From Oscillospiraceae bacterium (lineage in GTDB: Bacteria > Bacillota > Clostridia > Oscillospirales > Oscillospiraceae): DNA of 53,406 nt. Position numbers and translations under genes: made by a program. Shown here piece after piece: positions 1 through 53,406 of this stretch. Below the pieces are notes generated by a model that did not search any database, was not told the DNA's origin, and saw nothing but the letters and a program-made list of their open reading frames with translations. Within the stretch, counting starts at the first letter, position 1. Every line of letters starts with the position of its first letter. Where the stretch lies: contig JAGASJ010000023.1 of NCBI GenBank assembly GCA_017621795.1, positions 1 through 53,406 of the forward strand. Direction: 5' to 3'.

Positions 1-65
1 ACAAGGGCAGTGCACCATAGTGATAAAATGGTTTTGAACGGTCCCTTTTCCGCTTAACCGCACAA

Positions 66-101
66 AAAAATCCCGAAATGCGCCAGCATTCCGGGATTTT
101 T
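66..101 (-). terminator. Intrinsic terminator (usable in both directions)
   Basis: A 16-bp stem with one mismatch (66-81 with 86-101) and loop GCCA. It is flanked by A-runs on the left and T-runs on the right, so either strand reads stem plus U-tract. It could end the transcript read leftward through the 105-282 block or one entering from the left. Confidence 0.7.
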
Positions 102-146
102 ATTGTTTGTTAACCAAAAAAGTTACCACTTCAAAACTGTGCAGCA

Positions 147-254
147 CCTGAAAAGGATGGGGATTTTCTCAGGATGAACCAAAATCCTGCGGGAATCCTT
201 TGTGGATTTTAAAGGATTTTGGTGAAATGCTGGGGAAATCCACGCCTTTTCAGG
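147..254. ncRNA. Candidate structured RNA: long rod hairpin
   Basis: About 108 nt folds into one rod: 10 bp (147-156/245-254), a 4/3 loop, 8 bp (161-168/234-241), a 9/10 loop, 11 bp (178-188/213-223), and a small apical hairpin (194-198/204-208). A rod with a large central bubble recalls 6S RNA, but it is short for that family and no diagnostic sequence was recognised. The strand is undecided; leftward reading would end at the terminator at 66-101. It may instead be part of a mobile repeat. Confidence 0.4.
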
Positions 255-358
255 CAATTTATCACTGTGGCGCACTGCCCAAATCTGCACTATTTGCGCA
301 GGTTTGTACGGTTTTTACATATTGACTGCGGTCACCTTAGGAAAAGAATAAAAGCGGT

Positions 359-373
359 GTCGGCATTGCCGAC
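359..373 (-). terminator. Probable terminator after glnN
   Basis: A perfect 7-bp inverted repeat (GTCGGCA/TGCCGAC) lies 60 bases beyond the glnN stop. On the minus strand it is followed by a T-rich stretch (GCTTTTATTCTTTT). The stem is short and the T-tract interrupted, so strength is uncertain. Confidence 0.45.
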
Positions 374-387
374 AGATTATAAAATTT

Positions 388-413
388 CGGGCGGATGATC
401 GTCGCTCCTACAG
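388..413. repeat. Short palindromic intergenic repeat (CGGGCG..CGCTCCTAC type)
   Basis: The sequence CGGGCGGATGATCGTCGCTC followed by CTAC resembles the GTAGGGGCGAC...GTCGCCCG intergenic repeats common in gut Clostridia. A related, divergent copy sits at 29243-29267. Assignment rests on pattern memory and two copies only. Confidence 0.3.
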
Positions 414-433
414 ATCCTATTGGACGTTTTCGC

Positions 434-2527
434 TTATTCCGCGCTGAAAAGCAGCTCGCCGTAGGTAGGGAAGGGCCAGTATTTTTCCGCTGTCACCGTC
501 TCTGCCTCGTCTGCTGACGCACGAAGCTGTGCCATTGCGGCAAGCACGCGGTCACGGATGGCGTAGGCCTCTTGCTCTACCCCCTCCGCTTTGTTCAGGC
601 CGGCGACTGCCTGCTGCAGCGCATCGGCCCGATCCGCAATTTGGTCAGAAAGCATAGAGAGCTTTTCGATCAGCCCGGTTTCATAATTGCAGGGGGCTGT
701 TTTGGATACGGCCTTTTTGGCCGCCAGTGTGCCGCAAAGCTCGGCGGTATAGCCCTGCACTGCCGGCAGGATCTGCCGCCGTGCCATATCCACCATGGTA
801 TTGGCCTCAATGATCACCGTTTTGCAGTAGTTTTCCAGTTGGATCTCACAACGGGAACGAAGCTCTGTGTAGCTGAGCACTCTGTGGGCGGTAAGCATTT
901 GCACATTCTTTTCGTCCAGGCTGTGCATCAAACAGTCGGGCGTGGTGGGGTAGTTGGAAAGACCCCGTTTTTCCGCCTCTGCGATCCACGCGCCGTCATA
1001 GCCGTTGCCGTTGAAAATGATGCGCTTGTGGTCCTTAATGGTCTTTTTGATCATCTGATGCAGGGCGTTTTCAAAGTCCTCTACGCCCTCCAAACGGTCG
1101 GCGTAGATCTTCAGAGACTCGGCGACTGCCGTGTTGAGCATCACATTGGCACTGGCAATGGAGTTGGACGCGCCCAGCATACGAAATTCAAACTTATTGC
1201 CGGTAAAGGCCAGCGGCGAGGTGCGGTTTCGGTCGGTGGTATCCTGGGGGAAGCGGGGCAAAACGTCTACACCCAGCTTCATAGTCTTTTTCTTCATACC
1301 GTAATAGGGGGTATCATTCTCGATCGCATCCAGGATGCCCTGCAGCTCGTCGCCCAGGAACACGGAAACCACAGCCGGAGGCGCTTCGTTCGCGCCTAAA
1401 CGGTGGTCATTGCCAGCAGAAGCCACAGAAATACGCAGTAGATCCTGATAATCGTCCACCGCCTTGAGCACCGCGCACAAAAACAGCAAAAACTGGGCGT
1501 TTTCGTAGGGAGTCTCACCGGGGGACAGCAAATTCACACCGGTATCGGTGGAGATAGACCAGTTGTTGTGCTTGCCGGAGCCGTTGACACAGGCAAAGGG
1601 CTTTTCGTGGAGCAGGCAGACCAGGCCGTGCTTTGCGGCCACCTTCTGCATAATCTCCATAGTCAGCTGATTGTGGTCGGTGGCAATGTTGGTGGTGGTG
1701 TAGACAGGCGCCAGCTCATGCTGACAGGGGGCAACCTCATTATGCTCTGTTTTGGCAGAGACGCCCAGCTTCCACAGCTCCGCATCCAAATCCTGCATAA
1801 ACGCCGCAACACGGGGCTTGATGACGCCGTAATAATGGTCGTCCATTTCCTGACCCTTGGGCGGCTTCGCGCCAAACAGCGTTCTGCCGGTATAAACCAG
1901 ATCCTTCCGCTTTTTATACAGCTCCTGGGGGATCAGGAAGTATTCCTGTTCCGGACCGGTGCAGGTGTGAACGCATTTTACATCCTCGTTGCCGAAAAGC
2001 TTCAGGATGCGCATAGCCTGACGGTTCAGCGCCTCCATAGAGCGAAGAAGGGGTGTTTTGGCGTCCAGCGCCTCGCCGCCGTAGGAGCAGAAGGCGGTGG
2101 GAATACACAGGGTATTGCCCTTGATGAAGGCATAGGAGGTAGGGTCCCAGGCGGTGTAGCCCCGGGCTTCAAAGGTGGCACGCAGGCCGCCGGAGGGGAA
2201 GCTGGAGGCATCCGATTCGCCCTTGATCAGCTCCTTGCCGGAAAAATCCATGATCACACCGCCGTCGGCGGCGGGCAGAATAAAGCTGTCGTGCTTTTCT
2301 GCGGTGATGCCGGTGAGGGGCTGAAACCAGTGGGTAAAATGGGTCGCGCCTTGCTCAATGGCCCATTCCATCATTGCCGTTGCCACCGCATTGGCGACGC
2401 CGGAATCCAGCTTTGTGCCTTGGTCGATGGTATTATGCAGGGACTGATAAACCTCCGGGCTCAGTCTTGCCTTCATTTGCCGCTGGTCAAAAACCAAACA
2501 GCCAAAATAATCCGATACCATATTCAT
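434..2527 (-). CDS. glnN: Glutamine synthetase type III
   Basis: Makes glutamine from glutamate, ammonia and ATP in the cytosol, the main ammonia-assimilating step. The ~697-residue length is that of GSIII and much longer than GSI (~450). The GSIII signature [10 protein letters not shown] is at about residues 315-325, and the glutamate-binding GPEQEYF segment is near 192. Three in-frame starts crowd together (GTG 2530, ATG 2527, ATG 2521); the GGGAGAG ribosome site fits ATG 2527 best. It lies 53 bases after the ABC ATPase gene on the same strand with no terminator between, so read-through from the importer operon is plausible. The symbol could equally be glnA in some annotations. Confidence 0.95.
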
Positions 2528-2580
2528 CACAGGTCTCTCCCTTCAACGGATTCTTGTTGCTGATTCATAGAAAGCGCTTC

Positions 2581-3378
2581 TTATTTCGACAGCATTACCT
2601 TATCACTGGTAAACTGGCTGCCGCTGGACAGCTCAAACATCTGCAGAAGCTGCTCGATGGTCAGCTTTTTCTTTTCTTCGCCCTTCACATCTACCACGAT
2701 TCGCCCTTCGTGCATCATGATCAGGCGGTTACCCACCCGAATGGCATCGGCCATATTGTGGGTGATCATAATGGTCATCAGGTTGTTTCTGCTGACGATG
2801 TCTTCGGTGATGTCTAAAACCTTTTTTGCGGTTTTAGGGTCCAAAGCGGCAGTGTGTTCGTCCAAAAGGAGCAGCTTGGGCTGCTGCAATGTTGCCATCA
2901 GCAGGGTGATGGCCTGACGCTGACCGCCGGAGAGCAGACCTACCTTGGCGGTAAGACGGTTTTCCAGTCCCAGATCCAGGATCTTCAGCAGCTCTTTATA
3001 CTCCTTGCGTTCCTTGGCGGTGATGCCGGGACGCAGACCTCTATGCTTTCCTCTGCGGGCGGCAAGAGCCAAATTTTCCTCGATCTGCATATCTGCCGCA
3101 GTGCCGGTCATAGGATCCTGAAACACCCGTCCCAAATATTTTGCCCGCTTATGCTCCCGCAGGTGGGTAACGTCCACCCCGTCAACGATGATGCTGCCGC
3201 AATCCACCGGATAAACGCCTGCGATCATATTCAGCATTGTGGATTTACCTGCGCCGTTACCGCCGATGACGGTGACAAAGTCGCCTTCATCCAGGTGGAG
3301 ATTGATGCCGCACAGGGCTCTTTTCTCGTTTACAGTACCGGGGTTGAAGGTTTTTTCTACATTTATAATATCAAGCAT
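2581..3378 (-). CDS. ABC transporter ATP-binding protein (TrpXYZ-type importer)
   Basis: Cytosolic ATPase of an importer, 265 residues. It has Walker A GGNGAGKST, signature LSGGQRQA and Walker B LLLLDEHTAALD, with the glutamate present, so it should hydrolyse ATP. Start ATG 3378 has a GGGGGA ribosome site and overlaps the permease stop by 8 bases, so the two are translationally coupled. An upstream in-frame extension to 3459 lies inside the permease gene and is not the start. The family resembles the ATPases paired with branched-chain-type permeases and TrpX-like binding proteins; the substrate cannot be read from the sequence. Confidence 0.9.
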   Translation of the reverse strand: MLDIINVEKTFNPGTVNEKRALCGINLHLDEGDFVTVIGGNGAGKSTMLNMIAGVYPVDCGSIIVDGVDVTHLREHKRAKYLGRVFQDPMTGTAADMQIEENLALAARRGKHRGLRPGITAKERKEYKELLKILDLGLENRLTAKVGLLSGGQRQAITLLMATLQQPKLLLLDEHTAALDPKTAKKVLDITEDIVSRNNLMTIMITHNMADAIRVGNRLIMMHEGRIVVDVKGEEKKKLTIEQLLQMFELSSGSQFTSDKVMLSK

Positions 3379-4303
3379 TGTTCTTCCCCCTGTTGGATCT
3401 TCTGATGTGGTTTTCGGCGTACTGCTTCTTCCAGTAAGGAATGGCCAGGAACACCGCAACGATGGCGGCAGACAGAAGCTTCATCAGGTTTGCGTCGAAG
3501 CCCAGGGTAATGACGGTCTGTACAACGATGTAGTAGACGATGGCACCCAGCGCTACAGACAGCAGTCTCAAAGCGAAATTCTTAAAGATCTTGCCAAACA
3601 GTGCCTCGCCGATGATCACAGCCGCAAGGCCGATGACGATGGCGCCTTGTCCCATCTTCACATCCGCAAAGCCCTGATACTGGGCCAGGAATGCGCCGGA
3701 GAAGGCCACCAAACCGTTGGAGAGCATAATGCCCAGCACCTTATTGCGGTTGGTGTTGATGCCCTGGGCGCGGCTCATATTCTGATTGATGCCGGTGGCA
3801 CGGATGCCGCAGCCCATTTCTGTACCGAAGAACCAGTACAAAAGGGCGATCAGGACGATCAGCACCACGCCCACAGTGATCATCGGATTGTGGAAGGCCG
3901 CTTCCTTCACCCAACGAAGGCTGATCAGCAGATCGGTCTGATTGACGTTGATGGACTGATTTGCCTTGCCCATAATTTTCAGGTTGATGGAATAGAGGGA
4001 AAGCTGGGTCAAAATGCCTGCAAGGATGGGCGGAATACCCATCATCGTGTGCAGAAGACCGGTAATCGCGCCTGCCAGCAGACCTGCCACAAAGGCCGCA
4101 AACATTGCAAGCCACAGGTTACAGCCGTTAAGGATCAAAACGACTGCCACTGCGGCACCGGTTGCGAACGAGCCGTCTACAGTCAGGTCGGCCACGTCCA
4201 AAATACGATATGTAATGTAAACGCCAATTGCCATAATGCCCCAGATCAGACCTTGTGAGACTGTGCCGGGCAAGGCACCGAGTAGTTGCTCAAGTATTTC
4301 CAT
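3371..4303 (-). CDS. ABC transporter permease (branched-chain/TrpY-like)
   Basis: Integral membrane subunit of 310 residues with roughly eight to nine hydrophobic segments, of the BPD_transp_2 family that pairs with TrpX-type binding proteins. The motif DVADLTVDGSFATGAA near the N-terminus is typical. Start ATG 4303 is chosen because GGGAG lies 7 bases upstream; an earlier ATG six codons up lacks a site. It sits between the ATPase gene (8-base overlap) and the binding-protein gene (93 bases away, with a hairpin between). Substrate unknown; tryptophan or tyrosine are guesses from relatives. Confidence 0.88.
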   Translation of the reverse strand: MEILEQLLGALPGTVSQGLIWGIMAIGVYITYRILDVADLTVDGSFATGAAVAVVLILNGCNLWLAMFAAFVAGLLAGAITGLLHTMMGIPPILAGILTQLSLYSINLKIMGKANQSINVNQTDLLISLRWVKEAAFHNPMITVGVVLIVLIALLYWFFGTEMGCGIRATGINQNMSRAQGINTNRNKVLGIMLSNGLVAFSGAFLAQYQGFADVKMGQGAIVIGLAAVIIGEALFGKIFKNFALRLLSVALGAIVYYIVVQTVITLGFDANLMKLLSAAIVAVFLAIPYWKKQYAENHIRRSNRGKNNA

Positions 4304-4337
4304 TTCGTTTCTCCCGTACAATTTATAATCATAAAAA

Positions 4338-4366
4338 AGCCGGAGCGAAGTTCATTCACTCCGGCT
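4338..4366 (-). terminator. Intercistronic terminator/attenuator between binding protein and permease
   Basis: On the minus strand a perfect 8-bp stem (AGCCGGAG/CTCCGGCT, 13-base loop) is followed directly by TTTTTTATG. It lies between two genes of one operon, so it probably ends a fraction of transcripts and leaves the binding protein in excess over the membrane subunits. Confidence 0.75.
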
Positions 4367-4396
4367 AAATATATTCGCTCAGCCGTTTTCCCCCAT

Positions 4397-5371
4397 TTAG
4401 TTGTTTTCGATGGCGATGTAGCCCTCCAAGGGTGTGATGCCCAGCGCGTCACAGATGCGCTGATTGAATTGGGGTGTTACCTTTTCGGCGTAACCGATGG
4501 GCATCGTGGAGATGTCTGCGCCGTCACGGAGGATCTGCACTGCCATCTTACCGGTGGCGTAGCCCAGATCGTAATAGCTGATAGACAGTGTTGCAACGCC
4601 ACAGCCGCTGCAAATACCTGCTTCGCCTGCGATGACAGGGACGTTTTCCGCAGAGCAGATGTTGTCGATAATGCCGGTATTCTCTGCAACGGTGTTATCG
4701 GTGGGCACATAGATCACGTCGCAGTTTGCGGCGGCGGTGGTACAGATCTGTGCCAGATCGTTGGAATCAGAGAAGGGGTACATGGTGACGGTCAGGCCCT
4801 TATTTTCCAGCTCGGCCTTGATCACGTCTACCTGATACTGGCTGTTTGCCTCCTTGGAGCAATACAGCAGACCTACGGTCTGTGCATCGCGGAACCACTC
4901 GGTGATCATCGCCGCCTGCTTATCCAAAGGAGCCAGGTCGGAGGTGCCGGAGATGTTGCCGCCAACAGTGCCGTTAAAATCGCTGAGGTTCAGTGCCACG
5001 CCGTACTCGGTAACAGAGGTGCCCAAAATGGGAATATCACCGGTGGCAGCGGCAGCAGCCTGCAAGGCAGGGGTAGCGTTGGCCATGATCAGGTCCACAT
5101 TGTCAGAAACAAACTGATTGACGATGGTGGAACAGGTGTTTGCGTCGTTCTGTGCGTTCTGATAGTTGAATTTTACCATATCCGCACCCAGTTCGTCAAT
5201 AACTGCTTGCTTAAATCCTTCTGTTGCCGCATCCAATGCGGGATGCTCTACGATCTGCACGATGCCGATCTCGTACTTTGCGTCAGAATCGTCACCGGAG
5301 CAGGCGGTAAGAGCCAGGCAGCTGCCCAGGCAAAGGGTGAGTGCCAATAAAATAGATACTGTCTTTTTCAT
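4397..5371 (-). CDS. ABC transporter substrate-binding lipoprotein (TrpX-like)
   Basis: Extracellular lipid-anchored receptor of an importer, 324 residues. The N-terminus has a lysine pair, a hydrophobic stretch and lipobox LTAC with the acylated cysteine at 24. The rest fits the ABC_sub_bind family (type I periplasmic-binding fold; segments such as YEIGIVQIVEHPALD and GDIPILGTSVTE). ATG 5371 is preferred over ATG 5377 because AGGAGA is then 6-9 bases away. It is the first gene of the operon, expressed from a promoter at 5446-5473, divergent from the LysR gene. Ligand not predictable here; relatives bind aromatic amino acids. Confidence 0.88.
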   Translation of the reverse strand: MKKTVSILLALTLCLGSCLALTACSGDDSDAKYEIGIVQIVEHPALDAATEGFKQAVIDELGADMVKFNYQNAQNDANTCSTIVNQFVSDNVDLIMANATPALQAAAAATGDIPILGTSVTEYGVALNLSDFNGTVGGNISGTSDLAPLDKQAAMITEWFRDAQTVGLLYCSKEANSQYQVDVIKAELENKGLTVTMYPFSDSNDLAQICTTAAANCDVIYVPTDNTVAENTGIIDNICSAENVPVIAGEAGICSGCGVATLSISYYDLGYATGKMAVQILRDGADISTMPIGYAEKVTPQFNQRICDALGITPLEGYIAIENN

Positions 5372-5445
5372 AATCATTCTCCTAACCTGAAATAGAAGTC
5401 CTCCCGCATCTTTTTGACTGCGGATTGACTTTTCACAGAGCACAT

Positions 5446-5473
5446 ATTATAATACTTTTCGTCATTAGTCAAA
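5446..5473 (-). promoter_or_regulatory. Sigma-A promoter of the ABC importer operon
   Basis: Minus strand: TATAAT (5446-5451) with TTTGAC 16 bases upstream (5468-5473). The predicted leader to the binding-protein start is about 65 bases. Confidence 0.7.
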
Positions 5474-5492
5474 TGAATGGTTTTGATGTTTA

Positions 5493-5507
5493 CGATCTAA
5501 AATATCG
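5493..5507. promoter_or_regulatory. Candidate LysR operator
   Basis: The inverted repeat CGAT-N7-ATCG lies just upstream of the importer promoter's -35 box and 16 bases before the LysR gene. Its T-N11-A layout in an AT-rich context fits LysR-type binding sites. Inference from position and symmetry only. Confidence 0.45.
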
Positions 5508-5523
5508 ATAGTGAGGGACGGTT

Positions 5524-6414
5524 ATGGAATTACGAAATCTCATTACTTTTATATCGGTTGCGGAGCTGGGCAGCTTTACGAAGGCGGCAGAGCAATTGGG
5601 GTACTCCCAATCTACGGTTTCCTTTCAGATCAAGCAATTGGAAAAGGAACTGGATTGCCTGCTGTTTGAGCGCATCAACCACACGGTGACCCTGACGGAA
5701 CGGGGGCAGGAGCTGGTATCTTATGCCCACCGCATCCGCGCGCTGACAGACGACTTTCGGGAGGGGCTGTCCAAAGAGGAGGAATGCTGTGGGCATATTC
5801 ATATCGGCACGCCCGACTCCATCTGTGAGCGGTTGATCTCTGCCCACTATATGGATTTTTACAGTCGGTATCCTGCCCTTTCCGTGCGGTTTTCCACCGG
5901 TGATACAGGCTATATGCTCAGTATGCTGGATCACAACGAGGTGGATATGGTGATCACCCTGGACCACCGTCTGTACCATAAAGATTATATAGTCGCCAAG
6001 GAAGAACGGCTACCGATGCACTTTGTTACTGCGGCCAATTCCAAATTTGCAGGGGTCAGGGGGCTTTCGGTGGAGGACATCATAAAAGAGCCCTTCGTGC
6101 TGACGGAACGGGGGCAGGGGTACCGACGGGTATTTGACCGGGAGCTCTCCGAACGCTCGTTGGAGATCTCGCCGATCTTGGAAGTGGGACGGACAGATGT
6201 GATCACCGCCCTGCTCTCCCAGGGCGATATGATCTCCTACCTGCCCGACTTCGTCACCCGGGACCCGGTTCGGGCCGGAAAGCTCTGCTATTTGGATGTG
6301 GTGGATGTGAATACGGATATATGGAAGCAGCTGATCTACCACAAAAACAAATGGATGTCCAAAAGCCTGAAGATCTGCCTGGATTACATTAAAAAAGTAG
6401 AGTTTTCCGGTTGA
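5524..6414 (+). CDS. LysR-family transcriptional regulator
   Basis: DNA-binding regulator of 296 residues, the family's usual length. The winged helix-turn-helix occupies about residues 1-60 (GSFTKAAEQLGYSQSTVSFQ), followed by a periplasmic-binding-like effector domain from about 90. It is transcribed away from the ABC importer and glnN across a 152-base shared region holding a LysR-like operator, the classic layout of a regulator controlling its divergent neighbour. The effector is unknown; an amino acid or nitrogen signal is a guess from the neighbours. Confidence 0.92.
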   Translation: MELRNLITFISVAELGSFTKAAEQLGYSQSTVSFQIKQLEKELDCLLFERINHTVTLTERGQELVSYAHRIRALTDDFREGLSKEEECCGHIHIGTPDSICERLISAHYMDFYSRYPALSVRFSTGDTGYMLSMLDHNEVDMVITLDHRLYHKDYIVAKEERLPMHFVTAANSKFAGVRGLSVEDIIKEPFVLTERGQGYRRVFDRELSERSLEISPILEVGRTDVITALLSQGDMISYLPDFVTRDPVRAGKLCYLDVVDVNTDIWKQLIYHKNKWMSKSLKICLDYIKKVEFSG

Positions 6415-6454
6415 GCAACCGATGATAAAACGCTCTGCTGCATAAGCGCCGACC

Positions 6455-6483
6455 TTGACAGGTTCTGTGCCTTTTGATACTAT
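6455..6483 (+). promoter_or_regulatory. Sigma-A promoter of the lipoprotein gene
   Basis: TTGACA (6455-6460), 17-base spacer, TACTAT (6478-6483). It drives the gene starting at 6520 with a leader of about 30 bases. Confidence 0.8.
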
Positions 6484-6519
6484 AAAAATACGTTTTACCG
6501 AATGACGGGAGGAAAAAAT

Positions 6520-7335
6520 ATGAAAAAGATCATTACGTGGTTATTGGCAGCAAGTATGCTCTTTACATTGCTTTTCTGCTGTGCAGGCTGTGAGAAGCCC
6601 AAAAAGCAGACCCCGGTGTCTGAACCCACAGAGCCTGCACCGGTGGTGAAAAATATGCTGCCGTCTAAAATCATCGCTTCCTACGAAGGGAACTCCAAGG
6701 AGACGGAGATCACTTATACAGAAAGCGGCTTTTCCTTCACACGGGGCATTTGGGCGATGCAGGAGGGAGAAACACCTGCGTTTATTCCCAGCTGGGTGAT
6801 CACGCTGAACGAAACGGAAAAGCAGGTCGTTATCGGCATCTCGATGGAAGACGGTACGGTAGAAGACGGATATACCTATCTATATGAAGGAGATACGGTG
6901 ACGGAGCTTATCTGGACAAACGAGGTTCACTTCCGTATGGACTATGCCCCGGAAGAAAGCAAAGTGCAAATCACAGATACGGAGTACACCCCGGAAGATA
7001 ACGACTATGCCGATGATACCTTCACAATGCACCTTTCCGATGCGGAAAAGACGCTGGAGATGGATCTGGATTGGGGTCCCTTTGAAGGAAAGACCATGAC
7101 CTATGAAAAGGGGATCTTGATCTTTGACGGGCTGGCCTGCCAATTTGACGATGCAGGAAGATTGGAAAGCGCAACGGTAGAGGGAAGAACCGTCACCTTT
7201 GTTTATGAGGACGGCGTGGAAAATACTTATTATCAGGGACAGATGATCATGCCGATGCTTCTGATGCTTTCCACCTACGCAAGACCGGAATATATGCTGG
7301 CGACCCAGCTTGCATACCAACAATTTGAACCGTAA
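6520..7335 (+). CDS. Uncharacterised lipoprotein
   Basis: Function not recognised. The 271-residue product starts with a lysine-led signal peptide and a cysteine-rich end to the hydrophobic core (LFCCAGC; probable acylated Cys24), then a Thr/Pro/Glu linker (TPVSEPTEPAPVV). The mature part is acidic and has repeated short strands of the type Y-x-E-x-x-x-x-x-F (for example TYEKGILIFDG, TVTFVYEDG), suggesting a beta-rich extracellular domain. Start ATG 6520 follows GGGAGG. It is monocistronic: own consensus promoter and a shared terminator downstream. Confidence 0.75.
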   Translation: MKKIITWLLAASMLFTLLFCCAGCEKPKKQTPVSEPTEPAPVVKNMLPSKIIASYEGNSKETEITYTESGFSFTRGIWAMQEGETPAFIPSWVITLNETEKQVVIGISMEDGTVEDGYTYLYEGDTVTELIWTNEVHFRMDYAPEESKVQITDTEYTPEDNDYADDTFTMHLSDAEKTLEMDLDWGPFEGKTMTYEKGILIFDGLACQFDDAGRLESATVEGRTVTFVYEDGVENTYYQGQMIMPMLLMLSTYARPEYMLATQLAYQQFEP

Positions 7336-7360
7336 TCAAAAAGGATTCGCAAAAAAATAA

Positions 7361-7391
7361 TGGGGTCAGGCGACACGGTCGCCTGACCCCA
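7361..7391. terminator. Bidirectional terminator, 14-bp perfect stem
   Basis: TGGGGTCAGGCGAC pairs perfectly with 7378-7391 around a 3-base loop. Leftward reading gives ATTATTTTTTT after the stem, a strong terminator for the pta-side genes. Rightward reading has only a weak T-tract but can still stop the lipoprotein transcript. Confidence 0.85.
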
Positions 7392-7408
7392 TTGCTTGTT
7401 ACAGTAAA

Positions 7409-7621
7409 TTAAAACAGCTTGCCGATTTTGCCCAGAACGCCGCCCTTGTCCTCTAACTTGGCCTGAATGCCTGCGATCAGAGGCTTGAGCTGCTCGTCGG
7501 GCAGGTTTACACCGATCAGACCCTCTACAGCGCCAATGGGATTGGATGTGAACTGCGCCAGCAGCTTGGGGTCGGACTTGATCTTATCTACCAGCTCGTC
7601 GATCTTCTTCTTGATATCCAT
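7409..7621 (-). CDS. 70-residue protein with RiPP-leader-like composition
   Basis: Function unknown. A helical, charged N-terminus (DIKKKIDELVDKIKSDPKLL) is followed by NPIGAVEGLIGVNLPDEQ and a Gly-rich C-terminus ending GGVLGKIGKLF. The arrangement D-P-x-x-L-x-x-F ... GV-x-LPDE recalls the Nif11/nitrile-hydratase-type leader peptides of ribosomal natural products, but there is no modification enzyme nearby, and similar short proteins occur as housekeeping hypotheticals in Clostridia. A perfect AGGAGG lies 8 bases before the ATG. It follows pta by 26 bases on the same strand and precedes the terminator, so it is probably co-transcribed with pta. Confidence 0.75.
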   Translation of the reverse strand: MDIKKKIDELVDKIKSDPKLLAQFTSNPIGAVEGLIGVNLPDEQLKPLIAGIQAKLEDKGGVLGKIGKLF

Positions 7622-7647
7622 AACGATTCCTCCTGATTTTTGTACGG

Positions 7648-8646
7648 TTACACCAATGCGGCGGTGATAATGGCCATTTTGTAGACCTCGTCGGCATTAC
7701 AGCCGCGGGACAGGTCGTTGATGGGTGCGGCCAAGCCCTGCAGAATGGGACCGTAGGCCTCGTAGCCGCCCAAACGCTGAGCGATCTTGTAGCCGATGTT
7801 GCCTGCTTCGATGCAGGGGAAGATGAAGGTGTTGGCGTAGCCTGCCACGGAAGAACCGGGGAACTTCAGCTGACCGACCTCTGGTGCCACAGCGGCATCG
7901 AACTGCATCTCGCCGTCAATAGCCAGGGTGGGATCCATTTCCTTTGCAACGGCGGTGGCATCGTGGCTCAGCTTTACAGTGCCGCCCTTGCCGGAGCCGT
8001 TGGTGGAGAAGCTGAGCATTGCCACCTTGGGATCAATGCCAAATACCTTTGCGGTCTTGGCGGTCTCAATGGCAACCTCGGCCAGCTTCCGCGCGGCGGA
8101 AACCGTTACATTGCCGTCCTTGTCCACACTGTCTTCGTAACTCAGGTTGATGGCGCAGTCGCCCATTGCGAGCTTCTCATCGCCCCGTACCAGAATGAAG
8201 CAGGAGGACACCAGGTTTGCGCCCTTCTTGGTCTTTACCAGCTGCAGTGCGGGACGAACGGTATCAGCGGTGGAGTATGTAGCGCCGCCCAGCAGAGAGT
8301 CGGCATAGCCCATCTTTACCAGCATGGTGCCGAAGTAGTTGCCCTTAGAAAGTGCGGCACGGCACTCATCGGCAGACATCTTGCCCTTGCGCAGCTCTAC
8401 CATCTTCTCTACCATCTCGTCCATGCCGGGGTAGGTGGCGGGGTCCAAAATTTCAACACCGTCAATGTTGAAGCCGCCCTTTGCGGCGTTTTCCTTCACA
8501 ACGTCCACGTTGCCTACCAGCACGGGGGTCAGGAACTTACCCTCGTTCAGACGGGCAGCGGCCTCCAGGATACGGGCATCGTGACCTTCGGTAAAGACAA
8601 TCTTCCGGGGATTGGCCTTCAAAACCTCAATCATTGCATCAAACAT
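7648..8646 (-). CDS. pta: Phosphate acetyltransferase
   Basis: Interconverts acetyl-CoA and acetyl phosphate in the cytosol, the entry to ATP-yielding acetate formation. The 332-residue product matches the single-domain Pta of Firmicutes. Recognisable segments include KIVFTEGHDARILEAA near the N-terminus, YADSLLGGATYSTADTVRPA in the middle and NTFIFPCIEAGNIGYKIAQR near the C-terminus. Start ATG 8646 follows GGAGG by 8 bases; longer forms lack a site. No acetate kinase gene adjoins it. It is driven by a near-consensus promoter divergent from the NfeD/SPFH pair. Confidence 0.96.
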   Translation of the reverse strand: MFDAMIEVLKANPRKIVFTEGHDARILEAAARLNEGKFLTPVLVGNVDVVKENAAKGGFNIDGVEILDPATYPGMDEMVEKMVELRKGKMSADECRAALSKGNYFGTMLVKMGYADSLLGGATYSTADTVRPALQLVKTKKGANLVSSCFILVRGDEKLAMGDCAINLSYEDSVDKDGNVTVSAARKLAEVAIETAKTAKVFGIDPKVAMLSFSTNGSGKGGTVKLSHDATAVAKEMDPTLAIDGEMQFDAAVAPEVGQLKFPGSSVAGYANTFIFPCIEAGNIGYKIAQRLGGYEAYGPILQGLAAPINDLSRGCNADEVYKMAIITAALV

Positions 8647-8705
8647 TGTAAGATTCCTCCATTTATTTGGGCCGCACGAAAGCAAGCCCATATTTTTACA
8701 AATAA

Positions 8706-8734
8706 ATTATACATCATTCTTTCGCTGTGCGCAA
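8706..8734 (-). promoter_or_regulatory. Sigma-A promoter of pta
   Basis: Minus strand: TTGCGC (8729-8734), 17-base spacer, perfect TATAAT (8706-8711). Leader of about 55 bases to the pta start. Confidence 0.8.
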
Positions 8735-8753
8735 CCGTTTTGACAGAATTTTG

Positions 8754-8782
8754 TTGCGTTTTTCAGGGAGTTTTGTTATATT
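8754..8782 (+). promoter_or_regulatory. Probable promoter of the nfeD-qmcA pair
   Basis: TTGCGT (8754-8759), 17-base spacer, TATATT (8777-8782), then about 40 bases to the start codon. A better -35 (TTGACA 8740-8745) has no matching -10. Confidence 0.5.
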
Positions 8783-8828
8783 AGAATTATCCTCTGTCCG
8801 AGGTTACAAAATAAAAGGAGGATTGTGT

Positions 8829-9263
8829 ATGGATCTTGAATCCTATGTTTGGTTTGCCCTGACGGTGGTGTTTATCATTATGGAAGCGGCCACGGTCACC
8901 ATGGTATCCATTTGGTTTGTGGTGGGCGCACTGGCGGCTCTGATCGTGAGCCTTTTGGGCGGCGCGCTGTGGCTGCAGGTTGGGCTGTTTCTGGTGCTTT
9001 CCGCACTGCTTTTGTGGTGCCTGCGTCCGGTGGTCAAAAAGCACTTCACGCCCAAATTGGAAAAAACCAATGTGGACGCTGTGATTGGCTCAGTAGGCCG
9101 TGTAACCGAGCAGATCCGTAATGTGGACGCCTGCGGTCATGTGAAGCTGGGGGCTATGGAATGGGCCGCCCGCAGTACAGACGGCACAACCATCGAAGAG
9201 GGCACACTGGTCCGTGTGGATCGGGTGGAAGGCGTTCGTGTATTTGTCAGTATTCAAAAATAA
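8829..9263 (+). CDS. NfeD-family membrane protein
   Basis: A 144-residue protein with two or three transmembrane helices in the first ~75 residues and a C-terminal OB-fold-like beta domain (about 85-144; GSVGRVTEQI, GTLVRVDRVEGVRVFV). NfeD proteins partner SPFH/stomatin proteins in membrane microdomains, and an SPFH gene follows 12 bases downstream, supporting the call. AAGGAGG precedes ATG 8829. The protease domain of long NfeD forms is absent, so this is the short NfeD1b type. Confidence 0.9.
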   Translation: MDLESYVWFALTVVFIIMEAATVTMVSIWFVVGALAALIVSLLGGALWLQVGLFLVLSALLLWCLRPVVKKHFTPKLEKTNVDAVIGSVGRVTEQIRNVDACGHVKLGAMEWAARSTDGTTIEEGTLVRVDRVEGVRVFVSIQK

Positions 9264-9275
9264 GGAGGAGTAAAA

Positions 9276-10199
9276 ATGTCCGGTATTTATATTATTGTTG
9301 GCCTTGTTGCCATTTTGTTTTTGATCATCATTTCCAATATTCAGGTAGTTCAGCAGTCCAAAGCCTACGTTATTGAACGGCTGGGCGCGTTCCGGGAGGT
9401 ATGGGGCGTCGGCCTGCACTTCAAGGTGCCCTTCATTGACCGTGTGGCCCGCCGTGTAAACCTGAAGGAGCAGGTCCACGACTATCCTCCTCAGCCGGTG
9501 ATCACCAAGGATAACGTTACGATGCAGATCGACACGGTGGTGTATTTCCAAATCACCGACCCCAAGCTGTACTGCTACGGTGTGGAGCAGCCCATGACCG
9601 CCATGGAAACCCTGACCGCCACCACCCTGCGTAACATCATCGGCGACCTGGAGCTGGACCAGACCCTGACCTCCCGCGATGTGATCAACACCAAAATGCG
9701 GGCGATTTTGGATGAGGCCACCGACCCCTGGGGCATTAAGGTCAACCGCGTGGAGCTGAAGAACATTCTGCCGCCCCAAGACATTCAGAGCTCTATGGAA
9801 AAGCAGATGAAGGCAGAGCGTGACCGCCGCCAGGCAATTTTGCAGGCAGAAGGTCAGAAGAAGTCTGCGATTTTGATCGCAGAAGGCGAAAAGGAATCTG
9901 CCATTTTGCGGGCAGATGCGGAGAAGCAGGCCGCCATCTTGAAGGCAGAGGCAGAAAAGCAGGCTGCCATCTTGAAGGCCGACGGTGAAGCGCAGGCCAT
10001 CCGCACCGTTCAGCAGGCTTTGGCAGACTCTATGCAAATGCTGAACGAAAAAGCACCCAACGATCAGGTGATCAAGCTCAAGGCTGTGGAAGCGATGGAA
10101 AAGGTCGCCGACGGCAAGTCTACAAAGATCATCATCCCCAGCCAAATGCAGGGTCTTGTAGGCCTGGCAAACGGCCTGGTAGAGGGCACAAAGGAATAA
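9276..10199 (+). CDS. qmcA: SPFH/band 7 membrane protein (QmcA-like)
   Basis: Membrane-anchored scaffold of the stomatin/prohibitin family, 307 residues. There is one N-terminal helix (about 3-22), then the band-7 domain (AYVIERLGAFREVWGVGLHF to about 200), then a long helical segment with repeating units of the form AILKAEAEKQA (about residues 185-240), expected to form a coiled coil and oligomer contacts. It follows NfeD with 12 bases spacing and its own AAGGAGG. The pair probably organises membrane domains; no client is evident. Confidence 0.92.
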   Translation: MSGIYIIVGLVAILFLIIISNIQVVQQSKAYVIERLGAFREVWGVGLHFKVPFIDRVARRVNLKEQVHDYPPQPVITKDNVTMQIDTVVYFQITDPKLYCYGVEQPMTAMETLTATTLRNIIGDLELDQTLTSRDVINTKMRAILDEATDPWGIKVNRVELKNILPPQDIQSSMEKQMKAERDRRQAILQAEGQKKSAILIAEGEKESAILRADAEKQAAILKAEAEKQAAILKADGEAQAIRTVQQALADSMQMLNEKAPNDQVIKLKAVEAMEKVADGKSTKIIIPSQMQGLVGLANGLVEGTKE

Positions 10200-10205
10200 A
10201 AATCA

Positions 10206-10227
10206 GGGGCGGCACACAGGCCGCCCC
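10206..10227 (+). terminator. Terminator after qmcA (GGGGCGGC module)
   Basis: An 8-bp perfect GC stem (GGGGCGGC/GCCGCCCC, loop ACACAG) sits 6 bases past the qmcA stop. The T-tract is poor (TTG). The identical stem and loop recur at 23263-23284. Confidence 0.6.
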
Positions 10228-10378
10228 TTGCGATACAAATGGACACATTGTGTCATAAATTGATGCTTCGCATCATCATTTTCGCTGTGCTCTATGATTT
10301 GAATCACCCTATAAACAATGCGCGTCAGCGCAATTTATGGCGCAGCCAATTCATGCATTTATGCAATTCATTAAAAAA
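10228..10378. other. Gene-free AT-rich spacer with small palindromes
   Basis: No coding region is evident. It holds short palindromes (GACACATTGTGTC, GATGCTTCGCATC) and an AT-rich run with TTCATGCATTTATGCAATTCATT that resembles the TAATGCAT-type repeats at 21305 and 51207. Confidence 0.4.
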
Positions 10379-10414
10379 GCCATGCACTGCCCTTGAGCAG
10401 TGCGTGGCTTTTTT
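10379..10414. terminator. Bidirectional terminator between qmcA and the MBL lipoprotein gene
   Basis: A 12-bp stem (GCCATGCACTGC with GCAGTGCGTGGC, 6-base loop), with T6 on the right and an A-run on the left. It ends transcription from both convergent genes. Confidence 0.85.
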
Positions 10415-11644
10415 CTATGGTTTACAAGCGCCGCAGGGAGAATAGCCATCAGCAATCAGGCTTTCTCTGCTGCCAAAGTAATCCTTCCTGTTTTGCGTGC
10501 TGATCTTTTGTGCAGACCCACAGGAGGGGTAATGGAACTTTAAGCTGTTGGTATTGAGCACATAGTTCGTACCCGCTGCTTCCGGCGGCTGAGTGTCATT
10601 TGGCACCACAGCAGGCGGGTCGGTGGGTTCGGGGGTGCTGACATCGTTGCGGGAGACCCGATAGGTAACGGTCTGCCCGTTGGAGGTAAAGAAGATATCG
10701 CCCTGCAGATCTGTGCGCAGAATGGTTGCGCCTGCGTCCTGCAGACGGCTGACCACTTCATCGTGGGGATGCCCGTAGGAGTTATTTTTACCGCAGGAGA
10801 TCACCGCGTATTGGGGCATAACGTTCCATATAAATTGGTAGCCGGAGGAGGTGGAAGAGCCGTGATGCCCCACCTTCAGCACGGTTGAGCCCAAGGGTGC
10901 GCCGCTTCCGATGATGGCCTGCTCTGTTTCGTATTCCGCATCCCCTGTAAACAAAAAGGAGGTTGCGCCGTACACCACCCGTAAAACGATGGATGAATTG
11001 TTGGTGTCGGCAGAGGTATTGACCGCCAAAACGGTGCAGGTGGCATCTCCCAAGGAGAAGGTCTGCCCCTTATGGGGAACGGTAATGGAAGCACCCTGCC
11101 TTTGCACGGTTTTGACGAAGTTATTGAAGGACTTGCTGTCGTAAGCGGTAACGGGACACAGCACCGTTTCTGCCGAGGCGTAGCTCAGCGCGCCGGAAAG
11201 ACCGCCTACGTGGTCTTCGTGGGCGTGGGTCGCCACGACATAATCCAAATGCTTAATCCCGTTGTTTTTCAGAAAGGCGTACATGAGATTGGAATCGTCG
11301 GCGTTGCCGCCGTCAATGAGCATTGCTTCGCTGCCGCACAGCACCAGCGCCGCATCTGCCTGCCCCACGTCGATGAAGTAGACCCGCAGACCGCCCATGA
11401 CCGGATTTTCTGCCGGCTTGGTGGTATCCGGCACGATGGGAATGGTGTCCGGTGGGACGGGGTATTGGGTCCCGTCAATGATCGGCGCTTCCGTGGGTGC
11501 CTGGGTGACAAGCTCCTCGGTGGGTGCCTGGGTCGTGATGATTTCACCTTCCGTGGTGACCGGTGCGGGGCTTTCTACGCCACCACAGCCGCCCAGGATC
11601 ACACACAGCAAAAGCAGCAGCGCCCATAATTTGCGTAAATTCAT
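10415..11644 (-). CDS. Secreted metallo-beta-lactamase-fold lipoprotein (ComEC C-terminal-like)
   Basis: A 409-residue protein with lipobox LGGC (Cys20), a Thr/Pro-rich linker with repeated TQAPTE units (to about 85), and a metallo-beta-lactamase domain with HAHEDH at 140-145 and a later HHGSSTSSG. This fold, in the ComEC/Rec2 competence subfamily, usually cuts phosphodiesters, so an extracellular nuclease or phosphodiesterase is likely. The C-terminal ~45 residues (NTNSLKFHYPSC ... GYSPCGACKP) are a small cysteine motif of the Ada zinc-binding-like type seen in secreted clostridial nucleases. Its start is 4 bases after the capG stop, so it is the last gene of the sugar-nucleotide operon, an odd pairing. 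Confidence 0.85.
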   Translation of the reverse strand: MNLRKLWALLLLLCVILGGCGGVESPAPVTTEGEIITTQAPTEELVTQAPTEAPIIDGTQYPVPPDTIPIVPDTTKPAENPVMGGLRVYFIDVGQADAALVLCGSEAMLIDGGNADDSNLMYAFLKNNGIKHLDYVVATHAHEDHVGGLSGALSYASAETVLCPVTAYDSKSFNNFVKTVQRQGASITVPHKGQTFSLGDATCTVLAVNTSADTNNSSIVLRVVYGATSFLFTGDAEYETEQAIIGSGAPLGSTVLKVGHHGSSTSSGYQFIWNVMPQYAVISCGKNNSYGHPHDEVVSRLQDAGATILRTDLQGDIFFTSNGQTVTYRVSRNDVSTPEPTDPPAVVPNDTQPPEAAGTNYVLNTNSLKFHYPSCGSAQKISTQNRKDYFGSRESLIADGYSPCGACKP

Positions 11645-11648
11645 ATTG

Positions 11649-12833
11649 TTATTTCTTTCTCCAAACCATCTTGTTGACTACACCGGTATAGGACTGGATC
11701 AATTTTACCACCTTGGTAGACACATTTTCGTCTACATAGTCTGCCACAGGAATGCCGTGGTCACCGTTTTGGTGCATCTGTACCGCGGTGTCTACCGCCT
11801 GCAGAAGGCTCTTTTCGTCAATACCCGCCAGCACAAAGCAAGCCTTGTCCAGTGCCTCGGGACGCTCGGTGGAGGTGCGGATGCAGACCGCAGGGAAGGG
11901 GTGTCCCACAGAGGTGAAGAAGCTGCTTTCCTCCGGCAGTGTGCCGGAATCGGATACACAGCAAAATGCATTCATCTGCAGACAGTTATAGTCGTGGAAG
12001 CCCAGGGGCTCATTCATCCGCACCCGGGAATCCAGCCGGAAGCCGGTGGCCTGCAGACGGTTACGGGAACGGGGATGGCAGGAGTACAAAACGGGCATAT
12101 CGTACTTTCGGGCCATTTCGTTGATGGCATTAAAGAGGCTGAAGAAATTTTCCTCTGTGTCGATATTCTCCTCCCGATGGGCAGACAGCAGAATGTACTT
12201 GCCCTTCTGAAGCCCCAGTCGGGTATGCACGTCGCTTTCCCGGATCTCCTGCAGATTGTTCTGCAAAACCTCTGCCATAGGGGAGCCGGTCACATATACC
12301 CGTTCTTTGGGCAGGCCGCATTCGTGGAGGTACTTGCGGGCGTGCTCGGAATAGGCCAGATTCACATCGGAAATAATGTCCACAATGCGGCGGTTGGTCT
12401 CTTCCGGCAGGCACTCATCCTTACAGCGGTTGCCGGCCTCCATGTGGAAGATGGGAATATGCAGGCGCTTGGCTGCAATGGCAGACAGGCAGGAGTTGGT
12501 ATCTCCCAGGATCAGCAGAGCATCCGGCTTCGTGGCCACCATCAGCTTATAGGCGCAATTGATGATATTGCCGACGGTTGCGCCCAAATCGTCGCCCACC
12601 GCATTCATATAGACCTCCGGGTCCTTCAGCTTCAGATCCCGAAAGAAGATGCCGTTTAGGGTGTAGTCATAGTTTTGACCGGTGTGGGCCAAAATGCAGT
12701 CAAAGTACTGACGGCATTTGTTGATGGTGGCGGCCAGCCGAATGATCTCGGGACGGGTGCCTACGATAATGAGCAGCTTCAGCTTGCCGTTGTTCTGAAA
12801 AGAAATGTCGCTGTAGTCGAGTTTCATATCCAT
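11649..12833 (-). CDS. capG: UDP-N-acetylglucosamine 2-epimerase-type enzyme (CapG/WbjD)
   Basis: The non-hydrolysing 2-epimerase fold (WecB family), 394 residues; segments LIIVGTRPEIIRLA, LAHTGQNYDYTLN and HMEAGNRCKDECLPEETNRR are diagnostic. Next to CapE and CapF it should catalyse the last epimerisation giving UDP-N-acetyl-L-fucosamine. The plain WecB reaction (UDP-ManNAc) is the alternative, but the neighbours favour the FucNAc pathway. The capF stop and this start overlap as TAATG, and AGGTGG serves as the ribosome site, so the genes are translationally coupled. Confidence 0.9.
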   Translation of the reverse strand: MDMKLDYSDISFQNNGKLKLLIIVGTRPEIIRLAATINKCRQYFDCILAHTGQNYDYTLNGIFFRDLKLKDPEVYMNAVGDDLGATVGNIINCAYKLMVATKPDALLILGDTNSCLSAIAAKRLHIPIFHMEAGNRCKDECLPEETNRRIVDIISDVNLAYSEHARKYLHECGLPKERVYVTGSPMAEVLQNNLQEIRESDVHTRLGLQKGKYILLSAHREENIDTEENFFSLFNAINEMARKYDMPVLYSCHPRSRNRLQATGFRLDSRVRMNEPLGFHDYNCLQMNAFCCVSDSGTLPEESSFFTSVGHPFPAVCIRTSTERPEALDKACFVLAGIDEKSLLQAVDTAVQMHQNGDHGIPVADYVDENVSTKVVKLIQSYTGVVNKMVWRKK

Positions 12834-14035
12834 TATTCTACCACCTCGAAAAACGTGTCGGGCTTTTGCGGGTCAAAACGCTCGTTGGCCCACATCACCG
12901 TGATGAGATCCTGCGTTTCGGACAGGTTAATGATATTGTGGGTGTAGCCGGGAAGCATGTGCACCGCCTGGATGCGCTCACCGGATACCCGGTACTCCAG
13001 CACTTGATCGGTGCCGATTTTGCGCATCTGGATCAGACCTGTACCGGAGACCACAATAAAAAACTCCCATTTGGTATGATGCCAGTGCTGCCCCTTGGTA
13101 ATGCCGGGCTTGGAGATATTCACACTGAATTGCCCGCATTTTTCTGTTTTCACTAGCTCTGTAAAGCTGCCGCGGGCATCCTGGTTCATTTTCAGATCAA
13201 AAATGACTTTTTCTTCCGGCAGATAGCTCAGGAAGGTGGAATACAGCTTTTTGGCGAAGCTGCCGTCGGGAATTTCTGGCATCATCAGGGTTTGCGGCTG
13301 TGCCTTAAAACTGTTCAGCAGATCCACGATCTGACCCAGTGTCACCTTATGGCTGACCGGGGCGGCACAGTAACGGCCGTCTTGCTGCAGCAGGGTATCC
13401 ACGCCCTCAAATTCGCAGTGGTGCTCCTTGCCCTCCAAAGCGTCCAGCATTTCTGCTACCAGATCGTCGATGTACAAAAGCTCCAAACCGATATTGGGGT
13501 CGCTGACGGTGATGGGCAGGTCGTTTGCCATATTATGGCAGAAGGTGGCAACGGCACTGTTGTAATTGGGGCGGCACCACTTGCCGAACAGATTGGGGAA
13601 GCGATAGATCAGCACCTTTGCGCCGGTCTCTTCCGCATAACGGAAAAACAGCTCCTCGCCGGCCTTCTTGCTCTTGCCGTACTCTCCATCGGCATAGCGG
13701 CCCACCAAAGTGGCCTGAATGGAGGACGACAGCATTACAGGGCAGGTGTTGTTGTATTTTTTCAGGGTGCTGAGCAGGGTGGAGGCAAAGCCAAAATTGC
13801 CCTGCATAAACTCCTCCCGGTTCTTTGGACGGTTTACGCCTGCCAGGTTGAACACAAAGTCTGCATTTTTACAGCCTTCCTCCAGCACCGTCTCAGGAGA
13901 GTCGATATCATAAAGATAAAGCGTGCCGATAGATAAATTGGGGCGGGTGCGGTCGGTACCGTTTTTCAGGCACTGCAGTGCCGCGGTCAGGTTTTTACCC
14001 ACAAAGCCGGCGGCACCGGTGATGAGAATGTTCAT
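12833..14035 (-). CDS. capF: Bifunctional epimerase/reductase for UDP-L-FucNAc (CapF/WbjC)
   Basis: A two-domain enzyme, 400 residues: an N-terminal short-chain dehydrogenase (ITGAAGFVGKNL at the NAD(P)-binding loop; residues 1 to ~260) and a C-terminal cupin (about 280-400; QHWHHTKWEFFIVVSG carrying metal-binding histidines). In Staphylococcus CapF the cupin does C3 epimerisation and the reductase domain reduces C4 with NADPH. Domain order and length match. Flanked by capE (3 bases upstream) and capG (1-base overlap). Confidence 0.93.
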   Translation of the reverse strand: MNILITGAAGFVGKNLTAALQCLKNGTDRTRPNLSIGTLYLYDIDSPETVLEEGCKNADFVFNLAGVNRPKNREEFMQGNFGFASTLLSTLKKYNNTCPVMLSSSIQATLVGRYADGEYGKSKKAGEELFFRYAEETGAKVLIYRFPNLFGKWCRPNYNSAVATFCHNMANDLPITVSDPNIGLELLYIDDLVAEMLDALEGKEHHCEFEGVDTLLQQDGRYCAAPVSHKVTLGQIVDLLNSFKAQPQTLMMPEIPDGSFAKKLYSTFLSYLPEEKVIFDLKMNQDARGSFTELVKTEKCGQFSVNISKPGITKGQHWHHTKWEFFIVVSGTGLIQMRKIGTDQVLEYRVSGERIQAVHMLPGYTHNIINLSETQDLITVMWANERFDPQKPDTFFEVVE

Positions 14036-14038
14036 ATT

Positions 14039-15082
14039 TTAAGCCTCCCGGGCAGCCAATTCATCGCGGATGTAGGAAAGGCAGAGCAGCTTTTGCTGTA
14101 CCTGCTCCACAGTTAAAAGCTGGGTGTTGCCGGAATTAAATTCGGTAAGGGTATTACGCTCTGTGTCGCCCTTTTCCATAAACTTATCGTAGTTCAGATC
14201 CCGCTTGTCGGAGGGCACACGGTAGAAGTTACCCAGATCCTGCGCGTGGGCACATTCCTCGTTGGTCAGCAGGGTCTCGTACATTTTTTCACCGTGACGG
14301 ATACCGATGACCCGAATCTCGTGACCGGGGGCAAACAGACCGGTGACTGCTTTTGCCAGGGTCTCGATGGTACAGGCCGGTGCTTTCTGCACCAAAATAT
14401 CACCGCTGATGCCGTTTTCAAAGGCAAACAGCACCAGATCCACTGCCTCATCCAAAGACATAATAAAGCGGGTCATAGAGGGGTCTGTGATGGTGATGGG
14501 ATTGCCCGCCTTGATTTGATCGATCCACAGAGGGATGACCGAGCCACGGGAGCACATCACGTTGCCGTAACGGGTACAGCAGATCTTGGTCTGCTCCGGT
14601 GCCACGGTGCGGCTTTTTGCCACGATCACCTTTTCCATCATGGCCTTGGAGGTACCCATGGCGTTAACAGGGTAGGCGGCCTTGTCGGTAGACAGGCACA
14701 CCACATTTTTGACCCCTGCATCAATGGCGGCAGTCAGCACATTGTCGGTGCCGATCACGTTGGTCTTTACCGCCTCCATGGGGAAAAATTCGCAGGAGGG
14801 CACTTGCTTCAGTGCGGCGGCGTGGAAAATATAGTCGACGCCGTGCATGGCGTTTTTCACGGAAGCCAGATCCCGCACGTCACCGATAAAAAACTTGATC
14901 TTGCCTGCAACATCCGGCATTTTTGCCTGAAATTCGTGCCGCATATCGTCCTGCTTCTTCTCGTCCCGGGAGAAGATGCGGATCTCGCCGATATCGGTCT
15001 GCAGAAAGCGGTTTAATACGGCATTGCCGAAAGAGCCGGTACCACCGGTGATCATCAGGGTCTTGTTTGCAAATACAGACAT
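14039..15082 (-). CDS. capE: UDP-GlcNAc 4,6-dehydratase/5-epimerase (CapE/WbjB)
   Basis: First enzyme of UDP-L-FucNAc synthesis, 347 residues, of the short-chain dehydrogenase family. It has the nucleotide loop ITGGTGSFG and STDKAAYPVNAMGTSKAMME, where the usual YxxxK is MxxxK, as known for CapE. The start ATG 15082 follows GGAGG. First gene of the capE-capF-capG-MBL operon, with a consensus promoter at 15200-15228 and a leader of ~110 bases. No flippase, polymerase or chain-length gene of a capsule locus is adjacent. Confidence 0.94.
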   Translation of the reverse strand: MSVFANKTLMITGGTGSFGNAVLNRFLQTDIGEIRIFSRDEKKQDDMRHEFQAKMPDVAGKIKFFIGDVRDLASVKNAMHGVDYIFHAAALKQVPSCEFFPMEAVKTNVIGTDNVLTAAIDAGVKNVVCLSTDKAAYPVNAMGTSKAMMEKVIVAKSRTVAPEQTKICCTRYGNVMCSRGSVIPLWIDQIKAGNPITITDPSMTRFIMSLDEAVDLVLFAFENGISGDILVQKAPACTIETLAKAVTGLFAPGHEIRVIGIRHGEKMYETLLTNEECAHAQDLGNFYRVPSDKRDLNYDKFMEKGDTERNTLTEFNSGNTQLLTVEQVQQKLLCLSYIRDELAAREA

Positions 15083-15199
15083 AGGTTATTCCTCCGAAAT
15101 GACTTTGATATACTTTAGCTGTGGATGAGAAATTGGGAAGAAGCAGATTTTTCCACTTCCGCTTCATCAAAAGCCCGCACTTTCCGATTATCAACCTTT

Positions 15200-15228
15200 A
15201 GTATATAACAAAATGTCCGCCTTTTCAA
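15200..15228 (-). promoter_or_regulatory. Sigma-A promoter of the capEFG operon
   Basis: Minus strand: TTGAAA (15223-15228), 17-base spacer, TATACT (15200-15205). The transcript would have a leader of about 110 bases before capE. Confidence 0.75.
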
Positions 15229-15266
15229 CCCCCAATATAAATTAAGGTATCTACAGTATTTGGGAC

Positions 15267-15295
15267 TTGCTCTGCCACTTGAAAGATGCTATAAT
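15267..15295 (+). promoter_or_regulatory. Sigma-A promoter of the MFS-GH2-ATP-grasp-MATE operon
   Basis: TTGCTC (15267-15272), 17-base spacer, perfect TATAAT (15290-15295). It lies back to back with the capE promoter, about 40 bases between the two -35 boxes. Confidence 0.7.
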
Positions 15296-15327
15296 AAAAA
15301 TCTAAAATGGGGAAGGATGGCGAAACG

Positions 15328-16626
15328 ATGCATAAAACCAAATTATCCCGAAAATTTTGGCTGGCCCTGGTGATCTTCTCCCTGGTGGGGCAGGTGGCCT
15401 GGGTGGTAGAGAATATGTACCTGAACGTGTTCATCTACAAAATGTTTCAGGCCGACGCAAAAAGCATTTCATTTATGGTTGCCGCCTCTGCGGTATCCGC
15501 CACGGTCACTACCATTTTTGTAGGTGCGCTGTCGGATAAGATTGGTAAGCGCAAGCTGTTTATTTGCGCAGGCTACATTTTGTGGGGCGTGTCCATTTTG
15601 TGCTTCGGTCTGATTCGGACGGATGTTTTAAAAGGGCTGTTTCCCCATGCGGTGTCTGCCGCCTCTGTGGGTGTGACACTGGTGATCATCCTCGACTGCG
15701 TTATGACCTTCTTCGGTTCTGCGGCCAACGATGCCTGCTTTAACGCCTGGTTGACCGACTCCACCGACCAAACAAACCGTGGCAGTGCGGAGGGCATCAA
15801 TGCCATGATGCCGCTTTTGGCCATTTTGGTGGTGTTCGGCGGCTTTATGGGGCTCAATCAGGACCTGCCGGAGAGCTGGACCGTCATTTTCTCCGTGATC
15901 GGCGGCGGGGTGTTGGTAATGGGCATTTTGGGCTTCTTTTTGATCGAAGAGCCCCCTGTCAACAATGCTGAAAACACCCATTATTTTAAAAATCTGATCT
16001 ACGGCTTCCGTCCCAAGGTGATTCGGGAGCATCCCAAATATTATTTGACCTTACTGGCTTATGCGGTTTTCGGCATCTCCATCAACATCTTTATGCCCTA
16101 TTTGATTCTGTACTACGAAAAGGGCTTGGGAATGACCGACTATGTACTGGTTTTTGCCCCGGCTATTTTGCTGGCGGCGGTGTTTACCGCCCTGTACGGA
16201 CGGGTATATGACCGCAAGGGCTTCCGGGTTGCCGTGCTGCCGGCAATGGGCCTTTTGATCGCAGGCTACGGGGTGCTGTATTTTACCCGGCAGACCGCAA
16301 CGGTGTTCATCGGCACAGTGCTGATGCTGTGCGGCTATTTATCAGGTATGGCAGTATTCGGTGCCATGCTGCGGGACCATACGCCCCAAAACAAGGCGGG
16401 GATGTTCCAGGGTCAGCGCATCATCGGGCAGGTGCTCCTTCCCGGGGTCATCGGTCCGGCCATCGGCGCGGCGGTACTGCAAGGTGCGCAGGTCATAAGA
16501 AATTCCGACGGCACAGAATCCTTCCTGCCCAATGCGCGGATCTTTGCTGCCGCATTGGCAGTGGCACTTTTGGTATTCGTGGCACTGATCCCTCTGGTGA
16601 AAAAACCGGTAAAAGTGAGTGAATAG
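15328..16626 (+). CDS. MFS transporter, probably for a sugar or glycoside
   Basis: A 432-residue integral membrane protein with about 12 hydrophobic segments and the loop motif GALSDKIGKRK between helices 2 and 3. The second half carries GRVYDRKGFRV in the equivalent position. It is followed by a GH2 glycosidase gene one base later, so a glycoside substrate is likely; direction of transport is not evident. ATG 15328 is preferred: GGAAGG lies upstream, whereas the alternative ATG 15307 has no site. Confidence 0.85.
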   Translation: MHKTKLSRKFWLALVIFSLVGQVAWVVENMYLNVFIYKMFQADAKSISFMVAASAVSATVTTIFVGALSDKIGKRKLFICAGYILWGVSILCFGLIRTDVLKGLFPHAVSAASVGVTLVIILDCVMTFFGSAANDACFNAWLTDSTDQTNRGSAEGINAMMPLLAILVVFGGFMGLNQDLPESWTVIFSVIGGGVLVMGILGFFLIEEPPVNNAENTHYFKNLIYGFRPKVIREHPKYYLTLLAYAVFGISINIFMPYLILYYEKGLGMTDYVLVFAPAILLAAVFTALYGRVYDRKGFRVAVLPAMGLLIAGYGVLYFTRQTATVFIGTVLMLCGYLSGMAVFGAMLRDHTPQNKAGMFQGQRIIGQVLLPGVIGPAIGAAVLQGAQVIRNSDGTESFLPNARIFAAALAVALLVFVALIPLVKKPVKVSE

Positions 16627-16627
16627 T

Positions 16628-18334
16628 ATGGTCGATCTATATACTGCGCAGGGGGAGCAGATGCCCTCTGTGCCGCTGCAAAGCTACCCGCGCCCCCAAT
16701 TCAAGCGGGAAAGTTATGTAAACCTGAACGGATGGTGGGATTTTACCGTCTCCGCAAGCGCGCAGCTGCCTGCGCATTACGACCGTCAGATCCTGGTGCC
16801 CTACTGCCCGGAGAGTCTGTTATCCGGGATTCATACCCATTTTCCCGAGGGCAGCAGTCTGTTTTACAGGCGGCATCTGCCGATCAAAAAACCGAAAAAC
16901 GGCAATCGAGTGTTGCTTCATTTCGGTGCGGTGGATCAATATGCGGAGATTTATGTAAACCAAAAAGCGGTATGCAGCCACGTGGGCGGTTATGACGCTT
17001 TTTCCTGCGACATTACGGATTTTTTGCAGGAGGAAAATGAGCTTGCGGTTCGCGCCACCGACGATCTGCGCAGCGATGTTTTACCCTACGGCAAGCAGAC
17101 ATTGAAGCGGGGCGGGATGTGGTATACCCCGGTTTCCGGCATTTGGCAGACGGTTTGGCTGGAGGAAGTGCCCCAAAGCTACATCACAGGCCTTGATATT
17201 CAAACCGATCTAAACCGGGCAGTGATCACTGTGACACCCGGGCTTTGCGGCACGGTGCTTTTTGAGGGGCAGAGTATCCCGCTTCAGGACGGAAAAGCGG
17301 TATTAAAGCCCCGCGAGATTCAATGCTGGAGTCCCGAAAACCCCCATCTTTACACCTTCACCGTTGAGGTCGGCGCAGACCGGGTCGAAAGCTACTTTGC
17401 ACTGCGCACCCTGTCGGTAAAGACGGTAAACGGGGTCCCGCGGCTGTGCCTGAACGAAAAGCCCTATTTCTTCCACGGGCTGTTGGATCAGGGCTACTAC
17501 AGCGACGGCCTGTTTACCCCTGCCTCGGAGGAAAATTTTGAAAACGACATTTTGCAGATGAAGGCCTTAGGCTTTAACACCCTGCGCAAGCACATCAAGG
17601 TAGAGCCGGAGCAGTTTTATTATTTGTGTGACAAATTGGGTATGGTGGTATTTCAGGATATGGTCAACAACGGCCGCTACAGCTTCCTGAGAGATACCGC
17701 ACTGCCCACCATCGGTCTGCAAAGGCGCAGTGACCGTAGGCTCCACCGTGATCCCGAAAGCAGAAAAGCCTTTCTGCAGGGAATGGAAAAAACGGTGCAG
17801 CAGCTGAAAAATCACCCCTGTGTGTGCTACTGGACCATCTTTAACGAAGGCTGGGGACAGTTTGACAGTGACCGTGTGTGCCGGCACTTGCGGGCGCTGG
17901 ACAGCAGCCGCATGATCGATACCACCTCCGGCTGGTTTCGTGGAAAAAACACGGATGTGGAGAGTCTGCACATTTACTTTGGCTCCTGGAAAAAGCTCAA
18001 ATCCAAAGAACGTCCGCTGGTGCTCAGCGAGTTTGGCGGCTACTGCTACGCTGTAGAGCGGCACCTTTTTAATCCCCAAAAGTCCTACGGCTATAAGGCC
18101 TGTAAAACACAGGAGGATTTTTGCAGGGATTTGGAAAAGCTTTATACCGAGAGAATCATTCCCGCGGCACGAAAAGGACTTTGCGCCGCCATTTACACCC
18201 AGGTTTCCGACGTAGAGGACGAAATCAACGGCCTGCTGACCTACGACCGCAGGGTCTGCAAGGTGCAGCCGGAACCGATGCTGAAGATCGCCGCGGCCCT
18301 TCGTGAAGCGGCAGAAGAAGGAGAAAATTTATGA
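16628..18334 (+). CDS. Glycoside hydrolase family 2 enzyme
   Basis: A cytosolic glycosidase (no signal peptide), 568 residues. Domains: N-terminal jelly-roll sugar-binding (about 20-180; YVNLNGWWDF), a shortened Ig-like domain (about 185-265), and a TIM barrel from ~270. The acid/base glutamate is in FNEGWG near residue 409 and the nucleophile in LSEFGGY near 468. The fold covers beta-galactosidases, beta-glucuronidases and beta-mannosidases; substrate is not decidable. It starts one base after the MFS stop (ATG 16628; GTG 16619 also possible) and its stop overlaps the next start (ATGA). Confidence 0.92.
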   Translation: MVDLYTAQGEQMPSVPLQSYPRPQFKRESYVNLNGWWDFTVSASAQLPAHYDRQILVPYCPESLLSGIHTHFPEGSSLFYRRHLPIKKPKNGNRVLLHFGAVDQYAEIYVNQKAVCSHVGGYDAFSCDITDFLQEENELAVRATDDLRSDVLPYGKQTLKRGGMWYTPVSGIWQTVWLEEVPQSYITGLDIQTDLNRAVITVTPGLCGTVLFEGQSIPLQDGKAVLKPREIQCWSPENPHLYTFTVEVGADRVESYFALRTLSVKTVNGVPRLCLNEKPYFFHGLLDQGYYSDGLFTPASEENFENDILQMKALGFNTLRKHIKVEPEQFYYLCDKLGMVVFQDMVNNGRYSFLRDTALPTIGLQRRSDRRLHRDPESRKAFLQGMEKTVQQLKNHPCVCYWTIFNEGWGQFDSDRVCRHLRALDSSRMIDTTSGWFRGKNTDVESLHIYFGSWKKLKSKERPLVLSEFGGYCYAVERHLFNPQKSYGYKACKTQEDFCRDLEKLYTERIIPAARKGLCAAIYTQVSDVEDEINGLLTYDRRVCKVQPEPMLKIAAALREAAEEGENL

Positions 18335-19335
18335 CTAAGGGATATTTGTTCAAGCGCATTTTACACATGAACTTCGGCGCAATGTTCAAAAAGATCAATT
18401 CCATTCACAAAAAGACCGGAATGTCCCGCATCAAGATCTTTAAGGATATGAAGGATTGCGGCATCAAGTACGGCGCGGGCTATATGGACTACGACCTGTT
18501 CGAGATGTACAACCTGACCGATGAGCAGCGAGATACCTATCTGACCCGTGGACGGAATAACGACCTGGTAAAAAAGTACTGCGATATGGCCTATAGCGAG
18601 AGCTTTACCAACAAGGCCGCCTTCAACACCCGTTTTGCAGACTACATCAAGCGGGAGTGGATCCTCATAAAAGAGGATAATAAAGAGCAGGTTTTAGACT
18701 TTATCCGCCGCCACGATACCCTGATCGCAAAGCCTTTGGACGGCTGCTGCGGACGGGGCGTAGAGAAGCTGAAGGTGGCAGATTACGGTTCTGCCGAGGG
18801 GCTTTATGACCACATTCAAAGCCTGGGCGTCCGGTACGAGCTGGAAGAAGTGCTCGTCCAGCACGAAACCCTGAACGGTCTTTATCCCCACGCCATCAAT
18901 ACCCTGCGGGTGGTGACCATCAATCACAAGGGCACACCCCATCTGATCTGCACCTATTTCCGCATCGGTAACGGCGGCAAGCACGTGGACAACTTCAATA
19001 ACGGCGGTATGGTCGCCCCTGTAAACGAGGAGACCGGCGTGGTTCGTGAAAGCGCCATCGACAAGAAAAAGAATCTCTACGAGGTGCACCCGATGACCGG
19101 CACGCCCATTAAGGGCTTCCGCTTCCCCTACTGGCAGGAGGCCATCGACCTGTGTATGAAGGCCGCCACCGAAGTGCCGCAGATGGGCTATGTGGGCTGG
19201 GACGTGGCCTTTACCCCGGACGGACCGTGCTTGGTGGAGGGTAACGACCATCCCGGTCACGATATTTATCAGCTTCCCGAGCATACCCCGGATAAGATCG
19301 GTATGATGGGCAAATTTGACTTTATGAAGGAATAA
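18331..19335 (+). CDS. Sugar-transfer-associated ATP-grasp protein
   Basis: A 334-residue ATP-grasp enzyme. The central ATP-binding segment LIAKPLDGCCGRGVEKL (about 128-146) and the C-terminal metal-binding EGNDHPGHD match the ATPgrasp_ST family, which is found among glycosyltransferase and capsule genes and is thought to ligate carboxylates to amines during surface glycan modification. The exact reaction is unknown. Translationally coupled to the GH2 gene (ATGA overlap), and three bases before the MATE gene. Confidence 0.88.
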   Translation: MTKGYLFKRILHMNFGAMFKKINSIHKKTGMSRIKIFKDMKDCGIKYGAGYMDYDLFEMYNLTDEQRDTYLTRGRNNDLVKKYCDMAYSESFTNKAAFNTRFADYIKREWILIKEDNKEQVLDFIRRHDTLIAKPLDGCCGRGVEKLKVADYGSAEGLYDHIQSLGVRYELEEVLVQHETLNGLYPHAINTLRVVTINHKGTPHLICTYFRIGNGGKHVDNFNNGGMVAPVNEETGVVRESAIDKKKNLYEVHPMTGTPIKGFRFPYWQEAIDLCMKAATEVPQMGYVGWDVAFTPDGPCLVEGNDHPGHDIYQLPEHTPDKIGMMGKFDFMKE

Positions 19336-19338
19336 GAA

Positions 19339-20700
19339 ATGAAAAATACACAGCGGCTGGATTTATGTTCCGGTCCATTTCTGAAAAAAATCATTCTCTA
19401 TACCGTTCCGATCATTCTCACCAGTATGCTTCAGCTGCTGTTCAATGCGGCGGATCTGATGGTGGTGGGGCAGTTTCGGGGCAATAACGCGGTCAGCGCG
19501 GTTGGCGCTACCGGCTCTCTGGTCAATTTGATCGTGTGCCTGTTTGTGGGGCTTTCCACCGGTGCGGGTGTGTGCGTGGCACAGGGCATCGGCGCAAGGG
19601 ATCAGCAGCGGGTAAGCCGCGCGGTGCATACCGCTATTCCCGTGGGCATTATCGGCGGTGCAATACTCACCGTGGTAGGGCTTGTGCTGTCACCGACCTT
19701 GCTGCAAATGATGGACACTCCGGAAAATGTGGTGGGAATGTCCACCGTTTATCTGCGGATCTACTTTGCGGGCATTATTCCCATTATGGTATTTAATTTC
19801 GGCGCCGCCATCCTGCGCAGTGCAGGCGATACCAAAAGCCCCCTGATCTACCTGTCTGTTGCAGGTGTGATCAATGTGCTTTTAAACCTGTTGTTCGTGG
19901 TGGCTTTCGGTCGGGGCGTGGACGGCGTTGCCTGGGCGACCACCATCTCTCAGGCGGTGGCCTGCGTGCTGGTACTGCGGAAGCTGTCCAAACGGGAGGA
20001 CGGGTGCCGTCTGGAGCTGAAAAAGATGAAGATCTATGGGCACGTGCTGGGCAGGATCGTCCGCATCGGACTGCCTGCAGGTGTGCAGAGTATGCTCTTT
20101 TCCATCTCCAATGTGCTGATCCAGTCCTCCGTAAACTCCTTTGGCGAAATAGTACTCTCCGGCAATTCTGCCGCCGCCAATATTGAGGGCTTCGTGTATA
20201 TGGGTATGAATGCCTTTCAGCAGACCGCGATGACCTTCTCCGGTCAGAATGTAGGTGCGGGAAAATATAAAAATGTGGGCAAGGTGGTGCGGCTGAATAT
20301 GGCGTGCGCCGCAGTGATCGGCATTGCGCTCGGTGGACTGTTTTTCCTGCTTGCGGAGCATTTACTGCCCCTGTACCTGAAAGAAGGCGGAGAGGCCGTG
20401 CAATACGGCATCGATCGGATGACCTATATCTGCCTGCCCTACTTCTTGTGCGGCCTGATGGATGTGCTGTCCGGCGGCCTGCGGGGAATGGGCGCATCGG
20501 TCGTACCGATGATCGTCAGCGTTTTGGGTGTTTGCGGCCTGCGGATCTTGTGGATCTTTACAGTCTTCAAGAAGGTCAATACCCCCGCCTGCCTGTATAT
20601 CTCCTATCCCATCTCCTGGGTGATTACCGGCACAGTTCTGCTTGTGTGCTTTGTCCTTTTGCTTAGAAAACGGAAAAAGCAGGCGGCAGTGCTTGTGTAA
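19339..20700 (+). CDS. MATE-family efflux transporter
   Basis: A multidrug-and-toxin-extrusion family membrane protein, 453 residues, about 12 transmembrane helices in two similar halves; LLFNAADLMVVGQFRG in helix 1 and the loop after it is characteristic. It is the last gene of the operon beginning at 15328, so it may export a small product or sugar derivative of that pathway rather than a drug. A related MATE gene lies at 27697-29112. Confidence 0.92.
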   Translation: MKNTQRLDLCSGPFLKKIILYTVPIILTSMLQLLFNAADLMVVGQFRGNNAVSAVGATGSLVNLIVCLFVGLSTGAGVCVAQGIGARDQQRVSRAVHTAIPVGIIGGAILTVVGLVLSPTLLQMMDTPENVVGMSTVYLRIYFAGIIPIMVFNFGAAILRSAGDTKSPLIYLSVAGVINVLLNLLFVVAFGRGVDGVAWATTISQAVACVLVLRKLSKREDGCRLELKKMKIYGHVLGRIVRIGLPAGVQSMLFSISNVLIQSSVNSFGEIVLSGNSAAANIEGFVYMGMNAFQQTAMTFSGQNVGAGKYKNVGKVVRLNMACAAVIGIALGGLFFLLAEHLLPLYLKEGGEAVQYGIDRMTYICLPYFLCGLMDVLSGGLRGMGASVVPMIVSVLGVCGLRILWIFTVFKKVNTPACLYISYPISWVITGTVLLVCFVLLLRKRKKQAAVLV

Positions 20701-20728
20701 ATATTCCGTAAACAATGGCAAAAAACGG

Positions 20729-20756
20729 TTGAAATCACGAAAAACAGGACTATAAT
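20729..20756 (+). promoter_or_regulatory. Sigma-A promoter of the zinc-ribbon membrane protein gene
   Basis: TTGAAA (20729-20734), 16-base spacer, perfect TATAAT (20751-20756), 30 bases before the start codon. Confidence 0.7.
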
Positions 20757-20786
20757 ATCTTGTATCAAGTATTAAAAGGTGAATTT

Positions 20787-21176
20787 ATGGGCTTTTTCCA
20801 ACGAATAGGACTGGCAATGCGCCGCTTTATGATGGGGCGCTACGGCAGCGATCAACTGAATATGACCATGCTTGTGACGGCACTGGTGATTTATATTGTA
20901 TCCCTTTTTATTTCCAACGCCACCGCAAGCGCGATAATGATGGCGGTTTATATGCTGCTGATGTTCTACTGTATCTTCCGAATGATGTCCCGCAATACCT
21001 ATAAGCGCTATCAGGAAAATCGAAAATTCCTTCATTTCTTTGTGCGTCTGAAGGATCGGCAGCATCGGTATTTCAGCTGTCCCCGTTGTCGGCAGCAGGT
21101 GCGGGTACCTCGAAAAAAAGGGAAAATTGCCATTACCTGCCCAAAGTGTAAGGAACGCTTCGTCAAGAAAACCTAA
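20787..21176 (+). CDS. Small membrane protein with C-terminal zinc ribbon
   Basis: Function unknown, 129 residues. Two hydrophobic helices (about 27-45 and 48-65) are followed by a basic stretch and a zinc ribbon with two CxxC pairs (SCPRCRQQ and TCPKCKER). Clostridia often carry such proteins, with the ribbon on the cytosolic side. ATG 20787 follows AAAGGTG; a start nine codons earlier overlaps the promoter and is rejected. Monocistronic, ending at a 108-base imperfect palindrome. Confidence 0.8.
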   Translation: MGFFQRIGLAMRRFMMGRYGSDQLNMTMLVTALVIYIVSLFISNATASAIMMAVYMLLMFYCIFRMMSRNTYKRYQENRKFLHFFVRLKDRQHRYFSCPRCRQQVRVPRKKGKIAITCPKCKERFVKKT

Positions 21177-21284
21177 CCGGGGAGCGTCAGGAAGCGCAAC
21201 TCGAACAAACTTCACCACTCGCTGTACCTTTGTACAGCTTCGGGATTCAGTTTGTCCGATTTGCACTCCCTGCCATCTCCCCGG
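21177..21284. repeat. 108-base imperfect palindrome
   Basis: It begins right after the stop codon at 21176. Stem: CCGGGGAG/CTCCCCGG (8 bp), an 11/12 loop, then GCAA-c-TCG-a-ACAAACT paired with 249-264 of the 21 kb line (14 of 16 bp), a 10/11 loop, and CTGTAC/GTACAG closing a 4-base loop. No U-tract follows, so it is not a standard terminator. It could be a degenerate mobile palindrome or a structured RNA. Confidence 0.55.
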
Positions 21285-21304
21285 AGCATCAGCACTTCGT
21301 GCAA

Positions 21305-21361
21305 TTCATAATGTATAATGCATAATGCATAGTTTTAACGGGAAGGCGATGCCTTCCCGTT
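21305..21361. repeat. AT-rich TAATGCAT run plus hairpin
   Basis: A run of overlapping TAATGCATAATGCAT units is followed by a perfect 11-bp hairpin (AACGGGAAGGC, loop GAT). The same layout with a changed stem (GGGACGGC) occurs at 51207-51270. The hairpin may act as a weak terminator. Confidence 0.5.
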
Positions 21362-21402
21362 AGCTGTTGTGAAATGCGATCAAAAAATTTTTCAAAAAAC
21401 TG

Positions 21403-21431
21403 TTGACAAACCAAAACAGGTGTGATACTAT
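21403..21431 (+). promoter_or_regulatory. Sigma-A promoter of the perR operon
   Basis: TTGACA (21403-21408), 17-base spacer, TACTAT (21426-21431). The predicted transcription start falls at the edge of the Fur/PerR box. Confidence 0.85.
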
Positions 21432-21442
21432 CTATTTGTAAA

Positions 21443-21457
21443 TGATAGTTATTCTCA
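21443..21457. promoter_or_regulatory. Fur/PerR operator box
   Basis: TGATAGT-T-ATTCTCA is a 7-1-7 inverted repeat matching the classic TGATAAT-N-ATTATCA at all but two positions. It lies just downstream of the -10 box, where bound repressor would block transcription, indicating autoregulation of the gene at 21474. Confidence 0.8.
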
Positions 21458-21473
21458 TTTAGGAGGTGCGTTG

Positions 21474-21884
21474 ATGGCGAACGAAAAGAATTATAAGAAG
21501 CGCGATGCCATTTTATCGTACCTGCGGCAAACCCACACCCACCCCTCTGCAGAGATGGTATACGGGGAAGTGAAAAATCAGATTCCCGATATTTCCATGG
21601 CCACGGTTTACCGGAATTTAGCCACCTTCCGTCAGCGGGGCGATATCGTGTGTGTGGGCACCGTCAACGGTATGGAGCGCTACGATGGCAACACCCATCC
21701 CCACGTCCACTTTATTTGCGAAGGCTGTCACCAGGTGCTGGATATGCCTGGAATTTCCCTGTCGGAGCAGGTTTATACCCAAGCCCGCGACCTGTACGGC
21801 TATACCGCCAATTACTGTAATCTAACAATCAACGGTCTGTGTGATCAGTGCACGGCCAATAAAAAAGGAGAAAATATCGCATGA
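21474..21884 (+). CDS. perR: Fur-family regulator, PerR-like peroxide sensor
   Basis: A winged-helix metalloregulator, 136 residues. DNA-recognition segment [17 protein letters not shown] is at about 38-54, and structural zinc cysteines are in CEGC and CDQC. The five residues forming the PerR iron site appear conserved: His in THTHPSA, Asp in ERYDG, two His in HPHVHF and Asp in VLDM (Fur usually has Glu at the last). This and the downstream oxygen-defence genes favour PerR over Fur. ATG 21474 follows AGGAGG by 7 bases. Its stop overlaps the next start (ATGA). Confidence 0.88.
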
Positions 21885-21997
21885 AAAAGTTTGTTTGTAC
21901 TGTTTGCAACTATGTTTACGAAGGTGATGCCCTGCCTGAGGATTACGAGTGCCCTCTGTGCGGCGTAGGCCCTGAGCTTTTTGAAGAAGAAGAATAA
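21881..21997 (+). CDS. Minimal rubredoxin-like protein (38 residues)
   Basis: A very short iron-cysteine protein with two CxxC knuckles (VCTVCNY and ECPLCGV), enough for one Fe(SCys)4 centre, and an acidic tail FEEEE. Classical rubredoxins have about 52 residues, so this is a trimmed form. It is a close relative of the N-terminal domain of the next gene's rubrerythrin (both start MKKFVC, then Y-V and LPE/MPE). Likely an electron carrier to the peroxidase. It overlaps perR by ATGA and has AAAGGAG upstream, so it is translated with the regulator. Confidence 0.88.
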
Positions 21998-22034
21998 TAA
22001 AAAAATATTTATAAATGATTTTGGAGGAATTGAT

Positions 22035-22625
22035 ATGAAAAAGTTTGTATGCCCCGTTTGCGGTTATGTCCACGAAGCTGACGCAATGCCTGAAGGCTTT
22101 GTCTGCCCCATTTGCAAGGTTCCCGGCACCAAGTTCAAGGTGATGGAAGAAGGCAAGCTGGCTGCTGAGCACGAGTACGGCGTTTACGCAAAGACCGTCA
22201 AGAATAACCCCGATATTTCCGAGGAAGACAAGAAGTTCATTTTTGAGCAGCTGATGGCCAACTTCAACGGCGAATGTGCTGAGGTGGGTATGTATCTGTG
22301 CATGGCCCGCATTGCACACCGTGAGGGTTACCCCGAAATTGGTCTGTACTGGGAGAAGGCCGCCTACGAAGAGGCTGAGCACGCTTCCAAGTTCGCAGAG
22401 CTGCTGGGCGAGGACTTGGAGCCCAACATGAAGGCCACCACCAAGGACAATCTGGCCTGGCGTGTGGATTGCGAGTTCGGCGCTACTGCCGGCAAGTTTG
22501 ACCTGGCCAAGGTCGCCAAGGCAAACGGCCTGGACGCCATTCACGACACCGTACATGAGATGGCCCGCGACGAAGCCCGCCACGGCAAGGCTCTGAAGGG
22601 TCTGCTGGAAAGATACTTCAAGTAA
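22035..22625 (+). CDS. Reverse rubrerythrin (NADH-linked peroxide reductase)
   Basis: Reduces hydrogen peroxide (and oxygen) in anaerobes. A 196-residue protein with the rubredoxin domain first (CPVCGY, CPICKV; residues 1-38) and the diiron four-helix domain second (glutamates in [20 protein letters not shown] and DEARHGKAL), the reverse of ordinary rubrerythrin. ATG 22035 follows GGAGG. It lies 37 bases after the minimal rubredoxin gene in the PerR operon; homologues in Clostridium are strongly PerR-controlled. Confidence 0.94.
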
Positions 22626-22639
22626 GCAAGAAGACGATT

Positions 22640-22677
22640 GGTTTTCCGCCGGTCCCCACACCGGGATCGGCGGTTTT
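22640..22677 (+). terminator. Probable partial terminator after rubrerythrin
   Basis: CCGCCG (22650-22655) pairs with CGGCGG (22668-22673) and is followed by TTTTCCC. The weak U-tract would allow some read-through to the desulforedoxin genes. Confidence 0.5.
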
Positions 22678-22687
22678 CCCAACCATC

Positions 22688-22705
22688 GGTTAGCGTACGC
22701 TAACC
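22688..22705. promoter_or_regulatory. Perfect 18-bp palindrome, possible operator
   Basis: GGTTAGCGTACGCTAACC is a perfect dyad placed 16 bases before the start codon at 22722, directly ahead of its AAAGGAGG site. It could be an operator or a hairpin next to the ribosome site. No known family consensus was recognised. Confidence 0.45.
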
Positions 22706-22721
22706 CAAAAGGAGGATCTAT

Positions 22722-23051
22722 ATGAAAATTCGTATTGACAAAGATATCGTAACCTTTACGCCCGAGCACGCCGCGGAAGCTGCGGAGCTGGAAGCCCTGT
22801 GGATCAAGATGGGCAACTGCGTGGGCGACAACAAGTCCCTGCAGCCGATTGGCGTATACCTGCCCTCTGAGAACAAAACTGCTACCTTCCATATTGCCGG
22901 TCTATCCAAGGAGGAAAAGGCAGCAATTCCCGAGATTCGCGCCCCTTACGACACCGATGTATACTGCGTCACCTGCAATAAGACCGTACAGGTAAAAGCG
23001 GGCGAAGTGGTTCCCTTCTGCTGCGGCAGACTGATGGAGATTCTGGACTGA
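22722..23051 (+). CDS. Desulforedoxin-like domain fused to an unrecognised N-terminal domain
   Basis: A 109-residue protein. The C-terminal ~35 residues (YCVTCNKTVQVKAGEVVPFC, then CG) carry C-x2-C-x14-CC, the iron ligands of desulforedoxin and of the desulfoferrodoxin N-domain. The first ~70 residues (starting MKIRIDKDIVTFTPEHAAEA) lack histidines and the glutamate expected for a superoxide reductase centre, so it should not be called superoxide reductase on this evidence. The domain order is also the reverse of desulfoferrodoxin. Strong AAAGGAGG site. Part of the oxygen-defence cluster; stop one base before the next ATG. Confidence 0.8.
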   Translation: MKIRIDKDIVTFTPEHAAEAAELEALWIKMGNCVGDNKSLQPIGVYLPSENKTATFHIAGLSKEEKAAIPEIRAPYDTDVYCVTCNKTVQVKAGEVVPFCCGRLMEILD

Positions 23052-23052
23052 T

Positions 23053-23196
23053 ATGGAACTGAAAGAAGGCTTGATTCCCGTGGTGCGGGCAGAGAAGGAC
23101 TGTCAGGTCTACTGCCCCGTCTGCCATAAGATTTTGGACGTAAACGCAGGAGAACCCATCCCCCGCTGCTGCGGTAAACCCATGAAAATCCTATAA
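23053..23196 (+). CDS. Desulforedoxin-like protein (47 residues)
   Basis: A small iron-cysteine protein with the same C-x2-C-x14-CC pattern as its neighbour (YCPVCHKILDVNAGEPIPRC, then CG) and almost nothing else, comparable to the 36-residue desulforedoxin. Probably an electron carrier for peroxide or superoxide reduction. It starts one base after the upstream stop, so translation is coupled; its own ribosome site is weak. The two adjacent genes look like an ancient tandem duplication of the cysteine domain. Confidence 0.82.
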   Translation: MELKEGLIPVVRAEKDCQVYCPVCHKILDVNAGEPIPRCCGKPMKIL

Positions 23197-23260
23197 ACGA
23201 ATGGGCAGGTAGGGAATGACCTGTGTGTCATTCCGGGAAAATCCTTATAATACAAAGAAC

Positions 23261-23287
23261 AAGGGGCGGCACACAGGCCGCCCCCTT
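23261..23287 (+). terminator. Terminator ending the oxygen-defence cluster
   Basis: AAGGGGCGGC pairs with GCCGCCCC followed by CTT around the loop ACACAG. Stem core and loop are identical to 10206-10227. Confidence 0.65.
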
Positions 23288-23299
23288 GAAAACTTATCC

Positions 23300-23330
23300 A
23301 AGATGTGCTATCGTAAAGGTAGCACATCTT
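23300..23330 (+). promoter_or_regulatory. Leader hairpin before the small membrane protein gene
   Basis: A perfect 11-bp stem (AAGATGTGCTA/TAGCACATCTT, 9-base loop) followed by CTGTTTT, ending 10 bases before the GAGGTG ribosome site of the gene at 23349. It may be an attenuator or an mRNA 5'-end stabiliser. Confidence 0.5.
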
Positions 23331-23348
23331 CTGTTTTGAGGTGATTTT

Positions 23349-23687
23349 ATGAAGAAAAAATCAACCGCATCATTATGTATCGTCATTCCCTTGCTGGTCA
23401 AAATCGGGATCGTCATTGCCTTCGGGCTTGCCGGTATTTTAGAAGTTCCAACCGAAAGAGGTACAGTATACTCAATATTGATGTATATATCCATATTCGG
23501 TTTGATACTGTTGCCCATTCCCAGCATGGCATCTTCCATTGTAGGCATCATTCGCACTGCAGAATTAAGAAAACAAGGCAAAAAAACAGGATATCTCATT
23601 TTGATCGGCATATTCAACATCGTTGTTTCTTTCGTTGTTGAATTTATTTTGTTAAAAGCCATTTTTATTGCCGATTCCGGTGTTTAA
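23349..23687 (+). CDS. Small hydrophobic membrane protein
   Basis: Function unknown, 112 residues. Three probable transmembrane helices (about 9-31, 41-65, 80-105) with a short basic cytosolic loop (RTAELRKQGKKTG) between the last two. GAGGTG precedes ATG. Base composition is visibly more AT-rich than neighbouring genes, hinting at separate acquisition. No promoter was found; it is preceded by a hairpin leader and followed by a terminator, so it stands alone. Confidence 0.7.
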   Translation: MKKKSTASLCIVIPLLVKIGIVIAFGLAGILEVPTERGTVYSILMYISIFGLILLPIPSMASSIVGIIRTAELRKQGKKTGYLILIGIFNIVVSFVVEFILLKAIFIADSGV

Positions 23688-23734
23688 GTGTTTGTCTCTA
23701 CACCCACAAAGGCGTAGGGCAGCTTAAAAATTGT

Positions 23735-23763
23735 GGGCGTGTTGCTTTGCAACACGCCCTTTT
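23735..23763. terminator. Bidirectional terminator (GGGCGTGTTGC module)
   Basis: A perfect 11-bp stem GGGCGTGTTGC/GCAACACGCCC with loop TTT and trailing TTTT. It separates the convergent small membrane protein and XRE-LiaF genes. The same 11-bp stem with another loop occurs at 38458-38487. Confidence 0.8.
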
Positions 23764-23764
23764 G

Positions 23765-24754
23765 TTAAACATATTCCACGGTGATTTCGCCGAAGCTGCA
23801 GGAAGCATTCAGACGAATCACGCCCTCAGGCGTATTGCGGGGACTGCCGGAGACGGAAAATCCCGCAAATGCGGTAGAGGAATCGGTCTTTACCGCAAAT
23901 CTCTCCGGTACCAAAATCTGCAAGTGACCGAAGGAGCAGTTGACGTTCATCGCGCAGTTATCCACGGATTCCACATTGCTCAGGTCTATAACATAGTCCC
24001 CAAAGGAAACGTTTACCTCGCCACGGCGCAGAACAGGCAGACAGACAAACTTGGTGCCTTCTCCGAAGGATGCGTCAAATCTGAAAAGATCCTCTTCCTC
24101 GGTGTATTCCTCTGTGGGTGCATTGCGATTGCCCTTTCCCAGCCCCTTTTTAAAGCGGAGCTTATGTCCCTTGGGCTTTTTTGCGCCATCCACCAGCAGG
24201 CTCAGACCGAACAAAATCAAAATGATCGCCCATACAATGCCTGCCGAGGGTTTAAAGGAAATGGGCAAAAAGATGTTTGCCAAAAACCAACCGCCTACCA
24301 CCGTGCAGAACAGTCTGAAAAAGGAAAAGCGGGGGAACAGTCCTGTTGCACCGAACACCAGAAGTGCTGTGGGCCACAGGATGCTCCAGAAGGATGCCCC
24401 GATCTCCATCAGCTGTGCCGCCAAAAACAGTCCGCCGGTGAGCAGTACAAAAAGGGCGAAGCCCACAGTTCCCTTGCGTCCCACGTCGTAAGTAAACTTC
24501 ATCGTCTCTTTTTCCTCATCATCCACAGGCTCAGCCACGTATACCTTTTCCTGCTTGTGCCCCAGCAGCTCATCGGTGGAAATGCCGAAGATATCCGCAA
24601 GCTGTGATAAAAGGGTGATGTCCGGGCAGGACTGATCATTTTCCCACTTACTCACCGCTTGCGCCGTAACGCCCAGCTTCTCGGCAAGCTGATCCTGCGT
24701 CAGACCCAACCGCTTGCGGTTTTGCACGATGCGCTTTCCAATGGTTTGCTCCAT
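23765..24754 (-). CDS. XRE-type regulator fused to membrane segments and a LiaF-like domain
   Basis: A 329-residue one-protein sensor. Residues ~6-62 are a Cro/CI helix-turn-helix (LTQDQLAEKLGVTAQAVSKW). About four transmembrane helices follow (95-190). After a basic/acidic linker comes a C-terminal LiaF-like beta domain (225-329) with repeated SFG/SFGE turns, as in cell-envelope stress proteins. The layout suggests a membrane-bound transcription regulator sensing envelope stress, with LiaF-type inhibitor and DNA-binding parts on one chain; inferred. GGAGGTG precedes ATG 24754. It is monocistronic. Confidence 0.85.
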   Translation of the reverse strand: MEQTIGKRIVQNRKRLGLTQDQLAEKLGVTAQAVSKWENDQSCPDITLLSQLADIFGISTDELLGHKQEKVYVAEPVDDEEKETMKFTYDVGRKGTVGFALFVLLTGGLFLAAQLMEIGASFWSILWPTALLVFGATGLFPRFSFFRLFCTVVGGWFLANIFLPISFKPSAGIVWAIILILFGLSLLVDGAKKPKGHKLRFKKGLGKGNRNAPTEEYTEEEDLFRFDASFGEGTKFVCLPVLRRGEVNVSFGDYVIDLSNVESVDNCAMNVNCSFGHLQILVPERFAVKTDSSTAFAGFSVSGSPRNTPEGVIRLNASCSFGEITVEYV

Positions 24755-24924
24755 AAAAACACCTCCATATTTGACAAGGACAGTCCAATGGCGACAGCCC
24801 TGCTGTTTGGCTTTATTATGCCATATACACCGGAAAAATGCTATAAAAACCTGGTTAAAGCTCCGAAATTTTTTCTCATCGGACGGTTGAGAGACACTAA
24901 ACGGCAGGTTGAGTTGGGTTTTAC

Positions 24925-24953
24925 TTGCTTTTTTGCCCCGGTTTTTGTATGAT
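24925..24953 (+). promoter_or_regulatory. Sigma-A promoter of luxS-mtnN
   Basis: TTGCTT (24925-24930), 17-base spacer, TATGAT (24948-24953); 22 bases to the luxS start. Confidence 0.65.
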
Positions 24954-24975
24954 AAAAAGAAACGGAGGCGTTTAT

Positions 24976-25470
24976 ATGGAGAAGATCACAAGTTTTACCA
25001 TTGACCATATTTTATTACAGCCCGGCCTGTATGTTTCCAGGACTGACAAGGTGGGGGCAGAAACGGTGACCACCTTCGATTTGCGGCTCACCTCTCCCAA
25101 CGAAGAGCCGGTATTGAACACGGCCGAGATGCACACCATCGAGCATTTGGCGGCCACCTATCTGCGCAATGAGCAGGCGTGGAAGGAAAAGGTGCTGTAT
25201 TTCGGTCCTATGGGCTGCCGCACCGGCTTTTATCTGCTGCTGGGCGGTAATTACAGCTCTAAAGAGGTGTTGCCCCTGGTGCGGGACTGCTTCCGCTTCA
25301 TCGAGGCTTTTCGCGGGGACGTACCCGGCGCATCGGCCAAGGATTGCGGGAATTTCCTGGATATGAATTTACCGATGGCAAACTACTGGGGCAAAAAATA
25401 CGCGGACCTGTTGGATACCTGCGATGACAGCCGCCTGGTATACCCATCAAAGGAAGAGGAGATCTTATGA
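24976..25470 (+). CDS. luxS: S-ribosylhomocysteine lyase
   Basis: Splits S-ribosylhomocysteine into homocysteine and DPD, the precursor of autoinducer-2. It is a metal enzyme with 164 residues, the normal length. The metal ligands are in HTIEH (residues 53-57) and the later cysteine of KDCGNFLDMN; the catalytic cysteine is in GPMGCRTGFYL. ATG 24976 follows GGAGG. The next gene, mtnN, makes its substrate and overlaps by ATGA, giving the complete detoxification of S-adenosylhomocysteine in one operon. Confidence 0.97.
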   Translation: MEKITSFTIDHILLQPGLYVSRTDKVGAETVTTFDLRLTSPNEEPVLNTAEMHTIEHLAATYLRNEQAWKEKVLYFGPMGCRTGFYLLLGGNYSSKEVLPLVRDCFRFIEAFRGDVPGASAKDCGNFLDMNLPMANYWGKKYADLLDTCDDSRLVYPSKEEEIL

Positions 25471-26162
25471 CAAAGCTTGGAATTATCGGCGCAATGGATA
25501 TTGAGGTAGAGAGCCTGAAAAAACAGCTTGAAAACCTGACTGTGACCCAAAAGGCGGGCTCTGATTTTTACGCAGGCACGCTTAAGGGGCTTTCCGTAGT
25601 GGTGGTGCGCTGCGGCATCGGCAAGGTCAATGCCGCCATCTGCGCCCAAATCTTGTGTGACCTTTTTCAGGTGACCCACATCATCAACACCGGCATTGCC
25701 GGCTCTTTGGATGCGGCGCTGGACATTGGGGATCTGGTGGTCTCCGATCAGGTGATCCACCACGATTTTGACTGTTTTCACTTTGGTTATCCCCACTGCA
25801 CCATTCCCGGAATGCCCACAGGCTTCCCCGCAGATCCGAACTTAATGGCTATGGCGGTGGCGGCGGCACAAAAGGTGCATCCCGACCACGTACGGGTGGG
25901 CACCGTTGCCAGCGGCGACCAGTTTGTCGCTGACCCGAAGCTGAAAAACAGCATCATTGAAAAAACCGGTGCACAGTGCACCGAAATGGAGGGCGCGGCG
26001 ATTGCCCAAACCGCCTACCGTAACGGTGTGCCTTTTGTGATTTTGCGCGCCATTTCCGATAAAGCGGACGACTCTGCCGAGATGGACTATCCCACCTTCG
26101 AGGCACTGGCGGCACAGCGCTGTGCCGCAGTGGTAACGGCACTGGCAGAAAAGCTTTCCTGA
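25467..26162 (+). CDS. mtnN: 5'-methylthioadenosine/S-adenosylhomocysteine nucleosidase
   Basis: Hydrolyses S-adenosylhomocysteine and methylthioadenosine to adenine and the thioribose, the step before LuxS. A 231-residue protein of the PNP/UDP phosphorylase fold: GIIGAMDIEVESLK at the start, INTGIAGSLDAALDIGD, the catalytic EMEGAAIAQTAY segment and AISDKADD near the end are diagnostic. Coupled to luxS by a 4-base overlap. Confidence 0.96.
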   Translation: MTKLGIIGAMDIEVESLKKQLENLTVTQKAGSDFYAGTLKGLSVVVVRCGIGKVNAAICAQILCDLFQVTHIINTGIAGSLDAALDIGDLVVSDQVIHHDFDCFHFGYPHCTIPGMPTGFPADPNLMAMAVAAAQKVHPDHVRVGTVASGDQFVADPKLKNSIIEKTGAQCTEMEGAAIAQTAYRNGVPFVILRAISDKADDSAEMDYPTFEALAAQRCAAVVTALAEKLS

Positions 26163-26174
26163 AAGGAGCAGAAA

Positions 26175-26630
26175 ATGGCATATTATATTTTAAAAGGTGC
26201 GGTGGTCTCCGGGGATGTGGAGCTGGGCGAAAATGTGTCTGTGTGGCACAATGCGGTGCTTCGGGGAGACAGCGGTCAGATCACCGTAGGCGAAAATACC
26301 AACATTCAGGACCTGTGTATCCTGCACGAAAAAACCACCGTGGGCAAAAACTGTACCGTCGGGCACGGGGCGATCCTCCACGGCTGTACTGTGGGGGACG
26401 GGTGCTTGATCGGTATGGGCGCCATTGTGTTAAATGGTGCTGTTTTAGAGGAGGGCTGTTTAGTGGGCGCAGGTGCGCTGGTCACCGGCAAAACCGCTGC
26501 GCCCAGAGGCTCAGTACTGCTGGGCAGTCCCGCCAAAATTGTGAAGACCCTGACCGAGGAGGAAATTGCGGCACAGGCACGCGGTGCAATGCACTACATA
26601 GAACTGGCCCGATCTGCCATCACGGTGTAA
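26175..26630 (+). CDS. Gamma-carbonic-anhydrase-like hexapeptide protein
   Basis: A left-handed beta-helix protein of 151 residues built of hexapeptide repeats, of the YrdA/PaaY gamma-carbonic anhydrase family. Zinc-ligand histidines are in ILHEKTTVG and GHGAILHGC. The segment LRGDSGQITVGENTNIQD is typical. Carbon dioxide hydration is the usual suggestion, but many members lack proven activity. It starts 12 bases after mtnN with AAAGGAG and is probably the third gene of the luxS operon. Confidence 0.88.
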   Translation: MAYYILKGAVVSGDVELGENVSVWHNAVLRGDSGQITVGENTNIQDLCILHEKTTVGKNCTVGHGAILHGCTVGDGCLIGMGAIVLNGAVLEEGCLVGAGALVTGKTAAPRGSVLLGSPAKIVKTLTEEEIAAQARGAMHYIELARSAITV

Positions 26631-26636
26631 TAACCC

Positions 26637-26675
26637 TGTCATTGCGAGGGAGCGAATGCGACCGTGGCAATCCGT
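26637..26675 (+). repeat. Palindromic repeat copy A (TGTCATTGCGAG..GTGGCAATCCGT)
   Basis: The ends ATTGC/GCAAT are complementary. It lies 6 bases after the gamma-CA stop. Same family as 26801-26838, 27183-27220, 51301-51339 and, with changed stem bases, 26721-26764. Confidence 0.75.
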
Positions 26676-26682
26676 AACCCCT

Positions 26683-26716
26683 GCCGCCATCAGGCGGCGC
26701 GGCACTTTGCGCCGCA
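26683..26716. repeat. Pair of GC-rich hairpins between repeat copies A and B
   Basis: GCCGCC-ATCA-GGCGGC, followed by GCGGC-ACTTT-GCGCCGC. They fill the space between the two repeat copies and may belong to the same composite element. Confidence 0.45.
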
Positions 26717-26720
26717 AGAA

Positions 26721-26764
26721 AACGGATTCCTACGACCAGTTTGCGAACTGGTCTCGGAATGACA
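26721..26764 (-). repeat. Palindromic repeat copy B (variant, inverted)
   Basis: Read on the minus strand it runs TGTCATTCCGAG ... GTAGGAATCCGT. Compared with copy A, the stem ATTGC/GCAAT has become ATTCC/GGAAT, a compensatory double change. The core ACCAGTTCGCAAACTGGT is itself a hairpin. Confidence 0.7.
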
Positions 26765-26800
26765 AAGGTGTACGGTGCTGCTGCGATTACCGAAGCCCCC

Positions 26801-26838
26801 TGTCATTGCGAGGGCGCTTCGCGCCCGTGGCAATCCGT
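26801..26838 (+). repeat. Palindromic repeat copy C, left of the GIY-YIG gene
   Basis: TGTCATTGCGAG ... GTGGCAATCCGT with hairpin core GGGCGCTTCGCGCCC. It is an exact reverse complement of copy D at 27183-27220 over 38 bases. Confidence 0.85.
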
Positions 26839-26877
26839 CTCTTAAAAACCTGCAAAATAGTGTAAGGACAAGATAAG

Positions 26878-27171
26878 ATGCACTACTATGTTTATATTCT
26901 TTCCAATTCTACAAATACAGTAATTTATACAGGTGTTACCAATAACTTGCTACGCCGGGTCTATCAGCACAAAAACAAGATGGATCCAAAAAGCTTTTCT
27001 GCAAAGTATAATGTTCATAAGCTGGTATTTTTTGAAGAAACAAGTGATGCCTATTCCGCAATTTCGAGAGAGAAGCAAATTAAGGGATGGAACAGAAAAC
27101 GAAAGAACGAATTGATCAACAAACAAAACCCGCAGTGGGTAGATCTGTATGACAGTATCCTTGGCGAATAA
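26878..27171 (+). CDS. Small GIY-YIG nuclease-domain protein
   Basis: A 97-residue single-domain protein of the GIY-YIG endonuclease superfamily (UvrC N-terminal/YhbQ-like subgroup). Motifs: YYVYILSN (the GIY strand), VIYTGVTNNLLRRVYQHK (the YIG strand and catalytic arginine) and the metal-binding glutamate in ISREKQIKGW. No DNA-binding domain is fused. AT-richer than the neighbours, preceded by a modest AAGGA site. It lies alone between exact inverted copies of a palindromic repeat, next to two tRNA genes, which suggests a selfish or repeat-mobilising unit; host repair roles remain possible. Confidence 0.9.
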   Translation: MHYYVYILSNSTNTVIYTGVTNNLLRRVYQHKNKMDPKSFSAKYNVHKLVFFEETSDAYSAISREKQIKGWNRKRKNELINKQNPQWVDLYDSILGE

Positions 27172-27182
27172 CGTCATAGGAA

Positions 27183-27220
27183 ACGGATTGCCACGGGCGC
27201 GAAGCGCCCTCGCAATGACA
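27183..27220 (-). repeat. Palindromic repeat copy D, right of the GIY-YIG gene
   Basis: Exact inverted counterpart of copy C, starting 12 bases after the GIY-YIG stop. C and D together bracket the gene in a 420-base unit (26801-27220). Confidence 0.85.
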
Positions 27221-27275
27221 GTTCCTTCGGACGAAAGGCGCCGGTAAAATGTGATCGTATTTACCGTAAAAATGT

Positions 27276-27309
27276 AAAAAAAGGACTTCACCTTCGTGAA
27301 GTCCTTTTT
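27276..27309 (-). terminator. Terminator after the tRNA pair
   Basis: An 11-bp perfect stem AAGGACTTCAC/GTGAAGTCCTT with a 4-base loop. On the minus strand it is followed by T7, right after tRNA-Glu. It also works rightward with T5. Confidence 0.9.
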
Positions 27310-27310
27310 C

Positions 27311-27385
27311 TGGTGACCCGTACGGGAATCGAACCCATGTTACCGCCGTGAAAGGGCGGTGTCTTAACCGCTTGACCAACGGGCC
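27311..27385 (-). tRNA. tRNA-Glu (anticodon TTC)
   Basis: A 75-base cloverleaf on the minus strand with encoded CCA. Acceptor GGCCCGT pairs with ACGGGTC; anticodon stem CCGCC/GGCGG closes the loop CTTTCAC; T-loop TTCGAATC. It abuts tRNA-Met with no spacer. Confidence 0.95.
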
Positions 27386-27461
27386 TGGTAGCGGCAATCT
27401 GACTTGAACAGATGACATACCGGGTATGAACCGGGTACTCTACCAACTGAGTTATGCCGCC
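27386..27461 (-). tRNA. tRNA-Met (anticodon CAT)
   Basis: A 76-base cloverleaf on the minus strand ending in encoded CCA. Acceptor GGCGGCA pairs with TGCCGCT; anticodon loop TTCATAC; D-arm ACTC..GAGT; T-loop TTCAAGT. The overall sequence resembles elongator tRNA-Met rather than initiator. A lysidine-modified Ile2 tRNA also reads CAT in the gene, but the acceptor stem favours Met. Confidence 0.9.
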
Positions 27462-27501
27462 ATATTTTATTTGCCATCGGATTTGCCCGATTAGCTTTGT
27501 T

Positions 27502-27530
27502 ATTATACCCATCCCACTGCGCTTTGTCAA
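27502..27530 (-). promoter_or_regulatory. Consensus promoter of the tRNA-Met-Glu operon
   Basis: Minus strand: perfect TTGACA (27525-27530), 17-base spacer, perfect TATAAT (27502-27507), as expected for stable RNA genes. Confidence 0.9.
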
Positions 27531-27633
27531 GAGAAAAGTTTTTGCATTTCAAAGATTTCTCTATATAAGCCACAAAATTCGGGCGTTTTCAGTAGTATAT
27601 GGGGTTTTAGGCCGCTTATTCTGAAATAATCGG

Positions 27634-27662
27634 TTGCTTTTTGTGTAAATTTTTGATATACT
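27634..27662 (+). promoter_or_regulatory. Sigma-A promoter of the second MATE gene
   Basis: TTGCTT (27634-27639), 17-base spacer, TATACT (27657-27662); about 28 bases of leader to TTG 27697. Confidence 0.7.
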
Positions 27663-27696
27663 GCTTTGGCTATACCGAGAAAAAGGACTGAGAATT

Positions 27697-29112
27697 TTGG
27701 CAAGAAACAGACTTCCCGCCCCGGGCGAAAACAAAATGCGCACAATGCCAGTGGGTAAGCTCTTATTTACTATGGCACTGCCGCTGGCGCTTTCAATGCT
27801 GGTGCAGGCCTTCTATAATATTGTAGACAGCTTTTTTGTGGCGAAGGTCAATGAGGACGCGGTGACAGCCCTTTCCTTTGCGTTCCCCATTCAAAATCTG
27901 CAGATCGGCTGTGCTACCGGCATTGCGGTAGGTATGAACAGCCTGCTGAGCAAATCCCTGGGAGAGGGCAATCAGGAGCAGGCAAACCGCGCCGCAGGCA
28001 ACGGTATTATTTTGACCATGGTTCTGGTGGTTGGCTTTATGCTGTTTGGAGCGTTCGGCACGGAAGGCTACTACAGCGTCTTCGGTGCCAATGACCGTAC
28101 TACCCAATACGGCATCAGCTATACCTCTATTTGCAGCCTGTTTACCCTGGGCATTTTCGTGGAGATCTTAGGGGAGCGGCTGCTGCAGGCCTCCGGCCGT
28201 ACCATTTATACCCTGTTTACCCAAGGCACAGGTGCGGTGCTGAATATCATTTTAGACCCCCTGTTTATTTTGGGCACAGAGGGGCTGGCAGAGATGGGGA
28301 TCCATCTGCCGTTTTATGTTCCCCGTATGGAAGTGGCAGGTGCGGCCATTGCAACGGTGATCGGTCAGTGGGTAGCGGCCATTATGGCGGTGATTTTCAA
28401 CCTGACGAAAAACCACGATGTGCATTTTGCTGTCAAATACCTGAAGCCCCGCAAGGACATCATTCGGAAGGTCCTGTCTGTGGGTGTGCCGTCTATGATC
28501 ATGATGGCCATTGGCTCTGTGATGAATTTCTGTATGAACAAGATCTTTATGGGCTTTGACGGACAGACGCCTGCGGCGGTATTCGGCATTTATTTCAGAC
28601 TGCAAAGCTTTTTCCTGATGCCTTTGTTTGGCATCAACAATGCATCTATTTCCATTGTGGCATACAATTATGGGGCCCGACAGCCGAAGCGCATCCTAAA
28701 AACACTGAAATGCGCCCTGGGTTCTGCGGTGGTGGTGATGCTGATCGGTTTGACGGTGTTTCAGATCTTCCCCGAGACACTAATGGGCATTTTCAGCTCC
28801 GGAGAGGAAAGTGCCGCACTGGTGCGGATGGGTATAACGGCACTGCGGATCGTCAGCCTGCATTTCCCGCTGGCGGCCATCGGCATCGCTTTGGGCGCAT
28901 CCTTCCAGGCATTGGGCATTGGCATCTACTCCACCATTACATCCCTGTGCCGTCAGCTGGTGGTATTGGTACCGGCGGCGTATCTGCTGAGTCTGAGCGG
29001 GAATGTGGATGCGGTGTGGTGGTCCTTTGTGCTGGCGGAATTTGTCAGCTCCGCACTGACCGTTTTCTTCTTCCTGCGGATCTACCGCAAGAAGGTAAAG
29101 CCCTTAATGTAA
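27697..29112 (+). CDS. MATE-family efflux transporter
   Basis: A 471-residue MATE protein with about 12 helices; AFYNIVDSFFVAKVNEDAV in the first helix region and ASGRTIYTLFTQGTGAVLNI in the middle are typical. The likely start is TTG 27697, 9 bases after AAGGA and a short leader from the promoter; ATG 27736 is the alternative. It differs from the MATE at 19339, so it is not a recent duplicate. Substrate unknown. It stands alone: hairpins follow and thiN has its own signals. Confidence 0.92.
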   Translation: MARNRLPAPGENKMRTMPVGKLLFTMALPLALSMLVQAFYNIVDSFFVAKVNEDAVTALSFAFPIQNLQIGCATGIAVGMNSLLSKSLGEGNQEQANRAAGNGIILTMVLVVGFMLFGAFGTEGYYSVFGANDRTTQYGISYTSICSLFTLGIFVEILGERLLQASGRTIYTLFTQGTGAVLNIILDPLFILGTEGLAEMGIHLPFYVPRMEVAGAAIATVIGQWVAAIMAVIFNLTKNHDVHFAVKYLKPRKDIIRKVLSVGVPSMIMMAIGSVMNFCMNKIFMGFDGQTPAAVFGIYFRLQSFFLMPLFGINNASISIVAYNYGARQPKRILKTLKCALGSAVVVMLIGLTVFQIFPETLMGIFSSGEESAALVRMGITALRIVSLHFPLAAIGIALGASFQALGIGIYSTITSLCRQLVVLVPAAYLLSLSGNVDAVWWSFVLAEFVSSALTVFFFLRIYRKKVKPLM

Positions 29113-29150
29113 CATTCTGCAGAGGTCAAAGAAGCGCCAAAGATAAGCAA

Positions 29151-29190
29151 CGCGACCCCGATGTGTATACAGATACTCGAGCGGGTCGCG
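29151..29190 (+). terminator. Hairpin after the MATE gene
   Basis: CGCGACCC (29151-29158) pairs with GGGTCGCG (29183-29190); the loop contains the palindrome TGTATACA. No U-tract follows directly. A second hairpin CTTGC-GAA-GCAAG (29212-29224) with CCTTTT is the more likely stop. Confidence 0.45.
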
Positions 29191-29242
29191 ATGCGCAGTA
29201 AGTCAAAATATCTTGCGAAGCAAGCCTTTTAAAAAAATACTT

Positions 29243-29267
29243 GCGACGGGAAACCCGTCCCCTACGG
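29243..29267. repeat. Short palindromic intergenic repeat (GACGGG..CCCGTCCCCTACGG)
   Basis: GACGGG-AAA-CCCGTC followed by CCCTACGG. It belongs to the GTAGGGG-type intergenic repeats; compare 388-413. Confidence 0.35.
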
Positions 29268-29325
29268 TATGTATTAAAATATTTAGATTTATATTTTGAC
29301 GGTTTGGGGGTTCTTTGACACTCTG

Positions 29326-29367
29326 AAAGAGTTTATCTCAAAAAAATGAGATAGACTCTTTTCTTTT
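29326..29367 (+). terminator. Strong terminator just upstream of thiN
   Basis: A 15-bp stem (29326-29340/29347-29361, one G-U pair) with an A6 loop and trailing TTTCTTTT. It sits only 44 bases before the thiN start and reaches into its promoter region. Confidence 0.8.
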
Positions 29368-29377
29368 ATAAAATATG

Positions 29378-29386
29378 TGATATGAT
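29378..29386 (+). promoter_or_regulatory. Extended -10 promoter of thiN
   Basis: TGA-TATGAT fits the extended -10 pattern TGn-TATAAT. No good -35 exists because the preceding bases form the terminator. If active, the leader is about 20 bases. Confidence 0.45.
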
Positions 29387-29410
29387 ATACGCGTAAAGGA
29401 AGGGATTTTC

Positions 29411-30034
29411 TTGGGCAAGTGTGTGATTTTCTGTGCCGGTGAGTTTTTAGGTCTTGCAGAGCCTGTAGGGCAGGAGGATCTGGTGATTGCCGCCGACGGC
29501 GGTTACCGATATACTACCGCCTTGGGCATTACCCCGCATATCGTGCTGGGAGACTTTGATTCCTTGGGCTTTGTGCCGGAAAACGGGCAGGTCTTCCCCG
29601 TAGAAAAGGACGATACCGACGCAATGCTGGCCGTGCGCCGGGGTTTGGAACGGGGCTACAAGGAATTTGTGCTGTACGGCACACTGGACGGTCCGCGGCT
29701 GGACCATACCATTGCCAATTTGCAGACCCTTCAGTTTTTGGCGGATCACGGGGCAACCGGCTTCCTGGTGGGCTGTGATCAGATCGCCACGGTGGTGTGC
29801 AACGGATGCTTAGAGCTGCCTGCAGCATATAAAGGCACGGTCTCCGTGTTTTGTATGGGTGCGGATGCCCACGGTGTTACCATTGAGGGCCTGAAATACA
29901 CCTTACAAAACGGTGTGCTTTCGGCAGGGTTTCCCCTGGGCGTCAGCAACGCCTTTGTGGGCAAAAGCGGGAAGATCTCCGTAGACGCAGGCAGTCTTTT
30001 GGTCATCTACCCCCGGGAAAACGGAATAAAATGA
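29411..30034 (+). CDS. thiN: Thiamine pyrophosphokinase
   Basis: Transfers pyrophosphate from ATP to thiamine, giving thiamine diphosphate. A 207-residue protein; the ATP/thiamine site motifs ADGGYRYTTALGITPHIVLG, GDFDSLG, DDTDAMLAV and GPRLDHTIANLQTL are characteristic, and the C-terminal beta-sandwich (from ~135) completes the fold. The start is TTG 29411, 7 bases after GGAAGG. It is followed 34 bases later by the P-type ATPase gene on the same strand. Confidence 0.94.
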   Translation: MGKCVIFCAGEFLGLAEPVGQEDLVIAADGGYRYTTALGITPHIVLGDFDSLGFVPENGQVFPVEKDDTDAMLAVRRGLERGYKEFVLYGTLDGPRLDHTIANLQTLQFLADHGATGFLVGCDQIATVVCNGCLELPAAYKGTVSVFCMGADAHGVTIEGLKYTLQNGVLSAGFPLGVSNAFVGKSGKISVDAGSLLVIYPRENGIK

Positions 30035-30068
30035 CAAGCGGGTCATTTCAAAAGAAGAGGAACGGAAA

Positions 30069-32429
30069 ATGGAAGAAAGAGAACTGGCTGCTTACGGGCT
30101 CACGGAGGAAGAGGCCCGTATTCGGCGACAGCAGGGAAAAGGCAATGTGGTTTCCGACAGCGGCGGAAAGAGCAGCAAGCAAATCATTGTAGAGCACCTG
30201 CTGACCTATTTTAACTTAGTATTTGGCGTACTGGCGGCACTGCTGATCATCAGCGGCTCCAACGTGAAAAATCTGACCTTTTTGGTGGTGGTCGTCATCA
30301 ATACCGCCATCGGTGCGGTGCAGCAGATTAAGGCAAAGCGGGCAGTGGAGAAGCTCACCTTGGTGGCCGCCCAAAAGGTCAATGTGCTGCGGGACGGACG
30401 ATGGATCAAGCTGCGGGATGATCTGCTGGTGGAGGGGGACGTGGTGTCTTTTTCCGCGGGGGATCAGATCTGCGCCGACGGCGAGGTGCTGTGGGGCAGC
30501 ATACAGGCAAACGAATCCCTACTCACCGGTGAATCCGATGCAGTGCATAAGCAAAGCGGCAGTGAGGTGCTTTCCGGCAGCTTCGTGCTCAGCGGTAAGG
30601 CGGCGGTCAGGCTGACCAACGTAGGCGATCAGGCTTTTGCCGCAAAGCTGGCAAGAGAGGCGAAAAAGGATCATCGGGCAACAAAGTCTGAGATGATGCG
30701 CTCCCTGGATAAGCTGATTCGGGTGCTGGGCATCATTTTGATCCCGGTGGGTCTGATTTTGTTTTACCATCAGAGCAGAGAACTGCACATGGCCTTCCGG
30801 CAAAACAGCGAAAAAACGGTTGCGGCACTGGTGGGTATGATCCCGGAGGGATTATATCTGCTGACCAGCCTGGCAATGGCCCGTTCGGCCATCAAGCTGA
30901 CGAAGCAGAAGGTGCTGGTACAGGATATGAACTGTATCGAGACCTTGTCCCGGGTGGATGTGCTGTGCGTGGATAAAACCGGCACCATTACAGAGCCGAC
31001 CATGGTGGCAGAGGAGGTCTATCCCGTTGGGGATACGGACCCGGAGGAGATCGAAGGGGTGCTTTGTGCCCTGTATGGCGGACGGGAGCCGGACAATGAT
31101 ACAGCCCGTGCCATCAACGAGCTTTTCCCCAACAGTAACGACTGGAAATGCGTGGAGTATATCCCGTTTGATTCTAAATACAAGTGGAGCGGCGGCGTGT
31201 TTGAAAACCACGGCAGCTACCTGGTGGGTGCGCCGGATCGGATCATGGGCGAGCGTTATGAGGAAGTACAGGAGTCTGTAGAGGCCTGGATCGACAAGGG
31301 CTTCCGTGTGCTTTTGGTGGCGCGCTACGACGGCGTGCTGAAAGCGCAGACCCCGGACGACAGAAATATGGTGCCTATGGCGCTGATCCTGCTGACCAAC
31401 CGTATCCGTGAAAATGCCCCCTCTACCTTCCGTTATTTCAAGGAGCAGGGGGTGACCATCAAGGTCATTTCCGGTGATAATCCCCGCACAGCCGCCGATG
31501 TGGCACAGCGGGCAGGCATTGAAAATGCCCGGCATTACATTGACGCCACCCGCCTGAAAACCAATGAGGAAATTTATCAGGCCGCGCAGGAGTATACTGT
31601 TTTTGGCCGTGTGACCCCGGAGATGAAAAAGAAGCTGGTCATTGCTCTGAAGCTGCAGGGGCATACTGTAGCTATGACCGGTGACGGTGTCAACGACGTG
31701 CTGGCGATGAAGCAGGCGGATTGCGCCATCTCCATGGCCAGCGGCTCTCAGGCGGCCAGTCAGGTGGCACGGCTGGTGCTCACCGATTCCGATTTTGGCG
31801 CAATGCCCGGCATTGTGGCAGAAGGCCGTCGGGTGATCAACAATATACAGCGGGCGGCAACATTGTTTTTGGTGAAAAACATTTTGTCCCTGACGCTGGC
31901 ACTGGCCTGTGTGATCGGCGGCTGGATCTATCCATTCGAGCCGATCCAAATGACCCTGATCTCCAGCCTGACCATTGGGCTTCCCGGCTTCTTCCTGGCA
32001 ATGGAGCCCAATTACGAACGGGTGAGAGGGCGTTTCCTGCCTACAGTCTTGCGGCAGGCGCTTCCCGGCGGACTGACGGATTTCATTGTATCGGCTTTGG
32101 CCTGTGCGATGATCAGTGCCTTTAAGCTCCCTGCGCAGGACGCGGGCACAGTGTGTACAGCGGTGCTGTCCGGCGTGGCGCTTTTGGTGCTGTATAAGGT
32201 GTGCACACCCTTTGACCGTTTCCGCAAATTTGTGTGGGGCGCGGTGGCGGCGGCCCTGCTGGGATGCTTTATTCTGATCCCCAAATTCTTCAGCCTGAGA
32301 TTTACGAATACCAAGTCGATCCTGGTGCTGCTGGCGGCGCTGATCATGGTGCCTACGGTGTTTTACAGCCTGCAATGGCTGTTCTCCCAGTGGGATAAGC
32401 TGGTAGATTGGATCAGACGGAAAAAATAA
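30069..32429 (+). CDS. Cation-transporting P-type ATPase
   Basis: A 786-residue membrane pump. Actuator loop LLTGESDAV is near 151-158, the phosphorylated Asp in DKTGT near 302, and the hinge GDGVND near 538. Helix M4 has GMIPEGLYLLTS. There is no N-terminal heavy-metal domain, so it is not a copper or zinc P1B pump. The compact nucleotide-binding domain and the C-terminal six-helix block (SLTIGLPGFFLAMEPN) resemble the CtpE-like group, where calcium has been proposed; the ion remains unproven. It is co-directional with thiN and the ARH-fold gene 23 bases downstream. Confidence 0.92.
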   Translation: MEERELAAYGLTEEEARIRRQQGKGNVVSDSGGKSSKQIIVEHLLTYFNLVFGVLAALLIISGSNVKNLTFLVVVVINTAIGAVQQIKAKRAVEKLTLVAAQKVNVLRDGRWIKLRDDLLVEGDVVSFSAGDQICADGEVLWGSIQANESLLTGESDAVHKQSGSEVLSGSFVLSGKAAVRLTNVGDQAFAAKLAREAKKDHRATKSEMMRSLDKLIRVLGIILIPVGLILFYHQSRELHMAFRQNSEKTVAALVGMIPEGLYLLTSLAMARSAIKLTKQKVLVQDMNCIETLSRVDVLCVDKTGTITEPTMVAEEVYPVGDTDPEEIEGVLCALYGGREPDNDTARAINELFPNSNDWKCVEYIPFDSKYKWSGGVFENHGSYLVGAPDRIMGERYEEVQESVEAWIDKGFRVLLVARYDGVLKAQTPDDRNMVPMALILLTNRIRENAPSTFRYFKEQGVTIKVISGDNPRTAADVAQRAGIENARHYIDATRLKTNEEIYQAAQEYTVFGRVTPEMKKKLVIALKLQGHTVAMTGDGVNDVLAMKQADCAISMASGSQAASQVARLVLTDSDFGAMPGIVAEGRRVINNIQRAATLFLVKNILSLTLALACVIGGWIYPFEPIQMTLISSLTIGLPGFFLAMEPNYERVRGRFLPTVLRQALPGGLTDFIVSALACAMISAFKLPAQDAGTVCTAVLSGVALLVLYKVCTPFDRFRKFVWGAVAAALLGCFILIPKFFSLRFTNTKSILVLLAALIMVPTVFYSLQWLFSQWDKLVDWIRRKK

Positions 32430-32452
32430 CGAGAGAGAAATGAGGTACAGCC

Positions 32453-33547
32453 ATGGATGAACGGGTCAGTATTTGCCGCGGATGCCTGCTGGGTATTGCA
32501 GTGGGCGATGCCATGGGGCACATTGTGGACGAAAAAAGCTGGTCGGAGATCCGGGAGGATTACGGTCCAAACGGCCTTTTGGGATACGACCTGGTCAACG
32601 GCTGTGCCGCCGGTTCTTCCTATACCCAAACGGCCACCTTTGTAACCAACGGTCTGCTTTTGGCGGTGACCAGGGGGAAGCCGGAGCTGTATTTGCGGTA
32701 TGTGGGCCTGTCCCTGCGGGAATGGGCACGGGCGCAGCATTTTCCCCGGGATCCGGAGCGGTCTTATTGCTGGGTCGCAAAGATCCCGCAGATGCGGGTG
32801 CGCAAATGTAAAGACAGCCGAATGCTGGATGCACTGCGTTTTCCGGAGCTGGGCAGTATGGAACGCCCCTCCAACCGTGCCGCCACACCCGGCGGTCTGA
32901 CCGGTGGAATGATGGCGGGACTGGTGTGCAACGGACGGAATCTGCCTCGGGACGGGGCGGTGCATTTGGGCGCGAAGATCGTGGCGCTGACCCACGGCGA
33001 CCCGGAGACCTGGTTTGCAGGCAGTGTGCTCTGCCAGGTGATTGCAGACCTGGCACAGCGGGAGGAAAAACCGCTGAAAGAGGTCTTTTTGGACAGCATC
33101 CAAAAGATGCAGGATGCTTTCGGTGCAGACCATCCCCAGGCAAACACCTTGGCAGATGGGCTGAGAAGGGCAATTTGCAAGGCACAGCAGACCGAGGAGG
33201 ACCACCGTGCTGTGATGGAGGCGTTTTGCTGTGAGACGGCGGCGCAGTGCTTGGGCGCGGCGATGTATGCCTGTCTGACTGCGGAGCACGACTTTGACAG
33301 CGCCCTGATCCTGGCGGTGAACCACTCCGGACGCAGTGCGGCAGTGGGTGCCATCGTAGGCGGCATTTTAGGCACCTGTATGGGTGCGGAGGCGTTGCCG
33401 GAATTTTATATGGAGAGTCTGGAGCCGGCTTCTGTTTTGGAGGAGCTGACAGGGGACCTGGCTGTGGGCAGTCCCACTGCCGGACTTTTTGACGATGACT
33501 GGGATCACAAGTATGTGCAGGGTTTACCGTTAGCCAACCACGGATGA
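32453..33547 (+). CDS. ADP-ribosylglycohydrolase-fold protein lacking metal ligands
   Basis: Family call: the N-terminal GCLLGIAVGDAMG, the middle LTHGDPETWFAGSVLCQVI and the C-terminal LAVNHSGRSAAVGAIVGGIL follow the DraG/ARH all-helical fold (364 residues). Active members bind two magnesium ions through T-D-D in the first half and an NHSGDSDS-type motif near the end. Here the first reads SSYTQTATF and the second NHSGRSAA, so the aspartates are replaced. It is therefore probably not a hydrolase and may be a binding or regulatory pseudo-enzyme. A GAGG site precedes ATG; it lies 23 bases after the P-type ATPase gene. Confidence 0.85.
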   Translation: MDERVSICRGCLLGIAVGDAMGHIVDEKSWSEIREDYGPNGLLGYDLVNGCAAGSSYTQTATFVTNGLLLAVTRGKPELYLRYVGLSLREWARAQHFPRDPERSYCWVAKIPQMRVRKCKDSRMLDALRFPELGSMERPSNRAATPGGLTGGMMAGLVCNGRNLPRDGAVHLGAKIVALTHGDPETWFAGSVLCQVIADLAQREEKPLKEVFLDSIQKMQDAFGADHPQANTLADGLRRAICKAQQTEEDHRAVMEAFCCETAAQCLGAAMYACLTAEHDFDSALILAVNHSGRSAAVGAIVGGILGTCMGAEALPEFYMESLEPASVLEELTGDLAVGSPTAGLFDDDWDHKYVQGLPLANHG

Positions 33548-33650
33548 TATTTGTGACCGTGACGCAGGCGTTTTTCTGCGGTGCAGGTAAGAAAAAGTCA
33601 AAAAAAGCAATTATTTGCGTAAAAAATATAAAATTGATGGCAAAAACCTC

Positions 33651-33679
33651 TTGCAAAACGGATAAACAGGTGCTATAAT
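33651..33679 (+). promoter_or_regulatory. Sigma-A promoter of the rimP-nusA-infB operon
   Basis: TTGCAA (33651-33656), 17-base spacer, perfect TATAAT (33674-33679). The predicted start near 33686 gives a leader of about 66 bases. Confidence 0.8.
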
Positions 33680-33705
33680 GAGAAACGATAGTATTGACAT
33701 TCAGG

Positions 33706-33730
33706 AGAGAGGGGCGCGCCCCTCTCTTTT
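33706..33730 (+). terminator. Attenuator-like hairpin in the rimP leader
   Basis: A perfect 22-base palindrome (centre CGCG, arms AGAGAGGGG/CCCCTCTCT) followed by TTTT, lying between the operon promoter and the rimP start. It looks like an intrinsic terminator that must be read through, a plausible autoregulation point for NusA. Confidence 0.7.
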
Positions 33731-33752
33731 ATGTTGAAATGAGGAGATTTTT

Positions 33753-34205
33753 GTGAAGGTAACAGAGATTGTCACAGCTTTTGCCCAACCCATCGTGGAA
33801 GAAATGGGCTGCAGCTTGTGGGATGTGGAGTATGTGCGGGAAGGCAGTGAGCGTTTTCTGCGGGTCTACATCGACAAAGCAGGCGGGGTAAACATCAACG
33901 ACTGCGAGGCCGTTGCCCGTGCCATGGACCCCATTTTGGATGAGAAAGACCCCATTGCGGAAAGCTATCATTTCGAGGTTTGCTCCGCAGGTATTGAACG
34001 GGCACTGAAGCGCCCGCAGGATTTTGAACAGTTTATGGGAAGTCCCATTTTAATAAAACTGTACCGTCCCTATAACGGCCTTAAGGAGATCCCCGGTATT
34101 TTACGGGGCTATGAGGAAGGCCGCATCACCGTGGAGGCGGGAAAAGAAAGCATTACATTTGAAAAATCCCAGGTGGCGCTGTGCCGTCTGCGGGTAGAAT
34201 TCTAA
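33753..34205 (+). CDS. rimP: Ribosome maturation factor RimP
   Basis: Assists assembly of the 30S subunit. A 150-residue protein with the alpha/beta N-domain (VEEMGCSLWDVEYVREGSER, LRVYIDKAGGVNINDCE) and the SH3-like C-domain (VCSAGIERALKRPQDFEQFM onward). The start is GTG 33753, 7 bases after GAGGAG. First gene of the nusA-infB operon, as in most Bacillota. Confidence 0.97.
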   Translation: MKVTEIVTAFAQPIVEEMGCSLWDVEYVREGSERFLRVYIDKAGGVNINDCEAVARAMDPILDEKDPIAESYHFEVCSAGIERALKRPQDFEQFMGSPILIKLYRPYNGLKEIPGILRGYEEGRITVEAGKESITFEKSQVALCRLRVEF

Positions 34206-34223
34206 CGAGGAGGAATTATAGAG

Positions 34224-35327
34224 ATGGCAAGAGCCAAGAAGTCCGAAGCCCCCAAGGTGGATATCGGCGGAGAGATTTTCTCCAGCTTGCATGAACTGGA
34301 AAAGATGAAGGGTATTCCTGTGGAGTATATGGTGGAGCGCCTGACCCAGGCACTGACCAATGCCTACCGCAAGGATCGGGAAGACGATCGGGATATTCCC
34401 GCAGAGAACGTGGTAGTGGACCTGAGCGAAAAGGGTCTTTTTATGCACGTGGTAAAGACGGTGGTAGAGGAAGTGGAAGATCCCTCCACCCAAATGCACA
34501 TCGAGGCGGCAAAGAAGCTCAACCCCAATGTGTGCGTAGGTGAAAACATCCAGCTGCCTGTAGATTTCCAAAAGTTTGGCCGTATTGCCGCCATGACTGC
34601 CCGTCAGGTGGTGATTCAGGGCATCCGTGAGGCAGAACGGGGCGCAATGGCCGATAACTATTCCAATAAGTCCGCAGAATTGCTCACCGGTACGGTGCAG
34701 CAGGTGGGTATGGAAGGCGACCTGTTTGTGCGCATCGGCCAGGGTGCAGAGCAGGGCGACGGCATTTTGCCTGTTTCCGAGCAGATCGCCGGCGAAAGCT
34801 ATAAGGCAGGCGACCTGATCCGCGTATACGTTTTGGGCGTACAGCGGGTAAACCGCGGACCGATGATCAAGCTGTCCCGCACCCATCCCAATGTGGTGCG
34901 CCGCCTGTTTGAGCTGGAGACTCCGGAAATTGCAGACGGCACGGTGGAGATCCGCAACATTGCCCGTGAGCCCGGCTCCAGAAGCAAGATCGCTGTTCGT
35001 GCCACCGTGGAGGGCGTAGATCCTGTGGGTACCTGCGTTGGTCCCAGAGGCGGCCGTGTAAATGCGGTGGTGGAAGAGCTCCACGGCGAGAAGATCGACA
35101 TTATTGTTTGGAGCGAGGATCCCTGCGAGTATGTTCGCGCGGCACTGAGTCCCTCCGACGTGGTCAGTGTGACTCTGATCCCCGGCCAGAAGGCCTGTCG
35201 GGTCATTGTGCCGGACGACCAGCTCAGCCTTGCCATCGGCAAGGAGGGTCAAAATGCCCGTTTGGCCGCACGCCTGACCGGCTATAAGATCGACATTAAG
35301 CCTGAAAGTCAGGCAGAGCAAGAGTAA
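34224..35327 (+). CDS. nusA: Transcription termination/antitermination factor NusA
   Basis: Binds RNA polymerase and nascent RNA and controls pausing and termination. A 367-residue protein: N-terminal polymerase-binding domain (to ~125), S1 domain (about 135-200), then two KH domains with GTCVGPRGGRVNAV and LAIGKEGQNARLAARL. It lacks the acidic C-terminal repeats of E. coli NusA, as is usual in Bacillota. AGGAGG precedes ATG. Confidence 0.97.
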   Translation: MARAKKSEAPKVDIGGEIFSSLHELEKMKGIPVEYMVERLTQALTNAYRKDREDDRDIPAENVVVDLSEKGLFMHVVKTVVEEVEDPSTQMHIEAAKKLNPNVCVGENIQLPVDFQKFGRIAAMTARQVVIQGIREAERGAMADNYSNKSAELLTGTVQQVGMEGDLFVRIGQGAEQGDGILPVSEQIAGESYKAGDLIRVYVLGVQRVNRGPMIKLSRTHPNVVRRLFELETPEIADGTVEIRNIAREPGSRSKIAVRATVEGVDPVGTCVGPRGGRVNAVVEELHGEKIDIIVWSEDPCEYVRAALSPSDVVSVTLIPGQKACRVIVPDDQLSLAIGKEGQNARLAARLTGYKIDIKPESQAEQE

Positions 35328-35350
35328 AGACCGTAGAAAGGAGTAGCACA

Positions 35351-35623
35351 ATGCAGAAGAAGATCCCCATGCGGCAGTGTATGGGCTGTCGGGAGCGCAA
35401 AGCCAAAAAAGAGATGATTCGCGTTGTGCGAACCACGGAAAATACGGTATGTCTGGATTTTTCCGGCAAGCTGAACGGGCGGGGCGCTTATATTTGCCCG
35501 GATCCGATGTGCCTGGCAAAGGCCCGCAAGGCCAACAGCCTGGCAAGAAGCCTGGAAACGGAAATTCCGGAAGAGGTTTATGACCGACTGAACAAGGAAT
35601 TGGAGGGATACGCCCGTGGATAA
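35351..35623 (+). CDS. ylxR: YlxR family RNA-binding protein (RnpM)
   Basis: A small nucleic-acid-binding protein, 90 residues, with MRQCMGCRERKAKKEMIRVV and GRGAYICPDPMCLAKA as family signatures. The Bacillus homologue RnpM modulates RNase P. It ends inside the start of ylxQ (8-base overlap), so translation is coupled. Confidence 0.94.
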   Translation: MQKKIPMRQCMGCRERKAKKEMIRVVRTTENTVCLDFSGKLNGRGAYICPDPMCLAKARKANSLARSLETEIPEEVYDRLNKELEGYARG

Positions 35624-36050
35624 GGCATTAGGGTATCTGTCCTTGGCCCGTAAGGCAGGCCGTGTGGAGCTGGGTGAAGAGCCTGTAGGCGCTGCGGCAA
35701 GAGCCCATCACGCGCGGCTTTTGGTGGTGGCTTGCGATGCCTCCGACCATACCTGGCGCAGAGCCAAAAGCTTCGTGCAGGGCACAGACCAGCAATGCCT
35801 GAAAGTGCCTTACACCAAGCAGGAGCTGGGGCAGGCCACAGGCCGTACCGAGCTGGCACTGGCGGCACTGACCGATCCCAGTATGGCGGTTGCTTTTGTA
35901 AAAGCGCTGGAAAACCCGGAAAAGTATACCGAGGTTTTGGAAAAGCTGACGCAGAAGGCGCAGAGGATCGAGGCACGTCAAAAAGAGGCAAAGGCCCACC
36001 TGAAGAATGTGAAAAAAGGCCAATTCCGTCGTAAACCCAAGGTCAAATGA
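35616..36050 (+). CDS. ylxQ: L7Ae-family ribosomal protein-like (YlxQ)
   Basis: A 144-residue protein; the first ~100 residues are an L7Ae/L30e-type RNA-binding domain (YLSLARKAGRVELGEEPV, ARLLVVACDASDHTW), probably binding kink-turn RNA. The lysine-rich tail of about 40 residues is longer than in Bacillus YlxQ. The start is GTG 35616 with GGAGG 9 bases upstream, within the ylxR end. Confidence 0.92.
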   Translation: MDKALGYLSLARKAGRVELGEEPVGAAARAHHARLLVVACDASDHTWRRAKSFVQGTDQQCLKVPYTKQELGQATGRTELALAALTDPSMAVAFVKALENPEKYTEVLEKLTQKAQRIEARQKEAKAHLKNVKKGQFRRKPKVK

Positions 36051-36070
36051 GTATGGAGGTGCGTTAATAT

Positions 36071-38440
36071 ATGAGTTTAGTGAAGTATCGTGTAAAAGAA
36101 GTAGCCGCGGACTTTGGCGTTCCTGCCAAGGAAATTGCGGAGATTATGGGCAAGTTTTTTGAAAAGCCCAAGTCCAACACCCAGGTGCTCACCGATGAAG
36201 AGCTGGACGTGGTGTTTGACTATATGACCCAAAGCCACCAGATCGACTCTTTGGAGCAGGTTTTCGCCGTCAAGCCCAAGGAAGAGCCCAAGGCAGAAGC
36301 ACCCAAGGAAGAGCCGAAGCAGGAGGCAAAGGAAGCACCCAAGGAGGAAGCACCCAAGCAGCAGACTGCGCCCAAGGCCGCAAAGCCTCAGGAGGCACCT
36401 GCAAAGGCGGAGGCACCTGCAAAGCCCCAAAAGCCCGCAGAGCCGGAGCGCAAGCGGGAGCGCCGTGTGGTGGATACCTCTGCGGTGCAGGTAAACAGCG
36501 CCCGTTTTGACGACCGTGTGGACAATTTGGTGTCGGAGCGTATGCAAAATTACGCCGGCGGCAAGCAGCGCATCGGCAAAAAGGGTCAGCAGCAGAACAA
36601 GAAGGACAATAAGTTTGTCAAGGGCAACAAGGCCAAAAACGAGGCCGAGGAGAAGATGCGCCGTCTGCAGATGGAGGTGGCCCGCAAAGCACCGGTTACC
36701 GTCAAGATCCCTGAGGAGATCACGGTGGGCGAACTGGCTTCCCGCATGAAGAAGACTGCAGGCGAAGTGATCAAGTGCCTGATGAAGAACGGTGTTTTGG
36801 CCGCCATCAACCAGGCGATCGACTTTGATACCGCGGAATTTGTGGCTACCGAAATGGGCTGCAAGGTGGAAAAGGAGATCACTGTTACCATCGAAGAGCG
36901 CATTATTGACGACCACGTGGACAATGCCGACGAGCTTCAGACCCGTGCACCGGTTGTAGTAGTTATGGGTCACGTTGACCACGGTAAGACCTCCACCTTG
37001 GACGCCATCCGTCAGACCAGTGTCACTGCCGGTGAGGCCGGCGGCATCACCCAGCACATCGGCGCTTATACCGTGGATGTGAACGGCAGTATGGTCACCT
37101 TCCTGGATACCCCCGGTCACGCCGCCTTTACCTCTATGCGTGCCCGTGGCGCAAAGTCTACCGATATTGCGATTTTGGTGGTTGCCGCCGATGACGGCAT
37201 TATGCCCCAGACGGTGGAATCCATCAATCACGCCAAGGCTGCCGAAGTGCCCATTATCGTGGCCATCAACAAGATGGATAAGCCCACGGCAAATCCCGAT
37301 AAGATCAAGGAACAGCTGACCAAGTACGACCTGATCCCCGAAGAATGGGGCGGCGATACGATCATCGTGCCCATCTCCGCAAAGACCGGAATGGGTCTGC
37401 AGGAGCTGCTGGAAATGGTGCTTTTGACTGCGGAAGTGCAGGAGCTGAAGGCCAATCCTAACCGCCGCGCCAAGGGTACGGTTATCGAGGCCCGTTTGGA
37501 TAAGACCCGCGGACCCATTGCCACCTTGCTGGTGCAAAACGGCACACTGAAGCAGGGCGACATCGTCATTGCCGGTACTTCCGTAGGCCGTGTGCGTGTA
37601 ATGACCAACGACAAGGGCCGCACCGTAAAAACCGCAGGTCCTTCTGTGCCGGTAGAGATCACCGGCTTGGCAGAAGCACCTGTGCCCGGTGACGAGTTTA
37701 ATGCTGTTACGGACGAACGTATGGCCCGTGAGCTGGTGGAGCAGCGCAAGCAGGCACAAAAGGATGCCGCCGCCAACGCAATGACCAAGGTGACCCTGGA
37801 TAACCTGTTTGCCAAGATGCAGGAAGGTCAGATGAAGGAACTGCCCCTGATCGTGAAGGCAGACGTACAGGGCTCTGCAGAAGCGCTGAAGGCGTCCCTG
37901 GAGAAGATCTCCAACGAAGAGGTCCGGGTCCGCGTGATTCATACCGGCGTAGGTGCCATCAACGAATCGGATATTCTGCTGGCTTCCACTGCCGGTGCCA
38001 TCGTGGTGGGCTTTAACGTCCGTCCCGATGCAGGCGCACAGGCAAGCGCACAGAGAACCGATGTGGATATGCGCTTCTACCGTGTGATCTACGATGCCAT
38101 CGACGAGATCGAGGCGGCAATGAAGGGTATGCTGGCGCCCAAGTTTGAGGAAGTCATCATCGGTCACGCCGAGGTGCGTATGACCTATAAGGTCTCCTCT
38201 GTGGGCACCATTGCCGGCTGTATGGTCAAGGACGGCAAGGTGGCAAGAGACGCACAGGTGCGTGTCCTGCGTGACAACATTGTGATCCATCAGGGCGAGG
38301 TGGGCTCTTTGCAGCGCTTTAAGGATGCGGCAAAGGAAGTTACCACCGGCTACGAATGCGGTATGAGCATTCTCAAGTTTAACGACATCAAGGAAGGCGA
38401 TATTTTCGAGTGCTTCCAGATGCAGGAGATCAAGCAGTAA
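36071..38440 (+). CDS. infB: Translation initiation factor IF-2
   Basis: A GTPase that brings initiator tRNA to the ribosome. A 789-residue protein: a short IF2_N domain (1-55), a low-complexity Lys/Pro/Glu/Ala stretch (about 75-140) with repeated PKEE/APK units, a second IF2_N domain (about 215-265), the GTP domain with GHVDHGKTS at ~300, DTPGH and NKMD, then domains II-IV. GGAGGTG precedes ATG 36071. The repeated Lys-Glu linker is lineage-specific. Confidence 0.98.
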
Positions 38441-38457
38441 TTACCATTTGATTCCGT

Positions 38458-38487
38458 GGGCGTGTTGCAACAAAAAGCAACACGCCC
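38458..38487 (+). promoter_or_regulatory. Intercistronic hairpin between infB and rbfA
   Basis: GGGCGTGTTGC/GCAACACGCCC (11 bp, loop AACAAAAA) with no U-tract afterwards. The stem is identical to the terminator at 23735-23759. Here it probably acts as an mRNA-stability or processing element rather than a stop. Confidence 0.6.
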
Positions 38488-38522
38488 ATTGGAGATATCA
38501 ACGCTTTTAAGGAGGAGCGAAA

Positions 38523-38888
38523 ATGGCTTCTAACAGGATCGGAAGAATCAATGAGGAGATCCAGAAGGAATTATCCTCTGCAATTCGGAATTTAAAAGAC
38601 CCGCGGGTGCAAAACACCATGATCTCCATTACCCACGTGGAGGCAACGCCGGATCTGCGGTATGCCAAGGTGTATGTAAGCTTTTTGGAGGAACAAAAGG
38701 CAGCCGATGCCATGAAGGGCTTAAAGTCTGCCGGCGGCTATCTTCGTCGGGAGCTGGGCAGCGCCCTGAATTTGCGCTATACCCCCGAGCTGGTATGGGC
38801 GCTGGACGATTCCATCACCTACGGCGCAAAAATGCTGAAGCTCATCAACTCTTTAGAGGTACAAAAAGATGACGATGACCAGGCTTGA
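38523..38888 (+). CDS. rbfA: Ribosome-binding factor A
   Basis: Helps mature the 16S rRNA 5' region in the 30S subunit. A 121-residue KH-like protein; signatures RINEEIQKELSSAI, DPRVQNTMISITHVEATPDL and AKVYVSFLE are clear. AAGGAGG lies 7 bases before ATG. Its end overlaps nrnA by 20 bases. Confidence 0.97.
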   Translation: MASNRIGRINEEIQKELSSAIRNLKDPRVQNTMISITHVEATPDLRYAKVYVSFLEEQKAADAMKGLKSAGGYLRRELGSALNLRYTPELVWALDDSITYGAKMLKLINSLEVQKDDDDQA

Positions 38889-39816
38889 GGCGGCAAGGCT
38901 TTTAATGGAAAAGGATCGGTATGTGATCCTGACCCATAAAGGACCGGATGGGGATACCACCGGCTCAGCGGCGCTTTTGTGTTTGGGCTTGCGGCAGCTG
39001 GGCAAGACCGCCCACGTGTATTATAATGAGGAGTGGTCACCCAAGTATTTGTTTTTGGTGGAGCCGCTTCAAACAGAGGAAATAGGGGAAAACGATACGC
39101 TTTTGTGCGTGGACGTGCCTGCAGAGCACATGCTGGTGGATTTTCCTTCGGAGCATCGTCAAAAGCTGCTTTTGCGGATAGACCACCACGGCAGCGCCCA
39201 ATCCTTTGCCCCCAACGAGCTGGTAGAGCCCCAAACTGCCTCCTGCGGCGAGCTGGTGTATGAGATCTTAAAGCTGATGCAGGTAGAGCTGACTGAGGAG
39301 ATGGCACTTCCCCTGTATACCGCCATTTCTACCGATACCGGCTGTTTTCGGTATGCCAATACCACAGCCCATACCTTGCAGACTGCGGCGGCCTGCTATG
39401 AGACCGGTGCACAGCTGCAGGAGCTGAATCGCATCTATTTTGATACGGTGACCCGCAAATCTCAGCTTGTACGGGCGTTTTTGCTGGAAAACGCGGTGGA
39501 ACTGCTGGACGGTCAGGTGATGGTGTGCTCTATGACCATGGCCCAGGAGCAGGAGATGGAGCTGACGCCGGAGGATACCCACAATCTGGCAGGCTTTGCC
39601 CGCAGTATTGAGGGGGTCTGTATGGCGGTGATGCTTCGGGAATACGAGGAAAACCGCATCAGCCTGTCTGTGCGCGCCATTCCCGGATGGGACGCGGCGG
39701 CGTTTTGCGGCCGATTTGGCGGCGGCGGACATAAGGGTGCGGCAGGCGGCGGCTTTGAGGGCACCATGCAGGAGGCTGTTGCCGCGGTACGAAAAGCAGT
39801 TGAGGAAGGGCTATGA
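38869..39816 (+). CDS. nrnA: DHH-family phosphoesterase (NrnA-like oligoribonuclease/pAp phosphatase)
   Basis: Degrades 2-5 nt RNA and/or 3'-phosphoadenosine-5'-phosphate. A 315-residue protein with metal motifs HKGPDGDTTGS (about 24-34) and RIDHHGS, and C-terminal DHHA1 motif GGGHKGAAGG. In the first motif the usual asparagine is replaced (HKGPDGD rather than H-x-NPDGD), while the metal aspartates remain. Two starts are possible (38869, 38875). It lies between rbfA and truB (4-base ATGA overlap), the standard Bacillota order. Confidence 0.93.
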   Translation: MTMTRLEAARLLMEKDRYVILTHKGPDGDTTGSAALLCLGLRQLGKTAHVYYNEEWSPKYLFLVEPLQTEEIGENDTLLCVDVPAEHMLVDFPSEHRQKLLLRIDHHGSAQSFAPNELVEPQTASCGELVYEILKLMQVELTEEMALPLYTAISTDTGCFRYANTTAHTLQTAAACYETGAQLQELNRIYFDTVTRKSQLVRAFLLENAVELLDGQVMVCSMTMAQEQEMELTPEDTHNLAGFARSIEGVCMAVMLREYEENRISLSVRAIPGWDAAAFCGRFGGGGHKGAAGGGFEGTMQEAVAAVRKAVEEGL

Positions 39817-40673
39817 ACGGCATTGTAATTGTAGATAAGCCCCAAGGCTGGACTAGTCAGGATGTGGTCAGCAAGCTGCGGGGCGTGTTCAAGACCCGCC
39901 GCATCGGTCACGGCGGCACGTTAGACCCTCTGGCAACAGGGGTGCTGCCGGTGTTTGTAGGCCGTGCTACCCGCGGGGTGGAATTTTTTGAGCACGCAGA
40001 AAAAACCTATGAGGCGGTACTGCACCTGGGGCTGTCCACCGACACGGAGGATATCACCGGCAGGGTGCTGGCAGAGAAGCAGGTCTGCGTGGAAAAAGAG
40101 GCGTTTTTGGCGGTCTTAGAGCAGTTTCGGGGAGAAATTCAGCAAATTCCCCCTATGTATTCTGCCATCAAGGTGAACGGACAGAAGCTGTATGACCTGG
40201 CCCGCAAGGGCAGGGAGGTGGAGCGCCAAAGTCGGAAGGTGACTATTCACCGCCTGGAGTGCCTCAGCTTTGACGGCACGTTTGCAAAGCTTTTGGTGCA
40301 CTGCTCCAAAGGTACCTACATCCGCACCCTGTGCAAGGATATCGGAGAAGCACTGGGTTGCGGCGGCTGTATGGAGGCACTGCGGAGAGTGGCGGCAGGA
40401 AGCTACACACAGCAGCAGGCAGTAGAACTGAAGACTCTGATCGAATCGGAAACACCGCAGCAGTATTTAGCCCCGGTGGACAGTATGTTCCTGCAGTATG
40501 AACGGGTGGATCTCACCGAAAAGCAGGAGCTGCGCTGCCGCAACGGCAATGCCTTTTCTGTCAGTCTGCCGGACGGAACATACCGGGCTTACGGCACGGA
40601 CGGCGCTTTTTTAATGCTCAGCAAAGTAGAAAACGGAACGATGTCCACCGTCAAAAGCTTTTTTGAGGTGTAA
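39813..40673 (+). CDS. truB: tRNA pseudouridine-55 synthase
   Basis: Makes pseudouridine 55 in the T-loop of tRNAs. A 286-residue protein; the catalytic aspartate lies in GHGGTLDPLATGVLP (about 35-48), with the RNA-binding YEAVLHLG and KGTYIRTLCKDIGEALG segments, and a C-terminal PUA-like domain from ~230. Coupled to nrnA by ATGA. Confidence 0.97.
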   Translation: MNGIVIVDKPQGWTSQDVVSKLRGVFKTRRIGHGGTLDPLATGVLPVFVGRATRGVEFFEHAEKTYEAVLHLGLSTDTEDITGRVLAEKQVCVEKEAFLAVLEQFRGEIQQIPPMYSAIKVNGQKLYDLARKGREVERQSRKVTIHRLECLSFDGTFAKLLVHCSKGTYIRTLCKDIGEALGCGGCMEALRRVAAGSYTQQQAVELKTLIESETPQQYLAPVDSMFLQYERVDLTEKQELRCRNGNAFSVSLPDGTYRAYGTDGAFLMLSKVENGTMSTVKSFFEV

Positions 40674-40738
40674 AACATCTGCCGATTTTACCATCGTTTA
40701 CGAAATTTAACGACATTGCGGATACCGGGGGAAAGATC

Positions 40739-41599
40739 ATGAATAAATATATATTTGCCCTGGGATATTTTGACGGTGTCCACTTAGGGCATCAGGCACT
40801 GCTGAAAAAGTGCAGGGAACTGGCACAGGGTCAAAAATGGGGCGCAGTGACCTTCATCGGTCACCCGGATGCGCTCATAAAGGGCATCCGTCCCTGTCTC
40901 ATCAATCGAAGTGAAGACCGGGACCGACTTCTGTACAGCTTTGGCACAGAAATGCTTGTGCGCCTGCCCTTTGACGAAAAGCTGATGAACACCCCGTGGG
41001 ACAGCTTTTTGGATATGCTGGTAAAAGACTACGGCGCAGCGGGCTTTGTATGCGGCAGTGATTTCCGCTTCGGCGCGCAGGGAGCAGGAACAGCGGAGCA
41101 GATGATGCAGTATTGTGACAGCCGGGGGCTTCGGTGTGCCGTCGTTCCCCAGCAAATGCTGGACGGTCAGCGCATTTCCTCTACCTGTATCCGTGCCCTG
41201 CTGCAGCAGGGGGACGTGGAAAAAGCAAACCGCCTGCTGGGGCACTGCCATACCCTTTTTGGGGTGGTGGAGCAGGGGAAGCAGCTGGGAAGGACCATTG
41301 GCATACCCACCGCCAACATCCCCTACAGCGGGGATCTGGTAGAGCTGCCCTACGGTGTTTATGAATGCCGTGTGACGGTAGAGGGGCACTGCTATAAGGC
41401 CATCACCAACGTGGGGAAATGCCCCACGGTTTCCGGGCAGAAGCTGACGGTGGAGAGCCATTTGCTGGGTTTTGACGGAGAGCTGTACGGCAAAACGGTG
41501 CAGGTGGAATTTTTGCGTTTTCTCCGCAAGGAACAGAAATTTGAAAACCTGCAGGCACTCCAAAATCAAATTGCACAAGATATCAAAAGCATTCTTTGA
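40739..41599 (+). CDS. ribF: Bifunctional riboflavin kinase/FAD synthetase
   Basis: Converts riboflavin to FMN and FAD. A 286-residue protein: N-terminal nucleotidyltransferase domain with ALGYFDGVHLGHQALL (the HxGH-type motif) and ISSTCIRALL, C-terminal kinase domain with GRTIGIPTANI and GVYECRV. A GGGGGA site lies before ATG. No FMN riboswitch is seen in the 65-base spacer after truB. Confidence 0.95.
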   Translation: MNKYIFALGYFDGVHLGHQALLKKCRELAQGQKWGAVTFIGHPDALIKGIRPCLINRSEDRDRLLYSFGTEMLVRLPFDEKLMNTPWDSFLDMLVKDYGAAGFVCGSDFRFGAQGAGTAEQMMQYCDSRGLRCAVVPQQMLDGQRISSTCIRALLQQGDVEKANRLLGHCHTLFGVVEQGKQLGRTIGIPTANIPYSGDLVELPYGVYECRVTVEGHCYKAITNVGKCPTVSGQKLTVESHLLGFDGELYGKTVQVEFLRFLRKEQKFENLQALQNQIAQDIKSIL

Positions 41600-41659
41600 G
41601 TATTTTCCTGAAAAGGGGAGAAAAAGCAAATATTTTTATAAAATTCAGGAAAATTCTTC

Positions 41660-41688
41660 TTTACTTTTGGAAATACTTATGTTATAGT
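41660..41688 (+). promoter_or_regulatory. Sigma-A promoter of rpsO
   Basis: TTTACT (41660-41665), 17-base spacer, TATAGT (41683-41688). The leader to rpsO is about 118 bases. Confidence 0.65.
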
Positions 41689-41694
41689 AGTCGG

Positions 41695-41812
41695 GCTGGC
41701 TATGGCCGGTGCAACAGGAAGCCCTCAACTCAGTTACGGGAGAAACCGAAAAACGGATTCCACTAACCCTTACTTGGTTGTCGGGCAATAATATTGAAAG
41801 GTGGAAAACAAA
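41695..41812 (+). promoter_or_regulatory. Candidate autoregulatory leader of rpsO
   Basis: A non-coding leader with small hairpins (ACCGAAAAACGGAT; AACC-CTTACTT-GGTT) and paired GTCGGGC segments near both ends, ending at AAAGGTGG. S15 leaders in several bacteria bind S15 and block their own translation; which known class this belongs to was not determined. Confidence 0.4.
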
Positions 41813-42079
41813 ATGATTCTCAAGGAAAAGAAGACCCAGGTCATCCTGGACAACGCAACCCACGAAGGCGATACCGGTTCTCCCGAGGTGCAGATCGCTA
41901 TTCTGACTGCCCGTATCAACGAGCTGACCGATCACCTGCGCGTGCACAAGCACGATAACCACTCCCGTCGCGGCCTGCTGATGATGGTTGGTAAGCGTCG
42001 TAATATGCTGGACTATCTGGCCCGCAAGGACGTAGAGCGTTACCGTGCAATCATCGCCAAGCTGGGCATCCGTAAGTAA
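41813..42079 (+). CDS. rpsO: 30S ribosomal protein S15
   Basis: A primary binder of 16S rRNA helices. It is 88 residues, the canonical length, starting [27 protein letters not shown] and [17 protein letters not shown] are the family's conserved blocks. AAAGGTGG lies 8 bases before ATG 41813; a GTG four codons earlier is rejected. Followed by a strong terminator, then pnp, the usual rpsO-pnp arrangement. Confidence 0.98.
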
Positions 42080-42086
42080 GAAGGAA

Positions 42087-42112
42087 GGGCGACGGCATCC
42101 GTCGCCCTTTTT
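42087..42112 (+). terminator. Terminator after rpsO
   Basis: GGGCGACGG-CAT-CCGTCGCCC (9-bp perfect stem) followed by TTTTT. Confidence 0.9.
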
Positions 42113-42120
42113 CAAAAAAA

Positions 42121-42190
42121 TGGGAGCTGTTTTAGCAGTTGAAAGTGCTTCCGCGCAGTGCGGCGGCAGTTTCAAGTGCTAAACCTCCCA
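42121..42190 (+). promoter_or_regulatory. Long leader stem-loop before pnp
   Basis: A 70-base imperfect hairpin: TGGGAG/CTCCCA, TTTAGCA/TGCTAAA, TTGAAA/TTTCAA and CCGC/GCGG at the tip. It sits 25 bases before the pnp start. In E. coli a leader stem cut by RNase III allows polynucleotide phosphorylase to shorten its own mRNA; the position and shape here fit the same idea. Confidence 0.6.
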
Positions 42191-42215
42191 ACAGAAAAAA
42201 TCAGGAGGTAAAGAA

Positions 42216-44342
42216 ATGATTAAGCGCAAACAGTATCCCAACCATCACGTTTACGAGATGGAGATCGGCGGCCGTCCCTTCACCGTTGAGACCGGTAAGG
42301 TGGCAGAGCTTGCCAACGCAGAGTGTATCTGCCGCTACGGCGACACCGTGGTGCTGACCACCTGCACCTGCAATCCCATTCCCAAGGCCGGCATTGACTA
42401 CTTCCCTCTGACCATCGAGTTTGAGGAGCGTATGTATGCTGTGGGCCGTATTCCCGGCTCCTTCAACCGCCGTGAGGGCAAGCCCTCCGACCGTGGCATC
42501 CTCAACAGCCGTATTATCGACCGTCCTATGCGTCCCCTCTTTGACGAGGAGCTGCGTAACGATACCGTAGTCACCTGCACCGTGCTGGCCAACGACTACG
42601 AGAATCCTGTAGAGATCGTTGCTTCCCTGGGCGCTTCCATCGCCATCGCTTCTTCCGATGTGCCCTGGAACGGACCGGTTGCCACCACCAACGTCTCCCA
42701 CGTGGGTGACCGTTATATCATCAACCCCTCTGCCGATGAGCGTGAGGCAGGCGACTGCTTCGTGTGCATCGCCTCCACCTTCGAGAAGGTGGTCATGATC
42801 GAAACGGAAGCCAATGAAGCTCCCGAGGCGGTTGTGCTGGAGGCGATCCGTATTGCCCACGAGACCAATATGGAGATCGTAAAGTTCATTAACGGCATCG
42901 TTGCAGAGATCGGCAAGCCCAAGTTCACCTTCGAGAAGGCAGCTGTTAACCACGACCTGCTGGACGACCTGGTAAACTACGGCCTGGGTCAGATCGAGTA
43001 CGCGCTGGACACCGACGACAAGAATGTCCGTGAAGAGCGCCTGACCGCCGCCCGTCTGGACTTTGCAGACAAGTTTGCAGAGAAGTATGAAGACTTCGAG
43101 ACCCACATTGAGGTCTGCCTGTATAAGATGCAGAAGAAGGTCGTTAAGAAGTGGCTGCTGGAAGGCAAGCGCGTTGACGGCCGTGGTATGGACGAGATCC
43201 GTCCTTTGGATGCCGAGGTTGGTATTCTGCCCCGTGTGCACGGCTCCGGCCTGTTCTCCCGTGGTCAGACTCAGGTGCTGTCCATCTGCACCCTGAACAC
43301 CCTGTCTGCCGCGCAGAAGATGGATACCATCTACCCCGAGGAAACCCGCCGTTATATCCACCACTACAATTTCCCCTCCTTCTCCACCGGTGAAGCCCGT
43401 GCCGCCCGTTCCACCTCCCGTCGTGAGATCGGTCACGGTGCACTGGCTGAAAAGGCATTGCTGCCTGTGATCCCCAGCGTGGAAGAGTTCCCCTACGCCA
43501 TCCGCGTGGTTTCTGAGGTGCTGTCCTCCAACGGCTCTACCTCTCAGGGCTCTATCTGCGGCTCTACCCTGGCACTGATGGATGCCGGCGTGCCCATCAA
43601 GCGCCCCGTTGCAGGTATTTCCTGCGGCCTGATCTCCGATCAGGAGACCGGCGAATGGAGAACCTTTACCGACATTCAGGGCGTGGAAGACTTCCACGGC
43701 GAAATGGACTTTAAGGTTGCAGGTACCACCGAGGGCATCACCGCCATTCAGATGGACCTGAAGAATAAGGGCCTGTCTATGGAGATCATTGCCGATGCAC
43801 TGGAGCGCTGCCGCAAGGCCCGTCTGGTGATTTTGGACGAAGTGATGCTGCCCTGCATTGCAGAGCCCCGCGCTGAGGTTTCCGAGTACGCACCCAAGAT
43901 GCTGAGCCTGAAGATCCCCGTAGACAAGATCCGCGAAGTGATCGGCTCCGGCGGCAAGACCATTCAGAAGATCTGTGCCGATACCGGTGCAAAGGTAGAC
44001 ATCGACGACGATGGCTCCGTATTCATCTCCGCAGTGGATTCCGAGGCTGCTTACGCCGCCAAGAAGATGGTGGACGACATCTGCTTCGTGCCTGAGGTTG
44101 GCAAGCTGTACTACGGCAAGGTGGTACGCATCCTGCCCATCGGCGCATTCGTGGAGATCGCCCCCGGTCACGACGGTATGGTGCACATCTCCAAGCTGGA
44201 GAACCGCCGCGTGGAAAAGGTGGAAGACGTTCTGAACTTAGGAGATATGACCTGGGTGAAGTTCATGGGCTTTGATGAGAAGGGCCGTGCAAACTTCAGC
44301 CGCAAGGATGCCCTGAAGGAACTGGAAAACGCCGAACAGTAA
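42216..44342 (+). CDS. pnp: Polyribonucleotide nucleotidyltransferase (PNPase)
   Basis: A trimeric 3'-5' phosphorolytic exoribonuclease. A 708-residue protein: two RNase PH-like cores (about 10-215 and 310-540; [20 protein letters not shown] and [20 protein letters not shown]), the KH domain ([10 protein letters not shown] near 573) and a C-terminal S1 domain ([15 protein letters not shown]). All core blocks are intact. AGGAGGT lies 7 bases before ATG. Confidence 0.98.
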
Positions 44343-44352
44343 TGAAATACAA

Positions 44353-44384
44353 AACCCCGCCGGTGCAATCGCATCGACGGGGTT
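44353..44384 (+). terminator. Terminator after pnp
   Basis: AACCCCGCCGGTGC with GCATCGACGGGGTT (14 positions, mostly paired including G-U) around AATC. The U-tract is weak (GATATT), but the stem is strong. Confidence 0.65.
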
Positions 44385-44431
44385 GATATTAGATAAAAAA
44401 AGTTGAATACGAAACTGAAGATTTTTCTTTG

Positions 44432-44460
44432 TTGACAAGTATTGTTTTAGAAATTATTAT
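44432..44460 (+). promoter_or_regulatory. Sigma-A promoter of the zinc-ribbon repeat protein gene
   Basis: Perfect TTGACA (44432-44437), 17-base spacer, TATTAT (44455-44460). Confidence 0.85.
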
Positions 44461-44513
44461 ATTTACAATAATGATCTTGAAATGTACAAGACAGTAAAAT
44501 GGAGGAAAGGTAG

Positions 44514-45329
44514 ATGGCAAAGCGGAAGACGAAAGAAGTTTGGAAAAAACATCTTCAGGCGGCAATTATTGGCTTGATTATATGGCTGTTATACTTAGTA
44601 AACAGAGAACAGGTTGAGATGATTGATTGGCGTATCAATGTGGAGTTTTTTGACAGTTGGAGCAAAAACGGCATTTGTTCCTTTTTGGCGAAATTTTCCC
44701 TTGTCGCTGCGATTATTAATGGATTCATGGCTGTTGGACATTTTGTTCAGTATACCAAAGCACCGACAGTGTTGTGCCCGGCATGTGGTCTTACATATAA
44801 GGATGAGGTTGGGGATGGCGTGTGTCCATACTGCGGAAAGAACAGAAATGACTTTAAGAAAACCGATTCGGCGCAGATCCCTAAATGGTTATGCAGCTGT
44901 GGAGCCGTTCATCCCGGATATGTTTCCACTTGCTCTTGCGGAAAGACAAAACGTGAAGGAACAAAGATAGATCCGCAACCTCTGCCGAAACAGGTCGAGT
45001 CAGCAAAACACACTATCAATAATGATCAGTGGCAGTGTTCCTGCGGCCGAGTACATCGTGAGTATGTTTATATGTGTATTTGCGGCAGAAAAAAACGATA
45101 TACGACAGAACTTGATCAGCAACCCGGTTCAAAACAAGCCGAACAAACAAACCCTATGATAAATGATGATAAATGACAGTGTTCCTGTGGGCGCGTACAT
45201 CCCAAATGTGTTTTTAGTTGCGTATGTGGACAAAGTAGAGTCCAGAAAAGCAAGATTGCAGAGGGCGAAATACAGATAGAGAAAACATCTGAAAATGTAC
45301 ATGAGGATTCTGTTGCAGCAAATAAGTAA
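44514..45329 (+). pseudogene. Membrane protein with tandem zinc ribbons, interrupted by in-frame TGA
   Basis: Frame: ATG 44514 reads to TGA 45174-45176 (220 residues), then continues in frame to TAA 45327-45329. Two N-terminal hydrophobic helices (about 13-29, 58-77) are followed by a CPAC/CPYC ribbon and repeated C-S-C-G-x-V-H ... C-x-C-G ribbons at about 125-145 and 174-194. The DNA after the TGA encodes a third such ribbon (QCSCGRVHPKCVFSCVCG), and the TGA stands where the preceding repeat has TGG (Trp). So a single TGG to TGA change truncated the protein, unless read-through occurs. AT-richer than its neighbours. GGAGG 8 bases before ATG; consensus promoter. Function unknown. Confidence 0.85.
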
Positions 45330-45408
45330 CAGATAGTAAAACCTATATGCGCACTATAGTAAACCAAAGCGTTGGAACGGACAACAGGAGTTTATGCAAT
45401 AGAAAAAT

Positions 45409-45445
45409 AGCCCGTCGGTGCATGATTGATATGCACCGACGGGCT
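45409..45445. terminator. Bidirectional terminator (15-bp perfect stem)
   Basis: AGCCCGTCGGTGCAT pairs perfectly with 45431-45445 around 7 bases. Rightward it is followed by TTCTC; leftward by ATTTTTC. The arm resembles the pnp terminator (CGTCGGTGC versus CGCCGGTGC). Confidence 0.8.
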
Positions 45446-45655
45446 TTCTCTTATAAAATTTTTTGTCAACTGGTAGAAATTTAGTATACCCCAATAAAGC
45501 CTTCTCTGTAGGGGAACGCGTTAGCGGTGGAGTTATATTGAGTTTTACATTATCCACCCTGAATTGCCTAATGTCGGCAATTCTTTCCGCCTTTTTAGGA
45601 AAGGGGGGCATTATCTGCCCAGCTCCCCTGCAAGGGGAGCCGTGGCTGTATGAAA
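45446..45655. repeat. Gene-free stretch with degenerate intergenic repeat
   Basis: No coding region. At 45495-45530 a run AAGCCTTCTCTGTAGGGGAA and at 45620-45648 AGCTCCCCTGCAAGGGGAGC (a 9-bp hairpin) resemble the two ends of the AAGCCTTCCC...AGCTCCCC intergenic repeats common in gut Clostridia. The family assignment is from memory and low confidence. Confidence 0.35.
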
Positions 45656-47032
45656 TCAGAGATTCAGCAGCATACTGGCGAACAGGAAGTACACCAGCAG
45701 AGAAAGGGCGTCCACGATGGATGTGATAAAGGGACTGGCCATCACCGCCGGGTCCAATTTCAGTGCCTTGGCAAGCAGCGGCAAAATCGCGCCTACTACC
45801 TTTGCGATCAGCACCGTGGCAAAAAGGGCTAAGCAGACCACTAAGTTGATCAGGGGGCTGATATCGGTATTGCCCAAAAGCAGGCCGTCCACCAGCCAAA
45901 TCTTCAGGTAGCACACCACACTCAGGGCAAGACCGCACAGCACAGCGGTGCGGATCTCCTTCCAAATGACCCGTGCCAGATCCCCCAAATGCAGCTCTTC
46001 CAGGCTCAGTGCGCGGATAATGGTGACCGAGGACTGAGAGCCGGAGTTGCCGCCTGTACCCATCAGCATGGGAATAAAGGCGATCAGTGCGGCGTGGGTG
46101 GCCAGTGCGCTCTCAAAGGAGCTGATGATCATACCTGTAAAGGTGGCAGAGACCATCAGCAGCAGCAGCCAGGGGATGCGGCTTTTAAACAGATCCCAGG
46201 GAGAGGAACGGATATAGGTTTTTTCTGAGGGCAAAATACCGCCCATCATCGCCATATCCTCAGTGGCCTCATCCTGCATAACATCGATGGCGTCGTCAAC
46301 AGTAATGATGCCCACCATACGGTTTTCCATATCCACCACCGGCAGCGCCAAAAAGTCGTAGCGGGAGAACATCAGTGCCACTTCCTCCTGGTCCGTGTGG
46401 GTGTTAACGGAGATCAGGTTGGTCTGCATAATATCCGCGATGGGTGTTTCGTCATCCTGAGCCAAAAGCAGGTCCTTTACGGTGACGATGCCCACCAGCT
46501 TCCGTCCCTCGGTGACGTAACAGGTATAAATGGTCTCCTTGTCCACACCCTGACGGCGGATGCGGAGAATACTCTCTTCCACCGTCATATCCACACGCAG
46601 AGATACGTATTCTGTGGTCATCAGAGAGCCTGCGGAATTTTCGGGATACCGCAGGATTTGGTTAATGGAGGAGCGCATCACAGGGTCTGCCTGCCGCAAG
46701 ATCCGCTTGACCACGTTGGCGGGCATTTCCTCCACCAGCGCGGCGGCATCGTCTACATACAGCTCATCCACGATTTCCTTCAGCTCGTTGTCGGAGAAGG
46801 TGCGGATCAATAGCTCCTGTTCCTCCGCTTCCATCTCCACAAAGGTCTCTGCCGCCAGCTCCTTGGGCAGGAGACGAAAAAGCAGAGGCAGATTTTTTTC
46901 ATCAATAGAGGTAAACAGGTCTGCAATATCCGCAGGATTCAGGGTGACCAGCAGATCCCGCAGGAAGGCGTACTTCTTTTCCTCCAGCATTTTGTTCAGC
47001 GCTTGTTCTACAAGCTCAAAGCGTTCATTCAT
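45656..47032 (-). CDS. mgtE: Magnesium transporter MgtE
   Basis: A magnesium channel gated by cytosolic magnesium. A 458-residue protein: N-domain (to ~125), two CBS domains (about 130-250; MTTEYVSLRVDMTVEESI and IADIMQTNLISVNTHTDQEE), the connecting helix, and five membrane helices (from ~285) with the pore region FIPMLMGTGGNSGSQSS. ATG 47032 follows TAGGAGG by 9 bases; a longer frame to 47068 is inside the leader. The start codon abuts a hairpin whose loop holds the ribosome site. Confidence 0.96.
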   Translation of the reverse strand: MNERFELVEQALNKMLEEKKYAFLRDLLVTLNPADIADLFTSIDEKNLPLLFRLLPKELAAETFVEMEAEEQELLIRTFSDNELKEIVDELYVDDAAALVEEMPANVVKRILRQADPVMRSSINQILRYPENSAGSLMTTEYVSLRVDMTVEESILRIRRQGVDKETIYTCYVTEGRKLVGIVTVKDLLLAQDDETPIADIMQTNLISVNTHTDQEEVALMFSRYDFLALPVVDMENRMVGIITVDDAIDVMQDEATEDMAMMGGILPSEKTYIRSSPWDLFKSRIPWLLLLMVSATFTGMIISSFESALATHAALIAFIPMLMGTGGNSGSQSSVTIIRALSLEELHLGDLARVIWKEIRTAVLCGLALSVVCYLKIWLVDGLLLGNTDISPLINLVVCLALFATVLIAKVVGAILPLLAKALKLDPAVMASPFITSIVDALSLLVYFLFASMLLNL

Positions 47033-47063
47033 CCGGTATAACCTCCTAAAAGTTTTACACCGG
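47033..47063 (-). promoter_or_regulatory. Hairpin holding the mgtE ribosome site in its loop
   Basis: On the minus strand CCGGTGTAA (47063-47055) pairs with TTATACCGG (47041-47033): 9 bp with one G-U. The 13-base loop contains AGGAGG, and the stem ends on the base before ATG. Such a fold could expose or hide the site, suggesting translational control. Confidence 0.65.
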
Positions 47064-47082
47064 CTCAAAGGGTCAACAGCTC

Positions 47083-47178
47083 CGCAGGCGCAGCTGACTA
47101 CTTCGGCCCGGCACGTTGGAACTGCTACTATTACCTGCGTCCACGAAAATCCCCCCTGTTGTCATAGGTTTTGTCACT
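47083..47178 (-). promoter_or_regulatory. Upstream part of the mgtE leader
   Basis: About 95 bases between the predicted start near 47178 and the SD hairpin. A 6-bp closing stem (47134-47139 with 47083-47088, CGCAGG/CCTGCG) encloses a GC-rich region. The M-box magnesium riboswitch signature was looked for and not recognised. Confidence 0.4.
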
Positions 47179-47184
47179 TTGGAT

Positions 47185-47213
47185 ATTGTATACCCGAAAC
47201 GAAGCAATGTCAA
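47185..47213 (-). promoter_or_regulatory. Sigma-A promoter of mgtE
   Basis: Minus strand: perfect TTGACA (47208-47213), 17-base spacer, TACAAT (47185-47190). It gives a leader of about 146 bases. Confidence 0.8.
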
Positions 47214-47304
47214 GAAACCGTTGGAAGGATCCATTCACAAAATTTTCATTAAATATTCTTTTTTTCTACACGCATCATTCAAAACCGCCGTGTATGATAA
47301 AGGC

Positions 47305-47376
47305 GTAGAAGGGAACGGAAGCCGTGAGCCGAACCCTTTGAAAGGAAATTTGCGAAAGCAAATGATCTTTTTCTAC
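47305..47376 (+). ncRNA. Candidate structured RNA: compact three-way junction
   Basis: P1 GTAGAA/TTCTAC (47305-47310/47371-47376). P2 GGG-AA-CGG with CCG-AA-CCC (47311-47336, a symmetric AA/AA internal loop). P3 AAAG...ATTTGC-GAAA-GCAAAT...CTTT (47341-47370) capped by a GNRA tetraloop. P1 abuts P2 and P3 abuts P1. A TATGAT at 47293-47298 could be a -10 box; a terminator follows at 47402. No known family was recognised. Confidence 0.45.
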
Positions 47377-47401
47377 CTCTCTTCTTTTTAAACCCCGAAG
47401 A

Positions 47402-47434
47402 AAAAACCGTCACTTACTTTGTGGCGGTTTTTTC
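47402..47434 (+). terminator. Terminator upstream of the ABC exporter genes
   Basis: AAAAAACCGTCAC with TGTGGCGGTTTTTT: a stem of about 10 bp with A-run before and T6 after, so bidirectional. It would end a short transcript from the 47300 region. Confidence 0.75.
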
Positions 47435-47531
47435 GTATACGGGGGGTGTAAAAATGGAAATTTTTGTTGCATAATCATATTCGTATGATAAAATGTTAAA
47501 ATGAAACTATTGGAAAGAAGGAATGCATCCC

Positions 47532-49280
47532 GTGATAAAGCGACTTACTCAATGCATACGGGAATTTAAGTGGCCGGCGATTCTCAGCCCCCTGTGTATG
47601 GTGGGAGAGGTTGCCATGGAGGTCACCATCCCCCTGGTGATGGCGAAGCTGTACGACCACGGTATTACGTACTCGAATATGACCGTAGTGCTGCAGCAAT
47701 CCCTGCTGCTGATCCTGTGCGCGCTGGTGTCATTGGCCTTTGGCTCGGCATCTGCGTTTTTTGCGGCAAAGGCGGCAACCGGCTTTGCCCGGAATCTGCG
47801 CCACGATATGTTCTATCGGGTGCAGAATTTCAGCTTCAGCAACATCGACCGCTTTTCTTCGGCCTCCATCGTCACCCGTCTGACCTCGGATGTTGCCAAT
47901 TTGCAGATGAGCTTTCAGATGATGATCCGTATGGCGATCCGCAGCCCGATGATGCTGATTTTAGCCATTATTTCCGCAGTGCGCATCAATGTGAAGCTGA
48001 GCCTTGTGTTCTGCGTGGCACTGCCGATCTTGGTTTTTGCACTGGTGATGCTGGTGCCCTTTGTGTTCAAGATTTTTGACCGGGTCTTCAAGACCTACGA
48101 TAAGCTCAATACCGTGGTGCAGGAGAATATCCGCGGTATGCGTGTGGTTAAGTCCTTCGTGCGTGAGGAAAAGGAACAGGAGAAGTTTACCTCCATTTCC
48201 GGCTCGATCTACAAGGATTTCTGCAAAGCCGAGCGGATCATGGCCCTGAATAACCCCATTATGCAGTTCTGCGTTTATGGCTGTATGCTGGCCATTTCCT
48301 TCTTCGGCGCGAAGATGGTCCTTGCATCCGGAAACAATGAGGCACTGGGACTGACCACCGGTCAGCTCAGCTCCATGTTTGTCTACACCACCCAGATCCT
48401 GTCATCACTGATGATGTTCAGTATGGTGTTTGTGATGCTGACTATGAGCCGCGCACCCTTAAAGCGGTGCTACGAGGTACTCACCGAGGAACCGGACCTG
48501 GCAAGCCCCAAGGAAAATGCGGTGCAGGAAGTGAAGGACGGCTCTATTGACTTTGAAAATGTAGGCTTCCGCTATGCCGCAAAGGCAAAGCACCGGGCAC
48601 TGAAGGAGGTCAACCTCCATATTCCCAGCGGCGCTACCGTAGGCATTTTGGGAAGCACCGGCTCGTCCAAAACCACCCTGGTACAGCTGATCCCCCGTCT
48701 TTATGATGCTACCGAAGGCTGTGTGAAGGTCGGCGGCGTGGATGTGCGGGATTATGATTTAAAAGTACTGCGGGATCAGGTGGCTATGGTGCTGCAGAAG
48801 AACGTGCTGTTTTCCGGCACGGTGAAGGAAAACCTGCGCTGGGGCAATCCCAATGCCACCGATGAGGAGCTGGAAAACGCCTGCCGTATGGCCTGCGCCC
48901 ACGATTTTGTGTCCGCCTTCCCCGATGGTTACGATACCCATATTGAGCAGGGAGGCACTAATGTATCCGGCGGACAGAAGCAACGCCTGTGCATTGCCCG
49001 GGCACTGCTGAAAAAGCCGAAGATCCTCATTTTGGATGATTCCACCTCTGCGGTGGATACCCAAACCGATGCTATGATCCGCAAGGCCTTTATGGAGGAT
49101 ATTCCCCATACCACCAAGCTGATCATTGCCCAGCGTGTGGCATCCGTTCAGGAAGCGGATATGATCATTATTATGGATAATGGTATGATCGTGGATGTGG
49201 GCGATCATGAACAGCTTTTGGAAACCTCTCCCATCTATCGGGAAGTATACGAATCTCAAAAGAAAGGTGGTGACGAATAA
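47532..49280 (+). CDS. ABC exporter subunit, degenerate-site half
   Basis: A half-transporter of 582 residues: six helices (to ~320) and an ATPase domain. Walker A is GSTGSSKT and the signature NVSGGQKQRLC, but Walker B ends LILDDSTSAVD (Asp in place of the catalytic Glu) and the switch histidine is Gln (IIAQRVAS). This is the non-catalytic partner of a heterodimeric exporter (BmrC/TM287 type). GTG 47532 (starting MIKRL, 9 bases after AAGGA) is preferred; ATG 47523 is the alternative but too near its ribosome site. The stop overlaps the next start by TAATG. Confidence 0.92.
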   Translation: MIKRLTQCIREFKWPAILSPLCMVGEVAMEVTIPLVMAKLYDHGITYSNMTVVLQQSLLLILCALVSLAFGSASAFFAAKAATGFARNLRHDMFYRVQNFSFSNIDRFSSASIVTRLTSDVANLQMSFQMMIRMAIRSPMMLILAIISAVRINVKLSLVFCVALPILVFALVMLVPFVFKIFDRVFKTYDKLNTVVQENIRGMRVVKSFVREEKEQEKFTSISGSIYKDFCKAERIMALNNPIMQFCVYGCMLAISFFGAKMVLASGNNEALGLTTGQLSSMFVYTTQILSSLMMFSMVFVMLTMSRAPLKRCYEVLTEEPDLASPKENAVQEVKDGSIDFENVGFRYAAKAKHRALKEVNLHIPSGATVGILGSTGSSKTTLVQLIPRLYDATEGCVKVGGVDVRDYDLKVLRDQVAMVLQKNVLFSGTVKENLRWGNPNATDEELENACRMACAHDFVSAFPDGYDTHIEQGGTNVSGGQKQRLCIARALLKKPKILILDDSTSAVDTQTDAMIRKAFMEDIPHTTKLIIAQRVASVQEADMIIIMDNGMIVDVGDHEQLLETSPIYREVYESQKKGGDE

Positions 49281-51178
49281 TGCCACCTGTAAAAATGAGA
49301 GGAGATGGCCGTAAGGCCAAAGATCCCAAGAAGACCCTGTCCCGCCTGCTGAGCTATATGGGAAAATACATTCCCGTTTTGGCGGTCGTGCTTTTGTGCA
49401 TTATTGTTGCCGCTTTTGCTCAGACTACCGGCAGTAAATCCATCGGTAAACTGGTGGATCGCTACATTCTGCCCATGGTGGAAAGCGGCGAAACGGATAT
49501 GGGCGGCATCGTGAAGTATTTAGTGTACCTGGTCTTTGTTTTCGGCGCAGGTATGGTGGCATCCTTCCTGAATCAGTTTTTGATGGTGTTTGTTTCTCAG
49601 GGCACACAGAAGCGGATTCGGGACGAACTGTTCACCAAGATGCAGCGTCTGCCGGTGCGGTATTTCGATTCCAATACGGCGGGAAACATTATGTCCCGCT
49701 ATACCAGCGATATCGACACCCTGCGGCAGATGATCTCCCAGTCCATTCCCCAAACCGCATCCTCGCTGATCACCCTGATCGTGGTGTTTGTGGCCATGGT
49801 GCAAACCTCCTGGATCCTCACCTGTGTGATTTTTGTCACCGTGGGACTGATCCTGTTCATCACCGTTAAGGTGGTAGGCAAGGCCGGTAAGTATTTCATC
49901 GGTCAGCAGCGGGCGCTGGGCGCGGTGAACGGCTATGTGGAGGAGATGATCTCCGGGCAAAAGGTGGTTAAGGTCTTTAACCGGGAGGAGATTTGCAAGG
50001 AAGAATTTGATAAGCTCAATGATGAGCTGTGCCGCAACGCCTATACCGCGGGAAAGCTCAGCAACCTGATGGGGCCGCTGAACAACAACTTAGGCTATGT
50101 GCAGTATGCGGTGCTGGCAGTGGTTGGCGGTGTGATCGTGGTGGCATCCGAGGGGAAGATGCTGTCGCTGGGAAACCTGATGAGCTTTATGCTTCTTTCC
50201 CGTACCTTTAACCAGCCTATTTCTATGATCAGCAATCAGATCAACTCCATCGTAATGGCGCTGGCAGGTGCAGAACGGGTATTTGAGATGATGGATGAAG
50301 CGCCGGAGACCGATAACGGCTATGTGACCCTGGTCAACGCCAGAGAGGATGAAAACGGTGTGCTCACCGAGTGCGTGGAGCATACCGGCCGCTGGGCATG
50401 GAAGCACCCCCATCAGGCAGATGGCACCGTGACCTATACGGAGCTGAAGGGTGATATCGTGATGGAAAATGTGGATTTCGCTTATGTGCCGGAAAAAACA
50501 GTGCTCCACGATATTTGCCTGTACGCCACCCCGGGTCAGAAAATTGCGTTTGTGGGTGCGACCGGTGCAGGTAAAACCACCATTACCAATCTGATCAACC
50601 GGTTTTATGATATTGCCGACGGCAAGATCCGCTACGACGGCATCAATATCAATAAAATCAAAAAGGCAGACCTGCGCCGTTCTTTGGGCGTGGTTTTGCA
50701 GGAGACCAACCTGTTCACCGGCACCGTGATGGACAATATCCGCTACGGCAAGCTGGATGCCACCGATGAGGAATGTATCCGCGCGGCAAAGCTGGCCAAC
50801 GCCCACGATTTTATCACCCGTCTGCCGGATGGCTATGATACCATGCTTACAGGCAACGGTGCCAGCTTGTCTCAGGGACAGCGTCAGCTGATCGCAATTG
50901 CCCGTGCGGCGGTGGCAGATCCCCCTGTGATGATCCTGGATGAGGCAACCTCCTCCATTGATACCCGTACCGAGGCTTTGGTGCAACGGGGAATGGATGC
51001 CCTGATGAAGGGCCGTACCACCTTCGTCATTGCCCACCGCCTCTCCACCGTCAAAAACTCCGACTGCATTATGGTCCTGGAGCAGGGACGTATCATTGAG
51101 CGAGGAACCCACGAAGACCTGATTGCCCAAAAGGGCACATACTATAGACTTTATACCGGCGCCTTCGAGTTAGAATAA
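49280..51178 (+). CDS. ABC exporter subunit, catalytic half
   Basis: A partner half-transporter of 632 residues. Six helices (to ~330), then an unusual ~60-residue insertion (about 340-400; VTLVNAREDENGVLTECVEH and onward) before the ATPase domain, which has GATGAGKT, LSQGQRQLIAIARA, VMILDEATSSID with the catalytic Glu, and IAHRLSTV with the switch His. Its signature loop is LSQGQ rather than LSGGQ. Together with the upstream gene it forms a heterodimeric exporter for drugs, lipids or peptides; the substrate is unknown. The insertion is typical of the BmrD-like partner. Confidence 0.94.
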   Translation: MPPVKMRGDGRKAKDPKKTLSRLLSYMGKYIPVLAVVLLCIIVAAFAQTTGSKSIGKLVDRYILPMVESGETDMGGIVKYLVYLVFVFGAGMVASFLNQFLMVFVSQGTQKRIRDELFTKMQRLPVRYFDSNTAGNIMSRYTSDIDTLRQMISQSIPQTASSLITLIVVFVAMVQTSWILTCVIFVTVGLILFITVKVVGKAGKYFIGQQRALGAVNGYVEEMISGQKVVKVFNREEICKEEFDKLNDELCRNAYTAGKLSNLMGPLNNNLGYVQYAVLAVVGGVIVVASEGKMLSLGNLMSFMLLSRTFNQPISMISNQINSIVMALAGAERVFEMMDEAPETDNGYVTLVNAREDENGVLTECVEHTGRWAWKHPHQADGTVTYTELKGDIVMENVDFAYVPEKTVLHDICLYATPGQKIAFVGATGAGKTTITNLINRFYDIADGKIRYDGININKIKKADLRRSLGVVLQETNLFTGTVMDNIRYGKLDATDEECIRAAKLANAHDFITRLPDGYDTMLTGNGASLSQGQRQLIAIARAAVADPPVMILDEATSSIDTRTEALVQRGMDALMKGRTTFVIAHRLSTVKNSDCIMVLEQGRIIERGTHEDLIAQKGTYYRLYTGAFELE

Positions 51179-51196
51179 TCAGGGGGCGTCAGAGGG

Positions 51197-51289
51197 CGCA
51201 TACTGCGTAATGCATAATGCATAATTCATAATGCAAAAAATTACGGGACGGCAATGCCGTCCCGTAATTTATATAATGTATAGTATGCG
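51197..51289. repeat. AT-rich TAATGCAT run plus hairpin, enclosed by an inverted repeat
   Basis: CGCATACT (51197-51204) and AGTATGCG (51282-51289) enclose a TAATGCATAATGCATAATTC run and a perfect 15-bp hairpin (51238-51252/51256-51270, loop AAT). The hairpin is bidirectional and can end the exporter operon. Related to 21305-21361. Confidence 0.6.
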
Positions 51290-51300
51290 TGGGAGGAAGG

Positions 51301-51339
51301 TGTGATTGCGAGCCGCTTATTAAGCGGCTCGCAATCCGT
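51301..51339 (+). repeat. Palindromic repeat copy E
   Basis: TGTGATTGCGAG ... CTCGCAATCCGT with a perfect 15-bp stem (GATTGCGAGCCGCTT) and a 3-base loop. It shares the end sequences of the copies around the GIY-YIG gene at 26637-27220, 24 kb away. It lies between the convergent exporter and metF genes. Confidence 0.7.
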
Positions 51340-51356
51340 TTCCCCACAAAATGTAC

Positions 51357-52280
51357 TTAGATGGTGATGCCGGCCTTTTCCAAAATGATGGGCACGTTCT
51401 TCTCAGCGCCGATGGCCATCACGTGTACGCCGTCGCACAGGTGCTCATCCTTGATCTTTGCGATCATTTCTGCGGCCATCTCAATACCCAGCTTGGTGGG
51501 CAGACCCTTCACACCGGTGGCCTTGCCTTCCTCAGCGGCGGCGGCCAAGCGGTCGATCATATCCTGGGGCACGGCAATGCCGGGCACGTTTTCATTCATA
51601 AACTTGGCCATACCGGCAGACTTCAGGGGGATAATGCCTGCCATAACGTGGGTCTTGATGCCGGCCTTGTCCACTTCCTCCAGGAAACGCTTAAAGGTAT
51701 CCAAATCGAAAATGCCCTGTGTCTGCACATACTGTGCACCGCTTTCCACCTTCTGACGAAGCTTGTTGATCTGCAAAAACAGCGGCTCATAAACAGGGGT
51801 GACAGCGGCACCCTTATAGAACTTGGGTGCGCCACCGGCGATTTCGTTGCCGCCGCAGTCACAGCCGGTTTCCTCCATCTTGGTGAGCATCTTCAGAATG
51901 CCCAGAGAGTCCAGATCGTAAACAGGCTTGGAGTCCTTGCAGTCGCCCACGACCGGGTGGTCGCCGGTCAGTGCCAGCATGGTGTCGATGCCAAAGCTGG
52001 CAGCGGACAGGACGTCGCCCATAATGGCCATACGGTTGCGGTCACGGCCGGTGATCTGCAGGATGGGATCCACGCCTGCCTGCTTCAGCTTGATGCACAG
52101 GCCCAAACCGGAGGCCTTCAGGCTGGCGGACTGCATATCTGTTACGTTGACAGCGTGTACCTTGCCGGCAAGAAGCTCAGCAGCTTCCATCTGCTCTGCA
52201 AAGCTGTAACCCTTGGGGGGTGCCATTTCGGCAGTGATGCCAAACTTTCCGTTTTCTAATGCGTCACGTAAATTGCTCAT
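51357..52280 (-). CDS. metF: Methylenetetrahydrofolate reductase
   Basis: Reduces 5,10-methylene- to 5,10-methyl-tetrahydrofolate. A 307-residue TIM barrel; GITAEMAPPKGYSFAEQMEA with the substrate glutamate near the N-terminus, VNVTDMQSASLKASGL, DPILQITGRDRNRMAIMGDV and LALTGDHPVVGD are family hallmarks. Its start overlaps the metV stop (TAATG), and MetV is the small partner subunit in acetogens, so the two likely form a MetVF complex. Confidence 0.94.
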   Translation of the reverse strand: MSNLRDALENGKFGITAEMAPPKGYSFAEQMEAAELLAGKVHAVNVTDMQSASLKASGLGLCIKLKQAGVDPILQITGRDRNRMAIMGDVLSAASFGIDTMLALTGDHPVVGDCKDSKPVYDLDSLGILKMLTKMEETGCDCGGNEIAGGAPKFYKGAAVTPVYEPLFLQINKLRQKVESGAQYVQTQGIFDLDTFKRFLEEVDKAGIKTHVMAGIIPLKSAGMAKFMNENVPGIAVPQDMIDRLAAAAEEGKATGVKGLPTKLGIEMAAEMIAKIKDEHLCDGVHVMAIGAEKNVPIILEKAGITI

Positions 52281-52930
52281 TATTTCTTCCCCCTTAATGT
52301 AATCACTCTGGGATAGGCAACAGCCTCATAACCCTTGTCGTCCCGGTCGCGCGTCAGCTTATCCAGCTGACCGGTGGCTTCCAGACGGTTGTAGATCTTG
52401 ATCCATGCGCAGTCATTTTCGGGGTTAACTTCGCACTTGCCGTTCTTCTGACCGCCGCAGGGGCCGTTGACCAGACTCTTGGCACACTGGGTAATGGGGC
52501 ATACCGCACCGGTCTGACCCAGCACACACTCACCGCAGAAGTGACAGGCCTCCTCCCAAACACCAAAGCGAGCAGCTTCGCCTAAGAACATGGTGTTGTT
52601 GGAGGGATAGACGGGGATGTTGGGCGCGGTCTTGGCGGCGCACTGAACACCGTCGCCGCAGGACATACAAATAATGCAGTCGGGGTTGGCGGCAACCAGG
52701 GGCTTCATCTTGCCCTTTACGCCCAGTGCCATACAGCAGTAATCGGCAACAGCCGTGCCCACTACGGTTTTGCCGGTGGCTTCCAGTGCGGACTTCAGCT
52801 CGTTGATCTGAGCTTCGCCGCCGGTTTGACAGGCAGTGGCGCAGCTGCCGCAGCCGAGGATTGCCACGGTTTTAGCATTGCCAACCATTGCCATGATTTC
52901 TTCCAAGGGTTTCTTCTGCGTGATAATCAT
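52280..52930 (-). CDS. metV: MetV, cysteine-rich partner of methylenetetrahydrofolate reductase
   Basis: A 216-residue protein of the MTHFR C-terminal family. Many cysteines: GCGSCATAC near the start, ADYCC, CIICMSCGDGVQC, then CHFCGECVLGQTGAVCPITQ and CGGQKNGKCE, consistent with iron-sulfur or zinc sites for electron entry. In acetogens MetV binds MetF. No carbon monoxide dehydrogenase or other Wood-Ljungdahl genes are in the window, so a methionine-synthesis role is the simpler reading. A GGAG site precedes ATG by 10 bases; own promoter upstream. Confidence 0.9.
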   Translation of the reverse strand: MIITQKKPLEEIMAMVGNAKTVAILGCGSCATACQTGGEAQINELKSALEATGKTVVGTAVADYCCMALGVKGKMKPLVAANPDCIICMSCGDGVQCAAKTAPNIPVYPSNNTMFLGEAARFGVWEEACHFCGECVLGQTGAVCPITQCAKSLVNGPCGGQKNGKCEVNPENDCAWIKIYNRLEATGQLDKLTRDRDDKGYEAVAYPRVITLRGKK

Positions 52931-52977
52931 GTAATGAACGCTCCTTTTATAATGTAGTTCATAATTTTACATTTTCC

Positions 52978-53006
52978 ATTATAAAGGTTTTTCCGCGGAA
53001 AATCAA
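52978..53006 (-). promoter_or_regulatory. Sigma-A promoter of metV-metF
   Basis: Minus strand: TTGATT (53001-53006), 17-base spacer, perfect TATAAT (52978-52983); about 45 bases of leader. Confidence 0.75.
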
Positions 53007-53149
53007 TAGCGATTTCACAAAAGTTAACCAAACATAACATTTTTTAACATTGAAAAAAAGCAGGGCACATTTGATTTTTCGGAAAAAATAATTTGCACGA
53101 TCGTGTATAAAAGGCGCCGCTTTGGGGTATTCTTTATGGCGTAAAATTC

Positions 53150-53214
53150 CCCTAAAAAAATAATAAAAAAATATAAAAAAGGGGGTTGACAAATTGTGTG
53201 TCTTTTGTTATACT
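53150..53214 (+). promoter_or_regulatory. rRNA-type promoter with A-tract UP element
   Basis: Perfect TTGACA (53186-53191), 17-base spacer, TATACT (53209-53214), preceded by phased A-tracts (53150-53180). This is the form of a strong stable-RNA promoter. Confidence 0.85.
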
Positions 53215-53221
53215 ATGCAAG

Positions 53222-53406
53222 CTGTCCGATGAACGGCGCCGCCGGGAGGATAGCAAAAACCATATTCTGTACCTTGTAAATTGAATAACGCAAAGACGAA
53301 ATGAACACCTTGGACAATTTATAATGGATTGTTTTAAGCGAGAAATCGAAATAACAGCCAACGAAATTCTTGAGTAAAATTTGCTAGACAAATTTATTCA
53401 AAAAAT
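53222..53406 (+). other. Probable leader of a ribosomal RNA operon (cut by window end)
   Basis: The stretch contains ACCTTGTAAATTGAATAACG, which resembles the CCTTGAAAACTGAATA blocks found in Bacillota pre-rRNA leaders and spacers, and AATTTG-CTAGA-CAAATT near the end, likely part of the processing stem. No 16S sequence itself is present; it should begin within a few bases to tens of bases past 53406. Confidence 0.7.

Follow-up and report, generated by a model that had tools for sequence, protein, structure and literature searches.

A GIY-YIG nuclease gene between inverted hairpin repeats

The window, by which we mean the whole stretch of 53,406 nucleotides that was analyzed, contains at positions 26,878–27,171 of the plus strand an open reading frame for a 97-amino acid, single-domain GIY-YIG nuclease, identified by the Pfam model PF01541 (64.5 bits), by invariant residues and by an AlphaFold2 model. 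The gene is free-standing, with a hexapeptide gene on one side and tRNA genes on the other. It lies between two repeats, C (26,801–26,838, plus strand) and D (27,183–27,220, minus strand), that are reverse complements of each other without mismatch across 38 bases; in the extended arms (26,800–26,844 and 27,177–27,221) complementarity is 96% across 45 nt. Repeat C, recognized by its DNA fold and a detector match, consists of an unpaired TGTC tag, an ATTGC/GCAAT outer stem, a GC-rich inner hairpin, and a CC tail. Its fold (−10.7 kcal/mol, z −2.7) comprises a 5-bp outer stem, an internal loop, an inner stem of approximately 6 bp, and a 3-nt loop. The tag of C points away from the nuclease gene, as does that of D, which was recognized by sequence comparison and the detector. 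With its exact 38-bp inverted ends and an arrangement shared by homologous loci, the 420-bp segment formed by C, the gene, and D (26,801–27,220, plus strand) is a putative autonomous unit. The tRNA genes (27,311–27,461, minus strand) belong to the context outside this unit: ARAGORN places tRNA-Glu at 27,311–27,385, starting 90 nt past D, with tRNA-Met next. The GC content of the nuclease gene is 0.364, compared with 0.527 for the window and 0.561, 0.556, and 0.528 for the three neighboring genes measured. A preliminary description of this DNA had reported a GIY-YIG gene between exact 38-base reverse complements, AT-richer than its neighbors, with two tRNA genes about 90 bases downstream, and the sequence comparison, the PF01541 match, the GC values, and ARAGORN bear out each of these points.

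The same description listed two further members of the repeat family, A and B, just upstream. A and B prove to be the two ends of one composite of approximately 130 bp (26,637–26,766, plus strand), in which A (26,637–26,675) is the TGC-type end and B (near 26,720–26,766) the TCC-type end. On the evidence of its whole-unit fold and of further genomic copies, this gene-less dimer is a putative non-autonomous unit of the C/D family. The whole unit folds with −36.2 kcal/mol (z −5.0; none of 200 shuffles equally stable) and the B region alone with z −4.0, whereas the stability of A alone is not unusual (z −0.9; 36 of 200 shuffles equally stable). In the predicted folds of A and C the TGTC is unpaired, and both A-B and C/D are tag-outward pairs. 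Further copies or parts of A-B, 84–93% identical, are found on other contigs of the same genome. A zero-mismatch repeat pattern has 19 matches in this 2.03-Mb assembly, which is 89% complete, and the reversed control has none, so the repeats are not due to chance. Four repeat copies (contigs C18, C19, C39, and C60; loci L005, L006, L011, and L012 of genome G000) lie within approximately 100 bases of contig ends. Repeats therefore seem to break the assembly, which biases copy counts and gene absence in drafts, and gene loss may look commoner in draft genomes than it really is.

Family placement of the nuclease

Residues Y6, Y17, G19, R27, H31, E65, and N84 are invariant in all 54 aligned sequences (53 of the 80 homologous loci described below, plus the window), and we take these to be the likely catalytic residues, with the roles assigned to them in work on I-TevI. 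The window protein thus has both the domain and the catalytic Y, Y, R, H/K, E, and N of the GIY-YIG superfamily. Its AlphaFold2 model (pLDDT 94.4) matches the UPF0213 protein 1zg2 first and Slx1 next. Among solved structures, the UPF0213 single-domain GIY-YIG proteins (PDB 1zg2 and 1ywl) match it best in both sequence and fold; the similarity to 1zg2 is distant (25% identity), and no NCBIfam model scored above cut-off for the window protein. Slx1 is a eukaryotic protein whose partner is Slx4. It shares the GIY-YIG fold, and the titles of entries 6seh and 7cq4 mention branched and 5'-flap DNA; it differs in having no known link to repeats. In PHROG, the nuclease weakly matches a homing endonuclease (E 0.005). 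None of the PADLOC models matched it, and a phage origin of the unit was set aside, no phage record having matched at E 1e-8. The gene is a putative member of COG2827 (UvrC-like small endonucleases). In passages of PMC1839093 this label is given to three small genes of Caulobacter crescentus, a species counted as CGTC-positive in passages of PMC3733652.

Tagged hairpins accompany homologous nuclease genes

The best 80 of 570 genome contigs with a confirmed relative of the nuclease were chosen by protein similarity alone. Together with the window, 75 of these loci carry one of 17 phylum-level labels and six carry none. A strict hairpin detector (GTCAT, a stem of at least three further bases, a loop of 3–45, the reverse-complement stem, ATC) found a hairpin within 400 nt of the gene in 73 of 80 loci, and on both sides in 55; for random positions in the same loci the means were 7.7 and 0.2 of 80, respectively (200 draws). 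Hairpin density was 3.62/kb near the gene and 0.19/kb farther out. Two detectors with a scrambled complement gave 5 and 9 near matches, compared with 227 for the true detector, and a third gave 83, since for stems such as TCT its scrambled version is identical to the true complement. Six of the seven loci missed by the strict detector carry a variant hairpin of the GTCGTTGC...GCAATC-like form, and L096 is the sole locus of the 80 with neither form. With a relaxed detector accepting any stem of at least 6 bp, the contrast between near and far was poor in the 80 genomes (0.88 versus 0.46/kb) and good on plasmids (3.30 versus 0.87/kb); the strict version was retained.

The association is also constant in genomes related to that of the window. 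Hairpins accompany 19 of 19 high-scoring copies found in the genus and order (13 on both sides) and 15 of 15 in 293 class genomes drawn regardless of repeats (12 on both sides). These tallies cover all strong and weak matches (19 and 25 in the first search, 15 and 17 in the second), minus the window's own copy and the second fragments of two broken genes. The weak matches, low-scoring GIY-YIG genes that are UPF0213-like by reading, behave differently from the window-type nuclease: one hairpin was found beside 1 of 25 and 2 of 17 of them, respectively, and hairpins on both sides in 0 of 42 loci. Most of the 14 control genes examined first come from genomes where TGC-type repeats are few or absent, so the stricter control is a paired test in the nine genus genomes that have both kinds of gene, where the high-scoring gene is flanked in 9 of 9 and the other gene in 1 of 9, on one side. 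Given these controls, a link between this GIY-YIG subfamily and tagged hairpin repeats is close to certain. REPs favor noncoding DNA, and it could be argued that hairpins such as terminators or intergenic debris would gather by chance or composition around any small AT-rich gene. We find that reading scarcely credible: in noncoding DNA alone the density is still 6.7-fold higher near the gene (6.72 versus 1.00/kb), and it is contradicted also by the other GIY-YIG genes and by the way stem type co-evolves with the nuclease, as described below.

Among plasmid records, 32 matched the nuclease and 14 loci were examined, of which 10 are flanked by the strict detector. L162, L164, L165, and L170 fail it, three of them showing other hairpins by eye; at L170 a single hairpin is visible by eye approximately 200 nt downstream. 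On a 1.76-Mb Neorhizobium replicon, two of four pattern matches are clean palindromes by reading, and these are the pair beside the nuclease gene; on a 718-kb Rhizobium plasmid, six of nine matches lie within approximately 0.6 kb of the nuclease gene. On Planktothrix agardhii plasmid p1 (L167), the nuclease gene has an MmeI-type restriction-modification gene on one side and the DISARM gene drmA on the other, and the hairpins around it are of two stem types. A separate sequence, G244:C1:8126–8481, holds a 35-base GTCATTGCGA...GCAATC hairpin five times in direct orientation, on one strand, over approximately 360 bases; it is a tandem array and not a set of dispersed repeats.

Pair anatomy, arm covariation, and stem type

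Of the 52 loci with a hairpin on both sides, counted from the stop codon, 30 have a nearest pair whose tags point outward from the gene (p = 8.6e-7 against an expectation of 25%). In 35 of 52, the end of the upstream hairpin and the matched start are 15–40 nt apart; in 25 of 52, the downstream hairpin follows the stop codon by no more than 9 nt. This spacing and orientation indicate that the gene is tightly packed into a tag-outward pair, as in the gene-less A-B pair.

Covariation of the hairpin arms was measured by pairing each head (GTCATxyz) with any downstream tail (xyzATC followed by C or T), complementarity not being required. Of 326 heads from 87 of 94 loci, in which hairpins within one locus are not independent, 256 were complementary to their tails; shuffling gave a mean of 58.9 and a maximum of 84. 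The set contains ten stem types, TGC, TCT, CCT, TCC, and CCC among them. Mapped as TGC versus other on a nuclease tree of 95 rows (84 stem-labeled; built from few columns, with 50 of 92 inner branches open), stem type changes 8 times, compared with means of 27.3 when labels are shuffled freely and 23.7 when they are shuffled within phylum. There are 4 changes among the 34 rows outside Bacillota and plasmids (11.2 shuffled) and 4 within Bacillota (13.6 shuffled), and in every test none of 300 shuffles was as low as the observed value. Stem type tracks the nuclease clade even within a phylum, so the repeat type follows the nuclease and not the host alone. Across the class, how many TGC-pattern repeats a genome has does not follow the gene. 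Of 293 genomes, 18 match, that of the window included, and G166 is the only other one to combine many TGC repeats with the gene. Such counts are uninformative because other lineages carry other stem types, and only the local flanking test is informative.

Recognition of the hairpins by the nuclease is strongly supported by these sequence comparisons. It had been suggested in the preliminary description that the nuclease may act on the hairpins of this repeat family; the cross-phylum flanking, the covariation, and the co-evolution of stem type all favor that suggestion, and hairpin binding, cleavage, and the position of the cut are steps that we infer. Recognition is also what would be expected of a hairpin-processing or housekeeping nuclease that does not mobilize the repeats, acting for instance in Slx1-like resolution of REP cruciforms or in autoregulation through hairpin-bearing transcripts. 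Covariation and co-evolution, which show recognition most directly, are compatible with such an enzyme, as are the fold similarity to Slx1 and the SOS box found on one of the three Caulobacter COG2827 genes according to passages of PMC1839093. We nevertheless consider it unlikely, since it leaves unexplained the position of the gene between repeats, often no more than 9 nt from one of them, and likewise the absence of gene and repeats as a block in near relatives and the hundreds of repeat matches in some gene-less genomes, both reported below.

Presence and absence of the unit in related replicons and genomes

On plasmid AZO_p3 of Azospirillum lipoferum 4B (L161), the nuclease unit lies between sufB and sufC, which are 617 bases apart, with three strict hairpins and a fourth, imperfect one by eye. 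It is thus within the suf Fe-S assembly operon, with both sufB and sufC undisrupted. Three Azospirillum relatives (92–94% identity) have 91, 87, and 129 bases between sufB and sufC and no nuclease gene. In Shinella, the gene is found on two plasmids, accompanied by two strict hairpins on one and three on the other, with more by eye, and two other Shinella plasmids (approximately 85% identity) are approximately 600 bases shorter at the site and have no gene. Gene and hairpins are therefore present or absent as a block, in one Azospirillum replicon with and three without, and in two Shinella plasmids with and two without. At 85–94% identity to these relatives the junctions are not base-exact, and no target-site duplication is readable from the empty sites. 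The surroundings of the window's nuclease gene were rejected as an empty-site comparison: hexapeptide, tRNA, and MatE genes occurred together as they do in the window in 0 of 29 other loci examined.

In the genus of the window, 14 nuclease loci fall into nine neighborhoods, as judged by open reading frames of at least 60 amino acids within approximately 1.5 kb (some contigs being shorter), and not at one fixed site. Sites are shared by G018, G022, and G034 (with G031 having one neighbor of that site), by G016 and G025, and by G017 and G027. In G039, an order relative, both neighbors found at the G018 site have counterparts, 35% and 65% identical. The nuclease gene and its neighbors are collinear between genus relatives, and several genomes have two or three nuclease copies. 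The shared sites and the G039 neighbors imply vertical inheritance of the gene over some span, and the gene also occupies many different sites. A homing-type element, whose nuclease cuts repeat-free targets so that the unit is copied by gene conversion and the hairpins are boundary or target remnants, would account for block presence and absence, and GIY-YIG is a homing endonuclease fold, in keeping with the weak PHROG match. It is nonetheless improbable, given nine neighborhoods among 14 loci of one genus, the many-copy gene-less repeats, and the nature of the window protein, a free-standing single domain of 97 amino acids at whose locus no intron, intein, or extra DNA-binding domain was seen.

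Repeat presence is related to gene presence in the genus: repeats occur in 13 of 14 gene-bearing genomes and in 11 of 23 gene-less ones (Fisher p = 0.011; Mann-Whitney p 0.0024). The gene-bearing genome without the repeat pattern is G013, whose nuclease copy is broken. Among genus genomes at least 90% complete, those with the gene have repeat counts of 0, 23, 52, and 267; of those without it, seven have no repeats and the other two have 17 and 193. The two gene-less carriers are G002 (193 matches, 98% complete) and G019 (17 matches, 100% complete), in which no such GIY-YIG gene was found. Nor was one found in G098, G123, and G167, from one distant genus of the same class, which have 40–84 repeat matches at 99% completeness. 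A search there for another repeat-flanked enzyme yielded no candidate nuclease in the two of six repeat regions read for open reading frames, and in both of these the repeats lie between ordinary genes. Either the repeats outlive the gene in such genomes or something else moves them.

Broken copies of the nuclease gene were seen in several genomes. A Chloroflexota copy (L123; JAKAKJ010000085.1, 2,234–2,509) has a stop codon within the nuclease match and is probably a pseudogene, and G013, G034, and G290 likewise have broken copies. In G013, which is without the TGC-type repeat, three CTC-stem hairpin matches lie upstream of the broken gene, on one side, at an exact spacing of 90 nt (L036, contig C18).

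Proposed working of the unit

The unit is probably a minimal autonomous element of approximately 420 bp, consisting of a REP-associated GIY-YIG nuclease and two inverted tagged hairpins, in which the nuclease recognizes the hairpins and helps them to spread. A minimal mobile element had been proposed in the preliminary description, and the block presence and absence, the flanking across phyla, and the relation between repeats and gene all argue for it; some repeat-rich genomes without the gene count against it, and movement is the part that we infer. Of the two refuting outcomes named in that description, a constant site for the gene and repeat numbers unrelated to its presence, neither was seen. 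Mobilization of the hairpins by the nuclease is nevertheless the best explanation of the evidence and the one we favor. The gene-less hairpin dimers of approximately 130 bp would then be non-autonomous relatives of the gene-bearing element. When the hairpin, with its unpaired TGTC tag, AT-leading stem, and CC tail, is extruded on single-stranded or cruciform DNA, the nuclease may recognize it and nick it at or near the junction of tag and stem. GIY-YIG nucleases have, to our knowledge, no strand-transfer activity of their own, so integration would need host repair, by which the released or broken hairpin pair could be copied or rejoined elsewhere. The gene-bearing pair would be a substrate of the nuclease in cis, and gene-less pairs would be substrates in trans.

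Relation to known repeat systems

Tagged palindromic repeats occupy the intergenic DNA of many bacteria. As described in passages of PMC3733652 (Di Nocera et al. 2013), CGTC-tagged REPs have a CGTC or TGTC tag, an AT stem start, and a CCA tail; they occur mostly as tag-outward (HH) dimers, are spread over several phyla, and include the Neisseria dRS3 and Rickettsia RPE repeats. Acetobacteraceae, Bartonellaceae, and Brucellaceae are families from which such repeats are reportedly missing. For the GTAG superfamily of tagged REPs the proposed enzyme is RAYT, but the CGTC superfamily was left without an enzyme, its members being said in the same passages to "apparently lack a dedicated transposase." The window hairpins share with CGTC REPs the unpaired (C/T)GTC tag, seen in the folds of A and C, the complementary AT at the stem start followed by a CC tail (ATTGC/GCAAT, then CC), and the predominance of tag-outward dimers (30 of 52 pairs, as well as A-B and C/D). 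At some Chloroflexota and sphingomonad loci GT, AC, or GC replaces AT at the stem start, by eye. The four published CGTC families have an 8–9-bp stem and a 4–5-nt loop (PMC3733652), whereas in hairpin C an internal loop separates an outer stem of 5 bp from the inner stem; lacking the 8–9-bp stem, the window hairpins fall outside those four families. Hairpins beside the nuclease gene in Neisseria and Azospirillum resemble the published ones.

As in REP-RAYT systems (REPtron/REPIN), a dedicated enzyme gene here lies between repeats of which many gene-less copies exist too, and in both cases repeats can be found in genomes that lack the gene. The REP-RAYT analogy drawn in the preliminary description is therefore apt for the arrangement and does not extend to the enzyme: REP-RAYT has GTAG-tagged repeats and an HUH tyrosine transposase, whereas the tag here is another one and the nuclease fold is unrelated. 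That precedent (PMC3733652) raises the alternative that a RAYT or other Y1 (HUH) transposase moves the repeats and that the nuclease gene is a passenger, which is very improbable in light of the Y1 loci themselves. No Y1_Tnp candidate was found in the window's own assembly (89% complete), and among 23 Y1 (RAYT-type) transposase loci of related genomes a repeat is nearby in two and on both sides in none, so that no Y1/HUH gene flanked by repeats was seen; passages of the 2013 survey likewise report no Y1 transposase flanked by CGTC repeats (PMC3733652). The unit also resembles MITEs and insertion sequences, in that short gene-less units with inverted ends occur beside a gene-bearing relative, and it differs from them in having no transposase; from the empty sites in Azospirillum and Shinella, whose junctions are not base-exact, no target-site duplication could be read.

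The titles and opening lines of abstracts listed by searches of the open-access literature do not connect GIY-YIG proteins with these repeats, and GIY-YIG together with dRS3 gave no match there. The term GIY is absent from the text of PMC3733652; PMC9465073 has GIY-YIG and "repetitive extragenic palindrom" in separate table rows and a reference, and passages of further papers, PMC1839093 among them, make no such link. As far as these searches went, a repeat with a dedicated enzyme is a known kind of system to which the GIY-YIG class of enzyme is new.

Recurrence of the pairing across many phyla suggests that the nuclease is the missing partner of a widespread repeat class, and it names a candidate enzyme: a small stand-alone GIY-YIG protein, commonly annotated simply as "GIY-YIG nuclease family protein." If this is right, those proteins would gain a function and the repeats a source, in a transposase-free type of element that, at approximately 400 bp, is small enough for complete biochemical study. 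The evidence is evenly poised on the broader proposal of a route independent of RAYT, by which ancient cross-phylum elements of approximately 400 bp spread when a transposase-free GIY-YIG nuclease reads the hairpin, co-evolves with it, and drives its copying via host repair. Such a route would explain the CGTC repeats that now stand as orphans, among them dRS3 of Neisseria and RPE of Rickettsia. Because stem type tracks nuclease clade, matched and mismatched pairs of enzyme and substrate are ready-made. Among the plasmid-record loci, the repeats that flank the gene in Neisseria are of the dRS3 type. In the 2.17-Mb Neisseria gonorrhoeae sequence filed as a plasmid (L163; NZ_CP119140.1), which is evidently a chromosome, twelve dRS3-type hairpins lie within the 600 bases around the nuclease gene.
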